Source: Gammaproteobacteria bacterium (GTDB taxonomy: Bacteria > Pseudomonadota > Gammaproteobacteria > Pseudomonadales > Azotimanducaceae). From it: a stretch of DNA of 64,000 nucleotides. The position numbers and the translations under genes were made by a program. The stretch is taken from the NCBI GenBank assembly GCA_026707945.1, contig JAPOVV010000105.1, positions 62,001 to 126,000 on the forward strand, written 5' to 3'. The notes under the pieces were generated by a model. The model searched no databases, was not told the DNA's origin, and saw only the letters and a list, made by a program, of their open reading frames with translations. Positions 1 to 64,000 of the stretch are shown here, piece by piece (the stretch's first letter is position 1; each line of letters starts with the position of its first letter).

Positions 1-127
1 TTTCCTCCGATCGGCCCGTTATAACGACCTGCGCGCCTTCTCGCGAAAACAGTTCTGCTGTCGCAGCACCGATCCCACTTGTGCCGCCTGAAATGTAGGC
101 GACCTTTCCGTCAAGTTTTCCCGACAC
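1..127 (-). CDS. Short-chain dehydrogenase/reductase, N-terminal part (cut by window edge)
   Basis: This is the first ~42 residues of an SDR that runs off the left edge. The cofactor-binding motif [14 protein letters not shown] and the following [10 protein letters not shown] strand are visible, typical of the NAD(P)-binding Rossmann fold of classical SDRs. I chose the GTG at 127-125 because it lies 7 bases after the stop of the upstream MaoC-like gene and gives the usual short N-terminal lead ([15 protein letters not shown]). The active-site YxxxK region is outside the window, so substrate cannot be judged. It is co-oriented with two MaoC-like hydratases and probably works in the same acyl-CoA pathway (inference). 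Confidence 0.85.
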
Positions 128-134
128 GGATAGA

Positions 135-554
135 TTAAGCGGGTAGTTCGATGGTCGCGGTACCCTGAACCCGCGTCTCGTTCGCTTCGTTAGTGATCGT
201 GATGTCGATCTCAACCTGTTTGAGGTCTTCCTCTATATTGGTCACAACACCGGTGATCGTGTGCGGTTGATCGACTAATACTGGGGCACGAAAAATCGTG
301 TCAATCACCTTGATCTGAGCCGACGGTGCCCATCGATGAATCATTGCGCCAAGGAAGCCTTGACTCATGACGCCAGGAATAATCGCGCCTGGGAAGCCTT
401 CTTTTCGCGCTGCTTCATGATCGGTAAATCTACCGCCACCCCACCCGACGTACTTTCCAAAGCGTCGAACGTTATCGAGGCTTGTATCAGGATCGAATGC
501 TGGTAGCTCGACGCCAAATTCAACTTCAGAGATTTTTGCAATTTGATCAGCCAC
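135..554 (-). CDS. MaoC-like hot-dog dehydratase (small subunit type)
   Basis: A 139-residue protein with features of a single hot-dog MaoC domain: [19 protein letters not shown] near residues 43-61 matches the hydratase-2 loop where substrate enters (normally D-x-N-x-x-H, here degenerate), followed by the long hot-dog helix ([14 protein letters not shown]) and alternating beta strands. MaoC-type enzymes hydrate 2-enoyl-CoA. It overlaps the upstream gene by 8 bases, and that gene encodes the companion FAS1-like hot-dog half, so the two most likely form a heteromeric hydratase as in steroid and aromatic side-chain degradation pairs. The classic catalytic Asp/His pair is not clearly conserved here and may be supplied by the partner or missing. 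Confidence 0.8.
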
Positions 555-993
555 TGGGACGCTCCCTAATCACGGTTCGTGTATCGGCATTCGCGACGTG
601 AGTTCCATCTTCCGAATACAGCTCCATCCGCGTGACAAGAAACACCATACGCCCCGAGCGCCCTGTCTTGGTATATATGTCGTGAAGGTGCGATTTGCCG
701 GTAAGCGTCATGTTGTCTCTAATCGGAGCCAACCATTCAACCGCCTTCCCGGCATCCATACCGACTCCGTTCAGTTGCGGGAAATCCTCAGGTAGATTTC
801 GGCGACCCACCAATGTCGCGACGAACGTTGGCGGTGCTTGAAAGTCCTCGTGAGTCGGGTCAGTGAACTTCTGATCTAGTTCGCCGCATGCCTTTGCATA
901 TTCGGCGAAGCGGATGCCATCGATCTCAAGTTTTACCTCATCAAATTCTCGATTGAGGAACTGATCACGCATGACTTGGATGTCGTCGTCCAA
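547..993 (-). CDS. MaoC N-terminal-like (FAS1-type) dehydratase domain protein
   Basis: A 148-residue protein resembling the N-terminal hot-dog half of MaoC-type hydratases: residues FAEYAKACGELDQKFTDPT and the following APPTFVATL form the usual start of that fold (APPTF is a common turn). It overlaps the downstream MaoC-like gene by 8 bases, consistent with translational coupling and a heteromeric hydratase. The start is uncertain: a TTG at 993 has an AGGGG ribosome-binding sequence about 6 bases upstream; an ATG at 972 would remove 7 residues but has no good site. Substrate is unknown; a bulky enoyl-CoA is an inference from the two-subunit layout. Confidence 0.8.
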   Translation of the reverse strand: MDDDIQVMRDQFLNREFDEVKLEIDGIRFAEYAKACGELDQKFTDPTHEDFQAPPTFVATLVGRRNLPEDFPQLNGVGMDAGKAVEWLAPIRDNMTLTGKSHLHDIYTKTGRSGRMVFLVTRMELYSEDGTHVANADTRTVIRERPSG

Positions 994-1077
994 GAAAAAC
1001 CCCTGCTTTTGGCGTTAAAGTGGAGCGCGAAATTATCTAAAAACGTTTGGAGCAGAACCGGTAACGACTACCAAGCG

Positions 1078-1869
1078 TTATTGCGGATAGATCGTAGGAA
1101 GCTCCGCTTCATTGTCCAATACGTCGCCGATCGTCAGCGACGCGATGTAATTGTCTGAGAGGATGTTCTTTTTACCGTTGAATCTGACACCATGAGGCAT
1201 GTATGCACATGTCATTGCACGTCGATAGGTCGACGTCATGTTGCATCCTGCGCCATGTGCAACCATACCGTCGATATAGATCGCATCGCCGGCTTTGGCC
1301 GGAACAGCAACTGGTTCGATTGCCGCTAACTCGGGGTATTGGGTGGCTAGTTCGCCCATATTCACGCCAATCGGCGCGTGCTCATAGTCCGTCAAACATT
1401 GAGACCTTGGTAACACATACAGGCAACCGTTGTCAGGAGTCGCGTCGTCCAGTGCGACCCAAATGCTGATTGCTTGGGTGGAATCGAAACTCCAGAATGG
1501 CACGTCGCGATGAAAAGCCGTTGCGTTTGCGAGTGGTTCCTTAATCAATGCTTGGTCATGCCACATGTGAATTCGATCTAGACCCGCCAACGTCGCTGCT
1601 AACTCACCCAGTCGCGGATCGTGCATGAGTTCGTGTACTTCGACATGAGTCCTCGACAACAACATTAACTGGAGGAACACATTCGAATACGGATTTTCCC
1701 GATGACCAGCAGGTTGTCCACGCAACGGATGGCCAATTCGATCTTCAACCGCAGCGGTGATGACCTTCTGCCAATGTCTTAATTCAGTCTGATCAAGAAA
1801 AGCTGTGACGTGCAGATAACCGAGGTCCCGATAACTATCGATCTCCTCAGGCGTGAACCCTGTACGCAT
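1078..1869 (-). CDS. Phytanoyl-CoA dioxygenase (PhyH) family protein
   Basis: A 263-residue Fe(II)/2-oxoglutarate oxygenase of the PhyH family. The double-stranded beta-helix metal ligands are visible: the HxD pair in AFHRDVPFW, the distal His in MVAHGAGCN, and the 2OG-binding Arg in TSTYRRAM. The N-terminal EEIDSYRDLGYLHV is the usual PhyH start (FxxxGY). Its ATG at 1869 lies 3 bases after the stop of the TauD-type oxygenase gene, so the two oxygenases are co-transcribed. Members hydroxylate lipids, CoA thioesters or secondary metabolites; the substrate here is not deducible. Family-typical length, no signal peptide, so cytoplasmic. Confidence 0.9.
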   Translation of the reverse strand: MRTGFTPEEIDSYRDLGYLHVTAFLDQTELRHWQKVITAAVEDRIGHPLRGQPAGHRENPYSNVFLQLMLLSRTHVEVHELMHDPRLGELAATLAGLDRIHMWHDQALIKEPLANATAFHRDVPFWSFDSTQAISIWVALDDATPDNGCLYVLPRSQCLTDYEHAPIGVNMGELATQYPELAAIEPVAVPAKAGDAIYIDGMVAHGAGCNMTSTYRRAMTCAYMPHGVRFNGKKNILSDNYIASLTIGDVLDNEAELPTIYPQ

Positions 1870-1872
1870 CGC

Positions 1873-2691
1873 TTATTGCGGTTTAGGTCCAGCGACTGTT
1901 ACGCGTTCCATCAGCCGCTCGTGCTCGCCGTAGTCCGGAACGCCGCAGTGTTGAACCGAACGGTTATCCCAAAATGCGATCGAATTAGCTTCCCAGCGAA
2001 AGCGGCACTGGTACCGAGGAGTATCGGCGAGTCTATATATCCCGCGCAATAACTCCGCTGACTCTTCTTTGTCCACACCGTCGATTCTTGAGGTAAAGTC
2101 AGCATTGACATAAAGCGACTTTCTCCCACTTATAGGATGCGTACGCACCACGGGATGTTTCACCTCAGGCCATTCCTCTCGGTACTTCTCTATTCGTTGC
2201 TGCGGTACGCCTCGGTGAATCATGCCACGGCGATGAACCAAGTGGTCATGAATTGCATGGAGATCGTTTAGCTTCGCTTTCATATCTGATGACAGACCCG
2301 CATACGCAGATTCCATATCCGCGAAGACCGTATCGCCGCCATATTTGGGTGCAACGCGGCAGTACAGAATCGATCCCAGGGGCGTCTCATCGCGCCAACT
2401 CTCATCAGAATGCCATCTAGGTGCGGCACCACGAAGGACCATGACTTTGCGATAGCCTTCCTTGCTGGGCGACCAAGGATGGACATCCAACACTTCCCCA
2501 AAACACTCGCCAAACGCTATATGCTGGTCACTCGTGAGATTCTGGTCGCGGAAAAACAGAACCTTGTGTTCAACCAGCTGTGCACTAATCCATTCGTAAA
2601 TGGAGTCATCGGATATCGTCGCAAGATCCAAGTTATGGACTTGTGCGCCAAGCGTACCGGTAAGGCGTTCTACAGTTGGTGCCTCCGACAT
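1873..2691 (-). CDS. TauD/TfdA-family Fe(II)/2OG dioxygenase
   Basis: A 272-residue TauD/TfdA family oxygenase. In order: N-terminal core GTLGAQVHNLDLATI, the strand VLFFRDQNLTSDQHIAFGECFG, metal-binding WHSDESW (HxD), the family signature HPVVRTHPISGRKSLYVN, and the distal segment FWDNRSVQHCGVPDYGEHERLMERVTV containing the third iron ligand His and the 2OG-binding Arg. All catalytic residues look intact. It is the first gene of a two-gene unit with the PhyH-type oxygenase (3-base gap). TauD enzymes hydroxylate next to sulfonates, aryloxy ethers or carboxylates, but substrate range is wide. A decayed TauD-type gene lies at 13.3-13.9 kb. Confidence 0.92.
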   Translation of the reverse strand: MSEAPTVERLTGTLGAQVHNLDLATISDDSIYEWISAQLVEHKVLFFRDQNLTSDQHIAFGECFGEVLDVHPWSPSKEGYRKVMVLRGAAPRWHSDESWRDETPLGSILYCRVAPKYGGDTVFADMESAYAGLSSDMKAKLNDLHAIHDHLVHRRGMIHRGVPQQRIEKYREEWPEVKHPVVRTHPISGRKSLYVNADFTSRIDGVDKEESAELLRGIYRLADTPRYQCRFRWEANSIAFWDNRSVQHCGVPDYGEHERLMERVTVAGPKPQ

Positions 2692-2854
2692 TCGACCTTC
2701 CTTGGATCACGTTCGCAAGATCTGAGAAGTGTCAATTGTGCAGACTACAATCCGGGTAGCGCGCTTCAACCGAGACGCTAAATCCCCGTCTGCGTGACTT
2801 GATCGCGAGTAAGTGCTGGCGCTTAGTACGCGCGGATTCCGTCAAACCATGTAG

Positions 2855-3148
2855 CTAATCGAAGCGCACTTTACGCGCATACACGTTGCCCGTGTCGCCG
2901 TAGTGAGCAATAAAGTAAACACCACCTTCAGGTCCGTCTTGAGTGTGGTACAAGAGACCACCTTCCGAACAACCGTTTGCACGGTCATCGCATTCGAATA
3001 CCCATCGCGAAACAGGTTCGTCGGAATCCGAATCAGAATCGTCATCTGAATCGTCCTGTGCTTGCACGTTAACGATAAAAAAGCCCAGGATCAGAGCCGC
3101 GATTATTGAAAGAAGAATCTGTGGCTGCCATTCACGCTTGAGCACCAT
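2855..3148 (-). CDS. Small exported or membrane-anchored protein with Asp/Ser linker
   Basis: A 97-residue protein I do not recognise. Residues ~10-30 (ILLSIIAALILGFFIVNVQAQ) form a signal peptide or N-terminal anchor; residues 31-44 are an acidic DDSDDDSDSDSDEP linker; the rest (residues 47-97) is a small domain with two Cys (FECDDRANGCSEGG) that could form a disulfide, and an aromatic-rich strand pattern GGVYFIAHYGDTGNVYARKV. A GAGGTG ribosome-binding sequence precedes the ATG at 3148. It stands alone between the dioxygenases and the divergent GMC operon. Periplasmic or membrane-surface location is inferred from the N-terminus. Confidence 0.65.
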   Translation of the reverse strand: MVLKREWQPQILLSIIAALILGFFIVNVQAQDDSDDDSDSDSDEPVSRWVFECDDRANGCSEGGLLYHTQDGPEGGVYFIAHYGDTGNVYARKVRFD

Positions 3149-3349
3149 CGATACACCTCGGTTTCATTCCAAGTGATGCGAATGACAACAACGATGAATC
3201 GTGGCTAGCCATTCACTTTGACTTTAGACCACTCAGCTAACGCGTTATCTCAACCACACTTCAAGAAAATATCGAACAACAAGAGGCGGTTATCAGGTAC
3301 TCCAATTCCGTAGTTCTAAAATCCGAATTCGCTTTACTCAGGGGATGGA

Positions 3350-4960
3350 GTGTTGAGCAAGCAAGAAGAACGGGTCGACGTAGTCATCATTGGCTCGGGT
3401 GCCTCCGGCGCAGCAGCAGCGTGGAGTCTTGCCGAAACTCGCATGAAGATTCTTTGCCTCGAACAAGGTGAGTGGACAAAGCCCAATGAGTACCCAAGTA
3501 CAACACGGGATTGGGAAGCTCGACACTTTACCGAATTTAGTATTAGTCCAAATCGGCGAGCACGTAAAACCGACTACCCCATTAACGATCGCAACTCACC
3601 GATAGCAATTGCCAACTTCAATGGTGTGGGCGGCGGAACGATCCTCTATAACGCTCATTTCCCGCGCTTCCATCCATCAGATTTCCGAGTACGAACACTT
3701 GACGGAGTCGCCGACGACTGGCCAATCGACTATGAAACGCTCGAACCCTACTACGACGAAAATGATCGGATGATGGGGGTAAGCGGGCTTGCAGGCGACC
3801 CCGCTTATCCTCCAAAACTCGAGTTAATGAAACCTGTCCCGCTCGGTAAAGCGGGTCAAGCACTAGGACAGGGTTTTAACGAACTAGGCTGGCACTGGTG
3901 GCCCTCGGATGCCGCGGTTGCAACGGAACCTTACGACGGTCGAGCTCAATGCATTAATTTGAGTGCGTGCACCAGCGGTTGCGCTCAAGGTGCGAAGGCC
4001 AGTACGGATATCACCTATTGGCCTCACGCGATACGTGCAGGTGTGGAACTACGGACAAACGCTCGCGTAAGTCAGATATTGGTCGACGAGAACGATATGG
4101 CGACTGGCGTCGTCTACTTTGACGAAGAAGGCATCGAAAGGTTCCAACCGGCAGAGGTCGTCATGCTAGCGTGCAATGGCGTCGGCACGCCGCGCGTCCT
4201 CCTTAACTCGACGTCTAATCGATTTCCCGACGGTCTCGCCAACCGCAGCGGCCTTGTCGGTAAGAACTTGATGTTCCACCCATACTCATCGATTCAGGGC
4301 GTATTCGATCGTCCACTAGACGGTTCACATGGACCCGGTGTATGCATTTGGAGTCAAGAGTTCTATGAGACCGACCTAAGTCGTGGGTATGTGAGGGGAT
4401 TCACATACGAAATCAATCGAGGTCGTGGTCCGGTAGGTACGGCCTACACTGGGGTATTTTCAGGTCGTATCCCATGGGGTGAAGATCACCATCAACACTA
4501 TCGACGTATGGTTCAACGCATGACAGGCATGGTCGGAATCTGTGAGGACTTGCCAGAAGAGACAAATACCGTCACGATCGACGACGAAATGGTCGATTCA
4601 GATGGTATTCCGTGCCCGAGAATAGACTACACGCTCAGCGAAAACTCTCGAAAGATGCTTGATTTTTCCGTTGAACGCGCAACCGAAGTACTGAAAGCCG
4701 CGGGGGCATACGACATCCTCACTGAAGCACCTATCGCTGGCGGTGGATGGCATTTGATGGGGACCGCCCGAATGGGTACCGATCCAGAAAGGTCCGTCGT
4801 CAATGAATGGGGACGCAGTCACGATGTCAAGAACCTATTTGTTATCGACGGTAGCCTGTTTGTGACCAGTGCAGGGGTTAATCCGACGCGAACCATCGGT
4901 GCCTTAGCGCTATACGTAGCTGACTCGATGAAGCAACGGCTCGCAACGCTGTTCGACTAG
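3350..4960 (+). CDS. GMC family FAD-dependent oxidoreductase
   Basis: A 536-residue glucose-methanol-choline oxidoreductase. The N-terminal FAD motif VVIIGSGASGAAAAWSLAE, the GGGTILYNAHFPRFHPSDF region, and the C-terminal catalytic block GGWHLMGTARMGTDPERSVV with SAGVNPTRTIGAL are diagnostic; the His in GWHLMG and the Asn in VNPTRT are the usual catalytic pair. It oxidises an alcohol or polyol. The next gene, 10 bases downstream, is a gluconate-2-dehydrogenase subunit-3-like protein, so the enzyme is likely the large subunit of a membrane-associated dehydrogenase. The frame begins GTG TTG with GGGGATGG upstream; no ATG fits. No Tat signal is visible on this subunit. Confidence 0.93.
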   Translation: MLSKQEERVDVVIIGSGASGAAAAWSLAETRMKILCLEQGEWTKPNEYPSTTRDWEARHFTEFSISPNRRARKTDYPINDRNSPIAIANFNGVGGGTILYNAHFPRFHPSDFRVRTLDGVADDWPIDYETLEPYYDENDRMMGVSGLAGDPAYPPKLELMKPVPLGKAGQALGQGFNELGWHWWPSDAAVATEPYDGRAQCINLSACTSGCAQGAKASTDITYWPHAIRAGVELRTNARVSQILVDENDMATGVVYFDEEGIERFQPAEVVMLACNGVGTPRVLLNSTSNRFPDGLANRSGLVGKNLMFHPYSSIQGVFDRPLDGSHGPGVCIWSQEFYETDLSRGYVRGFTYEINRGRGPVGTAYTGVFSGRIPWGEDHHQHYRRMVQRMTGMVGICEDLPEETNTVTIDDEMVDSDGIPCPRIDYTLSENSRKMLDFSVERATEVLKAAGAYDILTEAPIAGGGWHLMGTARMGTDPERSVVNEWGRSHDVKNLFVIDGSLFVTSAGVNPTRTIGALALYVADSMKQRLATLFD

Positions 4961-4970
4961 GAGGCAGACG

Positions 4971-5432
4971 ATGAACGAAGAGATCATTGCTACTGAGAAA
5001 TTCGATTCTCAACTGCGGCGCACGTTGGTCGCACTGCTGGACACGATGATCCCAGCTAATGACGAGTTTAATGCGCCCAGTGCAGGTACAGATAGCATCG
5101 TGAACGATGTTGAACAGAGCATGTCGGACAACACGCCAGTCATGGTGAGCGAGATGCTCAACAGGTTGAACGAGCAGTCGAAAGTACGTTTTGAAGATCT
5201 CGACGCACACGCTCGCTGGCAAGCATTTACTGAACTACAGCGTACCGATGGTCATGCGTTACGCGCGCTTGGTGGCATACTGCTACAGTGCTACTACCGA
5301 AACGACCAGGTACTTGAGTCCCTTGGGATGGAGGCTAGAGCTCCATTTCCACTCGGAAACGAGGTCGAGCAAGGCGATTGGTCCTTGCTCGACCCAGTCA
5401 AAGCACGAGGATCGTTCTACCGCGAGGTATAG
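4971..5432 (+). CDS. Gluconate 2-dehydrogenase subunit 3-like GMC partner
   Basis: A 153-residue protein with the family pattern LRRTLVALLDTMIPANDEFNAPSAG, the usual start of gluconate-2-dehydrogenase small (subunit 3) proteins, which travel with GMC large subunits. It follows the GMC gene by 10 bases, with a GGAGG sequence before the ATG. Unlike many homologues it lacks a twin-arginine signal, so neither subunit shows an export signal and the complex may be cytoplasmic. No haem c subunit gene is nearby, so the electron acceptor is unknown. Its 3' end overlaps the convergent SDR gene by 16 bases. Confidence 0.82.
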   Translation: MNEEIIATEKFDSQLRRTLVALLDTMIPANDEFNAPSAGTDSIVNDVEQSMSDNTPVMVSEMLNRLNEQSKVRFEDLDAHARWQAFTELQRTDGHALRALGGILLQCYYRNDQVLESLGMEARAPFPLGNEVEQGDWSLLDPVKARGSFYREV

Positions 5433-6196
5433 CCTCCATCAACAGGTAGCACGATACCGGTAATGAAACTTGCGTCATCGCTTGCCAGAAATGCCGCCGC
5501 CGACGCAATTTCTTCCGGTTGACCCATCCGTCCAATGGGGTGAAGACTGACGATATAGTCGTTGAATTCCTGCGACTCACGAACGTTCGCAGTCATATTA
5601 GTTTCAATGTAGCCAGGCGCAATCGCGTTCACGCGTACGCCGCTACTGGCATAAGCGAGTGCGAACTGCTTGGTTATCCCAGCGACACCATGCTTTGACG
5701 CTATGTACCCAGCTGCTCCCGAGAACGCGCCAGGTTCGATCGTCACATCTCCAATACGTGGACCGACCAGACCCACCAATCCGGCGATTGAGGCAGTGTT
5801 AACAATCGCACCGCCAGCATCACTCTGACTCATCAAGTACGCGCCGTGGGTAAGTCCGTTGTAAACCCCGGTCAGATTCACTTCAAGCGTATGAGCCCAA
5901 TCACCACCTGCGATACCGGCGTTATTGAACAAGATATCGAATCCATCGAACTCCTCTGCAGTGCGATTCATCGCCGCACTGAACGCGTCTTGATCTGTGA
6001 CGTCCAACTGCATCGCAATCGCTTTGCCCGTACGTTGTTGGATTGTGTTCGCCGTTTCCTGTGCGCCCTCTTCGTTGATGTCTGCACATGCGACCCAAGC
6101 GCCCTCTTCTGCGAATCGTTCTGCAGTTGCTCGACCGATCCCACGAGCCGCACCCGTGACAAGCGCTTTACGATCTAGTAAGGCTTTCTCCCTCAT
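5417..6196 (-). CDS. Short-chain dehydrogenase/reductase (SDR), classical
   Basis: A 259-residue classical SDR. Cofactor motif VTGAARGIGRATAERF, the acidic ADINEEG after strand 2 (suggesting NAD preference), NNAG, the catalytic Ser in NTASIAG and the YIASK active site, then the C-terminal GIVLPVDGGYTSR. It overlaps the crotonase gene upstream by ATGA, a typical translational coupling, so both act in the same route, probably oxidation of a 3-hydroxyacyl intermediate (inference). Family-typical length. Confidence 0.93.
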   Translation of the reverse strand: MREKALLDRKALVTGAARGIGRATAERFAEEGAWVACADINEEGAQETANTIQQRTGKAIAMQLDVTDQDAFSAAMNRTAEEFDGFDILFNNAGIAGGDWAHTLEVNLTGVYNGLTHGAYLMSQSDAGGAIVNTASIAGLVGLVGPRIGDVTIEPGAFSGAAGYIASKHGVAGITKQFALAYASSGVRVNAIAPGYIETNMTANVRESQEFNDYIVSLHPIGRMGQPEEIASAAAFLASDDASFITGIVLPVDGGYTSR

Positions 6197-7101
6197 TTGG
6201 ACTTTTTCATACCTGCGACTTCACGATTGGCATGCTTTTCCGAATATGCCCCCCGAAAGTCTCTGAAAGGCCCGTCACGCCACTCGAGTGCGGCTTTCAA
6301 ACCTTCGTCCCGAACACGACGACCCCACTCAGCAGAAGCCGCACGTTGTGCGCTGAGCGCTTGTATTTCTGTACCTGAGTGTAGCGCTTCACGAATTCCC
6401 ATTGTTTCGTATTGACGATTTACAGCACGCTTGGAGTACATCAGCATCTCGTTATCGACATGAGCCATCCGAAATGCAAAGTCCTTGATAAAGTCGTCGA
6501 GCTCATCCGCAGGCATCGCGTAATTAGCCCATCCGAGACGTTCCATTTCTGAACCAGAGAAAGAATTTCCAATATACGCAAACTCTCTTGCTTTCGCAGG
6601 CGGTAAGAACCACGGTGCCCACATCATGTCCATTGTCGTCATCGCTCTAACCGGCGGATAGCCTATCTGTGCATCTTCCGCTACGATTCGAAAATCACAT
6701 ACCGATGCAAGCTCGGTGCCACCTGCGAGACAATATCCGTGGATCTTGCAAACAACCGGTTTCGCGAGTTCCCAAATCGTCCAGTTTGTCATAACGACGT
6801 GTCGCGCCCACTGCGTTGCGCCTGGGTGTGTGGTCCCTGTAGCCGGAAGTTTTGAACGGCGGTCCACGTACTCATCCGATTCCGCTGATCGATTTGGAGT
6901 CAGATCGTAGCCTGCACTGAACGCTCGGCCCTCACCTCTCAAAATAATGACGCCAATTTCATCGTCGGCTTCAGCGTCCCTCATAGCCTCCATCAGTTCG
7001 CCGCGGAGGTTGTTGCTTAACGCATTGAGTGCTTGTGGTCGGTTAAGTGAAATCGTCGCTACGCGACCATCGGTTTCGTAGAGAACGTCTTGATAAGCCA
7101 T
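6193..7101 (-). CDS. Crotonase / enoyl-CoA hydratase-isomerase family protein
   Basis: A 302-residue crotonase-fold protein. The oxyanion-hole motifs GEGRAFSAGYDL (~residues 54-66) and HGYCLAGGTELASVCD (~120-136) are clear. The first catalytic Glu region (GGTELA) is present, but where hydratases carry a second Glu in an FGxPE motif this protein has IGYPPV, so it may be an isomerase, hydrolase or other crotonase rather than a true hydratase. An ~40-residue C-terminal extension ends EVAGMKKSK. AGAGGA lies before the ATG at 7101. It is coupled to the SDR gene by a 4-base overlap. Confidence 0.88.
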   Translation of the reverse strand: MAYQDVLYETDGRVATISLNRPQALNALSNNLRGELMEAMRDAEADDEIGVIILRGEGRAFSAGYDLTPNRSAESDEYVDRRSKLPATGTTHPGATQWARHVVMTNWTIWELAKPVVCKIHGYCLAGGTELASVCDFRIVAEDAQIGYPPVRAMTTMDMMWAPWFLPPAKAREFAYIGNSFSGSEMERLGWANYAMPADELDDFIKDFAFRMAHVDNEMLMYSKRAVNRQYETMGIREALHSGTEIQALSAQRAASAEWGRRVRDEGLKAALEWRDGPFRDFRGAYSEKHANREVAGMKKSK

Positions 7102-7237
7102 GAGTTTTCCTCTTCAAAGTCGAATGCCATCTATCTATTGATGGCGATTACTAATGAGTCTTGCTACGACACGAACGTGTTTCCGTTGATTATGCATTCG
7201 GTTTTGACGCTTAATTCGCTTGCTACGAGCGTATCTT

Positions 7238-8734
7238 CTAGACCAAGCCGATGCGTTCGGCCATGCCGATGCGTTGGACTTTGCCCGTGGGTCCCTTCGG
7301 AATATCGGGCAAGAACATGATTTCGCGTGGGACCTTGAAAGGTGCAAGACGCTCCCGAGCGAATCGCTGTAATTCATCCTTTGCCACAGATTCACCTTCT
7401 CTTACGACGAGAATCGCACCGACTTCTTCGCCAAGCTTCTCATGAGGTATCGCAAACGTACATGCTTGTTCAACGGCGGGATGATCAAGCAACACGTCGT
7501 CCACCTCTAGCGGTGCGATTTTCTCACCCCCACGATTGATGATTTCCTTCAAGCGACCAGTGACTTTTACGTAACCATCTTCGTCCATGATCCCTAGATC
7601 GCCAGTTCGAAACCACCCATCGATGAAGTCTTTCGCATTCGCTTCTGGATTGTTGATATAGCCGTTCGTAACGTTTTCGCCGCAGATCACAATCTCGCCT
7701 TCGTGTCCCGGGGCAAGGAATTTCAGATCCGCCGTATCCGCAATCCGAACCTTCGGACCCGCGGCTGGACCGACGGTACCAGGCTTTCGCTCTCTTGGTG
7801 GCAAGGGATTCGAACACATCTGGTGCGCGGCTTCTGTCATCGCGTAAGCCTCAACCACACGTGTACCAAACGTTTCCTCTAAACCGCTTAAAACGGGGAC
7901 TGGTAGCGACGCGGAGGACGACCGAACAAAGCGCAAACGATTCCTACTGACACTTTCGACATTCCGCTTTGCTCTCGCTAGGATCGCCTGATGCATGGTT
8001 GGTACTGCACTGTACCAAGTTGGTGATGTCTCTTCGAGCCATGCGTAAAACCTTAATGCGTCAAAACCAGACGTACAAACGACGCTCGCACCAGCATAGA
8101 GCGTCGCCATGATTGGTGCCATCAAACCATGGATATGAAATAACGGCATCACATTTAAGCAACGATCAGCCTCTGTGAGCTCCAGCGTTTCAGCAATGTT
8201 CTGGGCAGAAGCCAACAGGTTCTTCTGGGAGAGTGGCACCATCTTCGGCTTAGAGGTCGTGCCAGACGTGTGGAGAATCAGCGCAATACTCTCCAAAGTA
8301 CGAAGCTGACGAGTCGCGTTACCCGTACCGAAATCCACACCGTCAAGCCCTAGCTCGATATCAATCTCAACCGTCTGTATGCCAACGCGCTTTGCTACTT
8401 CCAAGACTGGCGATTTGAATCCTGCCTCAACCAGAAGTAAATCCGTCTCAAGATCTGTCAGGTAGTACTCGAACTCGTCTGCGGTATACGCGGGATTTAG
8501 CGGGGCAACGGCACACCAGGGTGAACAGCTCGCAAACGTCGTCGCCATTTGTGGACCATTACGCATCACGATCGCGACACGATCGTCGCCTTTAATACCG
8601 ACGCTCGCTAGAGAATCGCCAAAACGTCGAGCGAACGTGAGGAGAGATGCATAGTTGATCGCTTCGCCTTTGACATTCGCTATAGCGGTGGATTCCGCCG
8701 AAGCTCGTTCGTACAACTGCAGTATGTCGTCCAT
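7238..8734 (-). CDS. AMP-forming acyl-CoA synthetase/ligase
   Basis: A 498-residue adenylate-forming ligase. The ATP-binding P-loop LILHTSGTTSKPKMVPLSQ (~residues 150-168), the A5 block VEAYAMTEAAHQ, the A7 block GWFRTGDLGIMDEDGYV, A8 GRLKEIINRGGEKIAP and the C-terminal catalytic lysine in KGPTGKVQR are all present. It activates a carboxylic acid with ATP and CoA through an acyl-AMP. Co-oriented with the crotonase and SDR, with a 136-base gap, it likely supplies their acyl-CoA substrate. The chain specificity cannot be read from sequence alone. Confidence 0.93.
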   Translation of the reverse strand: MDDILQLYERASAESTAIANVKGEAINYASLLTFARRFGDSLASVGIKGDDRVAIVMRNGPQMATTFASCSPWCAVAPLNPAYTADEFEYYLTDLETDLLLVEAGFKSPVLEVAKRVGIQTVEIDIELGLDGVDFGTGNATRQLRTLESIALILHTSGTTSKPKMVPLSQKNLLASAQNIAETLELTEADRCLNVMPLFHIHGLMAPIMATLYAGASVVCTSGFDALRFYAWLEETSPTWYSAVPTMHQAILARAKRNVESVSRNRLRFVRSSSASLPVPVLSGLEETFGTRVVEAYAMTEAAHQMCSNPLPPRERKPGTVGPAAGPKVRIADTADLKFLAPGHEGEIVICGENVTNGYINNPEANAKDFIDGWFRTGDLGIMDEDGYVKVTGRLKEIINRGGEKIAPLEVDDVLLDHPAVEQACTFAIPHEKLGEEVGAILVVREGESVAKDELQRFARERLAPFKVPREIMFLPDIPKGPTGKVQRIGMAERIGLV

Positions 8735-8853
8735 CGGAGTCTATGGCTTGCGCTGAAGATCGGAATTAGACTCACGCATAGTTAGCGCGCGCGGTTTTGG
8801 CTGTTTTGCCAGCGACAGATAACGGCGCATTGTGGTAAATAGAAAATAAGTGC

Positions 8854-8875
8854 GCCTCACGATACCACGTGAGGC
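8854..8875 (+). promoter_or_regulatory. Perfect inverted repeat in a divergent promoter region
   Basis: GCCTCACG (8854-8861), a 6-base spacer, then CGTGAGGC (8868-8875): a perfect 8-bp dyad between the divergent ligase and luciferase-like genes, about 39 bases before the latter's ATG. The position suits an operator or a leader hairpin for one or both genes. No regulator gene is adjacent, so the binding protein is unknown. Confidence 0.4.
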
Positions 8876-8913
8876 AATATTCGAAGGTGAACAGTTCTGA
8901 GAGGAGATCAGCC

Positions 8914-9834
8914 ATGCGAATCGGAATATACGGGGGCAACGTTCGTCGAGGTCGGCCATTGACCAGCCTTGTTGAAGAAATCATCGAAAAAGAGTCAGAG
9001 GGGTTCGTCAGTTACTGGATGCCTCAGGTTCAGATGTTCGACGCGTTAACCATGATCGCATTGGCCGGGCAGCAAACTTCGACAATTGAAATGGGTACTG
9101 CCGTTGTGCCGAGCTATCCGCGCCATCCGAACGCGCTCGCGCAACAAGCGGCCACCGTAAACGCCTTAACCGGCGGTCGGCTAGTTCTCGGTGTAGGTCC
9201 ATCTCACGCACCTGGTATCGAAGCTCTCGGTCTGAAATACGATCGTCCAGCACAGCACATGCGTGAGTACGTTTCGGTGCTGAAAGCGCTGACGACTGAA
9301 GGTCAAGTTGATCATCAAGGCGACATTTATCAAATCAAGACCGGCATCGCAGTTCCCGACGCGAGTCCGTTTCCTATCGTCATGTCAGCGCTTGCCCCAC
9401 TGATGTTAAAAGCTGCGGCGGAAGTTGCTGACGGTACGGTAACTTGGATGGTCGGTCGAAGAACGATCGCCGAAAACACCGTGCCCCGCATCACAAGCGC
9501 TGCCGCTGCCTCGGGTCGAGATGCGCCTCGGGTCATTGTCGGCTTGCCAGTTTGTGTACACGACGATAAAGAACAAGCGATAGCGCGTGCAAATCAGGTA
9601 TTTGGGCACTACTATGGGCTGCCAAACTATCGTCGGCAGTTGGACAACGAGGGTCTATCGAGTGCTGGTGAGATCGCGGTTGTCGGAAACGAAAGCGACG
9701 TAGAAGCGCAACTACAGGCATTCTTTGATGCAGGCGCTACGGAGGTGCTCGCAAGCGTGTTTCCTGCTGGAGACGACAGTCGAGGTTCGTTCGCACGCAC
9801 GAATGAACTCTTGAAAGGACTTCTCTCCGCGTAA
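8914..9834 (+). CDS. Luciferase-like (LLM class) flavin/F420-type oxidoreductase
   Basis: A 306-residue luciferase-like monooxygenase fold protein. MRIGIYGGN at the start, SYWMPQVQMFDALTMIALAG, the IEMGTAVVPSYPRHPNALAQ strand-loop and LTGGRLVLGVGPSHAP are typical of the F420/FMN LLM superfamily. I start at the ATG at 8914 because GAGGAG lies 7 bases upstream and the protein begins with the conserved first strand; the open frame extends 15 codons further without support. Whether F420 or FMN is used cannot be determined; no F420 synthesis gene is in the window. Likely oxidises or reduces a ketone or alcohol intermediate of the nearby pathway (inference). Confidence 0.9.
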   Translation: MRIGIYGGNVRRGRPLTSLVEEIIEKESEGFVSYWMPQVQMFDALTMIALAGQQTSTIEMGTAVVPSYPRHPNALAQQAATVNALTGGRLVLGVGPSHAPGIEALGLKYDRPAQHMREYVSVLKALTTEGQVDHQGDIYQIKTGIAVPDASPFPIVMSALAPLMLKAAAEVADGTVTWMVGRRTIAENTVPRITSAAAASGRDAPRVIVGLPVCVHDDKEQAIARANQVFGHYYGLPNYRRQLDNEGLSSAGEIAVVGNESDVEAQLQAFFDAGATEVLASVFPAGDDSRGSFARTNELLKGLLSA

Positions 9835-9842
9835 TCCCGATT

Positions 9843-9868
9843 TAACTACGCTTTAAAGCGCTTAGTTA
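9843..9868. terminator. Possible bidirectional terminator hairpin between convergent genes
   Basis: An imperfect dyad AACTA-CGCTTTAAAGCG-CT-TAGTT lies between the convergent LLM and phosphotriesterase-like genes and includes the latter's stop codon. The core CGCTTTAAAGCG is self-complementary. There is no strong T-run, so termination is only suggested by position. Confidence 0.35.
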
Positions 9869-10822
9869 GCTACCTTCGAAGAACCGACGGGGGTTATTTA
9901 CGAAGAGGTCATCGATTTTTTCGCGACTAACCCCCATTTCTTCCAAATCAGGAATAACGTGTCTGTGGATATACAGGTATTGATCCACGTTACTCCGCGT
10001 AAACTCATGCTCTAGTGGAATCGAACCGTCGGGCAGTTCTTTGTGAATATGCAGACAGATGCAATCGTGAGCCGGACAAAGTCTGTCGCCGTATCCATCG
10101 TCGATTAACGATTTCATCGTCGTGGTACGCATATGAGGACTAACTAGCCTACCGGGATACCGATCGAGACCAAGAAAACAACCTTGATCAAGAATCCACT
10201 TCAAGTATTCAGTGTCCGTTGTATCGTTCGAGTGATCGATTTTGACTCTGGTTAGATCGACGCCTTCTTCTTTAAATATCTCGATTTGTCGACGTGCGAC
10301 TTGCCCGGTGGGATACGAGTGGACCATGATGGGTAACCCTGTTTCTAGGTGAGCGCGAGACACCGCTCGAGCCATCAGTTCAAGGTCTTCGGTGACACCT
10401 TGGAAGTCTGCCGCACACTTCAAAATGCCTGCTCTAATGTCAGTTCCGCGAAAACCGGATTCGACATCTTTAATGAACTCGCGTGCCATCTGATTCGGTG
10501 AAACACCGCGGAGGAAGCGAGGTACGTCTAGCCACCAGCCTGTTGTATTGATGATGTTGACACCGGATCCTTCCGATACTTCTCGAAGCAAGTCTGGGTC
10601 TTTGCCTAGGTCGTAGGTCGTCGCATCAACGATGCTATCGATCCCGGCTGCTTTGGCGCGTTTGAACGTATCAATCGCTCGTTGCACACGATCTTCCGGA
10701 CCGAACAGGTCTGGAAACTGTCGAAACATGCCAGGTGCGCTCACCATGACGTGCTCATGCATGAGCGTGAAGCCGAGTTCGGAACTATCGATCGGTCCCG
10801 TGACTGTTTGAATCTGCGTCAA
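9866..10822 (-). CDS. Phosphotriesterase (PTE) family metal-dependent hydrolase
   Basis: A 318-residue amidohydrolase-superfamily protein of the PTE family. Metal ligands visible in order: the HxH pair in TLMHEHVMVS (~residue 23), the lysine in AGILKCAAD that is normally carboxylated, His in IMVHSYP, His in VKIDHSNDT, and Asp in GLDRYPG. PTE-family members include lactonases and phosphotriesterases; lactonase activity is more common and is my inference. The start is a TTG at 10822, one base after the stop of the Gfo/Idh/MocA gene, which ends with an AAGAAG sequence that can act as its ribosome-binding site. The pair looks like one operon for a hydroxy-acid or sugar-lactone type substrate. Confidence 0.9.
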   Translation of the reverse strand: MTQIQTVTGPIDSSELGFTLMHEHVMVSAPGMFRQFPDLFGPEDRVQRAIDTFKRAKAAGIDSIVDATTYDLGKDPDLLREVSEGSGVNIINTTGWWLDVPRFLRGVSPNQMAREFIKDVESGFRGTDIRAGILKCAADFQGVTEDLELMARAVSRAHLETGLPIMVHSYPTGQVARRQIEIFKEEGVDLTRVKIDHSNDTTDTEYLKWILDQGCFLGLDRYPGRLVSPHMRTTTMKSLIDDGYGDRLCPAHDCICLHIHKELPDGSIPLEHEFTRSNVDQYLYIHRHVIPDLEEMGVSREKIDDLFVNNPRRFFEGS

Positions 10823-10823
10823 G

Positions 10824-11819
10824 CTACTTCTTACTAGGTTGTCGAATACTTACCGGTTTATTCTCGTTGGCAGATTTGTACGCCGCTTCGGTTAATTGAG
10901 CTACTTGAAACGCATAGTCAGGTGGCTCGATACTATCTAATCCTTTTCGTATTGCGGCGAAAAACGCTGCATCAGGGTTGGATGCGCGAATTCTGCGCGG
11001 CACATCGACGACATCATCGTTCAGGCGCAGTGACTTGACTTGCCACTGGTGCAGATGCAATACCAAGCTGCCTTCGGTTCCGGCAATCATCAGGCGTTCG
11101 TCGTGTCGTGCCGCATTTCCGATCGTCGTCAGAGTTCCTACGGCACCACCATCGAACGAGACGTGGCAGACCATATTGACATCAACCTTCTGACCCTGCC
11201 GATCTTGCGATGCCCATACGCGTTTCGGTCGTAAGCCGGTAACCCAAAGAAGCGATGCAACCAAGTGACTACCTGTATCCATGAACATGCCACCGCCGGA
11301 GAGTTCTAAGTCGACTCGCCAACCACCAAACGCTTCCCAATTCTGCGTAACGTATCCAGAGACTCCGCAAATCTCACCAATCTCTCCTCGCGCTATGAGC
11401 TCACGAGCATAGACAAATTCGGGCATCCAATGCCGTTGGTATCCGACCATTAAGAGGCATTCGACACGAGAAGCTAATTGAATCAATGAGTTAGCATGTT
11501 TTGATTGTATGACAAGCGGCTTTTCGACGAGCACGTGCCGCCCATCCTCAAGGCTCCGCTTCACCTGTAGGTTATGGTGTTTGTGAGGGGTGCTGATGAT
11601 CACTCCATGAGATTCGATATTCTTGAGCATCGCTTGCCAATTGGCGAAATACGGAATCTCATACCCAGCACGCTCGGCAAGTGCTTTTGCGTGATCTTCC
11701 TCTGGGTCCGCGACGCCTACGATTTTCGTGCGTTTATCCGCCAATATGCGTGGTACGTGTGCGCCGCGCATGTTGCCCCCCGCCCCTACGAGTACGACGT
11801 TCAGTCTTGGCTTAGCCAT
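10824..11819 (-). CDS. Gfo/Idh/MocA family NAD(P)-dependent oxidoreductase
   Basis: A 331-residue dehydrogenase. The Rossmann motif VVLVGAGGNMRGAHVPRI, the ISTPHKHH and HVLVEKPLV blocks (the Lys of EKP is catalytic), and the GGWRVDLELSGGGMFMDTGSH segment place it in the Gfo/Idh/MocA family, which oxidises sugars, inositols and related polyols. The gene is first in a two-gene unit with the PTE-family hydrolase: a dehydrogenase making a lactone followed by a lactonase is a reasonable reading, though not proven. Confidence 0.9.
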   Translation of the reverse strand: MAKPRLNVVLVGAGGNMRGAHVPRILADKRTKIVGVADPEEDHAKALAERAGYEIPYFANWQAMLKNIESHGVIISTPHKHHNLQVKRSLEDGRHVLVEKPLVIQSKHANSLIQLASRVECLLMVGYQRHWMPEFVYARELIARGEIGEICGVSGYVTQNWEAFGGWRVDLELSGGGMFMDTGSHLVASLLWVTGLRPKRVWASQDRQGQKVDVNMVCHVSFDGGAVGTLTTIGNAARHDERLMIAGTEGSLVLHLHQWQVKSLRLNDDVVDVPRRIRASNPDAAFFAAIRKGLDSIEPPDYAFQVAQLTEAAYKSANENKPVSIRQPSKK

Positions 11820-12170
11820 CAGGAATTACAATCAAGCGACACAAGCGATTTTACACCTCGTGCTCTTATACCCTATTTCCGCAAGTAACGTAGATATTAC
11901 GACTCGATATATCCATTATGGCGACACATAAATACTATTCGAAGTTTATCTAAGCACTTCGGATATATATCCGTACTCAATCGATAAACAAAAATAGGAT
12001 ATGTTTGCTTATTTACGAGGTCGAATTCCGCGTAGCGTTCCAAATTGATCGCGTATAGAGGATGATTGTTGTCTGTCTCCCCTACTCAATCACTTCGGCA
12101 CATCCCGCGAACTACGATCGCTCGACTTATCACCTTCGACTTTGCGTCAAATGGAATTTTCTGCGGTAGA
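11820..12170. other. 351-base AT-rich intergenic region with a 14-bp palindrome
   Basis: No convincing gene was seen on either strand. The stretch is clearly richer in A/T than the flanking genes and contains a perfect 14-bp palindrome CGGATATATATCCG at 11960-11973, about 140 bases upstream of the Gfo/Idh/MocA start. This half should carry that operon's promoter; the other half is the 3' side of the 2-hydroxyacid dehydrogenase gene, with no clear terminator. Confidence 0.5.
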
Positions 12171-13223
12171 TCAAACCTGTAATGCCGTCGAAAAGTCCGG
12201 GAAACCATCCCATCGCCCAGGGTCGGTATGTCGCATGACTGCGACGGTTTTGATTGCTTCCGGATTTGCTAAACCGTGTGGTTTTTCGCCAGTAAGCACC
12301 CTAATGATGTTCTCGGCTTGCATGACAGCGGTTTCCCGAACAAAAACCTCTGACATAGCCGCAACGTGCGGCGTCACGTAGCAATTTGGCAAGCTAAGCA
12401 ATCGGCTACTAGAAGGCAGTGGCTCTACTTGCGTGACGTCAACTGCGGCGGCTTCAATTTCACCGCTTACGAGTGCGTCAGCTAGCGCTTCCTCGTCAAC
12501 AATTGGGCCACGAGCCGTATTCACAAGCAATGCCGTGGACTTCATACGACGGAATGCTTCCGCATCGAATAGATCGTTGGTTTCACTCGTCGCGGAGCAA
12601 TGGATGGTGATAAAGTCCGATTCTGATAGTAAGGTGTCAAAATCCACCAGCGAGACACCGAATAGATCACCGGCTAGCTGGTTCACATAGGGATCGTGCG
12701 CGAGAATTCGGCTCACGCCAAATCCGCGTATTCGAGTCGCGAATGCTCGTCCGATGTTCCCAAAACCAACAATCCCCATGGTGTGGCCAGAAAGTCTTCG
12801 CATCGTCGGGGTATACGTACCCATCGCACGCGGATTGTCGGCCCAATCACCCGCACGGGTTGAACTAATCGCGTCGTATAAGCGTCGCGTCAGCGATAAC
12901 AGCAACGACACCGCATGGTCTGCCACCTCGGTCGTATTAGAACCAGGTACGTTACATACCATGACGCCCAACTCGGTCGCCGCATCGATATCGATCGAAT
13001 CTACGCCAACACCAAAACGACTCAATACCTTCAGATTCGGGCAGGATTCCATTACGTATCGTGATGTCAGCGGCATGATGCCTACCTGAGCACCGTCTGC
13101 GTCGCCAATGAGTTCGATGAGCTCATCTTCATTGCTACACCGTCCTTCCTTGATTTCAATTCCCGCTTCTTCATACAGGGATTGCTGGGCGCCTTGTGCA
13201 CGTCCTTGCAACGCTACTTTCAT
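12171..13223 (-). CDS. D-isomer specific 2-hydroxyacid dehydrogenase (SerA-like)
   Basis: A 350-residue D-2-hydroxyacid dehydrogenase. NAD-binding GHTMGIVGFGNIGRAFATRI (~residue 145), the catalytic Arg region LLVNTARGPIVDEEAL, Glu in VDVTQVEPLP, and His in VTPHVAAMSE are intact. It has no C-terminal ACT domain, so it is more likely a catabolic or general hydroxyacid dehydrogenase than a regulated phosphoglycerate dehydrogenase. GAGGAA precedes the ATG at 13223. It stands alone, followed upstream by a decayed TauD gene in the same orientation, perhaps once an operon partner. Confidence 0.9.
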   Translation of the reverse strand: MKVALQGRAQGAQQSLYEEAGIEIKEGRCSNEDELIELIGDADGAQVGIMPLTSRYVMESCPNLKVLSRFGVGVDSIDIDAATELGVMVCNVPGSNTTEVADHAVSLLLSLTRRLYDAISSTRAGDWADNPRAMGTYTPTMRRLSGHTMGIVGFGNIGRAFATRIRGFGVSRILAHDPYVNQLAGDLFGVSLVDFDTLLSESDFITIHCSATSETNDLFDAEAFRRMKSTALLVNTARGPIVDEEALADALVSGEIEAAAVDVTQVEPLPSSSRLLSLPNCYVTPHVAAMSEVFVRETAVMQAENIIRVLTGEKPHGLANPEAIKTVAVMRHTDPGRWDGFPDFSTALQV

Positions 13224-13284
13224 TCCAATTCCTCATTTAAACGCGCGAATTCTGCACGTTGAGTAAGTGCAGCTGTTCAGACGT

Positions 13285-13900
13285 CTACATAGATGCCGAT
13301 TCTGTAAGTTCGTCACCTTTAACTCGTGTATGTCGCATGATGCGAGGTTGTCGTTAGTCGAACGGGCGAACGCTGTGAAGGATGCAGCGATAGTCCTAAC
13401 GCTTGAAGTCGCCTAGTTCCCATATGCTCTCGAATACAAGTGGCGGTTTACAGCCGAATTACGTGAGACATGACAACAAATCAATTGTCTCACGGTCAGG
13501 TAACCCACGCATTCGATATGCATCTCGTCCAATGTACAAAGCTGCTCGACCGGTTTCAGGATGAATTTTGACCAAAGATCGTAAAGGTGTATCGTCCGGC
13601 ATTAAGCCGTACTTAGACCCTATTGCGACGCGTCGGCTTAGACCCCGTGGGAGGAGTAAGGGTGTGGAACGCCGACAATGCTGCGACTTGATTGACAGCT
13701 TTCCGATAAGAATATCGAGTTCTCAGAATTGCTCGCTAATCCGATCTTTTGGCGAGTTGTGAAAACAGTTTATTCAGCCCGAGGACCGCTTACTCGAAAA
13801 ACGCGTCCTTCAATTCCGTGTAATAGAGGTCTGACAGATCTGCACGATCAACGCCTCCGACGCAGGCGGCAAGCGATTTTTTACATCAGCGTAACTTCAT
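13285..13900 (-). pseudogene. Decayed TauD/TfdA-family dioxygenase
   Basis: Translation of the minus strand gives two pieces of a TauD/TfdA oxygenase. The N-terminal piece (13900 to ~13740) reads GVDRADLSDLYYTELKDAFFE, a stop, then AVLGL, like the usual start of the fold. The C-terminal piece, in a different frame (~13670 to 13285), reads SLVKIHPETGRAALYIGRDA (family signature), then FESIWELGDFKR, stop, DYRCILHSVRPFD, stop, RQPRIMRHTRVKGD. The third iron ligand His and the Arg-containing end are recognisable, but TAA (13461-13459), TAG (13398-13396, where WDNRC is expected) and TAA (13356-13354) interrupt one unbroken frame. About 70 residues including the HxD motif are missing between the pieces. 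The preserved frame and nonsense substitutions point to recent loss. Confidence 0.85.
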
Positions 13901-14140
13901 ATCAATCACACATTAAAAAAAGCTCGGTGTCCACGATATACGATGCCAAATCTGGGGGCAGCAAAACGTCTCGTCTGAGGGCTATACGTGTGCTACCTGA
14001 CAGAAATTTCAATGTCAGAATATGACTCTCCAATACCTTCTTTCGATTTAAAATCTCATTACGCAGATTGGGCGTTGGCAATTCGCTTAATAAGGGATAG
14101 AGTCTCGCCCGCGAACCTAGGCATGAATGGGGAATAGTCT

Positions 14141-16561
14141 ATGGTTTTAACAACCCACAATCATCGCGATTGCTGCTTGACATCGAGTACGAGACGAGAA
14201 CGGCGCGTAGCGCAACAGACTCAGAAATTCAAGCGTTATTCAAGTCTCACATTGTTTAGCACGATTTTCGTGGCGTGTGCGCTCGTGCTATCTGGACCAG
14301 TGCTCGCACAAGAAGAAACTGCCTCCGAGCAGGTGATTGAAGAGATCATCGTCACCGCAACGAAACGGGCGGTATCTATTCAAGATGTACCGATCGCCGT
14401 ATCTGCGATCACAGGATACGACCTATACGCTCGTGGGGTCGAAGATCTTTACGGTTTAGCCGAAGTTGCGCCATCGCTAGCGGTATACAGTTCCAATAGT
14501 ACGACTAACGGCGGTACACTCCGTATCCGCGGTGTAGGCACCACAGGCAACAACCCTGGACTTGAAGCGGCGGTTGGCACTTTTATTGATGGCGTGTATC
14601 GATCGCGCGCGGGTCTAGCCTTCAATGATCTTCCGGATATTGCACGTGTCGAGATCTTGCGCGGTCCACAAGGAACACTATTCGGCAAGAACACGGTAAG
14701 CGGCGCGGTAAACATCATCACGAATGCACCCGAATTCGAAACGAGTTTAAGCGGTACGCTTGGTGTTGACGACAACAATGGTCACAATGCAAGCGTTGTA
14801 GGGAATTCCGCATTATCTGACGATCTAGCCGGAAGGGTATCGTTTTCGACGAGAACCCGAGATGGGTTTTACAACGATGTGAACTCCGATAGCATGTACG
14901 ATGGTCGTGATCGTTACAACCTTCGGGGACAAATGTTATGGCGTCAAAGCGACCAGCTTGACATACGCCTCATCGCAGACTATGCCGAACGCAATGAATC
15001 GTGCTGTCCCGCAGCTTTTTGGATTGCTGGTCCAACCAGCGCCGCCGTAGCCGCTCTCGGCGGCGACGTGACGGAATTTCGTGTCGGGGGTGACGCGAAT
15101 GTTGGAACCAACTACGAACCTTACGAAAACGTACAGGACGCAGGATTTTCTATCGATGCACTCTGGGAACGAGAAGACGGTTCTCAATTCCGATCAGTTA
15201 CGGCGATACGCGACTTCTCAGTTGCGCGCGGGCAGGACATCGATTTCACAAGTGCGGACATTCTCCATCCTCAAGATTCCGATGAGACGTTCCGCAATTT
15301 CTCGCAGGAGTTTCAACTTTTCGGCGAGACCGAAAACATGGATTGGCTCTTAGGCGCGTATCTGTACACAGAGGATCTCGAATCTGATGAATACATCGTG
15401 CTCTCAAATAACGGCGGCAATTACATAGGGATCCTATTCGGCAATCCTGCAGTTGCACCGCTTTTCATGGGCGACCCTTCGGGACGTGGCGTTCCTGGTC
15501 AAGGCTACGACGCGGTTTATTTCAGCGATACGAGAGGCTGGGCGATTTTCACACACGACGTGTGGCACGTAAATCCTTCTCTGGATCTAACGTTTGGTCT
15601 ACGCTACTCATGGGAGGAAAAAGACGCAGGTGCGATTATCAATGGCGCACCGTATGGAGAACTTATCAATGATCCATTTTGCGGACCTTTTGGCGCGATT
15701 TCAGCCTTCTTTTCGCTCTGCGATAACCTGAGCTGGAACAATGTTGAAGCGGAAAGTGCACTTACCGGCACTTTGAAAGCTGCGTTCGAAATTAATGACG
15801 ATGTTATGAGCTACGTCAGTATTGCGAGAGGTTACAAAGCAGGAGGATTCAATCTTGACCAAGAGGCCGTCGGCAACCGTGATGCGAACGGTAACTTTGT
15901 TGACCAAAGCCGATTTGACCCCGAAACGTCGGATTCATTAGAGTTAGGCGTCAAAGCGCGCATGTTAGGTGGTCGAATGACGGTCAACAGTGCGCTATTT
16001 CGAACCAGTTTCAGCGATTTCCAGCTCAACACATTTACCGGACTTGGGTTTACAGTGGGCAACGTCAAAGAGGTCACGTCATCGGGGATTGAAGTCGAGA
16101 CATCGTTACTGCTAGGGGGAGGTGTTTCTGCAAACTTCGGCGTGACCTATGCCAACGCTCGATATGGCAGAAATCTTGCTGTGAACAACTCACATATAGC
16201 GCGTAAAAGGTTGACGCAGTCGCCACCGTTACAAAGTAGTGCTGCACTCGTGGCAAATCGGGAGATCATGAACACAGGTTGGCGTTGGGTTGGAAATGTG
16301 AATTGGACCTTTATCGACAAAGTTAACACGGGATCGGACCTAGATCCTGAAAAAGTTCGCGACGCGTTCAATTTGATCAACGTCCAAACTGGCGTTGAAA
16401 GAGCCGATGGTCGTTACGAGATCATGCTAACCGGTCGCAATATCACGGACAAACGGGTTAACATGCTCGTATTCGACTCAGTCTTCCAAAGCGGCAGTTG
16501 GCATACGTTCGTTAATCCGCCACGTGTTATCGGACTGACGGTCAGAGCTAATTTGCTGTAG
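14141..16561 (+). CDS. TonB-dependent outer-membrane receptor
   Basis: An 806-residue TonB-dependent receptor. A signal peptide (SLTLFSTIFVACALVLSGPVLAQ, ~residues 36-58) is preceded by an unusually long ~35-residue N-terminal lead, so the start at the ATG 14141 is tentative, though GGGGA lies just upstream. Then the TonB box EEIIVTATKR, plug domain (DVPIAVSAIT, LRIRGVGTTG, RGPQGTLFGKNTVSGAVNII) and a 22-strand barrel ending in TVRANLL. The plug subtype is the one common in marine proteobacteria for small organic or terpenoid-like ligands, but the ligand is unknown. It is monocistronic and followed by a GC-rich hairpin. Confidence 0.93.
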   Translation: MVLTTHNHRDCCLTSSTRRERRVAQQTQKFKRYSSLTLFSTIFVACALVLSGPVLAQEETASEQVIEEIIVTATKRAVSIQDVPIAVSAITGYDLYARGVEDLYGLAEVAPSLAVYSSNSTTNGGTLRIRGVGTTGNNPGLEAAVGTFIDGVYRSRAGLAFNDLPDIARVEILRGPQGTLFGKNTVSGAVNIITNAPEFETSLSGTLGVDDNNGHNASVVGNSALSDDLAGRVSFSTRTRDGFYNDVNSDSMYDGRDRYNLRGQMLWRQSDQLDIRLIADYAERNESCCPAAFWIAGPTSAAVAALGGDVTEFRVGGDANVGTNYEPYENVQDAGFSIDALWEREDGSQFRSVTAIRDFSVARGQDIDFTSADILHPQDSDETFRNFSQEFQLFGETENMDWLLGAYLYTEDLESDEYIVLSNNGGNYIGILFGNPAVAPLFMGDPSGRGVPGQGYDAVYFSDTRGWAIFTHDVWHVNPSLDLTFGLRYSWEEKDAGAIINGAPYGELINDPFCGPFGAISAFFSLCDNLSWNNVEAESALTGTLKAAFEINDDVMSYVSIARGYKAGGFNLDQEAVGNRDANGNFVDQSRFDPETSDSLELGVKARMLGGRMTVNSALFRTSFSDFQLNTFTGLGFTVGNVKEVTSSGIEVETSLLLGGGVSANFGVTYANARYGRNLAVNNSHIARKRLTQSPPLQSSAALVANREIMNTGWRWVGNVNWTFIDKVNTGSDLDPEKVRDAFNLINVQTGVERADGRYEIMLTGRNITDKRVNMLVFDSVFQSGSWHTFVNPPRVIGLTVRANLL

Positions 16562-16575
16562 TGGATTTTTTGCGG

Positions 16576-16600
16576 CGACGCGCCCTTTCGGGGCGCGTCG
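16576..16600 (+). terminator. Rho-independent-like terminator hairpin after TonB receptor
   Basis: A perfect 10-bp GC-rich stem (CGACGCGCCC / GGGCGCGTCG) with a 5-base loop TTTCG starts 15 bases after the receptor stop. No long T-run follows on this strand, so it may slow or protect the transcript end rather than terminate strictly. Confidence 0.6.
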
Positions 16601-17045
16601 TCATTTGGTGAGCCGCTGGCGGATCGTGCCGGTGCGCCATTGTCGAATGAATCAACACCGACTGCGGTCGTGCGGACTTAGTTAAGCGGCGAAGCAGGAT
16701 ACAAACTAAATACGGTTTCGTGAATGGCGCGGTGAGTTTTCAGTGCTCGAAGAAATAAGTGGCTTGCGCGGAGCTTAAATAGAAAGACAGCTGGTCTATG
16801 TGACTTGGAACTTCAATCGCTTTTTCAGACTACAGCGAATGACGCTATGCCTAGCACGGAGAAACGCGAGGGAAGCGTTAGACTAGAACGAACTCCTCGG
16901 TGAATCGCCCAGTTCGGTTTTTTATTTTCTCGACTTGCGTCTCCAATGACTAAATATTGATCGAAGCGACAGATTTCACGTTCAAAATCAGCTACGGAAG
17001 GTTAGTTTTTCGCGACCCGCCAACGGGGTCGATAGTTAATGTGTC
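16601..17045. other. 445-base intergenic region between convergent genes
   Basis: I find no supported gene here on either strand; short open frames look random. One feature stands out: CGAACT (16889-16894) and AGTTCG (16911-16916) followed by the T-rich tract at 16918-16928, which resembles a Rho-independent terminator reading left to right. It is 330 bases after the receptor stop, so it may end read-through or an unannotated small transcript. Confidence 0.4.
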
Positions 17046-19220
17046 TCAAGAAACTGCAGCCTTCTCTGACATCACATATTTGTATAGACGCAATGCCAAT
17101 TCGTTGTTTTCTGCGTCGAGCCTCGCCAACGCTGCGGGAGTGATCAACAGCGTTTGACATGCACCTTCTGCATTTATCGACACCATCGATTCAGCCTCTT
17201 CAATTGCGCTCGCGGACTCTATTACGGAACCGGCACCGCATTCAAAGATCGTTGAACCGTCGTCTGCTAGAACAGATGCCTTCCCTGCGATCAGTAGCTG
17301 AAGACCTCTTGGTGAATCACCACGTGTCGAGATCGCCCCCTTGTCTTCGTAATCAACCGTCTCCGACCAATTGTTCAGGTCAACGACCAAGTTTTCGAAG
17401 TGTATCTGTCGATCTAAGTATTGAGTCAATTCTGAATTCGTACTTAGTCGCACTAGGTTTTTTAGATCCGGGTCGCTAGAGACATCGTTCTCGTAGTTAG
17501 TCAACAGAACATCCTCTACTTTTATAAGTGCGTCTTCTTCCGATTCAGCCCAGGTCACGTTTTTCATGAGCGCGGATGGGAAGTCTTCACGTATCTCTTG
17601 TGCAAGTCTGTCGGTCGTCGAACACAAAACGATTTGCACGTTCTGCGCGCTCGCGCGTTGAATGAAAGAACGGAAGCTATCTAACGCAGACAAATCAAAA
17701 CCAGAGACCTCTTCGAAATCAATCATGACGCACGATGGATTCACGTCGCTGTTCAGCGACTCTATGAGCCGTTTTGTTAGCGTGTGCGCACTCCCGAAAA
17801 AGACATAGCCCTGCAATTGATAGACCTGAGCGCGAGAGCCATAGACCTTCAATATCGTCTGATCGGGGATGGATCGAATCTTGTGGCTAGATCGATCGCG
17901 AAGCGTAGAGCTGCTTTTGATGAGCGGTACACTACTGAACCGAACGATTAAGAAGACCAAACTCAGAATCAATCCTAGGACGATCGCTTCGAGAAAGCCG
18001 ACAACCAAGATCGTAACGCAAATCAACAGCAGCATGCCGAATTCGGTCGGCTGAAGACGCTTTCGACTGTTGATTAGCCATTCAGTAATAAGTGGTACCG
18101 CGATGGAGATAAGGAATGCACTCGTGGCAGGTAGCGGGACCAACTTTAGGACGTCGGAACCGAGCAACACGACAGCGAGAAGCACGATCGCCATAACGAC
18201 GCTCGTGGCAGGTGTATTGGCGCGCAAGGCGATATTCTGGAGCGACGCAGACGCAACTGTCGCACCAGGGACTCCACCGCCGAGGCCAGAGAGCAGATTA
18301 GCAGTTCCGTGTAGTTTGAATTCTCTATCCCAATCAAACCCCGTTTTTGCGCCGAGTTCCACCTGCGAAAAATTGACCACGGTCAATATAAGCAGTATGA
18401 CGAACAGGACCATTGCATTCGACACCTGCCCAAAGACTGCACCCCAATCTACTGAACTTAAATCTTCGAACCCGTAGGTTGGCCATAAAGCGCCCGACCA
18501 ATCAATGCTGAAAAACAATCCTCCGGCGCGTGCTTCATCGATCGAAATGCCAAGCAACTTCAATCCGATATGGAAGAGCACGCAAAACGCTACAAACAAA
18601 GCAGGCAAAACCCAGAATAAACGCCAGACTTTAGCAACGACGATGAAGACCACGCCCAACAGGACGCTCAACGTCGCATTCCAAAAAGCCATCGGCTCGA
18701 TCAACTTTTCCCAAGAGCTTGGTCGCCAATCTAATCCTGCCAGGTTTAACGCCATCAACAGAACCAAAATGCCGGATCCTGCGAGTACGCCTGCGGATAT
18801 CGTGAACGGTATAAAACGGAAGAAACTCGCCGCTCGAACGTAACCGATTCCTAAGAAAAGCAATCCAGATAGAAAAGTACATCCAACAATCGAAATGACT
18901 GATGTCAGGTAAAGATCCCTACCGTCGAGTTCGAGCGACTGAGTAATAGCGATCATCACCAACGCAACCGGAATGGGTGTTGTTGCGACGGGAGCGGGGA
19001 ACTTACCTAAGATCGCGAGAAAAACGCACAGGATTGCTGTGCCGACGTAGAACATCGTCGTACCGTTGAGAACGAACGGCTCTAACTCACCTGTGAACAC
19101 GATGCTGGCTAGAGCAAACAGTGAAATCGCAAGCGTGAAGCCTTGGACTAAACCGACTTTAAGACCTGCGCCAAAGAGCCACTCTTTACCCAAAATCACG
19201 GTCTTTCTAGTGTCGCTCAC
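17046..19220 (-). CDS. SulP family anion transporter with STAS and cyclic-nucleotide-binding-like domains
   Basis: A 724-residue inner-membrane SulP protein. Residues ~15-430 contain 10 or more hydrophobic helices, including LGGGVPGATVASASLQN, the conserved SulP segment that normally reads GG-x-P-G-T. Residues ~445-560 are a STAS domain (VYQLQGYVFFGSAHTLTKRL, CVMIDFEEVSGFDLSALDSF). The last ~140 residues (LQLLIAGKASVLADDGSTIF, ECGAGSVIESASAI) look like a cyclic-nucleotide-binding/Crp-type beta-roll. SulP-STAS-cNMP fusions are known in bacteria; the ligand is unproven. GTG start at 19220. It may move sulfate, bicarbonate or another anion; the nearby TauE-like permease favours a sulfur-linked anion (inference). 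Confidence 0.9.
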   Translation of the reverse strand: MSDTRKTVILGKEWLFGAGLKVGLVQGFTLAISLFALASIVFTGELEPFVLNGTTMFYVGTAILCVFLAILGKFPAPVATTPIPVALVMIAITQSLELDGRDLYLTSVISIVGCTFLSGLLFLGIGYVRAASFFRFIPFTISAGVLAGSGILVLLMALNLAGLDWRPSSWEKLIEPMAFWNATLSVLLGVVFIVVAKVWRLFWVLPALFVAFCVLFHIGLKLLGISIDEARAGGLFFSIDWSGALWPTYGFEDLSSVDWGAVFGQVSNAMVLFVILLILTVVNFSQVELGAKTGFDWDREFKLHGTANLLSGLGGGVPGATVASASLQNIALRANTPATSVVMAIVLLAVVLLGSDVLKLVPLPATSAFLISIAVPLITEWLINSRKRLQPTEFGMLLLICVTILVVGFLEAIVLGLILSLVFLIVRFSSVPLIKSSSTLRDRSSHKIRSIPDQTILKVYGSRAQVYQLQGYVFFGSAHTLTKRLIESLNSDVNPSCVMIDFEEVSGFDLSALDSFRSFIQRASAQNVQIVLCSTTDRLAQEIREDFPSALMKNVTWAESEEDALIKVEDVLLTNYENDVSSDPDLKNLVRLSTNSELTQYLDRQIHFENLVVDLNNWSETVDYEDKGAISTRGDSPRGLQLLIAGKASVLADDGSTIFECGAGSVIESASAIEEAESMVSINAEGACQTLLITPAALARLDAENNELALRLYKYVMSEKAAVS

Positions 19221-19382
19221 GTACTTGATCCCACTAACAGTTCCGAGATACGCATAACACGGTCTCTCAAATCCAAGTGATTATCTACTCATCTCTGATC
19301 GCCCGCGCCTATACGCGAAGTCGCTGCCCACTGACCCGACGAGTAGGTCTATTGGTTTCCCGACCTCTCATACCCGCACTGT

Positions 19383-19622
19383 TCAATGCCCGCAAAAAGC
19401 AGTCTCTTCCCAAATGTCGTAAACCACATTCCAATTCCAGACATGGAACGTCGCGCCGTGCACGAACAGTATCGTTAGTTTTTGTACACCAAACTCGGAC
19501 ATCTGGGAAAACGAATGTCGGTCGTTAATTACGAAAACTTGGTCTTCTTCAAGTACACGCTCACACAACCTGTAATTCGTGACAAAACTTCCTTCGACCT
19601 CGGTGGACGCATCACTCTTCAC
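19383..19622 (-). pseudogene. Truncated alpha/beta-hydrolase remnant
   Basis: A 79-codon frame begins at a GTG 7 bases after the TauE-like gene stop and reads QKLTILFVHGATFHVWNW: the LFVHGAT segment is the oxyanion-hole strand-loop of alpha/beta-hydrolases. Expected downstream elements (the RGxGRS strand, nucleophile elbow, catalytic Asp and His) are absent from this frame; another frame a little further on reads RRGRSEMSR, which may be a scrap of the RGYGRS strand. I read it as an N-terminal stump of a deleted hydrolase gene. It could also be a random frame, so confidence is moderate. Confidence 0.5.
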
Positions 19623-19629
19623 GCCTAAC

Positions 19630-20403
19630 TTAACCCGAATCAGTCACAAGCTCAATGACAGCCAAGCTCAGTATCCAGCAGCCGACTAGAAATACGAGTG
19701 AGAAAATCGCACGACGAAATTGCCGATCTGTTACTTTAGGTCGGAAGCGTTTTGCAATATACGATGAAATGAACACAACGGGCACAGCTGCAGCGATGAT
19801 CCACAAAAGCGTGTACGAATAAATACCATCGATCCAAACAAGCACCGTACGCGTGCATGTCGTGACGCCCAACATTGCAAGCAGCGATGCGCGTATTGAC
19901 GCGATCACGATTGGTTGCCGATAGGCAAACCAACCTACAACAGGTCCTGAAGCCGCGAACATACCTCCGAAAATACCACCAGCGAAACCTACTCCCGTGG
20001 TTGCTAACGAATTGGAGCGGCGCGCTCTAGGAGTTGGGTTAATTGCAAGCGCAAAACTACCGACGATCAGAAAAAGCGCAAATACGATTTCAAGTATCAC
20101 AGTCGCTTCTCTGGTCAAATAGTTTAAGACAGCAATGCCCAAAGCGATCGCTGGTAATTGACCGAGCGACAGGAATAGAAAGAGGCGGCGATCGACGTCG
20201 CGATAGGTGTCGAAGAGCGTCACAGCAATGTTGATAAAAGCAAGAACACTAATCGCAGCGGCAGTCTCGGCGATTGACAAGACACCTGACATCTGCACGA
20301 TCGCCATGACGATCAAGCCAAGCGCAAATCCCGACGTTGCTTGAAGCCACGCACCAATGGCAACGGCAACTAGAAAAACGCCGTATACGTAGAAATCTAC
20401 CAC
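19630..20403 (-). CDS. TauE/SafE family permease (sulfite/anion exporter-like)
   Basis: A 257-residue integral membrane protein with about eight hydrophobic helices in the two-repeat arrangement of TauE/SafE (DUF81): repeat 1 contains GAWLQATSGFALGLIVMAI, and repeat 2 contains GVGFAGGIFGGMFAASGPVV, where the conserved GxxGGxFxxxGP pattern is plain. Members export sulfite, sulfoacetate or other anions. GTG start. It is co-oriented with the SulP gene, separated by the hydrolase remnant, suggesting a sulfur-anion transport unit (inference). Confidence 0.88.
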   Translation of the reverse strand: MVDFYVYGVFLVAVAIGAWLQATSGFALGLIVMAIVQMSGVLSIAETAAAISVLAFINIAVTLFDTYRDVDRRLFLFLSLGQLPAIALGIAVLNYLTREATVILEIVFALFLIVGSFALAINPTPRARRSNSLATTGVGFAGGIFGGMFAASGPVVGWFAYRQPIVIASIRASLLAMLGVTTCTRTVLVWIDGIYSYTLLWIIAAAVPVVFISSYIAKRFRPKVTDRQFRRAIFSLVFLVGCWILSLAVIELVTDSG

Positions 20404-20521
20404 GAAAAACTTGGTTTACACGATGTAAGTCAGCCGAGCATTTTCATGATATGGCGAGCTACGGCGTCATGCCATCTCGTTCCAATCCTGAGATCGCAAG
20501 GAAATAAAGATATGCTACGAC

Positions 20522-23500
20522 CTATTCAGGTGATTTAGCGGTCTCTGTTTCACCCTCCGTATCGGAGTCTGTCGAATCAACCGCATCCACTTCTTCGATA
20601 GCGTCATCTTCAATTGATTCACGTCTCTCATTTGCACCCCAAAACGTTGGTACGCTCAACGCCGTGAATGTCGTACGAACCCATTTAATCAGCGCGAACA
20701 CAAGCCAAAGCGACCATGCCAACATGGTCAGCTGGTATACCCAAAACGGAAGAGAGAACACCCAAGCCGTCGGCAATTCGACACTACTCTCATCAGCGAA
20801 CCATCGTAAGAGATGTGAATCAGCCGGTGAGTATGAAAAACGGTCTCCTAGGATCGACGACGACGTGATATACATATCAGGCGGGGTTTGCAGCGCATTC
20901 AGCACCGTAAAAAATAGTGCCAGTAGTCCCACGACAGCCAGCAAACCCACCGCCATCTGAATGATCCGATACACGTAAACTGGGAGGTCACCTAGATTCG
21001 TTCGTGCTCGCCACCAAACACCAAGCGTCCATAACGCAACAAAGAGCAACGCCCAAATGTTTGCTAAGGTCGCGCCGACCGCGACCAGGATCGCATCAAC
21101 TTTCGTCAGCGGGAATTTAGGTAGAAAAGTCAACGTTAGTCCAACCAGCACGGTAACGATCACTACACCCCAGAAAAGCACGGCTGAACCGATCGCAGGA
21201 CCTCCCAAGAACAGAATCCATCGACTTTTCGCAAGCTGAACCGTGTGTGAAACGTTTCGCGCGTCCCCACTGAAGGCGAGGTCAGGCGTTCGATAGAGCC
21301 ATCCAAGAGCTTCTTCCATACGCCAACTTACACCGTACGCGTGCTCACCATGAGTAACTGGGAAATTGACGAGTGTTCCTGTACTTAACGGCTGATCCCT
21401 TCCGTCAATAGTCACGCCTTCGAGCATCGAACCAACTGGCAGCTCAATACTGAATGCGTCTGCGACACTAGATTCGATATGGAAGAGAGCCGTATTGGTA
21501 GACGCACGCGAGCCCACTGTTGATGTCAATTCGACGTTATTGACTGTAAGAGTATTTCCTGGTACCGGAGTTGGTTGCGATAGTCTTAACGTAAGCGTCT
21601 CGCCTTGGCGAGGCAAGTAAACCGTCGCGTTTCGCTCGCTCTGAGACGGCGTGACACCAATTCCCTTGAATTGCCAAAAATCGCTCCCGCGTACAAACCA
21701 CTTTTCGGTTCGCTCGGTGTAAGTTGGCGCAGAAATCGCCAGTACATCATCAAGTAGTATCGAACTGCGCCATCGAATTACGTCTACGTTTGGCTCGAAG
21801 ATGAGGATCACGCTGCCATTGCGAACCGTAATGTCGTTGTCCAAAACGGTCTCGCCATCTAATAGGGGGATCTCCACCGAAATACTCTCTGCGCGATTTT
21901 TGTTGATGCGCACTGTGGTGTTAACGACAGGTTCGTATCGCAAATCCAACTCGCGCTCGACCGTAACTGGGCGCTGAAATTCATAGGTACTCGACATCAG
22001 AGACACGCCATCTGAATCCTCTCTCTGACGATTCATCACGATTCGTCGTCGATCAGACTCCACTCCTTCCGAAACACGCCAACAACACACATCCTTTGAA
22101 ATATGTGCAGGCTCAAGCGAAAAATCGATAACGAGATCATCGATGTCGCGAACGTTGAACACCATCGATAAGTGGTTCTGCCCATCATCGACTACCACAA
22201 ACGTATCACTGTTCGAAGAGAGCAGTAACGGCAGTGGACGCCCGCCTTGAGAAACCTCTTTCAGCGACGTATACGGCGTACCTTTCGGCAACGGTACCGC
22301 GACCTCTGCTCCTGCGAGGATTGTTAGATCAAGCCTCAGCTCGTTTTCATCGTCCATCGTGAGGGTCGCCTGTTCCAGGCTCGCGCAGCCGGGTACACAT
22401 TCTGGTAACGCAGTTAAGCGTTCTTCGAGTTCCTCAAGTAGCTCCGAATCTGGGAACGATGCATTAACCGACGTCGTAGCGATGCCAAGTAACAATAGAG
22501 GCGCGACCTTTCGGAACCTTGGCGGTAGGTCGATATGGTTACCAACTTTCGCCATAACGAAGATCAATAACATCAAAAGGTGCAACACCGCAATCAATGC
22601 GAATACGACACGAGTAGCCGGCGGTGGCAAAAACGTGAGGCCAACGCGCTGATCCTTGCTCACCGGACCAGTCCAGTCGAGTGTCACCTGATCCCAGGTC
22701 CATGTAGGTTTACCAGGACCCGTCTGTACCGCAACGATTGGCTGTTGAGCGACGGAATCCCGTATGAAATTGCCAGATACGACGACTGCCGCGCTTTCTG
22801 TGACCCCATTGCGGGCACTCGATTTGGATTGATCTTTCCCAACGACCGGCGACGGCAAATCGAAGTTGTCCCTTCTAATCATTGAACGAGGATCAACGAC
22901 GAGGGTCTCCACTTCGTCCACATTAGCAACTGCAACCGGCGTGAGCGCGGGTGCGATGGCTGCATCTAATTGCGGATAGACCGCTTGACGGAGGTTACTT
23001 GCAGCAACATACACTGATATCACCGCTACGGGCACCAACAATGTCCAATAGACGATCTGAGTTACACGTTTCGCGGTATCCGAGCTGAACTGCCGATCAA
23101 GTAAGAGAATCACCCCAAGTAACAACCAACCAATTGCTGGCGCGGTGTGTTCTTGATAGCCGAATAAGATCGCGATCGATACGACAACCGCAACTGGAAT
23201 GCCGCCGACTCGATAAAGGACTACAACTATGAGAACACAAATGAAGATGTCCCATAAGTTCCACCATGCGGACAACCACGACTCATCGACACGGTCAACG
23301 CCGGAAGTCCACAGTAGCTTCCAGCCAGGTGGAACGTTGAGATTGATGTTGAGCGAGTCCGAGTCTATCAGCCATCCATTCGCGGAAATATCGCTCCGGG
23401 AGTTCAAAAGGCTGACGGCGTCGACCTTACGTTCAGACGGATGAAGCGTAATACCCGCTTCGGAACCCGATTCCTTATCAAGATAAGTTACTAGTCGATT

Positions 23501-24694
23501 CGAACCGTCGACGCTAACGGCACCGAGATCGTAGTCTGCCCCGATGCGAGTTTCCGACTGGACATTGGCGAAGATTTTGTCGGATGCTACCATCGACGAA
23601 CCATCAAACCCAAGCCAAATCTCACGCGCAATATTGAATAGTGCTGGTTTTGGATTTGGATCACCGCGCAGTTCATTAGTTAGCTTGAGCGTAGTTCCTA
23701 GTGGGACCGTATAAGTCGGAGCGCTGCCGAACGGCGAGTCAACCAAGGTAGGATCCACTGGTTCAACTCCTTCAATATCCACGGTTCTATGCTGCGTTCT
23801 AGCAATGAATACCCATGTCTCCGACAGAGGCCAGTGCGACCCAGTCGATGTAGGCGTGAATTCACTCATTACGCGTTCACTAACCGCGCGCACCGACAAC
23901 GTCGCAACTCCGCGCGACGCTTGGATCAGAAAAGTCCCATCTTCTGTGATTTGCACAGGCACATCCGCATTGACCGATATCGCATCGAAACCATCAAATA
24001 TCAGTTTGCCAAGCGTCTCAACGCGATCCTCGCCATCAACAGTCAAGCGAATCCACGTATCTAACGTCTGTGGTATGTCATCACGCAATCGGCGGTAAAC
24101 GTCAAGTCTCAAGGCGTTTTCGGATTCTTGGACCAACGCTTGGGATTGCAACCACAATTTGCCCTCCTCGACTTTGGGCACCGGAACTTCTTCGCCGTCG
24201 ATGCTCAATCTGACGATTGCGGCACTTCTCGGGATTCCGAGCGACCGAGGAACAGTGTCGAAATCGATATGTCCTGTGATGGTGAATGTGCCGGGCTTGA
24301 CGAACACACGAGCCGAATCATTGTGGAAACCAACGCTAGCCGGTAAGTCGTTTAGCTGGACTGCGACCGGACGTTTGTCACTCGATGGAAGTTCAACGCT
24401 ACTATCAGCGTTCGCTTGCCCCGTGATTCGAAAAGTGACGCGATCCTTAGTCCCTGACGTCAGATCGACCGACAGTTCCGAGATCCATACACAAGGCAAC
24501 CTCCTCGCAGACGTGTCGTCGATGGGACAATAGATATTTGGATGGTCCTCAAGCACCCAATCTTTCCACGCGTCCAACTCCGGCGGAACGTAAATATCCT
24601 GCGCGGCGAACGTCAATCCGGACAACAGACCGGCAAAGCAAATCGACGTACGTAACGATTTAAGAAGGAGTTTTCGAGTGTTCTTAGGCCGCAT
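20522..24694 (-). CDS. Very large multi-domain membrane protein of unknown function
   Basis: A 1390-residue protein I do not recognise. It starts with a signal peptide (SLRTSICFAGLLSGLTFAAQ). Residues ~35-470 are beta-rich and probably periplasmic, with a Cys pair region (YCPIDDTSARRLPCVW). Four hydrophobic helices occupy ~480-580 and one ~690-710. A second beta-rich domain (~740-1150) contains a further pair (ALPECVPGCASLE) and a CCW motif. Four to five helices fill ~1155-1350, and the tail is a strongly acidic EDDAIEEVDAVDSTDSD stretch. The repeated beta-domain plus helix layout suggests an internal duplication and an envelope role. It is transcribed alone, divergent from selO; the 308-base spacer holds nested inverted repeats. 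Confidence 0.8.
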   Translation of the reverse strand: MRPKNTRKLLLKSLRTSICFAGLLSGLTFAAQDIYVPPELDAWKDWVLEDHPNIYCPIDDTSARRLPCVWISELSVDLTSGTKDRVTFRITGQANADSSVELPSSDKRPVAVQLNDLPASVGFHNDSARVFVKPGTFTITGHIDFDTVPRSLGIPRSAAIVRLSIDGEEVPVPKVEEGKLWLQSQALVQESENALRLDVYRRLRDDIPQTLDTWIRLTVDGEDRVETLGKLIFDGFDAISVNADVPVQITEDGTFLIQASRGVATLSVRAVSERVMSEFTPTSTGSHWPLSETWVFIARTQHRTVDIEGVEPVDPTLVDSPFGSAPTYTVPLGTTLKLTNELRGDPNPKPALFNIAREIWLGFDGSSMVASDKIFANVQSETRIGADYDLGAVSVDGSNRLVTYLDKESGSEAGITLHPSERKVDAVSLLNSRSDISANGWLIDSDSLNINLNVPPGWKLLWTSGVDRVDESWLSAWWNLWDIFICVLIVVVLYRVGGIPVAVVVSIAILFGYQEHTAPAIGWLLLGVILLLDRQFSSDTAKRVTQIVYWTLLVPVAVISVYVAASNLRQAVYPQLDAAIAPALTPVAVANVDEVETLVVDPRSMIRRDNFDLPSPVVGKDQSKSSARNGVTESAAVVVSGNFIRDSVAQQPIVAVQTGPGKPTWTWDQVTLDWTGPVSKDQRVGLTFLPPPATRVVFALIAVLHLLMLLIFVMAKVGNHIDLPPRFRKVAPLLLLGIATTSVNASFPDSELLEELEERLTALPECVPGCASLEQATLTMDDENELRLDLTILAGAEVAVPLPKGTPYTSLKEVSQGGRPLPLLLSSNSDTFVVVDDGQNHLSMVFNVRDIDDLVIDFSLEPAHISKDVCCWRVSEGVESDRRRIVMNRQREDSDGVSLMSSTYEFQRPVTVERELDLRYEPVVNTTVRINKNRAESISVEIPLLDGETVLDNDITVRNGSVILIFEPNVDVIRWRSSILLDDVLAISAPTYTERTEKWFVRGSDFWQFKGIGVTPSQSERNATVYLPRQGETLTLRLSQPTPVPGNTLTVNNVELTSTVGSRASTNTALFHIESSVADAFSIELPVGSMLEGVTIDGRDQPLSTGTLVNFPVTHGEHAYGVSWRMEEALGWLYRTPDLAFSGDARNVSHTVQLAKSRWILFLGGPAIGSAVLFWGVVIVTVLVGLTLTFLPKFPLTKVDAILVAVGATLANIWALLFVALWTLGVWWRARTNLGDLPVYVYRIIQMAVGLLAVVGLLALFFTVLNALQTPPDMYITSSSILGDRFSYSPADSHLLRWFADESSVELPTAWVFSLPFWVYQLTMLAWSLWLVFALIKWVRTTFTALSVPTFWGANERRESIEDDAIEEVDAVDSTDSDTEGETETAKSPE

Positions 24695-24741
24695 GAATCA
24701 GCTCCGTCGCCAGACCTCAGATGAGGCATTCTCGGTGATCC

Positions 24742-24800
24742 CGTATCCGAATTAGACTTGAATATCTCTAATTCGTTACCTGGTCCGTATTTCGGATACG
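24742..24800. promoter_or_regulatory. Nested inverted repeats in a divergent promoter region
   Basis: CGTATCCGAA (24742-24751) pairs perfectly with TTCGGATACG (24791-24800). Sharing bases with the first arm, CGAATTAG (24748-24755) pairs with CTAATTCG (24768-24775). The two pairings are mutually exclusive, as in alternative RNA structures, or may be two protein-binding dyads. The element sits 48 bases upstream of the 1390-residue protein start and 200 bases upstream of selO. Nothing else was recognised in the rest of 24695-25001. Confidence 0.45.
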
Positions 24801-25001
24801 AGGTTAATGTGCGCAGGCATTCGAGTCTATATTGTTCTTAATCGTTCCAAGCGTGCTGGTAACGTGTATACCTACTGCGGTACTTTTGCCTTAGAGCAAT
24901 CCGATGCCTCAATAGAGCGTGGAATACGATAATTCGACGGTTCACCCCAGAAGATCGGCAAATAGAAAGCTCACCAAAGCAGCAAGACTCTTGATCCCAG
25001 C

Positions 25002-26588
25002 ATGACGTTCATGAACGTATCTATCGAAAATGAGTTCGTTGGCTCGCTACCAGCCGACCCAATTCAAGAAAACTATCTTCGTCAAGTGCGAGGAGCCTGC
25101 TATTCCTTCGTTGAGCCGTCAAGAGCCGGTAAACCGCAGCTGCTCGCGTACTCTAGTGAACTAGCAAAGAGCCTTGGGTTTTCGAAGACCGACTGTGAGT
25201 CTTCTAATTTTCTCGACGTTTTCGCCGGAAATTCGTTACTCGAGGGCATGAAACCTTTTGCCATGTGCTATGGAGGTCACCAGTTCGGTAACTGGGCGGG
25301 TCAACTAGGAGACGGACGTGCTATCACGCTAGGCGAACTCATCGACAAAGAAGGAAATCGTCAGGCGCTGCAGCTGAAAGGCGCGGGAAAGACCCCCTAC
25401 TCCCGCTCCGCGGATGGCCTAGCCGTATTACGGTCCTCCTTGCGTGAGTACGTGTGCAGTGAAGCGATGCACTACCTTGGCGTTCCAACGACTCGTGCTC
25501 TAACTCTAGTCGCGACAGGCGATGCGGTTATTCGAGACATTCTTTACGACGGTCATCCAGCGCCAGAACCAGGTGCGATCGTGTGTCGAGTCAGTCCGTC
25601 GTTCGTACGATTCGGCAACTTTGAGATATGCGTCGCTCAACGTGACGTCAAACTCCTAAAGCAACTAACAGACTACACGATAAGCTCCGATTTTTCAGCG
25701 CTTGAAAAGTTAGAGGAGCCGCAAAAGTACATCGCTTGGTTCGAGGAAGTGCTCAATCGTACCATCGAAATGATCGTACACTGGATGCGGGTTGGGTTTG
25801 TACATGGTGTCATGAATACCGACAACATGTCCATCCTCGGGCTGACGATTGACTATGGGCCGTATGGATGGCTTGAAGACTACGATCCTGACTGGACACC
25901 GAATACCACAGATGCTGCGACCCGTCGATACCGCTACGGGCAACAGCCCTGGGTTGCTCAGTGGAACTTACTGCAACTCGCGAATGCCATTGTTCCCTTA
26001 ATTGGTGAGACAAAGCCGCTCGAAGATGCGCTCAATCGCTTTCCTGCAACGTATCAGGAACGGTGGGAAAAAACCGTTCGAGACAAGCTAGGACTCACGG
26101 AGCTCGGAAGCAAGGAAACACCATTGATTAACGAGCTTGAGAGCGTTTTAAAACTGACGGAAACTGACATGACGTTGTTCTTTCGCGAGTTAGCTAATCT
26201 CGACATCCTTGCGACGATATCGTCAGAAGATCCAACTCACGAAATAGAACCGGTCTTTTATGAACCAGCTTCGATCTCCGCGAAACAGCGTGAGCAACTA
26301 AACCTGTGGCTTCGGAACTACGCGACTTTGGTTAAGCATCAGAACCAGAATCGCGACGATCGAGTTAAGAGGATGAACTCAACTAATCCGCTTTACGTTC
26401 CGCGTAATTACTTGGCGCAGCTCGCGATCGACGAGATTGAGAAAGGCAATCTCCAGTACCTCGACGAGTGGATGTCAGTGCTGAAGCATCCGTATACGGA
26501 GCAGCGTGGTAAAGAAGACTTCGCCGCTAAACGGCCAGAATGGGCTCGGACGCGTGTAGGGTGTTCGATGCTTTCGTGTAGTTCTTGA
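25002..26588 (+). CDS. selO: Protein adenylyltransferase SelO
   Basis: A 528-residue SelO (YdiU/UPF0061) pseudokinase-fold enzyme that transfers AMP to Ser/Thr/Tyr of target proteins, linked in E. coli to redox stress. Visible blocks: MCYGGHQFGNWAGQLGDGRA, LQLKGAGKTPYSRSADGLAV, RSSLREYVCSEAMHYLGVP, the HGVMNTDNMSILGLTIDYGP catalytic/metal-binding loop, and the C-terminal NPLYVPRNYLAQLAI and SCSS ending. The C-terminal Cys corresponds to the position that is Sec in animal SelO. Length is normal, so the TGA stop is the expected end; however an in-frame coding-like stretch continues for 46 codons after it (separate entry). An ATG 9 bases downstream is an alternative start. Confidence 0.95.
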   Translation: MTFMNVSIENEFVGSLPADPIQENYLRQVRGACYSFVEPSRAGKPQLLAYSSELAKSLGFSKTDCESSNFLDVFAGNSLLEGMKPFAMCYGGHQFGNWAGQLGDGRAITLGELIDKEGNRQALQLKGAGKTPYSRSADGLAVLRSSLREYVCSEAMHYLGVPTTRALTLVATGDAVIRDILYDGHPAPEPGAIVCRVSPSFVRFGNFEICVAQRDVKLLKQLTDYTISSDFSALEKLEEPQKYIAWFEEVLNRTIEMIVHWMRVGFVHGVMNTDNMSILGLTIDYGPYGWLEDYDPDWTPNTTDAATRRYRYGQQPWVAQWNLLQLANAIVPLIGETKPLEDALNRFPATYQERWEKTVRDKLGLTELGSKETPLINELESVLKLTETDMTLFFRELANLDILATISSEDPTHEIEPVFYEPASISAKQREQLNLWLRNYATLVKHQNQNRDDRVKRMNSTNPLYVPRNYLAQLAIDEIEKGNLQYLDEWMSVLKHPYTEQRGKEDFAAKRPEWARTRVGCSMLSCSS

Positions 26589-26729
26589 CAACTTCCCCTC
26601 GAAAGGCAAGGATTCCTACCACAACTCCAGCGCTTGGACGAGGACAAAGCAGCAAGCGACGGTGATATCCATCTCAACACGATTGACCGGGTCTTTCGCG
26701 ATCTATTTACGCGTATTAAAAAACAGTAG
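26589..26729 (+). other. In-frame coding-like extension after the selO stop
   Basis: After the selO TGA the same frame stays open for 46 codons to a TAG at 26727-26729, reading LDEDKAASDGDIHLNTIDRV then FRDLFTRIKKQ. The composition (charged, amphipathic, ending KKQ) looks like a real protein C-terminus. There is no ATG; a TTG could start a ~33-residue peptide. It could be a read-through extension of SelO, the tail of a lost gene fused by deletion, or chance. The next gene begins 10 bases later. Confidence 0.4.
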
Positions 26730-26739
26730 CGAGATAGAC

Positions 26740-27762
26740 ATGCGAATTGTTACCTTGACGTGGTTCGTCATATGTGCATCTGTCGCCAGTTTCGTAAACG
26801 CACAGGACCCAGTAACCAACGATTCTGATTTGCAGATCGACACCGACTTTGGCGATAACGTTCTGGAGTATGAATTCCCCGCATTCGAAGTTGGAATCGC
26901 GGAATACCCAGACGGACCAACGGGTGTAACAGTGCTCCATTTTGAAAACCCAGCGAGTGTGGCGGTGGATATTCGTGGTGGATCTCCAGGCTTCCTCGGT
27001 AATTACGGCATCGTGAACGCAATCAGCTTGGCGGGTGGCTCTCTTCTTGGTTTAGAGGCAGCTTCAGGTGTAGCGGGAGGTATTTTCGAAGAGCGCGAAT
27101 ACAGCACCAACTGGTTGGATATACCTCTTGTGAGCGCGGGTGTCATTTTCGATTTTCGACAACGCGACGACAGCATCTATCCAGACAAGCGGTTGGGTCG
27201 CGCGGCATATGACAACATCACCACGAATCAGTTTCCAATGGGTGCACGCGGCGCGGGTATTTCTGCAACAGTCGGAAAGTTAGTGGATTTCGAGGCTGGG
27301 GAGTCAGCCGGGCAAGGTGCGGCATTCCAAGACGAAGATGGCGTCAAGATATTCGCTTGTGTCATCCTAAATGCTGTTGGTGTTATCTACGATCGTCAAG
27401 GTAATGTTGTGCTCGGCGAAATGGAGGCAGAATCTCGAGTGCGATCCAATCTGGATACGAAACTAGAGCGTCTTATTGGCTCCGGACGCGGGACACAATA
27501 CCACGACCGTCCTACGGGTAACACGACGCTTACCGTCGTCGTCACGAATCAAACGATATGGGGGTTTAACCTCGTTCAACAAGCACGCCAAGTGCACAGT
27601 TCGATGGCACGCGCAATACAGCCGTTTCATACGCCCACAGATGGGGATGTACTCTGGATGGTATCGACAAGCGAGGCTGAAATGACCGACCTCTCGTTAA
27701 CCGATTTTGGAATAATGGCATCAGAAGTCGTTTGGGATGCTGTTTTAGAGGCGCAGCCCTGA
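26740..27762 (+). CDS. P1 (S58/DmpA-like) family peptidase, exported
   Basis: A 340-residue P1-family N-terminal-nucleophile hydrolase. A signal peptide (RIVTLTWFVICASVASFVNAQ) precedes the conserved blocks GPTGVTVLHFENPASVAVDI, RGGSPGFLGNYG, ISLAGGSLLGLEAASGV, IPLVSAGVIFDF, GARGAGISATVGK and RPTGNTTLTVVVTN. In DmpA the chain is cut before the nucleophile within a GN(S/T)T segment, here GNTT, so self-processing at that Thr is likely. The frame stays open 26 codons upstream, but the ATG at 26740 begins the signal peptide. Acts in the periplasm as an aminopeptidase or amidase (inference). It may be co-transcribed with selO. Confidence 0.88.
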   Translation: MRIVTLTWFVICASVASFVNAQDPVTNDSDLQIDTDFGDNVLEYEFPAFEVGIAEYPDGPTGVTVLHFENPASVAVDIRGGSPGFLGNYGIVNAISLAGGSLLGLEAASGVAGGIFEEREYSTNWLDIPLVSAGVIFDFRQRDDSIYPDKRLGRAAYDNITTNQFPMGARGAGISATVGKLVDFEAGESAGQGAAFQDEDGVKIFACVILNAVGVIYDRQGNVVLGEMEAESRVRSNLDTKLERLIGSGRGTQYHDRPTGNTTLTVVVTNQTIWGFNLVQQARQVHSSMARAIQPFHTPTDGDVLWMVSTSEAEMTDLSLTDFGIMASEVVWDAVLEAQP

Positions 27763-27783
27763 GTTGCAGGTCTAATTCGATTT

Positions 27784-27807
27784 CTTTTCGCTACTGATCG
27801 CGAAAAG
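27784..27807. terminator. Bidirectional terminator-like hairpin
   Basis: CTTTTCGC (27784-27791) and GCGAAAAG (27800-27807) form a perfect 8-bp stem with an 8-base loop between the convergent P1 peptidase and hisG genes. The T-rich left arm serves as a T-tract for the opposite strand and vice versa, a common bidirectional layout. Confidence 0.55.
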
Positions 27808-27808
27808 C

Positions 27809-28687
27809 TCAGTCGATCAGCTTGTTAATAGGATATTCAACAATTCCTCTTGCCCCAGCCTCAATGAGTTGCGGCACGATCGTACGCACGGTACTTTCAT
27901 CAACGATCGCATTGAGGTCAACCCAATCTTCATCGGTCAGAGCTGAAATAGTGGGTTTTTGGAGCGCAGGCAGTACAGCTTCAACGGCTTTGACTGAATC
28001 CTTGTGCACATTCATCATCAACCCAACCTTGCCTTCCGCGTGTAGACACGCTTGGAGCATCAAAGCCAGATTCTCAACTTTGTCACGTTTCCACCCTTCT
28101 CGATACGCGTCGTGATTTGCAATCAGTCTAGGCGTGCTTTGCATGACTTCGTCAATAATTCGAAGGTCATTTGCTCTAAGTGAACTTCCGGTTTCAGTAA
28201 TTTCAACAATCGCGTCGACCAGCATCGGCGGCTTTACTTCCGTTGCACCCCAAGAAAATTCAACGTCAGCCTTAACTCCGTATTTCGCCAGCCAACGTTT
28301 CGTGAGGTTGACCGCTTCCGTCGCGATGCGTTTTCCTGCTAAGTCTGTAACCGATTTAATCTCCGAGTCGTTCGGCACCGCCAAAACCCAGCGGATCGGC
28401 CGTCGACTCACTTTAGAGAAAACTAATTCACAGATTTCCTGCACATCGGCGCCTGTTTCTTGAATCCAATCCAATCCGGTAATGCCTGCGTCTAGCACGC
28501 CTAACTCGACATATCGAGCCATTTCCTGTGCGCGTACCAATAGACATTCAATATCCGGATCGTCGATTGTCGGGTAGTACGAACGACTTGAGAATGTGAT
28601 CACATACCCGGCGCGGCCGAATAGCTCGCCGGTAGCTTCTTGAAGGCTACCAGACGGCAACCCGAGTCTGAGAGTTCTTGTTGTCAT
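27809..28687 (-). CDS. hisG: ATP phosphoribosyltransferase, long form
   Basis: A 292-residue HisG, first enzyme of histidine synthesis (ATP + PRPP to phosphoribosyl-ATP). The N-terminal catalytic domain shows [38 protein letters not shown], and the PRPP-binding [17 protein letters not shown]. The length and the C-terminal ~75 residues ([20 protein letters not shown]) indicate the long, hexameric form with an ACT-like regulatory domain, which does not need HisZ and is feedback-inhibited by histidine. It overlaps hisI by ATGA, so the two are translated together. The rest of the his pathway is not in the window. Confidence 0.95.
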
Positions 28688-29067
28688 GACGAACCGTAAA
28701 CGTCACTAGGATCAAACACTTTCTGCGCGATGATCGTGGGTTCACCTGTCGAGGGATCAATCTCTCGGAAAAAGCAGCTCTCATAGCCTTCATGACAAGC
28801 CGCGCCACCGACCTGCTCGACCTTTACAAGCAGTGTGTCCGCATCGCAGTCGTAATAGATGTGCTTTAGTTTCTGCACGTGGCCGCTCGTTTCACCTTTA
28901 CGCCATAACTTCTGACGACTACGTGAGAAGTAACAAACATTGTGAGTTTGAAGGGTTTCCTCATAAGCCGCCCTGTTCATGTACGCGAGCATGAGCACTT
29001 TCCCGTCGTGATGATTTTGCGCGATCACTGGGATGAGTTCATTTTTTTGAAAATCAGGACCTGTCAT
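28684..29067 (-). CDS. hisI: Phosphoribosyl-AMP cyclohydrolase
   Basis: A 127-residue HisI. The metal-binding and catalytic blocks [47 protein letters not shown] and [16 protein letters not shown] are intact. It opens the ring of phosphoribosyl-AMP in step three of histidine synthesis. It is the stand-alone form without the HisE pyrophosphohydrolase domain. It is the first gene of a hisI-hisG pair; the 267-base spacer upstream, shared with the divergent aminotransferase, must hold its promoter. Confidence 0.95.
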
Positions 29068-29334
29068 GATGCAAGCGAGTCAGTTGAAACGGTTATGTGT
29101 GGTTTGGCGTCGGAATATGCAGCGTATTTCACGTCGCGACGTACTCGACCACCGATGAAACGGGTGCGTAATTATCAAAAAGCCTTGTCATCTTGCGTTA
29201 GAAATCGGATTGGTTGAACTACGCGAACACTGTAATTGACTGAAAACGATCGACGTCGGTATCAATTCACAGCCCTTGCTTGACAACGCAAATATCATGC
29301 CCATCCCCAATATCTGACTCAACCGAGACCCCAA

Positions 29335-30525
29335 ATGATTTTGTCTCAAAAAATGAACCGACTAGGCACCGAAACTGCCTTCGAGGTACTCGCCCGTGCA
29401 GAAGCTCTTAAAGCGTCGGGTCGCGACATCATCAATCTCGGAATTGGCCAACCTGACTTTAAAACCCCACCGCACATTGTTGAAGCAGCCGTTAAGGCGC
29501 TACATGACGGTCATCATGGGTATACACCAGCACCTGGCATTCCACCTCTCAGAGAAGCTGTCGCCAACGACATTTTGCAATGGCGTAACGTTGAGGTGAG
29601 TCCGGAGAACGTATTGATCGTGCCAGGTGGCAAGGTCACGATGTTCTTCGCCATTCTCATGTTTGGTGAAGAAGGCTCTGAAATCCTCTACCCAAATCCC
29701 GGCTTTCCAATTTACGAGTCGGTGATTAACTTCTCTGGTGCAACTGCAGTCCCTATTCCACTCGTCGAGTCGCTTGGCTTCTCATTCAGTGCCGACACCG
29801 TTCTCGACCTCATGACACCCAACACTCGCTTAGTCATCATCAATTCACCGGCGAACCCTACCGGCGGTGCGGTTCCGAAGGCAGAAATCGACAAGCTAGT
29901 GGAAGGTCTCGAAGCGTTTCCGAATGCTGTGATCATGAGTGACGAAATTTACGCTCGAATCTGTTACGGTGACGAAGATCATGTCTCGCTTCTGAGGTAT
30001 CCACAAATCCGTGATCGTCTAATCCTGCTAGATGGTTGGAGCAAGACGTACGCCATGACCGGTTGGCGTATGGGATACTCGGTTTGGCCAGATTCACTAA
30101 TCGATCACGCGACTCGATTAGCGATAAACTGTCATTCCTGCGTCAATGCATCTGCGCAATTCGCTGGCATCGCCGCTTTAGAAGGGCCACAAGATTCGGT
30201 TGACGAAATGGTCACAGCGTTTGAAGAACGTCGCAAGGTGATCGTTGACGGGCTGAACGGATTGGCGGGCATCACGTGCACCGAACCGCTCGGTGCGTTT
30301 TACACGTTTCCGAATATCACGGGAACCGGCTTAACAGCAGCACAACTTCAAAACCAGATGCTCGAGGAAGCCGGTGTCGCGACCGTTGCAGGTACCTCGT
30401 TTGGCGCTTACGGTGAAGGCTATATTCGATTCTCCTATGCGGCATCTCTTGATGAGATCACACAAGCGATCCAACGCATCGATGACTTTCTGGGAACGAT
30501 CGGCGTGAACGAAGTCGTTTCCTAG
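29335..30525 (+). CDS. Class I PLP-dependent aminotransferase
   Basis: A 396-residue fold-type I aminotransferase. Substrate/PLP features: INLGIGQPDFKTPPHIVEAA, PGGKVTMFFAI, NSPANPTGGAV, SDEIYARICY and the PLP-binding lysine in GWSKTYAMTGWRMGY. It is closest in pattern to the aspartate/alanine aminotransferases of the AspC-like group. It is divergent from hisI-hisG and could serve as a histidinol-phosphate or aspartate aminotransferase, but HisC-specific features are not clear. It converges on prlC with only 4 bases between stops. Confidence 0.92.
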   Translation: MILSQKMNRLGTETAFEVLARAEALKASGRDIINLGIGQPDFKTPPHIVEAAVKALHDGHHGYTPAPGIPPLREAVANDILQWRNVEVSPENVLIVPGGKVTMFFAILMFGEEGSEILYPNPGFPIYESVINFSGATAVPIPLVESLGFSFSADTVLDLMTPNTRLVIINSPANPTGGAVPKAEIDKLVEGLEAFPNAVIMSDEIYARICYGDEDHVSLLRYPQIRDRLILLDGWSKTYAMTGWRMGYSVWPDSLIDHATRLAINCHSCVNASAQFAGIAALEGPQDSVDEMVTAFEERRKVIVDGLNGLAGITCTEPLGAFYTFPNITGTGLTAAQLQNQMLEEAGVATVAGTSFGAYGEGYIRFSYAASLDEITQAIQRIDDFLGTIGVNEVVS

Positions 30526-30529
30526 TGCA

Positions 30530-32551
30530 CTAGTTTCGGATGCCACAGTGGCGAAGTAACGCGTCATTCTGAGGCGGTCTACCTCGGAAATTAGCGAACA
30601 TCTCACTAGCCTTAATCGAGCTACCCACCTCCAATATGTCGTGAAGAAATCTAGTGCTCGTTTCGCGATTCTCAAGTCCTTCTTCTTCAAACGCTGCAAA
30701 AGCGTCCGCTGAAAGCACCTCCGCCCAAAGGTAGCTGTAGTAACCCGCAGCGTACCCTCCCGCGAAAATGTGCGCGAATCCCCAAGGAAAGCGGTCATAG
30801 TCTTTGTTGGGCAGCATACCCGTACGTTTTCGAATCGTGCGCATCGTCGCTAGCGCATCAAATCCTTCAGTCTGCATGTGAAGCGCTAGATCTAGCAGAC
30901 CAAACTCAAGCTGGCGTACCATCGCCATGCCTGAATTGAAGTTTTTCGCTTCGATCAACCGATTTAGCAACTCACCGGGTAGCGCTTCGCCCGTCTCGAA
31001 ATGTCGCGAGATCCTGCGCAATGAATCGGTTTGCCAGCACCAGTTCTCCATAAATTGACTTGGAAGCTCGACCGCATCCCACTCAACGCCATTGATGCCC
31101 GATACTGTCGAGTAAGTTTGTTGCGTTAGCATGTGATGGAGTCCATGGCCAAATTCGTGGAACAACGTCACAACTTCGGTATGCGTGAGCAGTGAAGGCT
31201 TGCCCCCGATTGGCGGCGTGAAATTGCAGGTTAAGTATGCGACCGGAATGGCGAACTCGTTACCTACGGCACGGCGACTTCGACAATCAGCCATCCAAGC
31301 ACCGCCCCGTTTCTTCTCTCGAGCAAACGCGTCAAGATAGAACCGTGCAATGACCTCGTTGTCGCGAGCAATTTCATAGTATCGGACGTCCTCGTGCCAA
31401 GACGAAGGTGCATCTGTTCGAGAAATCTGAACATTAAAGAGACCCTCAACAACCTCAAACATGCCTTCTACGACGTCGTCAAGCGGGAAGTAGGGTTTGA
31501 GTTGTGCATCAGAAACGTCGTATAGTGATTCACGCATCCGTTCCGCGACGAAATTGAGGTCCCAAGGTTCAAGCGAATCGATCTCAAGTTCATCTTTAGC
31601 GAAAACACGCATCCGCTCAAGTTCCTCCTGAGCTTGCGGAAGCGCTTTATCCAGTAAATCATCGAGAAACGCCTTCACTTCCTCTGTTGAGCTCGCCATT
31701 TTGGGATCGATCGAGTATTCGGCGAAGCAATCAAACCCAACCAGCGCCGCCATTTCGGTGCGATTTAGGAGAATCTCTTCGATGACTTGCGAGTTGTCGT
31801 ATTTACCTTCATCAGGTCCAACGTCCGATGCACGTGTCACGTTCGCGTGATACATCTCTTCGCGTAGTGTGCGACTTTCACAGTGCATCATGGTGCTTGC
31901 ATAACATGCCATGTCGAGCGTCAGTACGTATCCGTCAAGCTCTTGTCGTTCCGCCGCTGCTCGTGCAACCGCCAAGTTCGCTTCCGGAATCCCTTTCAGA
32001 TCATCAACATCACTGATGTGTTTTGTCCAGGCATCCGTAGCGTCTAGCAGATTGTTTGAGAACGTGCTATTGAGCAGTGTTATTTTTTGGCGTAGATTCT
32101 TAAATCGTTCGCGATCAGCGTCATCAAGTGCAACCCCGTTACGACGGAATGTTCGCAACGAATCGTTGATCATCTTCTGTTGCGCGACGTCGTACGTATC
32201 GAATCTCTCACTTTCTGATAGCGCTTTGACGATTTCATAGAGTGGTCTGGATTGGCTAAGACGGGTCGAGTGTTCGGACAATTTCTGTTCTGCTGCATCA
32301 TGCGCCTCTCGTAGTTCGTCATTGCTAACTACCGCGTTAAGATGAGAAATCGGCGCCCACATGTCGTTTATTACGACATCCAGATACTCAAGAGGAATCA
32401 TGACGTTGTCAAATGTGGGGTCGCTTTTCGCAGATTCGATGATCTGCTCAATCTCCGCTTCATGAGATTCGATCAATTCGTCGACATTTGCTACCACCTC
32501 ATCAGCGCGAATCGCTTGATGGTCTGGCAAGTTATGGATCGTTGTGCGCAT
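30530..32551 (-). CDS. prlC: M3 family oligopeptidase A
   Basis: A 673-residue zinc metallopeptidase of the thimet/oligopeptidase A type. The HEXXH zinc motif is seen in VTLFHEFGHGLHHML (~residue 470), followed by GINGVEWDAVELPSQFMENW with the third ligand Glu, and the C-terminal HIFAGGYAAGYYSYLWAEVL is characteristic of PrlC. It degrades cytoplasmic peptides, including signal peptides. Size matches the family (~680). It is monocistronic. A slightly divergent linker region before the HEXXH is normal for this family. Confidence 0.96.
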   Translation of the reverse strand: MRTTIHNLPDHQAIRADEVVANVDELIESHEAEIEQIIESAKSDPTFDNVMIPLEYLDVVINDMWAPISHLNAVVSNDELREAHDAAEQKLSEHSTRLSQSRPLYEIVKALSESERFDTYDVAQQKMINDSLRTFRRNGVALDDADRERFKNLRQKITLLNSTFSNNLLDATDAWTKHISDVDDLKGIPEANLAVARAAAERQELDGYVLTLDMACYASTMMHCESRTLREEMYHANVTRASDVGPDEGKYDNSQVIEEILLNRTEMAALVGFDCFAEYSIDPKMASSTEEVKAFLDDLLDKALPQAQEELERMRVFAKDELEIDSLEPWDLNFVAERMRESLYDVSDAQLKPYFPLDDVVEGMFEVVEGLFNVQISRTDAPSSWHEDVRYYEIARDNEVIARFYLDAFAREKKRGGAWMADCRSRRAVGNEFAIPVAYLTCNFTPPIGGKPSLLTHTEVVTLFHEFGHGLHHMLTQQTYSTVSGINGVEWDAVELPSQFMENWCWQTDSLRRISRHFETGEALPGELLNRLIEAKNFNSGMAMVRQLEFGLLDLALHMQTEGFDALATMRTIRKRTGMLPNKDYDRFPWGFAHIFAGGYAAGYYSYLWAEVLSADAFAAFEEEGLENRETSTRFLHDILEVGSSIKASEMFANFRGRPPQNDALLRHCGIRN

Positions 32552-32614
32552 GTTTTAGGGAACTGTTAACTAGTGAGACGTTTAATTTTGTTTTCGAAAG
32601 ACACTTCGTAAGTA

Positions 32615-33040
32615 ATGACAATAAAAAACGTATTTGGTTTGGTCGAAGAGGTCAAAAAAGAACTCGAAAACTTGAGCCTTGAGGAGCTGGAGCGTGAACT
32701 AAACGATCGAGACGATCTATTGCTGCTGGATATTCGCGAAATCCAGGAATATGTAGATCTCGGTACGATCCCGTCCGCAATCCACGCGCCACGCGGAATG
32801 CTCGAATTTTGGGCTGACCCCGCGAGTCCTTATTACCGTGACTATTTTCAAGAAGACAAACGCGTCGTTTTGTTTTGCGCAGGAGGTGGTCGTTCCGCTT
32901 TTGCTGCCAAAGCGCTCAAGGAAATGGGTTACGCGGACGTCGCCCACCTCGAAGCTGGGTTCAACGGATGGGCCGAATCAGGGCGGGATGTCGAAGATAC
33001 GACCGATAAGGCGCGCTGGATGCGGAAACCGCGCGATTGA
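32615..33040 (+). CDS. Rhodanese-like domain protein
   Basis: A 141-residue single rhodanese domain protein. The domain shows LLLLDIREIQEYVDLGTIPS, HAPRGMLEFW and the active-site loop VLFCAGGGRSAFAAKAL with a catalytic Cys in CAGGGR. Such proteins carry persulfide sulfur. A short helical N-terminus (~30 residues) precedes the domain; no signal peptide, so cytoplasmic. It is divergent from prlC and convergent with the MaoC-like gene (11-base spacing). Confidence 0.92.
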   Translation: MTIKNVFGLVEEVKKELENLSLEELERELNDRDDLLLLDIREIQEYVDLGTIPSAIHAPRGMLEFWADPASPYYRDYFQEDKRVVLFCAGGGRSAFAAKALKEMGYADVAHLEAGFNGWAESGRDVEDTTDKARWMRKPRD

Positions 33041-33051
33041 AGACCCGTTTG

Positions 33052-33924
33052 TTAGGTATATTCGAAGTACGCGTTTGAAACGACTACCCGATCACCTACG
33101 ACACCCTCAAATATCACACGCCCTTCCCCATCGTTCCAACCACGAATCAGCAATTCGTCGCCTGGAAATACGGGGGACGAAAAGCGTACTTTGATCTTCC
33201 TGAAGCGCGCTTGATCACTGGCACAAAGTACACCCAACAATTGTTGGGCACAATGACCGAATGTACACAAGCCGTGCAGGATTGGCGTATCGAACCCTCC
33301 GAATCGTGCGGCTTCAGGGTCAATGTGTAACGAGTTGTAGTCACCTGACAAACGGTAGATGTGCGCCTGATTGTCGCCGATTCTTACTGATGAACTCACA
33401 TCGGGCGCCGAGTCAGGTACGGCGATTTTTTGAGAAAAAGTCTGCCCGACCCCCTCAAATGGCTCGATGTCACCTAGCTGTTCTACACCGCGTCTAAACG
33501 AACCATTCACCATGCGAACACAGTCTTCTCCATCTGCGTTCGCTACGATGCTTTCGTATTCGCAAAAGCCGTTTCCTTTGCCACGAGGATGCACCCCAAT
33601 CAGGCGTGACCGGACCGTGACGGTCCCGCGTATCGGTAACGGCTTAAGGACTTCCAGATAACGCTCGGCGTCGATGTTGAGCGGCCCCGGCGAATTCGGT
33701 ATGTGGGCACTATCTACCGGTGCGCCCGCGCCACCCCAACGAATTGAAAACGTTGGAAAGACCGCAAAATCCGGGTTAGCTTCATAGATGTAGCGCAAAT
33801 CGCTTATGCCGATACCGACGGCGTACAGAAGTACGTCACGTTGGTCATACGAAATTGAAACGGGTGCGCCCCACGGACCGGGATTTCCGTCTGGCAAGAC
33901 AGCTTGAGCGTTGTAGGTCGCCAC
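33052..33924 (-). CDS. Two-domain MaoC-like enoyl-CoA hydratase 2
   Basis: A 290-residue double hot-dog protein like hydratase 2 of eukaryotic MFE-2 and bacterial steroid/lipid pathways. The N-terminal FAS1-like half contains SYDQRDVLLYAVGIGISDL and PTFSIRWG; the C-terminal half contains the catalytic motif GDYNSLHIDPEAARFGGFDT followed by PILHGLCTFGHCAQQ (Asp and His of the D-x-N-x-x-H-x-D motif present). It hydrates trans-2-enoyl-CoA to the (R)-3-hydroxy ester. GTG start at 33924. It is 12 bases after the thiolase gene in a three-gene operon. Confidence 0.93.
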   Translation of the reverse strand: MATYNAQAVLPDGNPGPWGAPVSISYDQRDVLLYAVGIGISDLRYIYEANPDFAVFPTFSIRWGGAGAPVDSAHIPNSPGPLNIDAERYLEVLKPLPIRGTVTVRSRLIGVHPRGKGNGFCEYESIVANADGEDCVRMVNGSFRRGVEQLGDIEPFEGVGQTFSQKIAVPDSAPDVSSSVRIGDNQAHIYRLSGDYNSLHIDPEAARFGGFDTPILHGLCTFGHCAQQLLGVLCASDQARFRKIKVRFSSPVFPGDELLIRGWNDGEGRVIFEGVVGDRVVVSNAYFEYT

Positions 33925-33936
33925 GGATTTAACCCT

Positions 33937-35151
33937 CTAATCGCGTTCCAGTATCAGGGTACCGGTGGTCGAGAGCGTACCTCCAGTGCCGTTGACGATA
34001 CAGTTTGATGCTTCGGTTTGCTTGCCCGGATCACCGTTTACACCGTCTTCAGCGGTGCCAGACATTTGGCGATAAGCCTCAACCAGCAGCTGCATGCCGT
34101 ACATTCCAGAGTGATTGAACGACAGACCGCCGCCGTTCGTATTGATTGGAAGGCGCCCGCCTGGCGCGGCGTGCCCTTCTTTCCAAAGGGTGTATCCTCG
34201 CCCGCGCGGCGCCAATCCGAGCATTTCAGCAGTGATCCCTGCGGTGATCGTAAACGAATCGTAGATCATCGCCATCTCGATGTCGTTGGGACTTAATCCA
34301 GCCATTTCATAGGCCATCTTGGCCGATCGATGTGCGGACGTTGCAGTGAAGTCCGCCATCTCAACCATGTTCGAGTGACCCATGGATTCTCCCGCACCGA
34401 CAACCCATACTGGTTTTGACTTCAAGGTACGCGCAATTTCCGGTCGAGCCAAGATCACCGCGCCGCCGTGGTCAGTCACCAAACAGCAGTGGTAAAGCGT
34501 CATCGGCCACGCAATCAATCGAGCGTTGAGGACGTCCTCAATCGTTATCTCGCCGCCAAACGGATTCGTTTCTTTGGAATACATCAACGCACGTGGGTTC
34601 TTCATTGCCCACTGCCGTGTGACCACACTGATGTGCGCGAAATCTTCAGGGGTCGTACCGTAAACGTGGTTGTGCCGCACCATTGAATGGGCGTATTGCG
34701 CGGGTGCGCCCGCGATACCGTAGGCAGCCGTCGCTTCTTCTGCAGGAGACACTTCACCTCGTCCACCGCCACCGCGACCACCCATGCCGCGATACGACCA
34801 ACCCGCCTCACCATGGCTAATAAGTGCGGTATCGATCATGCCAGAGGCGATCGCCGCCAAAGCATGTCGAACATGTATTTGGAAGGAGCAACCACCAACT
34901 GATGTGGTATCGATATAAGACGGATGGATTCCTAAGTGTTCGGCCAACTCGGACGACCAACCCGCTGAAAACACACCATCGATATCGCTAATCGGAATGC
35001 CTGTATATGCCGAAACGTTTTTAATCGCTTCGATATGGAGCTGCAATGACGTACAGCGGATCGTTCGCTCTTCTCCGCCAGGATAACCGATGAGGTCAGA
35101 TTCACATGCACCGACGAGTGCGGCACGGTATGACAGATCGGGCATCTTCAT
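33937..35151 (-). CDS. Thiolase-like (SCPx/lipid-transfer type) acyltransferase
   Basis: A 404-residue thiolase-superfamily protein of the SCPx/Ltp type, which works with an OB-fold partner. Visible: the Cys of SVGGCSFQIHVRHALAAI, a glycine-rich stretch GGRGGGGRGEVSPAEEA, YDSFTITAG, and the C-terminal INTNGGGLSFNHSGMYG with His, then SNCIVNGTGGTLSTTGTLIL. I chose ATG 35151, which overlaps the upstream gene's TGA as ATGA and has GGAG upstream; a TTG at 35169 would add 6 residues. It cleaves 3-ketoacyl-CoA, or acts as an aldolase, in branched side-chain oxidation (inference). Confidence 0.9.
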   Translation of the reverse strand: MKMPDLSYRAALVGACESDLIGYPGGEERTIRCTSLQLHIEAIKNVSAYTGIPISDIDGVFSAGWSSELAEHLGIHPSYIDTTSVGGCSFQIHVRHALAAIASGMIDTALISHGEAGWSYRGMGGRGGGGRGEVSPAEEATAAYGIAGAPAQYAHSMVRHNHVYGTTPEDFAHISVVTRQWAMKNPRALMYSKETNPFGGEITIEDVLNARLIAWPMTLYHCCLVTDHGGAVILARPEIARTLKSKPVWVVGAGESMGHSNMVEMADFTATSAHRSAKMAYEMAGLSPNDIEMAMIYDSFTITAGITAEMLGLAPRGRGYTLWKEGHAAPGGRLPINTNGGGLSFNHSGMYGMQLLVEAYRQMSGTAEDGVNGDPGKQTEASNCIVNGTGGTLSTTGTLILERD

Positions 35152-35567
35152 GATTCGACCACTCTCCAAAACGGAATGAACGTGTCGTCGTTTGCTTGTT
35201 CAAACTCGACTTTGACTTTAGAACCGATCTTGATGTCTTCGGGTTTATTTGGATCTACACCGAGTAAGACCGTTTGCATCCGGTCGCCTTCTTTCAAGTC
35301 GATGAATGCTGTTACGAACGGTAGTTCTTTCGCCCAATTGCCTGCAGCCAAGCGATGTTGAACAGCAAACGTATACAGGGTCCCCTCGCCGCTGACTTCT
35401 ATCCAATCCAATCGATCGGAATGGCAAAATGGGCAGATTAACCGCGGGTACCAATGCACTTTGTTGCAGTCTAGGCAGTGCGGGAGAACAAGCTTTCCTT
35501 GTTTCGCACCTTCCCAGAAAGGCTTGTTATGTTGTCCCTGTCGTGGGATGGGTTTGTCGTAGGCCAC
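35148..35567 (-). CDS. Zn-ribbon OB-fold protein (DUF35), thiolase/aldolase partner
   Basis: A 139-residue protein with an N-terminal helix (KPFWEGAKQGKLVLPHC), a rubredoxin-like zinc ribbon CLDCNKVHWYPRLICPFC (two CxxC pairs) and an OB-fold that starts at EVSGEGTLYTFAVQHRL. DUF35 proteins form complexes with thiolases or with steroid side-chain aldolases (ChsH2-Ltp2 type). The ATGA overlap with the thiolase-like gene supports a complex. GTG start at 35567. It heads the three-gene operon OB-fold/thiolase/hydratase. Confidence 0.93.
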   Translation of the reverse strand: MAYDKPIPRQGQHNKPFWEGAKQGKLVLPHCLDCNKVHWYPRLICPFCHSDRLDWIEVSGEGTLYTFAVQHRLAAGNWAKELPFVTAFIDLKEGDRMQTVLLGVDPNKPEDIKIGSKVKVEFEQANDDTFIPFWRVVES

Positions 35568-35682
35568 TTAACAATCCAAATCTATCGTAAAACCGGGTTT
35601 CGTCCGAATTATCTATAAGCCTTATTGGGTCGCGATTTCGCCTGGTTACACTTCACCGCTTCGCTTTTTTCAACGATTCTCA

Positions 35683-38600
35683 ATGAAACTCCTGATCGCC
35701 AATCGCGGCGAGATCGCGATTCGCATCGCTGACGGCGCTCGAGATTTAGGTATTCCAACCGTCTCAATCTATTCCAAAGACGATGAACACTCTCGCCACA
35801 CCGCTGCGACTGACGAATCTGCGCTGCTCGAAGGGACCGGCGTCAAGGGTTATCTCAATATCAAGGACATCGTTGGCATTGCAACGCGGCATGAATGTGA
35901 CGCCGTTCATCCTGGATACGGTTTCCTCAGCGAGAACGAAGCCTTCGCGAAGGCGTGCGAAGAAGTGGGTGTCGCATTTATCGGTCCGACTCCCGAAACG
36001 CTGACACTATTTGGTAACAAGAGCAGTGCTCGGCGATTTGCCACTGAACAGAACGTACCAGTCGTGAGCGGGTCAGAAGCAGCTGTCTCGCTTGATGAAG
36101 CAAGCTCTTTGCTCGAAAGATTGCCTAAAGGCCAAGGTATATTGCTGAAAGCGGTCAATGGAGGAGGCGGACGTGGAATGCGCTCGGTTGTAGACGCTTC
36201 AGCGCTAGCTGACGCTTATGCTCGTGCGTCATCTGAAGCGAAAGCCGCGTTCGGCGATGAGTCTTTGTATGTCGAACAGTTATTGGGTGACGTACGCCAC
36301 ATCGAGCTCCAGGTAATTGGCGATGGTACTGGTAAGGTCAACGTCATAGGTGATCGCGACTGTAGTCTGCAGAGGCGACACCAGAAAATTCTCGAAATAG
36401 CTCCTGCACCCTACCTTACTGAAGATCTCAGAAGTAAGTTATGGGTCGCGGCGTCCCGCCTAGCAAGTGAGGCGAATTACCGAAGTCTCGGCACGTTTGA
36501 ATTTCTTGTTACGACCGATGCGTATTACTTTATTGAAGCCAATGCTCGCATCCAAGTCGAGCACACGATTACCGAAGAAGCAGTTGGCGTAGACCTTGTC
36601 CAAGCGCAGCTACGTCTCGCACTCGGCGAAGAACTGGAAAAACTTGCCGTACCCTCCCGTTCGCGATATTCCATTCAGGCTCGCGTCAACATGGAGGTGA
36701 TGAACGAAGATGGTTCAACGAAACCAACCGGAGGCACGCTGCAGCGCTTCGCCGCACCGACTGGACCAAATGTACGTGTCGATACCTATGGATATCAAGG
36801 CTACACAACCAACCCAAATTTCGATTCGTTGCTCGCCAAAGTTATCTCCTCTGGTGAGTCATTCGAAGCAGCTTTAAATCGAAGTCGTTGTGCATTGGAA
36901 CAGTTTACAGTCGAAGGCGTATCCACCAATAAAGAGTTCCTAATCGCCTTACTCAACGACACTTGCGTCCATGAAATGACGATTCATACGCGTTACGTTG
37001 ACGAACAAATCCCGAACTTACTTAAATCCGTCGCCAATCTATCTTCCGAACACGCCAGCACAACCCAATCCGCGCTCGCGGGTACACAACTTCAATCGGA
37101 TGACCCCCTCGCTGTTCTGGAACATGGGAAGACTGGCGAGTTCACTCGTCTCGAACAAGTCGAAAACTTAATTAAAGATAACACCCCCGTCCCGCTCGGT
37201 ACGCAACCCGTCCGTGCGCCCATGCAAGGCACGGTCGTGGAAATCGCAGTCGATGTGGGCAGTGAAATCGGGTCAGATGCCATCGTGCTCATCATGGAAG
37301 CGATGAAGATGGAACACGAGATTCGATCCGGAACGGTGGGAGTTGTACATTCCCTTAACGTAAAAGTTGGGGATGCGGTCTACGAGAATCATGCCTTGCT
37401 GTTTGTCGAGGAACGTGAGGTGGCTGTTGATCAAGCTCAAAGCGGTAGTCAACTGGATCTCGACACGCTTCGAGATGATGTTGCGGAAGTGATTGACCGT
37501 CACGAGATCACGCTCGATGAAAACAGACCCGACGCGGTAGAAAAGCGACGCAAAACGCAGCAACGCACCGCGCGTGAGAACATCGATGATCTGTGCGACG
37601 AAGGATCGTTCGTTGAGCACGGACAGCTAGCGCTCACACCAGGCACCGGGTTACCGCTTGAGCAGGTCATCCGCAAGTTTCCGACCGATGGAATGATCAC
37701 GGGTGTTGGCAGTATCAACGGCACTCAGTTCGGAAAGGAAAAGTCCCGAACGGTCGTCATGGCGTACGACTACACCGTGTTGGCGGGCACCCAAGGCGCA
37801 ATCAATCATCCTAAGACCGACCGTATGCTCGAACTTGCTGAGAAGTGGGAGATTCCGCTCGTTCTGTTCGCCGAAGGTGGAGGTGGACGAGCGGGGACCG
37901 GTGGCAAACGGGAAGGTGGTAAAACCACAACGAATGTAGGACAAGGACGCGACGACGCGGTCTACCGACCTCTCGACACCCCGACGTTCGCATCCATGGG
38001 GCGTCTCAGTGGGTTGGTTCCAATGATCGGAATCACGTCACGCTACTGCTTTGCTGGAAATGCCTCGCTACTCGGATGTTGCGACGTCATCATCGCCACA
38101 GAGAATGCCAATATCGGTATGGGAGGACCGGCACTAATCGAAGGTGGCAATCTTGGTGTCTTTCGACCAGAGGAAGTAGGTCCTCTCGAAGTCCAACGCA
38201 AGAACGGTGTCATCGATATCGTGGTCAAAGATGAAACCGAGGCTGTCGCGGCAGCGAAGCAATACCTATCGTACTTTCAAGGTTCCGTCGACACATGGGA
38301 GTGCGAAGATCAAAGACTGCTGCGACATATCGTCCCGGAGAACCGACTACGGGTGTACAACGTGCGTGACGTGATCCACACTCTCGCAGATACGGGTTCG
38401 GTCCTTGAATTACGACCTGACTTCGGCCTTGGAATGGTTACGGCGTTTATCCGAATTGAAGGTCGACCAATCGGCGTTGTGGCAAATAACCCAACCCATC
38501 TGTCCGGTGCCATCGATAGCGATGGCTCGGACAATGCAGCACGCTTCCTGCAATTGTGTGATGCGTTCGACGTACCGATCCTAGTGCTGTGCGACACGCC

Positions 38601-39069
38601 AGGCATGATGGTCGGACCAGAGGTTGAAAAAACCGCGTTGGTTCGCCACTGTAGTCGACTCTTTGTTACCGGTGCGAATCTCACCGTTCCTCACGTAACG
38701 ATGGTACTCCGCAAAGCGTACGGACTGGGAGCCCAAGCGATGGCTGGTGGAAGCTTCAAGGAACCATTCGCTACGGTTGCATGGCCGACTGCGGAATTCG
38801 GCGGTATGGGACTTGAAGGGCAAGTCAAACTAGGTTTTCGCAATGAACTAGCGGCAATCGAGGATCCGGCTGAGCGGAAAGCTCGATATGACCAACTCGT
38901 AGACGCAGCATATCAGCGCGGAAAAGCACTCGTTGCTGGAACATCTTTCGCCGTCGACGACGTGATTGATCCTGCTGACTCGCGTCGTTGGATCAGTGCG
39001 GCATTCGATTCGGCACCGCCACCACCGCACCGTACCGGTAAAAAACGCCGCAACATAGACACTTGGTAA
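35683..39069 (+). CDS. Single-chain biotin-dependent acyl-CoA carboxylase (BC-BCCP-CT)
   Basis: An 1128-residue enzyme with all three functions. Residues 1-~445: biotin carboxylase with LLIANRGEIAIRIADGARD and the ATP-grasp KAVNGGGGRGMRSV. Residues ~510-585: biotinyl domain with EAMKMEH, the biotinylated Lys being residue 542. Residues ~600-1120: carboxyltransferase with LSGLVPMIGITSRYCFAGN, IGMGGPALIEGG, AIDSDGSDNAARFLQLCDAF and KAYGLGAQAMAGG. It carboxylates an acyl-CoA using bicarbonate. Single-chain carboxylases are known in some bacteria but split subunits are usual in Gammaproteobacteria. It heads an operon with a nitroreductase (11-base gap) and a symporter. Acetyl- versus propionyl- or longer acyl specificity cannot be fixed. 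Confidence 0.93.
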   Translation: MKLLIANRGEIAIRIADGARDLGIPTVSIYSKDDEHSRHTAATDESALLEGTGVKGYLNIKDIVGIATRHECDAVHPGYGFLSENEAFAKACEEVGVAFIGPTPETLTLFGNKSSARRFATEQNVPVVSGSEAAVSLDEASSLLERLPKGQGILLKAVNGGGGRGMRSVVDASALADAYARASSEAKAAFGDESLYVEQLLGDVRHIELQVIGDGTGKVNVIGDRDCSLQRRHQKILEIAPAPYLTEDLRSKLWVAASRLASEANYRSLGTFEFLVTTDAYYFIEANARIQVEHTITEEAVGVDLVQAQLRLALGEELEKLAVPSRSRYSIQARVNMEVMNEDGSTKPTGGTLQRFAAPTGPNVRVDTYGYQGYTTNPNFDSLLAKVISSGESFEAALNRSRCALEQFTVEGVSTNKEFLIALLNDTCVHEMTIHTRYVDEQIPNLLKSVANLSSEHASTTQSALAGTQLQSDDPLAVLEHGKTGEFTRLEQVENLIKDNTPVPLGTQPVRAPMQGTVVEIAVDVGSEIGSDAIVLIMEAMKMEHEIRSGTVGVVHSLNVKVGDAVYENHALLFVEEREVAVDQAQSGSQLDLDTLRDDVAEVIDRHEITLDENRPDAVEKRRKTQQRTARENIDDLCDEGSFVEHGQLALTPGTGLPLEQVIRKFPTDGMITGVGSINGTQFGKEKSRTVVMAYDYTVLAGTQGAINHPKTDRMLELAEKWEIPLVLFAEGGGGRAGTGGKREGGKTTTNVGQGRDDAVYRPLDTPTFASMGRLSGLVPMIGITSRYCFAGNASLLGCCDVIIATENANIGMGGPALIEGGNLGVFRPEEVGPLEVQRKNGVIDIVVKDETEAVAAAKQYLSYFQGSVDTWECEDQRLLRHIVPENRLRVYNVRDVIHTLADTGSVLELRPDFGLGMVTAFIRIEGRPIGVVANNPTHLSGAIDSDGSDNAARFLQLCDAFDVPILVLCDTPGMMVGPEVEKTALVRHCSRLFVTGANLTVPHVTMVLRKAYGLGAQAMAGGSFKEPFATVAWPTAEFGGMGLEGQVKLGFRNELAAIEDPAERKARYDQLVDAAYQRGKALVAGTSFAVDDVIDPADSRRWISAAFDSAPPPPHRTGKKRRNIDTW

Positions 39070-39080
39070 AAGGAATTCCC

Positions 39081-39716
39081 ATGACAACCGACGAAACGAT
39101 GTCACTCTTTGATGTCATGTACAACTGCCGCGCTATGCGTCGCCTAAAGAGCGATCCCGTGCCAGATGACCTCATATTGAAATTAATCGATGCTGGCAAT
39201 CAAGCGCCAAGTGGATCCAATCAGCAAGGCGCACGCTGGATTGCGGTCAAGGACCAAGGGCAAAAAGACAAGCTCGCAACGCTTAATAAGACGGCTGTGC
39301 AAGCCTATACCGGTGTTGAATCAACCCGTCTTGATAGCTTGCCACATCAACCTGCGGACAAACGACAACGGATGCTGAATGCAGTACTCTGGCAAGCAGA
39401 ACACATGCAGGACATACCGGTATTACTGATCGCCTGCTTCGAATTCCCAGGCCCGGTCACGAATGCTTCGCAAGCTGGCGGATCCGTTTGGCCAGGAATT
39501 CAGAATGTACTACTAGCAGCACGTGCGCTCGGACTTGGCGCGGCACCGACCACGCTAGGGTTAGTAAACCCTGCAGCCGTGAAGGAAATACTGGGTCTCC
39601 CTGACAACATGGCCGCGTTCTGTTTGATTCCAATCGGTTATCCACTAGGTAATTTCGGACCCGTCACGCGTCTTCCGGTTGAGGAAACGATGCGTTGGGA
39701 TCGCTGGGAAGCGTAG
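39081..39716 (+). CDS. Nitroreductase family FMN-dependent oxidoreductase
   Basis: A 211-residue nitroreductase-fold protein. The FMN-binding N-terminus NCRAMRRLKSDPVPDDLI, SNQQGARWIAVKD, the helix SVWPGIQNVLLAARALGLGA and the C-terminal PIGYPLG are diagnostic. The ATG at 39081 has AAAGGAA upstream and starts at the family-typical position. It sits between the carboxylase and symporter genes, so it may reduce an unsaturated acyl or nitro/enone intermediate of the same pathway (inference). Confidence 0.9.
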   Translation: MTTDETMSLFDVMYNCRAMRRLKSDPVPDDLILKLIDAGNQAPSGSNQQGARWIAVKDQGQKDKLATLNKTAVQAYTGVESTRLDSLPHQPADKRQRMLNAVLWQAEHMQDIPVLLIACFEFPGPVTNASQAGGSVWPGIQNVLLAARALGLGAAPTTLGLVNPAAVKEILGLPDNMAAFCLIPIGYPLGNFGPVTRLPVEETMRWDRWEA

Positions 39717-39722
39717 CGAACA

Positions 39723-41330
39723 ATGGACTACGTGACATGGTCGTGGATTTTTCTAGTCGCTTACATGGGCGCGATGTTGGGTATTGGTGTCTGGGGGACA
39801 CTAAGGGTCAAACGCGCCGATGACTATGCCACGGCCCGCGGTTCGTATGGTCCCGTATTCCTGGCGTTCGCATTCGCGGCCACCACTGCGAGTGGCGCAA
39901 CGTTTCTAGGCGGACCTGGACTCGCGTACACCTACGGTGTTTCGATGCTATGGGGTAGTTTCCTCTACCCAATGGGCGTCTATTTCGGTGTGTTGATCGC
40001 GATGCGATTGATCGCAACAGCAGGCAATCGGTTCGGTAATCGGTCGATTCCTGAGTATCTCGGTGATCGATTTCAGTCAGACGCTTTGCGCATCGTCGTT
40101 TCCGTTATTTCGCTCGTCCTCTTCTTCTATATTGCTGGACAGCTCGTATCAGGTCTTGTCATGTTCGAAACCATGCTTGGATTCGATCGCATGTGGGCAC
40201 TGGTCATCACAACCGTCGTCTTGCTGGTATACGTGTCGATGGGAGGCGCTCACGCGGACATCCTCACGGATGGGGTACAAGGATTGATGATGTTGGGGCT
40301 TGCGATCCTTGTCATCATTCTGTTCGTGTTCGCAGTTGGGTTCGATGGCGGGTTACCCTCGCTAATGAGTAACCTGACCGAACAAGACGAACACCTAACA
40401 AAACCTCTCAACACGACCACCGCTCTTGCTCACTCGTGGTGGTCGATCGTGTCGGTCTTCTTCGCACACATACCGCTCGGTCTGCTGCCGCATCTCGGTA
40501 ACAAGCTGTGGGCGTTAAAACGTACTGATCAGCAACGTTCCTTCGTCAAACTCGCGTTTGCTTGCGGTCTCACGCTTGGCATGATGTCCCTCGCTGGGTT
40601 ACTGACACGAGGTCTTGTCGGAGAGGATTTATTCATGACGGGAACGTCGCCAAATGCGGCATTGCCAGTCCTGTTTATTGAAATTTTCCCGACCTGGTTA
40701 GCCGCGTTAATTGGCGTTGGCGTATTAGCGGCGATTATGTCAACGGCAGATGGACTTGTCGTCTCGTCTTCTCAGATTATTGCGAATGACCTCTATCGTC
40801 GATCGATATTGCCACGAACACGTTATGCGAAAACACATTCGGAAGAGCAAATCGACAAGCAAGTTTTGACGATCAGCCGAGTCTCAACAGTCATCGTACT
40901 TATTTTGTGCGCAGCCTTAGCCTGGGCGCTTCAAAACACGAACATCGCACTGATCGTGATGATCGGAACCGGCGGCATGATGGCTGCTTTTTCCGGGCCA
41001 CTTGTGGTAAGTGCGCTTTGGCGAGGAGTTACTAAGAACGGTGCATTCGCAGGTTTACTCGGCGGATTTATCGCGTTCATCATTCTTCACGCGCAATTGC
41101 TAAATCCAGCATGGTTTGGTGAGAGTGGGGTCGTTTTCGACGTAGTAACATGGCTTTACAACGAAGGTCCAAACCCATTCTCGTGCGCGGCGTTGGGTGA
41201 AGCGGTCTCAGTTTCGCTCACTTATGTTGTATCGAAACTATCCAAACCTCTGCCTAAAGAATTTGTTAGACAATTGTTCGAACCCGATCCAGACCAGTCC
41301 ACGGGAACCGACAGTCAGATCGCTAAGTAA
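39723..41330 (+). CDS. Sodium:solute symporter (SSS) family
   Basis: A 535-residue inner-membrane protein with about 13 hydrophobic helices. SSS hallmarks: RVKRADDYATARGSYGPVFL, ATTASGATFLGGPGLAYTYG (the Na-binding region), SIPEYLGDRFQSDALRI, and VLAAIMSTADGLVVSSSQII with the conserved sodium-site Ser/Thr residues. It follows the nitroreductase by 6 bases, so it probably imports the acid or other substrate handled by the carboxylase operon. Substrate unassigned. Confidence 0.94.
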   Translation: MDYVTWSWIFLVAYMGAMLGIGVWGTLRVKRADDYATARGSYGPVFLAFAFAATTASGATFLGGPGLAYTYGVSMLWGSFLYPMGVYFGVLIAMRLIATAGNRFGNRSIPEYLGDRFQSDALRIVVSVISLVLFFYIAGQLVSGLVMFETMLGFDRMWALVITTVVLLVYVSMGGAHADILTDGVQGLMMLGLAILVIILFVFAVGFDGGLPSLMSNLTEQDEHLTKPLNTTTALAHSWWSIVSVFFAHIPLGLLPHLGNKLWALKRTDQQRSFVKLAFACGLTLGMMSLAGLLTRGLVGEDLFMTGTSPNAALPVLFIEIFPTWLAALIGVGVLAAIMSTADGLVVSSSQIIANDLYRRSILPRTRYAKTHSEEQIDKQVLTISRVSTVIVLILCAALAWALQNTNIALIVMIGTGGMMAAFSGPLVVSALWRGVTKNGAFAGLLGGFIAFIILHAQLLNPAWFGESGVVFDVVTWLYNEGPNPFSCAALGEAVSVSLTYVVSKLSKPLPKEFVRQLFEPDPDQSTGTDSQIAK

Positions 41331-41346
41331 ATCGTCTTGGTGTTCT

Positions 41347-41381
41347 CTGAATAACTTGCGCGACCAACGTACGTTATTCAG
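41347..41381. terminator. Hairpin between convergent genes
   Basis: CTGAATAAC (41347-41355) and GTTATTCAG (41373-41381) form a perfect 9-bp stem around a 17-base loop, between the symporter and TolB-like genes; the right arm covers the latter's stop codon. No T-run follows. Termination function is a guess from position. Confidence 0.4.
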
Positions 41382-42729
41382 GGCGCCTAGGCGCAAATAA
41401 CTCGGTAACGGCGTCCATAGAGTCGGCATTCGGCAACACGTCCGCCGCCACGGTCGCGGACGCAGTCGAGAAGTTCTGCGCGAGGTAGTTTCTACTCTCC
41501 GTCCACCTAGGATCGCTTTCGTGTAGCCACAGCGGCGGTGATCGCCATAGATTTGCAGTCTGAATCTTATTAGGCGGGAGGGAACTCAGTGTTCCAGCGT
41601 GAATCGATGCCACGATTAAGAATTCTCCGCGGATCAAGCCGCCGGCGGACTCGCGTAGTTCTTGAATCACGGCCGAATCGATGCTTTCCACAATATAGTT
41701 CTGAGCGTCGCTCGCCACATGCTCATCAAGCACTTTGAAATATTCAACGATACCTAAATCATCTCGAAGCGTAGCGATTCGGAACGCCTGATCAGCCCCT
41801 TCAGAATCGCCGAGCAGTCGCCGTACGTGTGCGACGTTAAGCGCAGCAAATGCGGACTGAGGTTGCAGGCGCGCAACGCGAAGCCATACGTTTTCTGCTA
41901 ACTGCAGCTTCTGCAAGTCATATGCGAGAGAACCAAGCGCACCGACCGCCAGACTATTTGGATACTCTCCAGCGAGACGCCAAATCGTTTCGCTAAAGGC
42001 AGCCGTATCTTGGGTTTCTTCAAATACATCTAGTGCTTCCCATAGTTTTTGACTAGGATGCGTTGCGACACCCGTCTCTTCGAATAAATCCTTCGACTTC
42101 GCTTGGTACGCTTCGTGTAACGACGAAAACAGATCGGAATCTTTGTTTCCTAACAACCAAGAACCTAATGAAATCAAATAGTTACGATAACTATCTGTCG
42201 AATGTTGTGTCGGTTCCGTTCTTAGTAAGCTGTTGTCATAAAGCGCTTCGCGAACCTGAAGCGTCACATTGTCGCGTTGGCTCTGCAACGTCTGCGAACC
42301 ATTGAATTCGGCATCCTCTACGTTTAGCACTTCCTTCCAGTTGGGGCGTGAGACATTTACTACCCTGAAGTCGATCCGTTCCAATCTACCTTCGACAGCG
42401 TGTAGTTCACCGTCCACGAAGTGAGTAATAGCCAAGATGTGAGACATTCCCGACGATTTGTCGGGATCCCACATTACCGCGTTGGTTGACACCGTATCAA
42501 CGACTGCAACGTCTCGACTCAACGCGATTGAATCGCGCAATGCTGCCGCAAAACCAACACTCAATGGCGTGAATTCCCGGTTTTCGGGAAATGGCAATAC
42601 TGCGAGGGTGATCTGTTTCGGCGCTGTTTGCGGTAGGAAGAATGAATAAATCAAAACCGAACCTAGCACGACGGTGGCCATAAAGAAAGTCGCGTAGAAA
42701 AAACCGTGTTTACTAGGTTGTTTAGGCAA
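41374..42729 (-). CDS. Membrane-anchored TolB-like/TPR protein
   Basis: A 451-residue protein. An N-terminal helix (FFYATFFMATVVLGSVLIYSF) anchors it in the inner membrane. Residues ~40-150 resemble the TolB-N-like/FlgO-type module found after the DNA-binding domain in CadC-like regulators and in adenylate cyclases: ITLAVLPFPENREFTPLSVG, then VVDTVSTNAVMW. The rest is helical and TPR-like (GALGSLAYDLQKLQLAENVW and AALNVAHVRRLLGDSEGADQ). There is no wHTH or cyclase domain, so it is probably an orphan sensor or scaffold. The TTG start at 42729 is not well supported; an internal ATG lies 16 codons in. Confidence 0.7.
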   Translation of the reverse strand: MPKQPSKHGFFYATFFMATVVLGSVLIYSFFLPQTAPKQITLAVLPFPENREFTPLSVGFAAALRDSIALSRDVAVVDTVSTNAVMWDPDKSSGMSHILAITHFVDGELHAVEGRLERIDFRVVNVSRPNWKEVLNVEDAEFNGSQTLQSQRDNVTLQVREALYDNSLLRTEPTQHSTDSYRNYLISLGSWLLGNKDSDLFSSLHEAYQAKSKDLFEETGVATHPSQKLWEALDVFEETQDTAAFSETIWRLAGEYPNSLAVGALGSLAYDLQKLQLAENVWLRVARLQPQSAFAALNVAHVRRLLGDSEGADQAFRIATLRDDLGIVEYFKVLDEHVASDAQNYIVESIDSAVIQELRESAGGLIRGEFLIVASIHAGTLSSLPPNKIQTANLWRSPPLWLHESDPRWTESRNYLAQNFSTASATVAADVLPNADSMDAVTELFAPRRPE

Positions 42730-42861
42730 TTTCAGTTACGGTATGGTCTGAACATGAATCGCGCGGGATTTTAGATTGCGTATACGCGTTACACCACCAA
42801 TCGAAATTGTGACAAAGAAATTCACACAATCGTGCAACGAACAGACACATAAGACACGTAC

Positions 42862-42881
42862 TGATCGACTCTTGTCGATCA
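42862..42881 (+). promoter_or_regulatory. Perfect hairpin upstream of SDR gene
   Basis: TGATCGAC (42862-42869), a 4-base loop TCTT, and GTCGATCA (42874-42881) form a compact 8-bp stem-loop 55 bases before the SDR start, in the spacer between divergent genes. It could be a leader hairpin or an operator. Confidence 0.4.
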
Positions 42882-42936
42882 CGAAATTAGAATCCATCAC
42901 CCGCATTTCTTTTCGCAATCTGAGCGCTTCTAACCA

Positions 42937-43731
42937 ATGGCCGATCAAAATTTCTACGAGCATGTCTTCGGAGTACGCGACAAAGTCGCGCTAGTCACCG
43001 GCGGTACAAGGGGTATTGGATTCATGATCGCTGAAGGTTTGGTCCGCGCGGGAGCAAGGGTTTATGTTGCTTCTCGCAAAGTTGATGCGTGCAAAGCAAC
43101 CGAGGAGGAACTGTCGCAACATGGGTTCTGTAGAGCGCTTCCCTGCGACATCAGCACTATTGAAGGATGTAAAGCGCTAGCGAAGGACTTACGCAACCAT
43201 GAGAAGCAATTACACATTCTTGTCAACAATGCCGGTGTTACGTGGAGTATGGACATCGACGCGTTCACAGAAAAGGCGTGGGACAAGATCATGGACTTGG
43301 ACGCGAAGAGTCCGTTTTTCCTAACGCAGGCGCTACTACCGGAACTGCGACAAGCCGCGACCCATCGTGACCGTGCGAGTGTCGTCAACATCACATCAGT
43401 CAATGGTCTTAAGCCTGGTGGACTGAGAAACTACTCGTACGTCGTCGCCAAGGCAGGACTTGGTCAGTTAAGTGCGCAAATGGCTAGAGATCTCATGGCC
43501 GATCACATCAACGTTAACGCGATCGCACCCGGTCCATTCAAATCCAAGATGACCGCACCGATGTTTGCCACGGACGAACAGGATCGACAGGTGACCGCAG
43601 GCTTTCCGATGAAACGTTGGGGGGCGATGGAAGATATCGCGGGTCTCACAATCTTCCTCTCCTCGAAAGCCGGTTCTTATGTAACCGGAATGACGATTCC
43701 GTGCGACGGAGGTGCCACGACAACCACGTAG
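42937..43731 (+). CDS. Short-chain dehydrogenase/reductase
   Basis: A 264-residue classical SDR: cofactor motif VTGGTRGIGFMIAEGL, ASRKVDA (basic residues after strand 2, consistent with NADPH), NNAGVTW, Ser in NITSVNG, active-site YSYVVAK, and C-terminal TGMTIPCDGGATTTT. It is longer than simple FabG at the tail but aligned in length with sugar/retinol-type SDRs. It converges on the CoA-transferase gene with 28 bases between. Substrate unknown. Confidence 0.93.
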   Translation: MADQNFYEHVFGVRDKVALVTGGTRGIGFMIAEGLVRAGARVYVASRKVDACKATEEELSQHGFCRALPCDISTIEGCKALAKDLRNHEKQLHILVNNAGVTWSMDIDAFTEKAWDKIMDLDAKSPFFLTQALLPELRQAATHRDRASVVNITSVNGLKPGGLRNYSYVVAKAGLGQLSAQMARDLMADHINVNAIAPGPFKSKMTAPMFATDEQDRQVTAGFPMKRWGAMEDIAGLTIFLSSKAGSYVTGMTIPCDGGATTTT

Positions 43732-43759
43732 CAATCAGTGTCACGAATCAACGGAACAC

Positions 43760-46087
43760 CTAATTCGATTGACCCGTAGAACGCGATAGCACGCATCCAA
43801 TCGTATCGTTGGCAAATAGTTCATTGATTCGACTCGTGGAATAACCGAGAGAGGTTAATACCTCTTCTGAGTGTTCGCCTAAGCGAGGGGGAGGAAGATC
43901 CGCAGACAGTTCCGATCGTGAAAAACGCCATGCGAATCCGCTGTGCCAAATGTCGCGTACATCCGCATGCTGTTGTTTCTTAAACCAATTCCGACGAGTG
44001 AATTCTGGATGGTCAAGAATCTCTAAGCTATCGAGGACAGGTACTGCAGGTACACCGGTCGCACGGAATGCCTCTGCCGCTTCGTCCCGCGATTGTGTAC
44101 GCGTCCAGCGAGTCACCAATGCCTCCACCTCGTCTGCACGATTCAAACGATCGGTATGTAGATCGAATTCACTCGAATCGATCCCCATCACGTCTTTAGC
44201 TCGGCGCCATTCAAGGTCGCTTCTACAAACGATCGCAACCCATTGATCCTGCTCTATGGTGGGAAAAACACCATGAGGTACGTAATTTGGGTGACGATTT
44301 CCCAATCGTTCTAACGGCAAGCCGATGTCTGCTGCAATGATCTCTTCGCCGATATAGGCAATTGCGGATTCGAGCATCGATCCTCGAATATTCTGCGATT
44401 CACCCGTTAGGTTACGGTTGGTCACTCCGATGAGCGTACACGCCGCCATCTGTAAACCAATAAACGCGTCGGTCTGGTAGAAACCCATGACCATTGGCTC
44501 TCCGTCACGATATCCGAATAAGGAATCCCATCCCGCCATTGCTTCGATCGTCGCGCCGTTCGCTCGGTAGTCTCGATATGGTCCGACATCCCCGTACCCA
44601 GACCAACAAACGTAAACGATGTCCGGCTTTACATCACGTAACGAATCAAAATCCAGTCCAAATTTGCGCATAACTCGCGGTGTGAAATTACTCATAACGA
44701 CGTCAGCACTAGCGATAAGATCCTTCGCGATCGCAACTCCGTCGCTGTGATTTAAGTCGATCGCGATTTCGCGTTTGTTTCGGTTCGTGCTATTGAAGTT
44801 TGCACTGATGTTGTAGGGGTGCGCATTTGAGTTTTGCACACAACCATCAGGGAGCGCGCCCCGCCAGTTGCGCCATACATCTACACGCTTATGGCTCTCG
44901 ATCTTGATGACATCGGCTCCGAGATCTGCCAGCATCATCGTCGCAAACGGTCCAATCCATGCTTGCGTAAAGTCGACGATTCGAATGCCATCAAGAGGTT
45001 TGCTACCCTTTTTGCCCATGCCTAACGGGACGTGTTTACCACCCCATTGATGGACTTGCTTAACTTGAGCAAGTTGTAGAGCTGGCGGGTCAATCGGCGT
45101 CATTTCTGCAGGTAAACCGGGATATGTCAATACGCCGATGTCCGAACCGGAAATCGTTTTGAGGAACCCAAGAGATTCCACCTGCCGATTACTTAGCAGA
45201 TCATGAGGCGTCTGAAACAGTCCAAATCGAGGGGCACCTCGCTCCATCACACCTTCAAATACAAGCTCTGGATCGCAATGCCGCGACTGATCAGCTAAGA
45301 AAGCACTCAGTTTCGTTCGGTTTCGACGCTGCTCTGGCGTAATTAGATCGGTAGATACCTTCCCCTCAGGCACGCCTATTTCCGCTAGTACGTGAGAAAA
45401 CGTTTGTGGATCGAGCAAATTCCCCGAGATTCTGCCGTTGCCGACCGGATAAAGCCTGACGCCAGTGGCAGGTCCACCATGCCTTTCCTCGGCTTTCTCA
45501 AAGTACTGCGATCGAACGAAAGGTACCACCGTCGTTAACGCATCAAGTTGGGAAGTCTCAATCGATTCGACTTCACCCGTAGTAATTCGCTTGACAATCG
45601 CAGCAAGGGTTGCGACACATGCGTGAACGCCAACGACGTACGGAACGATATTCGCTGGCATTCTTGCTGGTTCTCGTTCAGGATCGCCATTGCAAACTAG
45701 GAAGCCAGAAGCCGCCTCAAGCAGTATGGGAGCTCCTCCCATACCGTTGTACATACCATCAGAAGCAAAAGGAACGACGCGGTGAAAAATCGTTCTTGAC
45801 CCGGGTTCAATCCCATCCTCCGCTAACTCGTCAAGTGTCCGATTCGTTAAGATCGCGTCCGCGTCGGCAGCGAGATCTGCAAGGTCCTGCGAGACCAAGG
45901 TCTTGTTCGTCGTAAGGTACCGCCACGTAAGCGACACACCGTTCACAGTAGGCGAACGCCTAGGAAGATCTCCAACATAAGCCTCACCAACCGCCACTTG
46001 AGCACCCCACCTCGCAAGCTGCATACAACAGAAGGCAAGAGCTGCGTCATCACCGAGTTCGAGAACACGGAGGTGTTTAACGTTCAT
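43760..46087 (-). CDS. Tandem-fused class III (CaiB/BaiF) CoA-transferase
   Basis: A 775-residue protein made of two CaiB-type halves. The C-terminal half (~res 360-770) is canonical: PLDGIRIVDFTQAWIGPFAT, MLADLGADVIKIESHKR, VMSNFTPRVMRKFGLDF, then the catalytic Asp region QTDAFIGLQMAACTLIGV. The N-terminal half (~res 1-340) keeps RVLELGDDAALAFCCMQLAR and WGAQVAVGEA, but at the equivalent catalytic position it reads IVPYVVGVHACVATL, with no Asp, so this half is probably structural. CaiB enzymes move CoA between acids and acyl-CoAs. It probably activates a substrate for the neighbouring oxidation enzymes. Confidence 0.88.
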   Translation of the reverse strand: MNVKHLRVLELGDDAALAFCCMQLARWGAQVAVGEAYVGDLPRRSPTVNGVSLTWRYLTTNKTLVSQDLADLAADADAILTNRTLDELAEDGIEPGSRTIFHRVVPFASDGMYNGMGGAPILLEAASGFLVCNGDPEREPARMPANIVPYVVGVHACVATLAAIVKRITTGEVESIETSQLDALTTVVPFVRSQYFEKAEERHGGPATGVRLYPVGNGRISGNLLDPQTFSHVLAEIGVPEGKVSTDLITPEQRRNRTKLSAFLADQSRHCDPELVFEGVMERGAPRFGLFQTPHDLLSNRQVESLGFLKTISGSDIGVLTYPGLPAEMTPIDPPALQLAQVKQVHQWGGKHVPLGMGKKGSKPLDGIRIVDFTQAWIGPFATMMLADLGADVIKIESHKRVDVWRNWRGALPDGCVQNSNAHPYNISANFNSTNRNKREIAIDLNHSDGVAIAKDLIASADVVMSNFTPRVMRKFGLDFDSLRDVKPDIVYVCWSGYGDVGPYRDYRANGATIEAMAGWDSLFGYRDGEPMVMGFYQTDAFIGLQMAACTLIGVTNRNLTGESQNIRGSMLESAIAYIGEEIIAADIGLPLERLGNRHPNYVPHGVFPTIEQDQWVAIVCRSDLEWRRAKDVMGIDSSEFDLHTDRLNRADEVEALVTRWTRTQSRDEAAEAFRATGVPAVPVLDSLEILDHPEFTRRNWFKKQQHADVRDIWHSGFAWRFSRSELSADLPPPRLGEHSEEVLTSLGYSTSRINELFANDTIGCVLSRSTGQSN

Positions 46088-46250
46088 TTGCTAACGGTAT
46101 TCCATGTGCAAAATGCGTTCGGCGAGCGAATCATTTGATTCGCTGCAAACTAAGTTCGTCCCACGACGCTAAGAGTTCGAGTCTGGCTTTGTTGTGTCGA
46201 CGCTCATTGTGCATAGCATTCTCACACCACAACGTAGATAGCAAAAGTTC

Positions 46251-47489
46251 ATGTCGCGTCGAGAATTGCCACAGCCCACGGGTCTACCGATTCCAATCAG
46301 CGAGCGTTTTGAGTTCGTAAGTGAAAAATGGCTCGAAACTGCTCGAACGTTTCTGCAAAGCAAGCTCGACGCATTCAACGGCAATCCACCATCAGGCCGA
46401 TTCGCTGCCGTCGAGACTTACACCGATGCGCCGCCTCACCTCGATTGCCCAAACAACACAGCTACGGTTCACATAGTCATCGAGAACGGGCAACTAGACG
46501 TTGGATACGGCGACGTTGAGAATCCAACTTTTCATGCAAAAGGTGATTACAACCGCTCACTCGTGATTGGAGCATCGGTTTACGAAGCGCTTCCTGAACG
46601 AAAGGAACGCATTCAACGAGAGCTGCACCACCGTCACGGCAACGTGCTCCAAGTATCCGGCGCTGGCTTTGCGGACGTCAACCCGGACGTTCTCAAACTT
46701 CTGGCCGGACTTCACGACCATCTCGCTAAGCGAACGGTCGGTAACCCGGACATTCCACACAAACTCACGCACCTGGATGTCGAGGCTCGTATTCAGGAGG
46801 TTGAAGAAAACGGCTACACGGTTTTTGAGCGTGCAATCACGGAGTCTTTTGTCGAAGAGTTGAACGAGGATTTCGATCGTCTTATCGCGGAGAACGGGCG
46901 CGGAAAAGTCGCGGCAATGCTCCTATCACGAGGCCCACTTTGGGAAGAGGTTGCGACTCATCCGCAAATCCACGCAGTTGCACAGCAACTTCTCGGCGCA
47001 GATTGCAATTTAGGACAATCGATTGCCTTCAGAAAACCTAAAGGAGCTGATACACATCAATTGCACAATGATCCGCCACATCCACATACTGGCGAGCTCT
47101 GTTGCAATGTAACGACTGTATGGGCATTGAGCGAGTTCGATGAAGATTCGGGTCCAACAATCGTCGTTCCAGGTAGTCACAAAGAAAATCGTCCGCCAGA
47201 TCAAGATGCGAAATCTCAAGCTGTCAAACTGACGATGCCGAAAGGATCTGTCGCGATGTGGCACGGCTCACTCTGGCACGGCGCTGCGATACGCGAGCGC
47301 GACGGTGAGCGGACGTCCCTTCACAACACCTATTTGCGCAACTGGGTGCGTACGTGGGACAACTATTTAGAAATCGATCCCGCGATCTTGGAACGAAACT
47401 CGCCTGCGCTAACCACGCTTGCAGGAATTGACGACCTCTACGGCAAGAACACCTACGACGGTATCGACTTCAGACGAATGGTCACATAA
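46251..47489 (+). CDS. Fusion: SCP2-like N-terminal domain with PhyH-type dioxygenase
   Basis: A 412-residue protein. The first ~170 residues (RFEFVSEKWLETARTFLQSK; VHIVIENGQLDVGYGD; DYNRSLVIGASVYEAL) have the beta-strand/helix pattern of an SCP2 sterol-carrier-like domain; this assignment is tentative. Residues ~178-412 are a PhyH Fe(II)/2OG oxygenase: VEENGYTVFERAI, HQLHNDPP with the HxD ligands, the distal His in HGSLWHGAAIRERDGERTSLH and a downstream Arg. A lipid-binding domain tethered to the oxygenase suggests a hydrophobic lipid or sterol-like substrate. Divergent from the CoA-transferase gene. Confidence 0.82.
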   Translation: MSRRELPQPTGLPIPISERFEFVSEKWLETARTFLQSKLDAFNGNPPSGRFAAVETYTDAPPHLDCPNNTATVHIVIENGQLDVGYGDVENPTFHAKGDYNRSLVIGASVYEALPERKERIQRELHHRHGNVLQVSGAGFADVNPDVLKLLAGLHDHLAKRTVGNPDIPHKLTHLDVEARIQEVEENGYTVFERAITESFVEELNEDFDRLIAENGRGKVAAMLLSRGPLWEEVATHPQIHAVAQQLLGADCNLGQSIAFRKPKGADTHQLHNDPPHPHTGELCCNVTTVWALSEFDEDSGPTIVVPGSHKENRPPDQDAKSQAVKLTMPKGSVAMWHGSLWHGAAIRERDGERTSLHNTYLRNWVRTWDNYLEIDPAILERNSPALTTLAGIDDLYGKNTYDGIDFRRMVT

Positions 47490-47500
47490 GTGCGATCTCG

Positions 47501-48310
47501 TTATGAGGCTGCTTTCGCAGCTTCTTCACGTGCCGCGCGTACCTTTTCGTTGGTCTGATTGAATAGAAGGTCGCGCCGACGCTTCTCTTCCTCATCGGTA
47601 AGTTTTTTCTTGCCTAAATCCTGACCAACGCGGTAACCACGTTCCAACGCTGGTCGGCCTCGCAATTGATAAGCCCAGCGTTTCACGTTCGGAAACGACT
47701 CCCACATTTCCTCGCTAACAACACGACTAACCAAAAATGCCCAAGGCCAAGTAATGATGTCGGCGATCGAGTATTCGCTACCTGCAAGGTACTCGTTGAC
47801 TGCTAGCTGCGCGTCCATAACGCCACACAGACGATCAACTTCGCCCACAAAACGTTTTTCGCCGTACTCCAACTGCTTGGGATCGTCGGTGATGTTCTTC
47901 GCGTAATTCTTGAAGTGATTGGCGTTTCCCATCATCGGACCAAGATTGGCCATTTGCCAATGCACCCACTGCATAACTCGAATTCGCTCGCGAGGTTCTG
48001 CGGGTAGGAACTTTCCTTCCTTATCGCCCAAGTACTCGAGAATCGCACCGGATTCAAAGACGCTAATTGGTTCGCCGCCATCGGCAGGATCATGGTCGAT
48101 GATCGCAGGCATTCGATTGTTGGGGCTAATGCGTAGAAACTCCGGTTTGAACTGGTCGCCACCACCTATATCGACCGGAATAACGTCGTATTCCAGTTCA
48201 CACTCTTCAAGCATGATGCTAGCCTTCCACCCGTTGGGCGTAGGCCAGTAATACAGATCGATCACGATAGGTTCCGGTTCAATTGCGACTGCGTATATTA
48301 GTTTTGCCAT
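47501..48310 (-). CDS. Glutathione S-transferase, Nu/YghU-like
   Basis: A 269-residue GST. The thioredoxin-like N-domain has LYYWPTPNGWKASIMLEEC (the TPNGxK motif typical of YghU/YfcG-type GSTs that act as disulfide reductases), NNRMPAIIDHDP and ISVFESGAILEYLGDKEG with the glutathione-binding ES pair. The helical C-domain has EYSIADIITWPWAF. A charged C-terminal tail (KKKLTDEEEKRRRDLL) extends beyond the common length. It converges on the SCP2-PhyH gene with 11 bases between. Confidence 0.92.
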   Translation of the reverse strand: MAKLIYAVAIEPEPIVIDLYYWPTPNGWKASIMLEECELEYDVIPVDIGGGDQFKPEFLRISPNNRMPAIIDHDPADGGEPISVFESGAILEYLGDKEGKFLPAEPRERIRVMQWVHWQMANLGPMMGNANHFKNYAKNITDDPKQLEYGEKRFVGEVDRLCGVMDAQLAVNEYLAGSEYSIADIITWPWAFLVSRVVSEEMWESFPNVKRWAYQLRGRPALERGYRVGQDLGKKKLTDEEEKRRRDLLFNQTNEKVRAAREEAAKAAS

Positions 48311-48343
48311 TTTGTCTTCGATTAGAAGGGACCTCTTGATTCA

Positions 48344-48979
48344 ATGATCGAATGTATGCCCAAGATCTACAAACTCGAACCGAGCAAGATCACGCCAAGT
48401 AAATACATCAGTTTTTTCGTGTTACGCGATGCCGGCAATCTCCTCTTTCCCTGCGTATCGAGTTCTAGCACCTTCGAATCGTCATGGCAAGAAATACATG
48501 ACCACGGCGGCGTTTCAAAGCAGTTGCTCGGTGATATGCATTTCGCGACCAAACATAACGATCAACTCTTTGAGGAATTCGGCGCACTGACGTGTTGCAG
48601 TGTCGAAGAAGAAGCTGACGTTCGCCGTAAAGTTAAAAACGTTAAAGCCTTTACATTCGAACGGCACGAAGTCGCTCCTGGTGTCATAGCAATACCTACA
48701 CCAGGTCACCGACCCGGCGCCGTCAGTTATCTAGTCGACGTTGGGAGTTCAAACGTGTTGTTTGCCGGTGATTCACTCTGGCATGACCGCGAGAAGTGGA
48801 TGGCGTTATCGAATAAGAAAAACCGTCCGGTGATGAAGAACACTTTGGCTAGTTTGCGTGAAGAGAGCTTTGCAACGATATTTGTGAATAGTTCGGTTCA
48901 AAATCCAATCTACAGCATCGATTTCACGAACGATGCAGCTAAGAACGAGTTCCTGGACGGATTGGCTGAGTCGCTCTGA
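48344..48979 (+). CDS. Metallo-beta-lactamase-fold-like protein, degenerate metal site
   Basis: A 211-residue protein with MBL-fold order: an N-terminal strand region, the ligand loop GDMHFATKHNDQLFEEFGAL in place of HxHxDH, then TPGHRPGAVSYLVDVGSSNV with the usual TPGH, and VLFAGDSLWHD with the conserved GD. The first ligand cluster is changed, so metal binding may be altered or lost. An ATG 4 codons downstream (48356) is an alternative start. It is divergent from the GST gene and may belong to a detoxification pair (inference). Confidence 0.75.
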   Translation: MIECMPKIYKLEPSKITPSKYISFFVLRDAGNLLFPCVSSSSTFESSWQEIHDHGGVSKQLLGDMHFATKHNDQLFEEFGALTCCSVEEEADVRRKVKNVKAFTFERHEVAPGVIAIPTPGHRPGAVSYLVDVGSSNVLFAGDSLWHDREKWMALSNKKNRPVMKNTLASLREESFATIFVNSSVQNPIYSIDFTNDAAKNEFLDGLAESL

Positions 48980-48982
48980 GCA

Positions 48983-49099
48983 TTAAGAAATAACGAGCAG
49001 ATATATGGTGTATCCCGCGATACCAAGAAAAACTACGAACGCAACCACTAGCGCGGCAAGCAGCCAATGAAGAATCGATTTCGCTAGTTTCTTCATCAT
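48983..49099 (-). CDS. 38-residue single-helix membrane peptide
   Basis: A small gene too short for usual ORF calling: ATG ATG at 49099-49094, stop TAA at 48985-48983. The product is MMKKLAKSILHW followed by one hydrophobic helix (LLAALVVAFVVFLGIAGYTI) and YLLVIS, with a positive N-terminus, so one transmembrane helix with the N-terminus in the cytoplasm. It begins 9 bases after the stop of the acyl-CoA ligase gene, so it looks co-transcribed and may modulate a membrane partner. No homologue is recognised. Confidence 0.6.
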   Translation of the reverse strand: MMKKLAKSILHWLLAALVVAFVVFLGIAGYTIYLLVIS

Positions 49100-49108
49100 T
49101 GCTTCAAG

Positions 49109-50626
49109 CTACGCCGTACATTCGGATTGGGAGAAAACGTCTTTAAATTGCTCGCGTAACGAGTTTTTCTGAATCTTTCCCATTGCATTACGCGGCAGCT
49201 CTGTAACGGTCTCGACGCGTTGTGGTTGTTTGAATCCAGCAAGTACCTCTTTCAATTGACCCCTCACGGTTTGGGTTTCTACCGTACTTCCTGAAGAAGA
49301 AACCACGACGGCAACAACGCCTTCGCCAAAGTCAGGATGAGGGGCACCAATAACCGCGACATCTGAGACGTCCGGTAGGTCGCCGATCGCCGTTTCCACT
49401 TCAGCAGGATACACGTTTAATCCGCCACTGATAACCACATCCTTTTCTCGTCCTACGATTGAGACGCGTCCGTCCTCATCCTGTACGCCCATATCGCCTG
49501 TCATGAAGTAACCATCGCTACGAAATTCTTGCGCGGTCTTTTCAGGCATTTCCCAATAGCCTTTGAATACGTTAGGTCCTTTGAGTTCGATTCCACCTAC
49601 CTCACCGGCTGCAAGTTCAAAGCCGTGATCATCGGTAATACGAAGCGAAACGTCCGGGAGGGCAAAACCAACGGTGCCTGCTTTTCGTTCACCGCCGAGT
49701 GGATTAGAAGTGTTCATGAGCGTCTCGCTCATGCCATATCGCTCGAGAATCGCCATCCCGGTTCGTTCGGAAAACTCACGGAAAGTCTGTTCCGTTAAGG
49801 GCGCAGAGCCAGAGATGAACAATCGCATATTGCTCACCATATCGCTACCGAATTCCGGTCGAGAAAGAAGCCGAGTATAGAACGTCGGAACACCCATGAG
49901 AACCGTAGCGTTGGGTAACTCGCGCATTACGTCCAGCACGTCAAAGCGCTGCTGAAAAATCATTGAACAGCCACTCAGCAGAACACAATGAATCGCAACA
50001 AATAGTCCATGCACGTGGTAAATCGGTAACGCGTGGAGCAATACATCATCATCACGAAATCCCCAAACCTCGTTTAGCGTTCGCGCATTGCTGAGTAAAT
50101 TCCGGTGCGTGAGCATCGCTCCCTTTGATCGACCCGTGGTACCAGACGTGTATAGAATCGCCGCAATATCGTCACCACATCTCTCCACCGATCGGGTGTA
50201 CGGTTCAGATACTCGTCTCGAAGCATCCCAGAGGGAACCCTTACCATCTGTATCGAGAACGAGTTGGTTAAGGGAACGATCCGTCGCAGCTTCAACTTCG
50301 GTCGATCCGACATAGAGTTTCGGCTTGGCGTTGTCGAGGAAGTATCCTAGTTCAATTGATGTGTACGCAGTGTTCAGCGGAACGTAAATCGCGCCGATCT
50401 GCAGGCACGCGAGATAAAGCGCTAACGTGAGTGGCGTCTTATCGCAATGCGCTACCACTCGGTCGTCGGTGCTAATCCCACATTCGTTGAGTGCGGCTGC
50501 GACGAGATGCACTTGATCGAAGAGCTGCTCATAACTAATGGACGTCCCGTCTTCGAGTAATAGACATGGTTTGCCTGAATTGGCGCGCGCAACTTGAATT
50601 AGATTGTCGTATAAACTCTCACTCAA
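49109..50626 (-). CDS. AMP-forming acyl-CoA synthetase (malonyl/long-chain-like)
   Basis: A 505-residue adenylate-forming ligase: P-loop AAILYTSGTTGRSKGAMLTH, HALPIYHVHGLFVAIH, ILERYGMSETLMNTSNP, YFMTGDMGVQDEDGRVSIVG, and the catalytic lysine in NAMGKIQKNSL. The LPIYHVHGLFVA block and MSETLMNTSNP segment resemble malonyl-CoA synthetase (MatB-like) enzymes, but specificity is not proven. TTG start at 50626, weakly supported. It is divergent from the acetoacetyl-CoA synthetase gene and followed by the 38-residue membrane peptide. Confidence 0.9.
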   Translation of the reverse strand: MSESLYDNLIQVARANSGKPCLLLEDGTSISYEQLFDQVHLVAAALNECGISTDDRVVAHCDKTPLTLALYLACLQIGAIYVPLNTAYTSIELGYFLDNAKPKLYVGSTEVEAATDRSLNQLVLDTDGKGSLWDASRRVSEPYTRSVERCGDDIAAILYTSGTTGRSKGAMLTHRNLLSNARTLNEVWGFRDDDVLLHALPIYHVHGLFVAIHCVLLSGCSMIFQQRFDVLDVMRELPNATVLMGVPTFYTRLLSRPEFGSDMVSNMRLFISGSAPLTEQTFREFSERTGMAILERYGMSETLMNTSNPLGGERKAGTVGFALPDVSLRITDDHGFELAAGEVGGIELKGPNVFKGYWEMPEKTAQEFRSDGYFMTGDMGVQDEDGRVSIVGREKDVVISGGLNVYPAEVETAIGDLPDVSDVAVIGAPHPDFGEGVVAVVVSSSGSTVETQTVRGQLKEVLAGFKQPQRVETVTELPRNAMGKIQKNSLREQFKDVFSQSECTA

Positions 50627-50757
50627 TATTGCAATGTAATATCGTCAAGGGCGTCACTAGTTTACGCACGGCGGTCTGTCCCATACATGTTAGATTGTTT
50701 CAAAATGCAACCGAATCAATATCTTAGGTGCATTTCTTACGCTGAGAGAGGCACGAC

Positions 50758-52671
50758 TTGAATAGCGAAGCGCTACTTTGGAAGCCGTCGGACGATGCCA
50801 TCGCGAGTTCGAATCTAGCGACCTTTGCCGGGCAACTTGACTTACCGTTGGACTATCCGAAGCTATACGAGTGGTCCATTCAAAACCGTGAAGCATTCTG
50901 GCGTACGGTGTGGGAATTCACCGGTATCGTCGGTTCACCGGGAGCGTCGACGTTGTCAGAAACGCTTCCGTTCGCCGATAGCGCATGGTTTAACGACGCG
51001 CGCCTTAACTTTGCAGAGAACCTACTGAAATACGACGATGAGAGAACCGCTCTTGTCGAGGTAAACGAGACCGACGCTCGCGTTGAACTTACATATGCGC
51101 AGCTGCGTGCTCGAGTTGCAGCATTTGCACTTGAATTGAAACGGTTCGGAATCACGAAAAATGACCGGGTCGCTGCTTGGTTACCGAATAGTGCTGATAC
51201 CGTAATTGCTATGTTGGCAACGACAAGCATCGGTGCAATCTGGTCATCGTGTTCGCCTGATTTCGGCGTGGAAGGTGCTTTCGATCGATTTAGCCAAATC
51301 GAGCCAAAACTGCTTCTCGTAACCGATCAGTACCAATACAACGGTCGTACGTATGACGTATCCAAAAACGTACAGTCTCTAACGTCTCGTATCGCAAGCA
51401 TCGAAAATGTTTTACGCCGTTCAAACTCGCCTGATCAATGTCATTTCCAACAAATCTATAGGAACGATTCGGACTCCTTGTCATTCGAACGACTGCCGTT
51501 CAATCACCCACTCTACATCATGTTTTCTTCAGGTACGACCGGGATACCCAAATGTATCGTCCATGGTGCAGGCGGAACGCTAATTCAGCATGTAAAAGAG
51601 CATCAATTGCATGCGGATCTAACCCGTGAAGACGTACTGTTTTTCTTCACGACCACAGGTTGGATGATGTGGAACTGGCTCGTATCTGGACTCGCAACAG
51701 GATGTACCCTCGTACTCTATGACGGTTCACCGTTTTTTCCTCGCCGCAACACCTTAATTGACCTTATCGACCGGGAAAGTATCTCGGTATTTGGCGTCGG
51801 CGCGAAGTACGTGTCAAGTATCGAACGAGTACAGGTAAAGCCGCGCGAAACGCACGAATTGAGTTCGTTACGGAGCATCCTCACTACAGGCTCCCCACTC
51901 TCCCACGAGTCGTTTGACTATGTGTATCGTGACTTTAAGAAGGACGTGTGGCTCGCGTCTATTTCAGGTGGAACGGACCTGATTTCCTGCTTTGTACTCG
52001 GCAACCCGTTTTCTGGAGTTTGTAAGGGAGAAATCCAAGGTCCAGGGTTAGGTATGGCTACGTCTGTCTTCGATGACACTGGCCAGTCGATAAATGATCA
52101 AAAAGGAGAGCTCGTTTGTACGAAATCTTTTCCTAGTGCACCGATTGGTTTTTGGAACGATGCCGATGGATCTAGGTATCACGACGCATATTTCGCACGA
52201 TTCGAGAATACGTGGGCACACGGCGATTTTGCGGAGATCAACTCAACAACCGGCGGATACGTCATCCATGGCCGTAGCGATGCAGTCCTAAATCCAGGCG
52301 GCGTACGAATTGGTACTGCAGAAATCTACCGACAGCTTGAACGATTCGATGAGGTCGTCGATGCCGTATGCGTCGGTCAGGAATGGGAAAACGACACGCG
52401 CATCGTTTTGTTTGTCGTCTTGACGAATGGATTACGCCTAAATAAGTATCTGCGCAAGGACATCAGGGCGGCGATCCGCAGCAACGCATCCCCACGGCAT
52501 GTTCCCGCAAAGATTGAACAAGTGGGCGACGTGCCACGCACGCGATCAGGAAAGATTGCCGAACTGGCCGTCCGTGAGATCATTCATGGACGCGAGGTTA
52601 GAAACACTACAGCGCTTGAAAACCCTGAGTGCCTAGTGCAATTCAAAGGGCATGAAGCGTTGGAGACTTAG
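50758..52671 (+). CDS. aacS: Acetoacetyl-CoA synthetase
   Basis: A 637-residue AMP-forming ligase with the acetoacetate-CoA ligase architecture: an N-terminal WSIQNREAFWRTVWEFTGIV, RLNFAENLLKYDDERTAL, GAIWSSCSPDFGVEGAFDRF, P-loop IMFSSGTTGIPKCIVHGAGG, the GWMMWNWLVSGLATG block and the C-terminal PRTRSGKIAELAVREII with the catalytic Lys. It activates acetoacetate with ATP and CoA. The start is a TTG at 50758 with GAGAGG upstream. It fits a role recovering the product of fatty-acid or branched-chain breakdown. Confidence 0.93.
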   Translation: MNSEALLWKPSDDAIASSNLATFAGQLDLPLDYPKLYEWSIQNREAFWRTVWEFTGIVGSPGASTLSETLPFADSAWFNDARLNFAENLLKYDDERTALVEVNETDARVELTYAQLRARVAAFALELKRFGITKNDRVAAWLPNSADTVIAMLATTSIGAIWSSCSPDFGVEGAFDRFSQIEPKLLLVTDQYQYNGRTYDVSKNVQSLTSRIASIENVLRRSNSPDQCHFQQIYRNDSDSLSFERLPFNHPLYIMFSSGTTGIPKCIVHGAGGTLIQHVKEHQLHADLTREDVLFFFTTTGWMMWNWLVSGLATGCTLVLYDGSPFFPRRNTLIDLIDRESISVFGVGAKYVSSIERVQVKPRETHELSSLRSILTTGSPLSHESFDYVYRDFKKDVWLASISGGTDLISCFVLGNPFSGVCKGEIQGPGLGMATSVFDDTGQSINDQKGELVCTKSFPSAPIGFWNDADGSRYHDAYFARFENTWAHGDFAEINSTTGGYVIHGRSDAVLNPGGVRIGTAEIYRQLERFDEVVDAVCVGQEWENDTRIVLFVVLTNGLRLNKYLRKDIRAAIRSNASPRHVPAKIEQVGDVPRTRSGKIAELAVREIIHGREVRNTTALENPECLVQFKGHEALET

Positions 52672-52785
52672 AGGTTGACGATCGAAAAATATGAGAGCGA
52701 GAAAGCGCATTCCAAACACTCATAGCCTAGCAAAAAAAGAAAACGGGTTCGCGTATAGCGACGCTGAACTGTTTGAAATAGGAGT

Positions 52786-53565
52786 TCATGGTTCTTCGAT
52801 TCGTACATCCTGATCTGGTTCCAATCGTCCGCCTGGCGTGATTAGCGCGGTGTCTGCAGCGAGCTTAAGCAAGAAATTCGCCTGACCTTCGAGATTTTCA
52901 TGCCGGTCATTGTCTGCCAATGACAATTGATCGATCGTATTGGTGAGATTCCTTAGATATTCATCGCTCGCAGCCCTGTCTCCTACCTGTCTGGCGTAGT
53001 TCGCGGCGATAAATAGGTACTCGAGCTTTGCTGGAAGTTCGAGATCTGTTAACAGAAGTTCTTTGATTCCAGTCCATGCAATCAATCGATATTCATTCGC
53101 TCTTTCGATATAGCCGAGTTCCTGATATTTACGAGCCAGCACGCGAAGCATCAAATTTCGAAAATGTTCGTCCTTTTCTCGTAGTTCGTAAATCCCTTCC
53201 AATAGTCTCAATCGATGCACCACATCAGCCTCTCCATCGTAGGCCGAAGCTAAATAATCGCGGATATCTCGCCTCTCTTTGTCAGTTATTTCGAAATCGC
53301 CACCGAACGCAGTGAAACCTGACTGCTTGCAGTGCCATACCCATTTTTCTGACGTCAAAGGCCAAAACACGAGGTCGTACTTCGAAGGCTTGGCGTAGAT
53401 ATAGGAACCGTAGCTAACCGGTTGGTGCACATCGCACGTTTTTCCTGACACAATGGGATCGTCCACCGTCGACTCCAGGAAACGTGCGGCCATAACGGGT
53501 ACGTTACCAACCAGACAGATCCCAGCCGCGAACAATGCAATTGTTTTATGTCGCGTTTTTGGCAT
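52786..53565 (-). CDS. Exported DUF2225-like protein of unknown role
   Basis: A 259-residue protein with a signal peptide (HKTIALFAAGICLVGNVPVMA). The N-domain CDVHQPVSYGSYIYAKPSKY ... WVWHCKQSGFTAFGGDFE is an aromatic-rich block with two Cys that resembles a degenerate DUF2225-type zinc-ribbon. The rest is helical and TPR-like (GYIERANEYRLIAWTGIKEL; IAANYARQVGDRAASDEYLR). Periplasmic location is likely. The function is unknown. A weak GCGT/ACGC hairpin followed by a T-run (on its strand, ~52770 to ~52730) may terminate it. Confidence 0.65.
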   Translation of the reverse strand: MPKTRHKTIALFAAGICLVGNVPVMAARFLESTVDDPIVSGKTCDVHQPVSYGSYIYAKPSKYDLVFWPLTSEKWVWHCKQSGFTAFGGDFEITDKERRDIRDYLASAYDGEADVVHRLRLLEGIYELREKDEHFRNLMLRVLARKYQELGYIERANEYRLIAWTGIKELLLTDLELPAKLEYLFIAANYARQVGDRAASDEYLRNLTNTIDQLSLADNDRHENLEGQANFLLKLAADTALITPGGRLEPDQDVRIEEP

Positions 53566-53700
53566 GGCGGGTTTCAGTTAGTCTTGATTTATGTTGGATT
53601 TTTCTACTCGCAAGTGCAATTGACGAAGTACTTCTTCTGCACGAATATGACGACGATGAAACACGATATTCGATCTTGAAAGGTGAACGAGTCCACGTAA

Positions 53701-54123
53701 TTACTCGGGACTAAATTTCACTTCTTTATTTAGTGGTACGAAAAGAATGCGCACAGGTCCTTCGACTACACGACTTGTGTGACCTGTACCCTCAACGTCG
53801 TCCGGTAAAAACGCCTCGCCAGGACCCCATCGCCGGAATTCGCCGTCGGTTGTTCCGACTTCCCAAATTCCAGTCATCACAATACAGAGCTGCCGGCGCG
53901 GTGCATTGTGCCAATCTTGGAACCCACCTTCAGGCGCTTCAAAAACCTGCACACCAGTCGAATCGAATCGAGCGCTAGTCCGCAACAGATTTCCCCAGTT
54001 ATCTAGAGACTCGTTTTCGATCGCGATTTCTACCTCGTCGAATGCGGAACCACCCTCCTTCGTGGTGTAAAAACGCGTTACGCGCATCACTTTGTCAGTC
54101 AATTGAATGTCACCGTAGCTCAA
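53701..54123 (-). CDS. Cupin-domain protein
   Basis: A 140-residue single cupin. The conserved cupin strands are visible around GGFQDWHNAPRRQLCIVMTG (metal-binding His region) and WGPGEAFLPDDVEGTGHTSR (second motif). No enzyme family is assignable. The TTG at 54123 is poorly supported; an ATG 12 codons in (54087, MRVTRFYTTKEGG) is a credible start. It lies close upstream of the exported DUF2225-like gene and downstream of fumarase, all in the same orientation. Confidence 0.8.
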   Translation of the reverse strand: MSYGDIQLTDKVMRVTRFYTTKEGGSAFDEVEIAIENESLDNWGNLLRTSARFDSTGVQVFEAPEGGFQDWHNAPRRQLCIVMTGIWEVGTTDGEFRRWGPGEAFLPDDVEGTGHTSRVVEGPVRILFVPLNKEVKFSPE

Positions 54124-54173
54124 TCAACTCACGAACATGATCGGAGCAAATCAATAGATTCGCAATTGGATCG

Positions 54174-55679
54174 TCACGCATGAACGACGTCCATTTTTCG
54201 CCATTGACTCGGTCCCGTCTTGTGAACTGACTCACCGCTTGAATCTACTGCGACCGTCACAGGCATGTCTTTGACTTCGAACTCGTAGATCGCTTCCATC
54301 CCCAACTCTTCAAACGCAAGCAGTTTCGCATCGGTGATCGCTTTCGAGATCAAATAAGCCGCGCCGCCAACCGCAATAAGCGAAACGCCTCCATGTTTCT
54401 GAATCGCTTCGATGGTAGCGTCGCCTCGCTCCGCTTTGCCAATCATGCCAAGCAATCCGGTTTTCGACAGCATCGTATCGCTGAACTTATCCATGCGCGT
54501 CGCGGTCGTAGGACCTGCCGGGCCGATGACTTCATCCCTCACCGCATTGACGGGACCAACGTAGTAGATGAAACGATCGGTGAGGTCAATCGGCAGCGAT
54601 TCGTTCTTTTCTAGCAATTCGACCAACCTCTTATGAGCGGCGTCTCGACCCGTCAGCATTCTTCCAGACAGTAACAATGTTTCCCCGGCTCGCCATGTCC
54701 GAGCTTCATCTTTTGTGACGGTATCTAAGTCAACGTGCTTCGAATTCGCGCTAGCTGAATAGTCAATATCAGGCCATAGCGTCAAGTCCGGTGGTTCGAA
54801 CTCAGCGACACCAGAACCGTCAAGTTCGAATTGAATGTGTCTTGTTGCCGTGCAGTTGGGAATGATGGCAACAGGCTTATTCGCCGCATGCGTCGGATAT
54901 TCCGCAATCTTGACATCGAGTACTGTTGTCAGTCCGCCTAAACCCTGTGCACCAATTCCGAGTGCGTTAACCTTGTCGTAGAGCTCAAGTCGAAGCTCCT
55001 CTGCCCGACCTTTCGGACCACGCGCCTGCAGCTCTTGAATATCGATCGGAGCCATCATCGCTTCTTTTGCAAGCAACATCGCCTTTTCGGGTGTGCCACC
55101 AATACCGATACTCAGGATGCCTGGTGGACACCAACCAGCTCCCATCAACGGTACCTGACTCATCACGAAATCAACCACCGAGTCAGATGGATTTAGTACG
55201 GCAAACCTCGCTTTCGCTTCGCTACCACCACCTTTTGCAGCAACCTCAACATTGACCTTGTCTCCAGGCACCACGCGCATATGAATCACGGCTGGCGTGT
55301 TGTCGCCCGTATTCTGCCGCTGACCATCAGGGTCTATCAATACCGAACCGCGCAACGGATTGTTAGGGTCAAGAAACGCCTGACTTACTCCCGCGTTGAC
55401 AGCGTCTTCAATATCAACATCTTCGGTCCACTCAACCTTCATGCCAATCTCCAAGAACACGATCACTATTCCCGTATCCTGACAGATTGGTCGCTTGCCA
55501 AGCGCGCACATCCGCGAATTTACTAGTACCTGACGTAACGCGTCTTTTGCAGCCGGTGACTCTTCACGTTCCCATGCCGAGCGCATCGCGCTAATAAAAT
55601 CAGGCGGGTGGTAGTAAGAGATGTACTGTAGTGCGTCCGCAACGCTCTGTGTTAGGTCAGCTTGACTTATTCGTGACAT
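54174..55679 (-). CDS. Fumarate hydratase, class I
   Basis: A 501-residue oxygen-sensitive [4Fe-4S] fumarase of the single-chain class I type, converting fumarate to malate in the TCA cycle. Visible Fe-S cysteine regions: CQDTGIVIVFLEIGMKVEW, VPLMGAGWCPPGILSIGIGG and IIPNCTATRHIQFELDGSG. The C-terminal domain shows the GPAGPTTATRMDKFSDTML stretch and VGGAAYLISKAITDAKLLAF. Length is as expected. It sits before the alpha/beta-hydrolase operon in the opposite direction, sharing a 64-base divergent spacer. Confidence 0.95.
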   Translation of the reverse strand: MSRISQADLTQSVADALQYISYYHPPDFISAMRSAWEREESPAAKDALRQVLVNSRMCALGKRPICQDTGIVIVFLEIGMKVEWTEDVDIEDAVNAGVSQAFLDPNNPLRGSVLIDPDGQRQNTGDNTPAVIHMRVVPGDKVNVEVAAKGGGSEAKARFAVLNPSDSVVDFVMSQVPLMGAGWCPPGILSIGIGGTPEKAMLLAKEAMMAPIDIQELQARGPKGRAEELRLELYDKVNALGIGAQGLGGLTTVLDVKIAEYPTHAANKPVAIIPNCTATRHIQFELDGSGVAEFEPPDLTLWPDIDYSASANSKHVDLDTVTKDEARTWRAGETLLLSGRMLTGRDAAHKRLVELLEKNESLPIDLTDRFIYYVGPVNAVRDEVIGPAGPTTATRMDKFSDTMLSKTGLLGMIGKAERGDATIEAIQKHGGVSLIAVGGAAYLISKAITDAKLLAFEELGMEAIYEFEVKDMPVTVAVDSSGESVHKTGPSQWRKMDVVHA

Positions 55680-55743
55680 TGAGATTTGTTGAGCTCTCGC
55701 CTACTTAGACTGCTATTCCAATGGTACAAGACGAATAGAACAT

Positions 55744-56556
55744 ATGGCTGAATCAGATCAGTTCGCACATGCGGAACTTGATTTTCCGACCGGCAAAATC
55801 TCGTATCTTCAAGGCGGTGATGGACCTTCATTAATTTGTCTGCACCACAGTTGGGGAAACCCCGGCGTACTAGAGCTGCATCAGAAACTTGCAGGCGACT
55901 TCACCGTGTTTGTACCGGACATGCCTGGTTGGGGTGGATCCGAGAGACCACTTTGGGCACGTACCGTTCGCGACATCGCGATCATCGTTTCACAGTTTGC
56001 TAATCAAGTAACGGAAACCTCATATCACCTTGTTGGTTTCGGTTTCGGCGGCTACGTCGCGGCAGAAATGGCGTCTATGAGTGAGACGACCATCGCCAGC
56101 TTAGCGCTAGTCGGCGCTGTCGGAATCCAGCCACGCGATGGCGAGATCATGGATCAGATGATGTATTCGCATCGCCAATACATCGAAGAGAGCTTCCGTG
56201 ATCGAGATAGTTATGTGAGTCATTTCGGCGAGGAACCACCGCAAGAAATGCGAGAACTCTGGGACCATTCGCGAGAGATGACTGCTCGCGTATCCTGGAA
56301 ACCCTACATGTTCAATCGGCGGCTCGGCGAACTGCTCAAAAACGTGACCGTAAGGACCGCACTGATCTGGGGCGAGCACGACAAGGTAGTACCCATCGAT
56401 GTTGCGGAACAGTACCGAGAAGCATTGAGAAACTCGCAGATCCATACAGTTAAGGACGCAGGGCACGTGGTAGAGATCGAAGCACCAGATGAAGTGCAAG
56501 CACTCGTCGCCACACATTGCGGTACGCAACTAGACCAAGTTTCGCACGGAGGTTAG
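55744..56556 (+). CDS. Alpha/beta-hydrolase fold protein lacking the nucleophile serine
   Basis: A 270-residue alpha/beta-hydrolase: GPSLICLHHSWGNPG (oxyanion hole), VFVPDMPGWGGSERP, the elbow HLVGFGFGGYVAAEMA, ALIWGEHDKVVPIDVAEQYR with the acid Asp, and VKDAGHVVEIEAPDEV with the catalytic His. The elbow should read G-x-S-x-G but reads G-F-G-F-G: the serine is Gly (codon GGT). It could be a cofactor-free oxygenase-, lyase- or isomerase-like member or an inactive partner. It is the first gene of an operon: the luciferase-like gene starts 2 bases after it, then the halogenase. Confidence 0.9.
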   Translation: MAESDQFAHAELDFPTGKISYLQGGDGPSLICLHHSWGNPGVLELHQKLAGDFTVFVPDMPGWGGSERPLWARTVRDIAIIVSQFANQVTETSYHLVGFGFGGYVAAEMASMSETTIASLALVGAVGIQPRDGEIMDQMMYSHRQYIEESFRDRDSYVSHFGEEPPQEMRELWDHSREMTARVSWKPYMFNRRLGELLKNVTVRTALIWGEHDKVVPIDVAEQYREALRNSQIHTVKDAGHVVEIEAPDEVQALVATHCGTQLDQVSHGG

Positions 56557-56558
56557 GC

Positions 56559-57899
56559 ATGTTCGTTGGTTACTTCACGGAGCGCCCGTATCAAGATCAG
56601 AGTTCTGGATACTTCGGTGCCACCGGGCGTAGCATCACTGATTTGACGATGTCGAACAGCAGCTACGATCCACAACTTGGTGCAGATCTCTACAACCGTT
56701 ACCTCGACGAGAAGATCTTCGCCGAAGAAATGGGGTTCGACGGTTTAATGCTGAACGAACATCATTCGACGCCGTTCTGCATGGGCGGAGTTATGAATCT
56801 CGAGGCGGCAATCCTCGCACGCATTACACAACGTGCGAAGATCGTACTCTTGGGCAACATCCTGCCCATCTGGGACGATCCGTTGTTTCTTGCAGAGGAA
56901 CTCGCCGAGATCGACATGATCAGCCGCGGTCGTCTAGTTACGGGTTGGGTACGAGGAACGGGTCGCGAGAGTGTTGCTCACAATGCCGCGGCGCCATATA
57001 ACTGGGAGCGGTTTCAGGAAGCGCATGACTTCATCATCAAGGCATGGACTCAGCCTGGACCCTATCGCTGGGAAGGCGACCATTACCACTTCCGCTATGT
57101 GAACCCTTGGGCACGACCCTATCAGGATCCGCATCCGCCTATCTGGATTCCTGGGGTCATGAGTCGTAACACCGTTGCATGGGCAGCCAAACATCGGTAT
57201 CCATACGTCATGCTAGCCACGGAGCTAGAGCCTACGCGAGAATCGTACGAGTACTACACGGAAGTCGCCAAAGAAGAAGGCTACGAAACCGGTACTCAAC
57301 ACCGAGGATATCTGTTCAAAGTTCACGTTGACGAGAACGAGAAACTCGCTGAGGAGGTCGGACGAAAGTTCGTGCAAGGCCCGAGCAATCCGTTCCTTGA
57401 AGGAAACCAAGGTACAGTGAGACCGTTCATTCAGAATTTGCCCGGACTAACACAGAGAAACAACCTGCTCCCTACGATGCGAAGTTTCGCTGCAGCAGCC
57501 TCCCGTGGTCGAGCCGAGCAACATAAACAAGAAGCGGCGAAAGCGGGTAAGAAAGTCGAACCACCAAAACCAGACAAGCCCCGAGATACCTATATCGATC
57601 AGACCGAGAAATACAGCATCATTTCAGGCACGCCGGACACGGTGATACCGCGAGTTCGCCATGTGCTTGAAACACTTCGACCAGGATCGATATTTTTCTG
57701 GGACGGCGACGGGGCGATGTCACATGACGACTCGATGCGCAGCCTTCGATTAATGGGGTCTGATGTCATCCCCGCTGTACGCGAAATGGCCAAAGAACTC
57801 GACCTGAAGGGTCCGTTTGAGGTCGATCCTCAAACTAATAAAACGGTCGAGAACGGCGACACCGCGACAGAATCCGAGGCATCTCAGGACGCGACCTAG
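56559..57899 (+). CDS. Luciferase-like (LLM class) flavin monooxygenase
   Basis: A 446-residue bacterial luciferase-family protein. MFVGYFTERPYQDQSSGYFG, the active-site MLNEHHSTPFCMGGVM, VLLGNILPIWDDPLFLAEEL, MISRGRLVTGWVRGTGRESV and PPIWIPGVMSRNTVAWAAK are typical. I chose ATG 56559, preceded by GGAGG; an upstream extension overlaps the hydrolase gene. Two low-complexity Lys/Glu/Pro linkers (KVEPPKPDKP region and the Glu/Asp-rich C-terminus) are unusual. FMNH2-dependent oxygenation of an organic substrate is expected; a flavin reductase is not encoded nearby. Confidence 0.9.
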   Translation: MFVGYFTERPYQDQSSGYFGATGRSITDLTMSNSSYDPQLGADLYNRYLDEKIFAEEMGFDGLMLNEHHSTPFCMGGVMNLEAAILARITQRAKIVLLGNILPIWDDPLFLAEELAEIDMISRGRLVTGWVRGTGRESVAHNAAAPYNWERFQEAHDFIIKAWTQPGPYRWEGDHYHFRYVNPWARPYQDPHPPIWIPGVMSRNTVAWAAKHRYPYVMLATELEPTRESYEYYTEVAKEEGYETGTQHRGYLFKVHVDENEKLAEEVGRKFVQGPSNPFLEGNQGTVRPFIQNLPGLTQRNNLLPTMRSFAAAASRGRAEQHKQEAAKAGKKVEPPKPDKPRDTYIDQTEKYSIISGTPDTVIPRVRHVLETLRPGSIFFWDGDGAMSHDDSMRSLRLMGSDVIPAVREMAKELDLKGPFEVDPQTNKTVENGDTATESEASQDAT

Positions 57900-57908
57900 A
57901 GGCATCTG

Positions 57909-59480
57909 ATGGACGGCATAGCCGTCATAGGAGGCGGTCCTGCGGGTAGTACGATCGCCGCGCTCCTCGCTCAACGCGGACTCTCAGTCCGACTGTACGA
58001 AGCGACACGCTTTCCTAGACCGCACATCGGCGAATCTCTTCTTCCCGCAACGATCGAAGCACTCGAACTGAGCGGTGCGGCTCAAAAAGTTCGTTCTGCT
58101 GGCTTTACGGTTAAAAACGGTGCGACGATGGCGTGGGGCGCAGATCACGAACTCTGGACGTGGAACTTTCGCGAAACCAACAAAGCACAACCACATTCTT
58201 ATCAAGTCAATCGGGAAGAGTTCGATCAGATTCTGCTACAACACGCCCGAGAGAGCGGGGTTCATGTGCACGAGGGCACAAAAGTTCAATGCGTGCGTTT
58301 TGACGGCGATGACGCGATCGGTATTGAAATCGACAGCGAACTTTATCCCGCCTCTTATGTGATTGATGCTACTGGACAACAGTCGCTCATCGCGAATCAA
58401 GAAGCCGCTAAATCTTGGGACGACGATTTCCGAAATCTCGCGGTATATCGCTATTACCGTGGCGGGGAGCACATGCCTGGCGACGCGGCCGGCAATATCC
58501 TCGTGGAGTCAGTCGCTGACGGGTGGCTGTGGAAGATTCCACTAAAAAATCATGTTTCGAGCGTTGGAGTAGTAACCGATCGAGACATAGCGATGAATTC
58601 GATCCGTGAAACGTCATTGGAAGATTGGTTCGACGAAGTGATCAGATTTTCCACATATACGTCGTCATTTCTTACCGATGCAGAAGCGATAGGCTCTTGC
58701 ACCGCTACGCGAGACTGGTCATACCAAGCGAACCAGTTCACAGGACCCCGCCACTGTCTAATCGGCGACGCGGCGTGTTTTATTGATCCCCTTTTCTCAA
58801 CCGGCGTACATCTCGCGATCTACAGTGCCACCATCGGTGCCGCGCTAGTTGCGACGACACTCAATGCGCCTAATTTAGCTTCGTTGGCAGCAGAAGCATT
58901 TGAACGCCAATATCGTCAACACTACGGCCATTTTCGTGAACTAGCGAGATTGTTTTATGGTTCGAATCGATCGATCGATTCTTATTTCTGGCAAACGCGC
59001 CAAATTACCGGTGAGAGTGCGTATTCGCCGCGCGCCGCATTCGTTCGAGCCGTATCCGGTCAAGCGAGTACTGGCTACGAACGTACGACGCTATCCCATG
59101 GCGTTCTGCCTCACAGCTTCACGAATGCGATAGATGAAGTTGAAAACAGCAGACATCAACGGCAATCTGCACTACGACAGCTCACCGAATCCACTGTTCT
59201 TGCTGTGTCTGGTTCCGTGTCGATTGAAAACGTGGCACTGTTTAGCGACGACGCTTTTCAGCCTGGGCTAGTCATACGACGTAAAGGCTTGGACGACATC
59301 CCTATTTCTCGTTTTGTCGCTGACGTAATAAGCGTCATCCAATCAGATGCCACTACCGCATCTGCAATCGCGTCTGCGTTGACTCATCGTGGCTGGACGT
59401 TGCCAGTCATACGAGCTTCTCTCAAACCGACGATCGAGTTGCTTTGTGTCGAAGGCATTTTCGAGTTTGATGCACTCTAG
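57909..59480 (+). CDS. Flavin-dependent halogenase-like enzyme
   Basis: A 523-residue FAD enzyme of the halogenase superfamily. The GxGxxG FAD motif AVIGGGPAGSTIAALLAQRG, FPRPHIGESLLP, and the conserved-lysine region GFTVKNGATMAWG are followed by the halogenase motif GWLWKIP (WxWxIP) and FIDPLFSTGVHLA (FxxPxxSxG). Residues ~440-523 form a wHTH-like segment (ISRFVADVISVIQSD, TASAIASALTHRG, TIELLCVEGIFEF). It probably chlorinates or brominates an electron-rich organic substrate as a non-tryptophan halogenase, or is a related flavin oxygenase. It starts 9 bases after the luciferase-like gene. No carrier protein or NRPS/PKS is nearby. Confidence 0.85.
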   Translation: MDGIAVIGGGPAGSTIAALLAQRGLSVRLYEATRFPRPHIGESLLPATIEALELSGAAQKVRSAGFTVKNGATMAWGADHELWTWNFRETNKAQPHSYQVNREEFDQILLQHARESGVHVHEGTKVQCVRFDGDDAIGIEIDSELYPASYVIDATGQQSLIANQEAAKSWDDDFRNLAVYRYYRGGEHMPGDAAGNILVESVADGWLWKIPLKNHVSSVGVVTDRDIAMNSIRETSLEDWFDEVIRFSTYTSSFLTDAEAIGSCTATRDWSYQANQFTGPRHCLIGDAACFIDPLFSTGVHLAIYSATIGAALVATTLNAPNLASLAAEAFERQYRQHYGHFRELARLFYGSNRSIDSYFWQTRQITGESAYSPRAAFVRAVSGQASTGYERTTLSHGVLPHSFTNAIDEVENSRHQRQSALRQLTESTVLAVSGSVSIENVALFSDDAFQPGLVIRRKGLDDIPISRFVADVISVIQSDATTASAIASALTHRGWTLPVIRASLKPTIELLCVEGIFEFDAL

Positions 59481-59644
59481 AGAGTTTGTACGTGTGCAAT
59501 CGTTTGCAACTTCTAGTGGCATGATGAGTATTTAAATCGCGGACGGCTTACCGTTTGTCGCGAGTTACTTGACGTCTCTACTAATTAAGCTGTTAACGAT
59601 GACCTCGTCTCAAATAAATCAACTCGTCGCTAATTTGCTCAATA

Positions 59645-59663
59645 AGATATACAATATATATCT
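59645..59663 (+). promoter_or_regulatory. Probable mazEF operator with -10-like element
   Basis: AGATATA (59645-59651), 5-base spacer, TATATCT (59657-59663): a perfect 7-bp dyad 21 bases before the mazE start, overlapping a TATACAAT -10-like box. MazE-type antitoxins repress their own promoter by binding AT-rich palindromes, so this is the expected autoregulatory site. The rest of 59481-59644 shows no gene. Confidence 0.5.
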
Positions 59664-59683
59664 ATCTAGCTATAGGCAATCCA

Positions 59684-59923
59684 ATGGCCGCCGCGTTGAA
59701 GGTCGGGAAGTGGGGAAGTAGCCTCGCTATTCGTATCCCGAAGGTAGTTGCTGAACAATATGGAATCTCTGAAGGTTCATCATTGAATCTGGAATTACAG
59801 CCTCGTCAATTCGTGATGTCGTTGAGGGAGTATGATCTAGACGAATTGGTAAGTCAGATCACACCTGAAAATCGACACCCGGAAACTGATTGGGGTGTAC
59901 CTCAAGGCCGCGAAGAGTGGTAG
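59684..59923 (+). CDS. mazE: MazE-type AbrB-fold antitoxin
   Basis: A 79-residue antitoxin. The swapped-hairpin AbrB/MazE DNA-binding domain is KVGKWGSSLAIRIPKVVAEQ followed by YGISEGSSLNLELQ; the C-terminal ~30 residues are acidic and flexible (VSQITPENRHPETDWGVPQG), as in the toxin-neutralising tail. It overlaps mazF by 7 bases, the usual coupled arrangement. An AT-rich dyad upstream is its likely operator. Confidence 0.93.
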   Translation: MAAALKVGKWGSSLAIRIPKVVAEQYGISEGSSLNLELQPRQFVMSLREYDLDELVSQITPENRHPETDWGVPQGREEW

Positions 59924-60288
59924 CAGACGAGTATGTACCCGATCGAGGGGACATCGTATGGTTGGATTTCACACCTCAAGCAGGACATGAACAGGCGGGC
60001 CGTAGACCTGCCTTTGTCATCAGCACGCGAGAATTTAACGAACGCAGTAGATTAGGGATTTTTTGCCCTATAACCTCGACATCAAAAGGATTCCCTTTTG
60101 AGGTAGTACTCCCACCGACAGGCAGCGTTTCCGGTTCCGTACTTATCGATCACATCAAGAGCTTAGATTGGCAGGCTCGGCATGTTAGATTCGCCACCAC
60201 AGCTAAGCCTCATACACTCACTGAGGTATTTGGTAAACTCGGGGCTCTGATATTTCCGACCCCATCGTTACGAGACGCGGTTACGTAG
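59917..60288 (+). CDS. mazF: MazF-type endoribonuclease toxin
   Basis: A 123-residue MazF/PemK toxin: DRGDIVWLDFTPQAGHEQAG, RRPAFVIS (catalytic Arg region), GIFCPITSTSKGFPFEVVLP (Thr and flanking residues of the active site) and SGSVLIDHIKSLDWQARH, as in E. coli MazF and ChpB. It is an mRNA-cutting ribonuclease held by MazE. I choose the GTG at 59917 because it overlaps mazE's end and starts at the family position. The toxin appears intact. Confidence 0.94.
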   Translation: MVADEYVPDRGDIVWLDFTPQAGHEQAGRRPAFVISTREFNERSRLGIFCPITSTSKGFPFEVVLPPTGSVSGSVLIDHIKSLDWQARHVRFATTAKPHTLTEVFGKLGALIFPTPSLRDAVT

Positions 60289-60387
60289 CAAGCAATCAGT
60301 AGGGCTCGTCTTGGATCTACGAATAGCTACATATCAACGCAGAAAATTCGACACCTCGTAGTGCTCCGCATGTAACACTATACCGAA

Positions 60388-61581
60388 CTAACCGAAATAA
60401 CTGCCGCCATCTGTATTGCGTAGCTTGTCGCGTGCAATCACCATACGATGAACTTCTGAAGGTCCCTCGCCAATCCGCTTAACCCGTAATTCGCGATACC
60501 AGCGCTCAAGCGGCATTTCTTGAGCCATACCCATGCCACCAAACATCTGCATGGCGCGATCGACCACACGACCCGCTGTTTCTGTCCCTACAAGCTTGCA
60601 CACCGAAGCATCGACTTTACCGGGTTCTCCAGCGTCAACTTTTGAAGCAGCCTCATATACCAAGAGTCGCGCTGCTTTTAACTCGACTTCCGAATCCGCG
60701 ATCATCCATTGAATCGCTTGCTTGTCAGCGAGCATCCCGTCCCGCGTCGGGCGTTGTTTAACCCAACCGCAGGCCATATCAAGCGCTTCCTGAGCGATTC
60801 CCACACATCCTGCAGCATACGGAATACGGGCGTCAACAAGCCACCGCTGTGCTACTCCAAACCCCTGTCCCACTTCTCCTAGTACATTTTCTACTGGCAC
60901 CTCACAGTTGTCGAGCACAATCTCGTATGGAGAAAGTGCCCGTATCACTTTGATTTCATTGAAAGAAATACCTGGGAACGTAGGCTCGACAATAAACGCC
61001 GTAATCTGCGGGGGATTCCCGTCCGCACCATCTTTGGTTTTCGCAAAGATGATGCCGTAGTCCGCACCGCCCGCAGCTGTAATCCACATCTTGCGACCGT
61101 TCAAAATCCAGACGTCGCCTTCTTTGCGAGCTCGCGTGGAGATGTTGTTGCGCGGATCAGAACCGCCCGTTGGTTCAGTGATTGCAACGAACGCACGCTT
61201 CTTACCTTCGACGCAAGGAACGCCATACTTCTCAATCTGTTGCGGAGTACCCGACCAGATTACGTTAGGTGGACCGCCGCCGAACGCGCCCAACGCTGGT
61301 GCGTACGCACCTAACCGACACTTTGCTGATTCTTCGGCGATCACAACGCGCGTCAAAGCGCTCACCGGATTGCCGCCGTACTCCGCTGGTACCGACAAGC
61401 GAGTCAAACCCATTTCTTCGGCCTTCGCCTTTAACAATGCTCGATCTTCCCCTCCGCACCCGGTAGCGTTATACGGGAGTTTGTCCTCGATCGGCTTTAC
61501 ATAGTCCCGCATGAAACGACGAATCTGTTCACGTAATAGCTCTAATTCTTCCGTCTGATATGCCTCAATTACGTCGCTCAT
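60388..61581 (-). CDS. Acyl-CoA dehydrogenase
   Basis: A 397-residue FAD-dependent acyl-CoA dehydrogenase. RAFVAITEPTGGSDPRNNIS and WITAAGGADYGIIFAKT (FAD and substrate signatures), IKVIRALSPYEIVLDNCEV, MFGGMGMAQEMPLERWYREL and the C-terminal GEGPSEVHRMVIAR with the catalytic Glu in the GEG turn. I choose ATG 61581 with GGGGAG 8 bases upstream; the TTG one codon earlier is not needed. It forms the double bond at C2-C3 of an acyl-CoA in beta-oxidation. It converges on mazF. Confidence 0.94.
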   Translation of the reverse strand: MSDVIEAYQTEELELLREQIRRFMRDYVKPIEDKLPYNATGCGGEDRALLKAKAEEMGLTRLSVPAEYGGNPVSALTRVVIAEESAKCRLGAYAPALGAFGGGPPNVIWSGTPQQIEKYGVPCVEGKKRAFVAITEPTGGSDPRNNISTRARKEGDVWILNGRKMWITAAGGADYGIIFAKTKDGADGNPPQITAFIVEPTFPGISFNEIKVIRALSPYEIVLDNCEVPVENVLGEVGQGFGVAQRWLVDARIPYAAGCVGIAQEALDMACGWVKQRPTRDGMLADKQAIQWMIADSEVELKAARLLVYEAASKVDAGEPGKVDASVCKLVGTETAGRVVDRAMQMFGGMGMAQEMPLERWYRELRVKRIGEGPSEVHRMVIARDKLRNTDGGSYFG

Positions 61582-61659
61582 CAAAATGCTCCCCGATAGA
61601 ATCTCAAGAATCGTTTAACAACGAAACGATACACGTTCGCTATTGCCGAGAATAAAGCA

Positions 61660-62268
61660 GTGAAGATTTACCACGTAAAAGGCACCCGTTCGATACGGGT
61701 TATCTGGCTCTGCCACGAACTTAATCTACCGATCGATATCGAGACCATACCGACCTTCGACGCCGCATTCAAGGCTTCGCCCGAATGGCGAGCGAAATCG
61801 CCGACCGGCAAGGTGCCAGTCCTCGAGGACGGTGAAATATCGATGTATGAGTCTGGCGCAATGGTCGAGTACATACTCCAGCGATACGGTCCCGGCGATT
61901 TGGTCCCGACTGATCCGAGTGATCTGGCGTTGTACTACCAGTGGTGCTGGTTCGCGGAGGCAACGTTCGCGCGTCCGCTGGGTGACATCATCCACAATAC
62001 CGTAATGAAACCGCCCGAGGAACGGATTGCGGCCGTCGTGCCAGACGCAACGCAGCGTGCTACGTTGTGTTTAGATGGAATTGAGCGATGCGTCGAGAGT
62101 CGACAGTATCTACTCGGCGATACGTTTACAGCAGCCGACATCATGATGGGATATTCGATGATGCTCGCTGAACGAACAGGCGTTCTTACGTCTGCCCACC
62201 CCAACTCTCAGCGATATTTCCATTTACTCGAGGGCCGGGAAGGCTTTAAAGCTGCTCGTGAGGCCTGA
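61660..62268 (+). CDS. Glutathione S-transferase
   Basis: A 202-residue GST. Thioredoxin-like N-domain: MKIYHVKGTRSIRVIWLCHE, SPTGKVPVLEDGEISMYESG (cis-Pro VPVLE and the glutathione-binding ES), then AMVEYILQRYG; helical C-domain: QYLLGDTFTAADIMMGYSM with the structural N-cap/aspartate. GTG start at 61660. It overlaps the end of the GPH symporter gene by 23 bases. Divergent from acyl-CoA dehydrogenase; a detoxification role or use of glutathione in a degradation step is possible. Confidence 0.92.
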   Translation: MKIYHVKGTRSIRVIWLCHELNLPIDIETIPTFDAAFKASPEWRAKSPTGKVPVLEDGEISMYESGAMVEYILQRYGPGDLVPTDPSDLALYYQWCWFAEATFARPLGDIIHNTVMKPPEERIAAVVPDATQRATLCLDGIERCVESRQYLLGDTFTAADIMMGYSMMLAERTGVLTSAHPNSQRYFHLLEGREGFKAAREA

Positions 62269-63589
62269 TTCTAAGGCGATCCTTGAGTTCACGCACGATC
62301 TGACCGTGCGTGTCGGCATCGAGTTTATAAACGAACGGAATTACAAGAAGCGCTAGATTCGCGATAAACGGAATCACCGCAATACACAATAGGATGCCGC
62401 CGAGTACTTCACTCGATTGCGCCTGATTGGCGACGAATCCTGTAAGGGCAAGAATCGCTGGGATCGCCGTACCTGCAACTGTCTTCCCTACTTTCTGGAA
62501 GAAACTTGCAGTCGAGTAAATGACGCCGTCTGCTCGCACGTCGTGTGCGTGTTGAGCGTACTCAATCGTGTCCGCCAACATCGCCCAACCTAAGACAGCG
62601 ATCGGTGCACCACCGATCGCCATGATGCAACCCCAGACGAATACCATCTCGACGTTACTAGGATCATTGAAATAGAACCCCGTCGCGCCGATCATTGCGA
62701 TGGTTGCACCAATCTGAACCGTCGCTGCCTTACCGAATCTCTTCGTCAAGAACGGTACAAAAATCAATCCGATAAACATGACCGCGAGCGTTACTGAAAA
62801 AAACTCATCGATAAGCTCAGGACGCCCCATCGTGTATTTGAAGTAGTACGGTGCAACCGTTTGTCGGAAAGTGAACGCCAACATACCGAGTATGAATAAG
62901 GAGATCACAATCCACAATGGCGAATTCCTGAATAGCGCTTTCATTGCATTTGGTAACGAGATCCGCTGTTCAGGCAAAGCAAGGTCTGTACGTTCTTTGG
63001 TTCCGCTAAAACACCACCACAGGAGCAATGTCCCCACGACACCGTACAGGATCATGGTGTACTGGAATCCATCTTCAACACCGAAGAAATAGACGAGAGG
63101 CATCATGCCCAGCGTCACGATCAACGCACCAGAAAATGCGCCACCCATTCGCAAAGATGTGAGTGTTGCACGTTCGTCATGATCATCCGTTAATACACTC
63201 GTCATGGCAGCATACGGAATCGTGACGATCGTATAGATCACGCCAAACAGGACATACGTGACATACGCCCAAATGATCTTGCCAGTTTCGTTGAAATCTG
63301 GAATCGTGAACGTCGCAATCGAAATCACTGCTAGTGGAATCGCTCCGAATGCCAAATACGGTCGAAATCGACCCCATTTCGATCGAGTGTGGTCCGCCAA
63401 GTAACCCATAAATGGGTCCGTTACCGCATCAACGATCCTTGCAACAAAGAAAATACCTGCCGCAACCGCCGCAGAGATACCGTAAAAGTCCGTGTAGAAA
63501 TACAATAAAAACGACAGCGTCGACATGAAATACAGGTTGATACCTGCGTCGCCGACAGCGTAAGCCAAGCGCGAACGAAACTTCATCAT
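62246..63589 (-). CDS. GPH-family (MelB-like) sugar/solute:cation symporter
   Basis: A 447-residue MFS protein with 12 predicted helices. The cation-binding first-helix Asp and the loop RIVDAVTDPFMGYLADHTRS followed by KWGRFRPYLAFGAIP are the GPH (glycoside-pentoside-hexuronide) signatures. It imports a glycoside or other organic solute with Na+ or H+. A second ATG lies one codon downstream. It is divergent from the esterase gene at the window edge, hinting at joint uptake and hydrolysis of an ester or glycoside (inference). Confidence 0.92.
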   Translation of the reverse strand: MMKFRSRLAYAVGDAGINLYFMSTLSFLLYFYTDFYGISAAVAAGIFFVARIVDAVTDPFMGYLADHTRSKWGRFRPYLAFGAIPLAVISIATFTIPDFNETGKIIWAYVTYVLFGVIYTIVTIPYAAMTSVLTDDHDERATLTSLRMGGAFSGALIVTLGMMPLVYFFGVEDGFQYTMILYGVVGTLLLWWCFSGTKERTDLALPEQRISLPNAMKALFRNSPLWIVISLFILGMLAFTFRQTVAPYYFKYTMGRPELIDEFFSVTLAVMFIGLIFVPFLTKRFGKAATVQIGATIAMIGATGFYFNDPSNVEMVFVWGCIMAIGGAPIAVLGWAMLADTIEYAQHAHDVRADGVIYSTASFFQKVGKTVAGTAIPAILALTGFVANQAQSSEVLGGILLCIAVIPFIANLALLVIPFVYKLDADTHGQIVRELKDRLRIRPHEQL

Positions 63590-63723
63590 GGGTTGAATAC
63601 GCTGTCCTTTTATGTCGTCTTAGGTTCGATCAGGTGCGCAATGCTAGGCATTTCTCTAAATGCGTATTTGGTTAAGCGGAAGATTGTGACGCCATCACTG
63701 CTAATTTGGATCGTTCAACCATC

Positions 63724-64000
63724 ATGTTGAGAAAAATCGCCATCGGACTTATCGTCGTGCTGCTTCTCGCGTTAGTCTTGATTTACTTCCTATCGCCAGA
63801 TGAGGAACCCGTCGAAGAACCTATCTTGCCGGAACCGACAACTACCCGGTTAACGACCGAAGGCGAGTACATAGGTTTTTTAGACGCAAACGGATCGCGG
63901 GCATGGCTTGGACTTCCATTTGCGGCGCCACCCGTCGAGGAACTCAGATGGGTCAAGCCAAACCAGCCCGAACCTCATTCTGGAATAAAACAGGCGATTG
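63724..64000 (+). CDS. Type B carboxylesterase, N-terminal part (cut by window edge)
   Basis: The first ~92 residues of an exported or anchored carboxylesterase run off the right edge. The N-terminus has a hydrophobic helix (RKIAIGLIVVLLLALVLIYF) and a Glu/Pro-rich linker, then GEYIGFLDANGSRAWLGLPF and AAPPVEELRWVKP, matching the conserved start of type B carboxylesterases (G-I-P-Y-A-x-P-P-x-x-x-L-R-W). The catalytic serine is outside the window. Confidence 0.88.
   Translation, partial: MLRKIAIGLIVVLLLALVLIYFLSPDEEPVEEPILPEPTTTRLTTEGEYIGFLDANGSRAWLGLPFAAPPVEELRWVKPNQPEPHSGIKQAI

Follow-up and report, generated by a model that had tools for sequence, protein, structure and literature searches.

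A conserved gene trio combining a halogenase-type flavoenzyme, a luciferase-like monooxygenase, and a hydrolase-fold protein with glycine in place of the nucleophile serine

Results

Organization of the locus

The window is the whole stretch of DNA analyzed here, 64,000 nucleotides long. Its source organism was described as a marine-type bacterium.

Three co-directional genes, A, B, and C, follow each other on the forward strand of the DNA. Gene A (55744–56556) codes for a nucleophile-less protein of the alpha/beta-hydrolase fold (270 aa; assigned from the ORF list, profiles, and an AF2 model), gene B (56559–57899) for a predicted luciferase-like (LLM) monooxygenase of 446 aa counted from ATG (ORF list and profiles), and gene C (57909–59480) for a flavin-dependent halogenase-type enzyme of 523 aa (profiles and structure comparison). 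With gaps of 2 bases between A and B and 9 bases between B and C, the tight packing at 55744–59480 described in an earlier sequence-only reading was borne out. The mechanical ORF of gene B begins at an upstream TTG (56517), while several relatives have the ATG only; the sequence GGAGG at 56548–56552, within the 3' end of A, is a likely ribosome-binding site of B. A divergently oriented gene for a class I fumarase-type protein, found in the ORF list and by profiles, lies on the reverse strand (54174–55679), 64 bases from A.

Gene A

The nucleophile elbow of A reads GFGFGG in place of GxSxG, and residue 100, the expected position of the catalytic serine, is glycine (codon GGT, 56041–56043). Glycine occupies this position in the window; of the 65 alignment rows, 55 have it and the other 10 are Ser-type. 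The triad partners D213 and H241 are present in the window, and across the 65 rows the aspartate is found in 59 and the histidine in 64. At the oxyanion-loop place, the protein has His-His-Ser (residues 34–36, 55843–55851); HHS or HRS occurs here in 53 of the 55 Gly-type rows and in none of the 10 Ser-type rows.

The AF2 model (pLDDT 90.4, pTM 0.90; 24 of the 55 non-redundant locus rows were left out of its alignment) has a fold of the alpha/beta-hydrolase or C-C hydrolase type, near CarC, DxnB2, 4opm, and 6i8w. Among the nearest matches of A, by fold and by profile, are the meta-cleavage-product C-C hydrolases (CarC, DxnB2, BphD, HsaD, MhpC), whose Asp and His it retains. Unlike them, A has glycine for the nucleophile serine and the loop HHS, and no extradiol dioxygenase was found among the 12 genes scanned around A. 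The earlier description of a nucleophile-less hydrolase stands as to the replacement of Ser by Gly, but the protein has C-C hydrolases as relatives and retains both His and Asp.

The Ser-to-Gly hydrolase as a member of the trio was seen in the window but is not universal, since four loci that carry B and C have a Ser-type A. On a quick tree, made with rows L095 and L106 left out and with the trait column kept in the alignment, the Ser/Gly difference corresponds to one change. We rejected the presence of C as the cause of the serine loss: Ser-type proteins account for 4 of the 49 A rows whose locus also carries C, and C is missing from the fetched locus in 10 of the 55 Gly-type rows. A literature search on Ser-less alpha/beta-hydrolases yielded nothing useful.

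Gene B

The B protein matches PF00296 (Bac_luciferase) at 112.3 bits, above the cut-off of 27.9, in agreement with the earlier assignment to luciferase-like monooxygenases. Its Asn-Glu-His-His motif (residues 66–69, 56754–56765) is kept in 91 of 92 rows (duplicates counted) and aligns with the EHH of a PDB alkanal monooxygenase alpha chain. B is predicted to be an FMNH2-dependent monooxygenase of the luciferase branch.

Many of the closest homologs of B sit in Dehalococcoidia and SAR202 records. The SAR202 FMN monooxygenases (FMNOs), likewise of the luciferase family, were predicted to be type II Baeyer-Villiger enzymes, with lactone products that open spontaneously or via an esterase (passages of PMC5395668). 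They differ in that linkage to a C-like protein and a Ser-less hydrolase is absent from the passages of two SAR202 genome papers; the word "halogenase" occurs 0 times in the main texts of these two papers. Pairs of an LLM enzyme and an alpha/beta-hydrolase also exist without C (the A-B pairs in genomes G018 and G035), but there the identity of B is at most 46% and A is Ser-type. An LLM gene annotated as y4wF is a distant homolog of B (30.6% identity).

Gene C: catalytic domain

The match of C to Trp_halogenase has 144.3 bits, above the cut-off of 21. The candidate catalytic lysine, Lys69 (58113–58115), the WxWxIP motif (WLWKIP, 58524–58541), and the FxDPxFSxG motif (FIDPLFSTG, 58779–58805) are each kept in 50 of 50 distinct rows, and the FAD motif GxGxxG takes the form GGGPxG in 47 of 50, rows G023, L080, and L081 being gapped there. 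In profile comparison, Lys69 aligned with a lysine of CndH, CmlS, FasV, ChlB4, and PltA. The essential residues of RadH are K74, D325, and F328 (passages of PMC10377541); D293 and F296 of C are candidate counterparts of the latter two by alignment offset, and Lys69 is that of the first by profile range.

The modelled fold (13 of the 44 non-redundant locus rows were left out of the AlphaFold alignment) is that of a flavin-dependent halogenase, nearest to FasV, CndH, and RadH, and the top three profile matches among solved structures were CndH, CmlS, and FasV, all named halogenases in PDB. The halogenase-like motifs and the conserved lysine, noticed from the letters of the DNA, were corroborated. 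C is of the flavin-dependent halogenase type, and halogenating activity is predicted from these motifs and the model.

While C shares the fold, the Lys, and both motifs with halogenases of the FasV, CndH, and CmlS type (8zop, 3e1t, 3i3l), its identity to them is only 26–37%, and the score against the CmlS equivalog NF033113, 285 bits, is below the curated cut-off of 900. In contrast to these enzymes, C usually adjoins an LLM enzyme and an alpha/beta-hydrolase, and none of the 12 genes scanned belongs to an assembly line. The QhpG equivalog NF049967 gave 203.5 bits, below its curated cut-off of 240; four further proteins, three of them C relatives and the fourth a second-copy C, had 193.7–216.5 bits. 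QhpG (7ctq) itself has 18% identity to C; it was at rank 42 in Foldseek with the C model and was not among the 50 rows listed by VIA-align.

Gene C: C-terminal domain

At its C-terminus (residues ~430–520, 59196–59468), the model of C has a winged-helix-like domain with strands at 431–466 (two long, two short), helices at 468–514, and then a short strand at 518–520; the pLDDT of this block is 84–94. Compared with a 20-row PqqD alignment, the domain had an hhalign probability of 93.5, against 2.9 for the best of 60 column shuffles and at most 0.77 when it was compared six times with the alignments A1, A3, and A5. Pfam PqqD (cut-off 23.4 bits) had no match in the C protein of the window; 6 of 31 C members matched at E ≤ 1 (best E 0.0024), with one score read at 16.9 bits. 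The order of elements is close to the one that defines the RRE, strands and then three helices (passages of PMC12710340).

The peptidyl-tryptophan dihydroxylase QhpG likewise consists of a catalytic domain and a C-terminal winged helix, with Trp-x-Trp in its channel (passages of PMC7876137), and the QhpG profile aligns with the C protein of locus L110 right to its end. The setting is different, as a radical SAM gene and QhpC were not seen among the 12 genes scanned near C. With a PqqD-like winged helix at its C-terminus, C may act on a tethered or protein substrate. On the other hand, the winged helix may be general in this halogenase branch, since the CmlS structure aligns with C residues 1–523.

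Conservation of the trio

Across 58 related genomes, strong matches to A, B, and C are all-or-none, with the three occurring together in 10. The trio was found in 46 of the 80 best loci retrieved with B, in Pseudomonadota, Chloroflexota, and Entotheonella. Among 245 genomes of one Chloroflexota class, 31 had both B and C, 2 and 2 had a single one of them, and 210 had neither. The A-B-C order is kept in Pseudomonadota and Chloroflexota, and the B-C order in Entotheonella as well, so that the lack of synteny that would have spoken against the earlier reading was not observed; in some genomes C is up to several kb away from A-B. A scan of the wider Pseudomonadota, with the best 3–4 candidates scored per genome, found one genome of 398 beyond the own genome at E ≤ 1e-100 (G596, 385 bits, one stop), and 5 of 369 class-level genomes had matches at E ≤ 1e-80. 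Rows L088, L095, and L106 were left out of a Mantel comparison.

The co-occurrence and the gene order across genomes led us to reject a chance neighborhood: the trio is a genuine conserved unit across several phyla. Its presence in distantly related bacteria points to a real pathway.

Neighboring genes

Of the 12 genes scanned at 49.1–63.6 kb, a set that includes the trio itself, none matched NRPS/PKS, carrier-protein, or flavin-reductase families, as had been claimed from the sequence; two of the 12 had no profile match at all. The genome has one PF01613 (Flavin_Reduct) match (132.6 bits) on a different contig. Since 13 of 14 control genomes match as well, it shows no special link to the cassette.

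The fumarase-type gene was present in 13 of 19 gammaproteobacterial loci. Its place next to A is probably due to shared inheritance, because its cluster is restricted to gammaproteobacterial loci. MOSC, ABC-permease-like, and other neighbors were lineage-specific in the clusters listed, and no transporter or reductase was seen there beside the trio in all lineages. In some Chloroflexota, second copies of C have a peptide-type ABC importer next to them; 4 of the 5 loci read show an SBP_bac_5-type protein and two permeases there (families profile-tested on L227 alone). An SBP_bac_5 gene adjoins C in Entotheonella (L150), and in one genome (G007) the trio is followed by Rieske proteins and a TonB receptor.

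In 46 trio loci and the window, no family among the 12 largest built from small ORFs was shared between gammaproteobacterial and other loci. No RiPP precursor adjoining the trio was seen among these families.

Discussion

Sequence comparison and modelling establish the families, motifs, gene order, co-occurrence, and predicted folds of the trio. We tentatively propose, with a probability of about 0.45, that A, B, and C form one free-standing oxidative processing module acting in turn on a single shared substrate. C would use FADH2 supplied by an unlinked flavin reductase, react with oxygen and halide, and carry out a Lys69-mediated halogenation. Its substrate, either an electron-rich aromatic or an enolisable compound, would sit between the catalytic domain and the C-terminal winged helix. 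B would insert oxygen beside a carbonyl in an FMNH2-driven, Baeyer-Villiger-like reaction. In A, the His-Asp pair and the remodelled His-His-Ser loop may form a general-base catalyst, with no acyl-enzyme, for tautomerisation, elimination, or cleavage of the oxygenated product.

It is somewhat unlikely, in our estimate, that C is instead a hydroxylase and the cassette a catabolic pair of flavin monooxygenases with a ring- or ester-opening partner, acting on an imported refractory substrate. Such a role was proposed for the expanded SAR202 FMNOs, with their predicted lactones and esterase (PMC5395668, in part); the importer-type genes beside the second C copies and in Entotheonella, the Rieske proteins and TonB receptor in G007, and the full-length coverage of L110 C by the QhpG profile, though below cut-off, are consistent with it. 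However, the invariance of Lys69 and both motifs and the halogenase names of the best solved-structure matches argue for halogenation. A distinctly lower probability goes to a module for detoxifying or consuming natural products that carry halogen, in which B or C would strip the halogen oxidatively and A would complete the cleavage. Luciferase-like and FAD monooxygenases capable of dehalogenation exist, but for none of the three proteins did any dehalogenase model reach its curated cut-off, and two haloalkane dehalogenase models matched A weakly. Breakdown of aromatic compounds was proposed for sponge Chloroflexi (passages of PMC6306507).

We regard as slightly less probable still a C protein that acts on a peptide- or carrier-bound substrate recognized by the winged helix, as QhpG acts on QhpC. 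The hhalign probability, far above its controls, and the RRE-like order of elements (PMC12710340, in part) point in this direction, against which stand the absence of a PqqD match in the window C, the small-ORF families that do not cross between lineages, and the alignment of CmlS through residue 523. Adjacency by chance or by shared inheritance alone, with separate functions of A, B, and C, would fit the genomes where C lies apart from A-B, but given the conserved order and the all-or-none matches we consider it extremely improbable.

Within the oxidative module, halogenation could be an activating (cryptic) catabolic step in the breakdown of refractory molecules rather than a part of antibiotic synthesis, in a hitherto unnoticed pathway common to SAR202-type Chloroflexota, Gammaproteobacteria resembling the source of the window, and Entotheonella. 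C would halogenate an enolisable or phenolic carbon, B would oxygenate beside it, and the Ser-less A would free fragments by C-C cleavage; we offer this as a speculative and rather improbable reading.

The trio consists of known enzyme kinds in a new combination. The earlier view that it is unlike known pathways agrees with the literature searched, the passages of which hold no description of a halogenase-type enzyme, an LLM enzyme, and a Ser-less hydrolase together. New here are the PqqD-like end of C, the likeness of A to C-C hydrolases, and the importer-linked second copies of C. SAR202 and relatives have many FMN monooxygenases with merely predicted roles (passages of PMC5395668 and PMC6946804); one such enzyme, B, is now paired with two recurring partners, one of them halogenase-type, in three phyla. 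The trio is a defined three-protein system for expression and assay, and could tie its hosts to organohalogen cycling in the sea, while A offers a natural C-C-hydrolase-like fold without the serine.

Gene content of the cassette

The sequence-only reading had placed three closely packed genes here, and our ORF and DNA readings bore out their positions, the shared + strand and the gaps of 2 bases (between A and B) and 9 bases (between B and C). Gene A (55744-56556, + strand) encodes an alpha/beta-hydrolase (PF00561, 69.9 bits), gene B (56559-57899, + strand) a luciferase-like monooxygenase (PF00296, 112.3 bits), and gene C (57909-59480, + strand) a Trp_halogenase-family protein (PF04820, 144.3 bits), with each score over its Pfam cut-off and GGAGG upstream of B. 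The window is part of a 275,848-base contig of a 3.8 Mb source genome in 117 contigs. Both B and C are expected to need reduced flavin, as is established for their families; the single Flavin_Reduct match in the source genome, a common gene, was on a different contig from the trio.

The A-B-C cassette is real, conserved and cross-phylum. It is most likely a free-standing oxidative module, and its predicted activity is probably halogenating. The combination had been called unlike any known pathway; the enzyme families are known, and what is new is their combination, of which we found no description in the openly licensed literature searched. Parts of the SAR202 literature propose FMN monooxygenases as type II Baeyer-Villiger enzymes (PMC5395668) and describe their expansion (also in PMC6946804); the word halogenase has 0 occurrences in the main texts of both papers. 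In a PCR study, some Trp halogenases of Aplysina sponges were tied to Chloroflexi by correlation (PMC6644159).

Conservation of the gene order

Among 58 related genomes, with the source genome counted in, strong matches to A (E<=2.3e-86), B (at least 80% identity) and C (E<=8.9e-136) were each found in 10, and these were the same 10 genomes: 8 belong to the genus (out of 18) and 2 elsewhere in the family. Other genomes of the set also held A and B homologs, weaker ones. In G021, a genome with short contigs, an A fragment precedes B on the contig with B and C, and a separate contig carries a longer match to A.

When named genomes were searched with ten aligned B proteins, at least 563 relatives were obtained, and the best 80 loci were kept. 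All three genes were present within the fetched stretch in 46 of these 80 loci, in several phyla and usually in the order A, B, C on a single strand, so that the suggested search for a conserved order had a positive outcome. Fifteen loci had A and B without C, and 18 had neither A nor C beside B. One further locus has B and C plus 42 residues of A where its contig begins. A was on the opposite strand in two Entotheonella loci, as was C in L102, L146 and L154. All 80 loci came from MAGs, mostly titled Gammaproteobacteria or Pseudomonadales, Chloroflexi or Dehalococcoidia (one SAR202), with two from Candidatus Entotheonella and one, L117, that carries no assignment; several isolate codes presumably denote sponge metagenomes. 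One locus (L096) was titled as a Klebsiella pneumoniae MAG, and its trio sequences were divergent; such a title suggests mislabelling or a mixed bin.

Genome-wide searches for C, made for 15 of the 33 C-less loci, found it (E<=1.6e-188) in 14 genomes; in the remaining one (L127) the contig stops 84 bases past B. In two of the genomes searched, the same B has C about 6 kb further downstream, and in G438 and G431 the C found is part of a separate A-B-C trio.

Co-occurrence and divergence

For 245 genomes from the class of G438 (a Chloroflexi bin and the source of locus L128; class judged to be Dehalococcoidia by how near-identical loci are titled), scoring was limited to the top 5 or 7 candidates of each genome, with C at E<=1e-100 and B at E<=1e-180. 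Each gene was found in 33 genomes: 31 had the two together, 2 had C without B, 2 had B without C and 210 had neither (Fisher p 1.4e-34, uncorrected for ancestry). The best B and C were at most 5 kb apart in 26 of the 31 genomes, with C downstream of B on the same strand in 24 of these close pairs, and on separate contigs in the other 5. In Pseudomonadota at large C was nearly absent at the thresholds used (the source genome and one weaker hit in 398 genomes, and the source genome and five weaker hits in 369 class genomes).

When 11 gammaproteobacterial trio loci were compared with 28 from Chloroflexota, median identities were 74% (B), 45% (A) and 43% (C), which makes B the most constrained part of the trio. 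Distances across 43 loci correlated at 0.89 (A-B), 0.76 (A-C) and 0.65 (B-C), with none of 2000 permutations as high; shared ancestry alone could give such correlations too. In a quick B tree, 17 of the 18 B-alone loci grouped in two nested clades. The trio loci were scattered, occurring in several clades of Chloroflexota, among the gammaproteobacterial rows and in Entotheonella. Close Chloroflexota B paralogs without A or C (L131-L135, L137, L138) make their own clade, several with common neighbors (clusters c5, c14, c20).

Neighboring genes

Of the 33 genomes of the G438 class with C, 13 carry a second C match, partial in one case. Among 5 Chloroflexota loci read for such copies (L225-L229; families tested on L227), 4 have two peptide/nickel-type permeases and an SBP_bac_5-type solute-binding protein next to the copy; an SBP_bac_5 gene also adjoins C in Entotheonella locus L150. 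These importer-type neighbors, seen in relatives rather than in the window, hint at uptake and breakdown over antibiotic making.

A class I fumarase-type gene (54174-55679, - strand), with both domains in one chain, is divergent from A at 64 bases; it is present in 13 of 19 gammaproteobacterial loci, and it keeps its place beside the trio in genomes G007 and G003 despite differing other flanks. In G007 (L065, 12612-19222) C is followed by two Rieske proteins and a TonB-dependent receptor, as in G003 by protein clusters, and these could serve substrate uptake and oxidation. At the Chloroflexota trio loci L140 and L143, the flanking genes include a family III CoA-transferase (tested in L140) together with enoyl-CoA-hydratase-like and acyl-CoA-dehydrogenase-like ORFs identified by eye. 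Directly after C in the window are a MazE-like short ORF, seen by eye, and a MazF-like toxin gene (59684-60288, + strand; PF02452, 84.4 bits); a homolog is also near C in L060 and L061, with none near C in L062 or L063.
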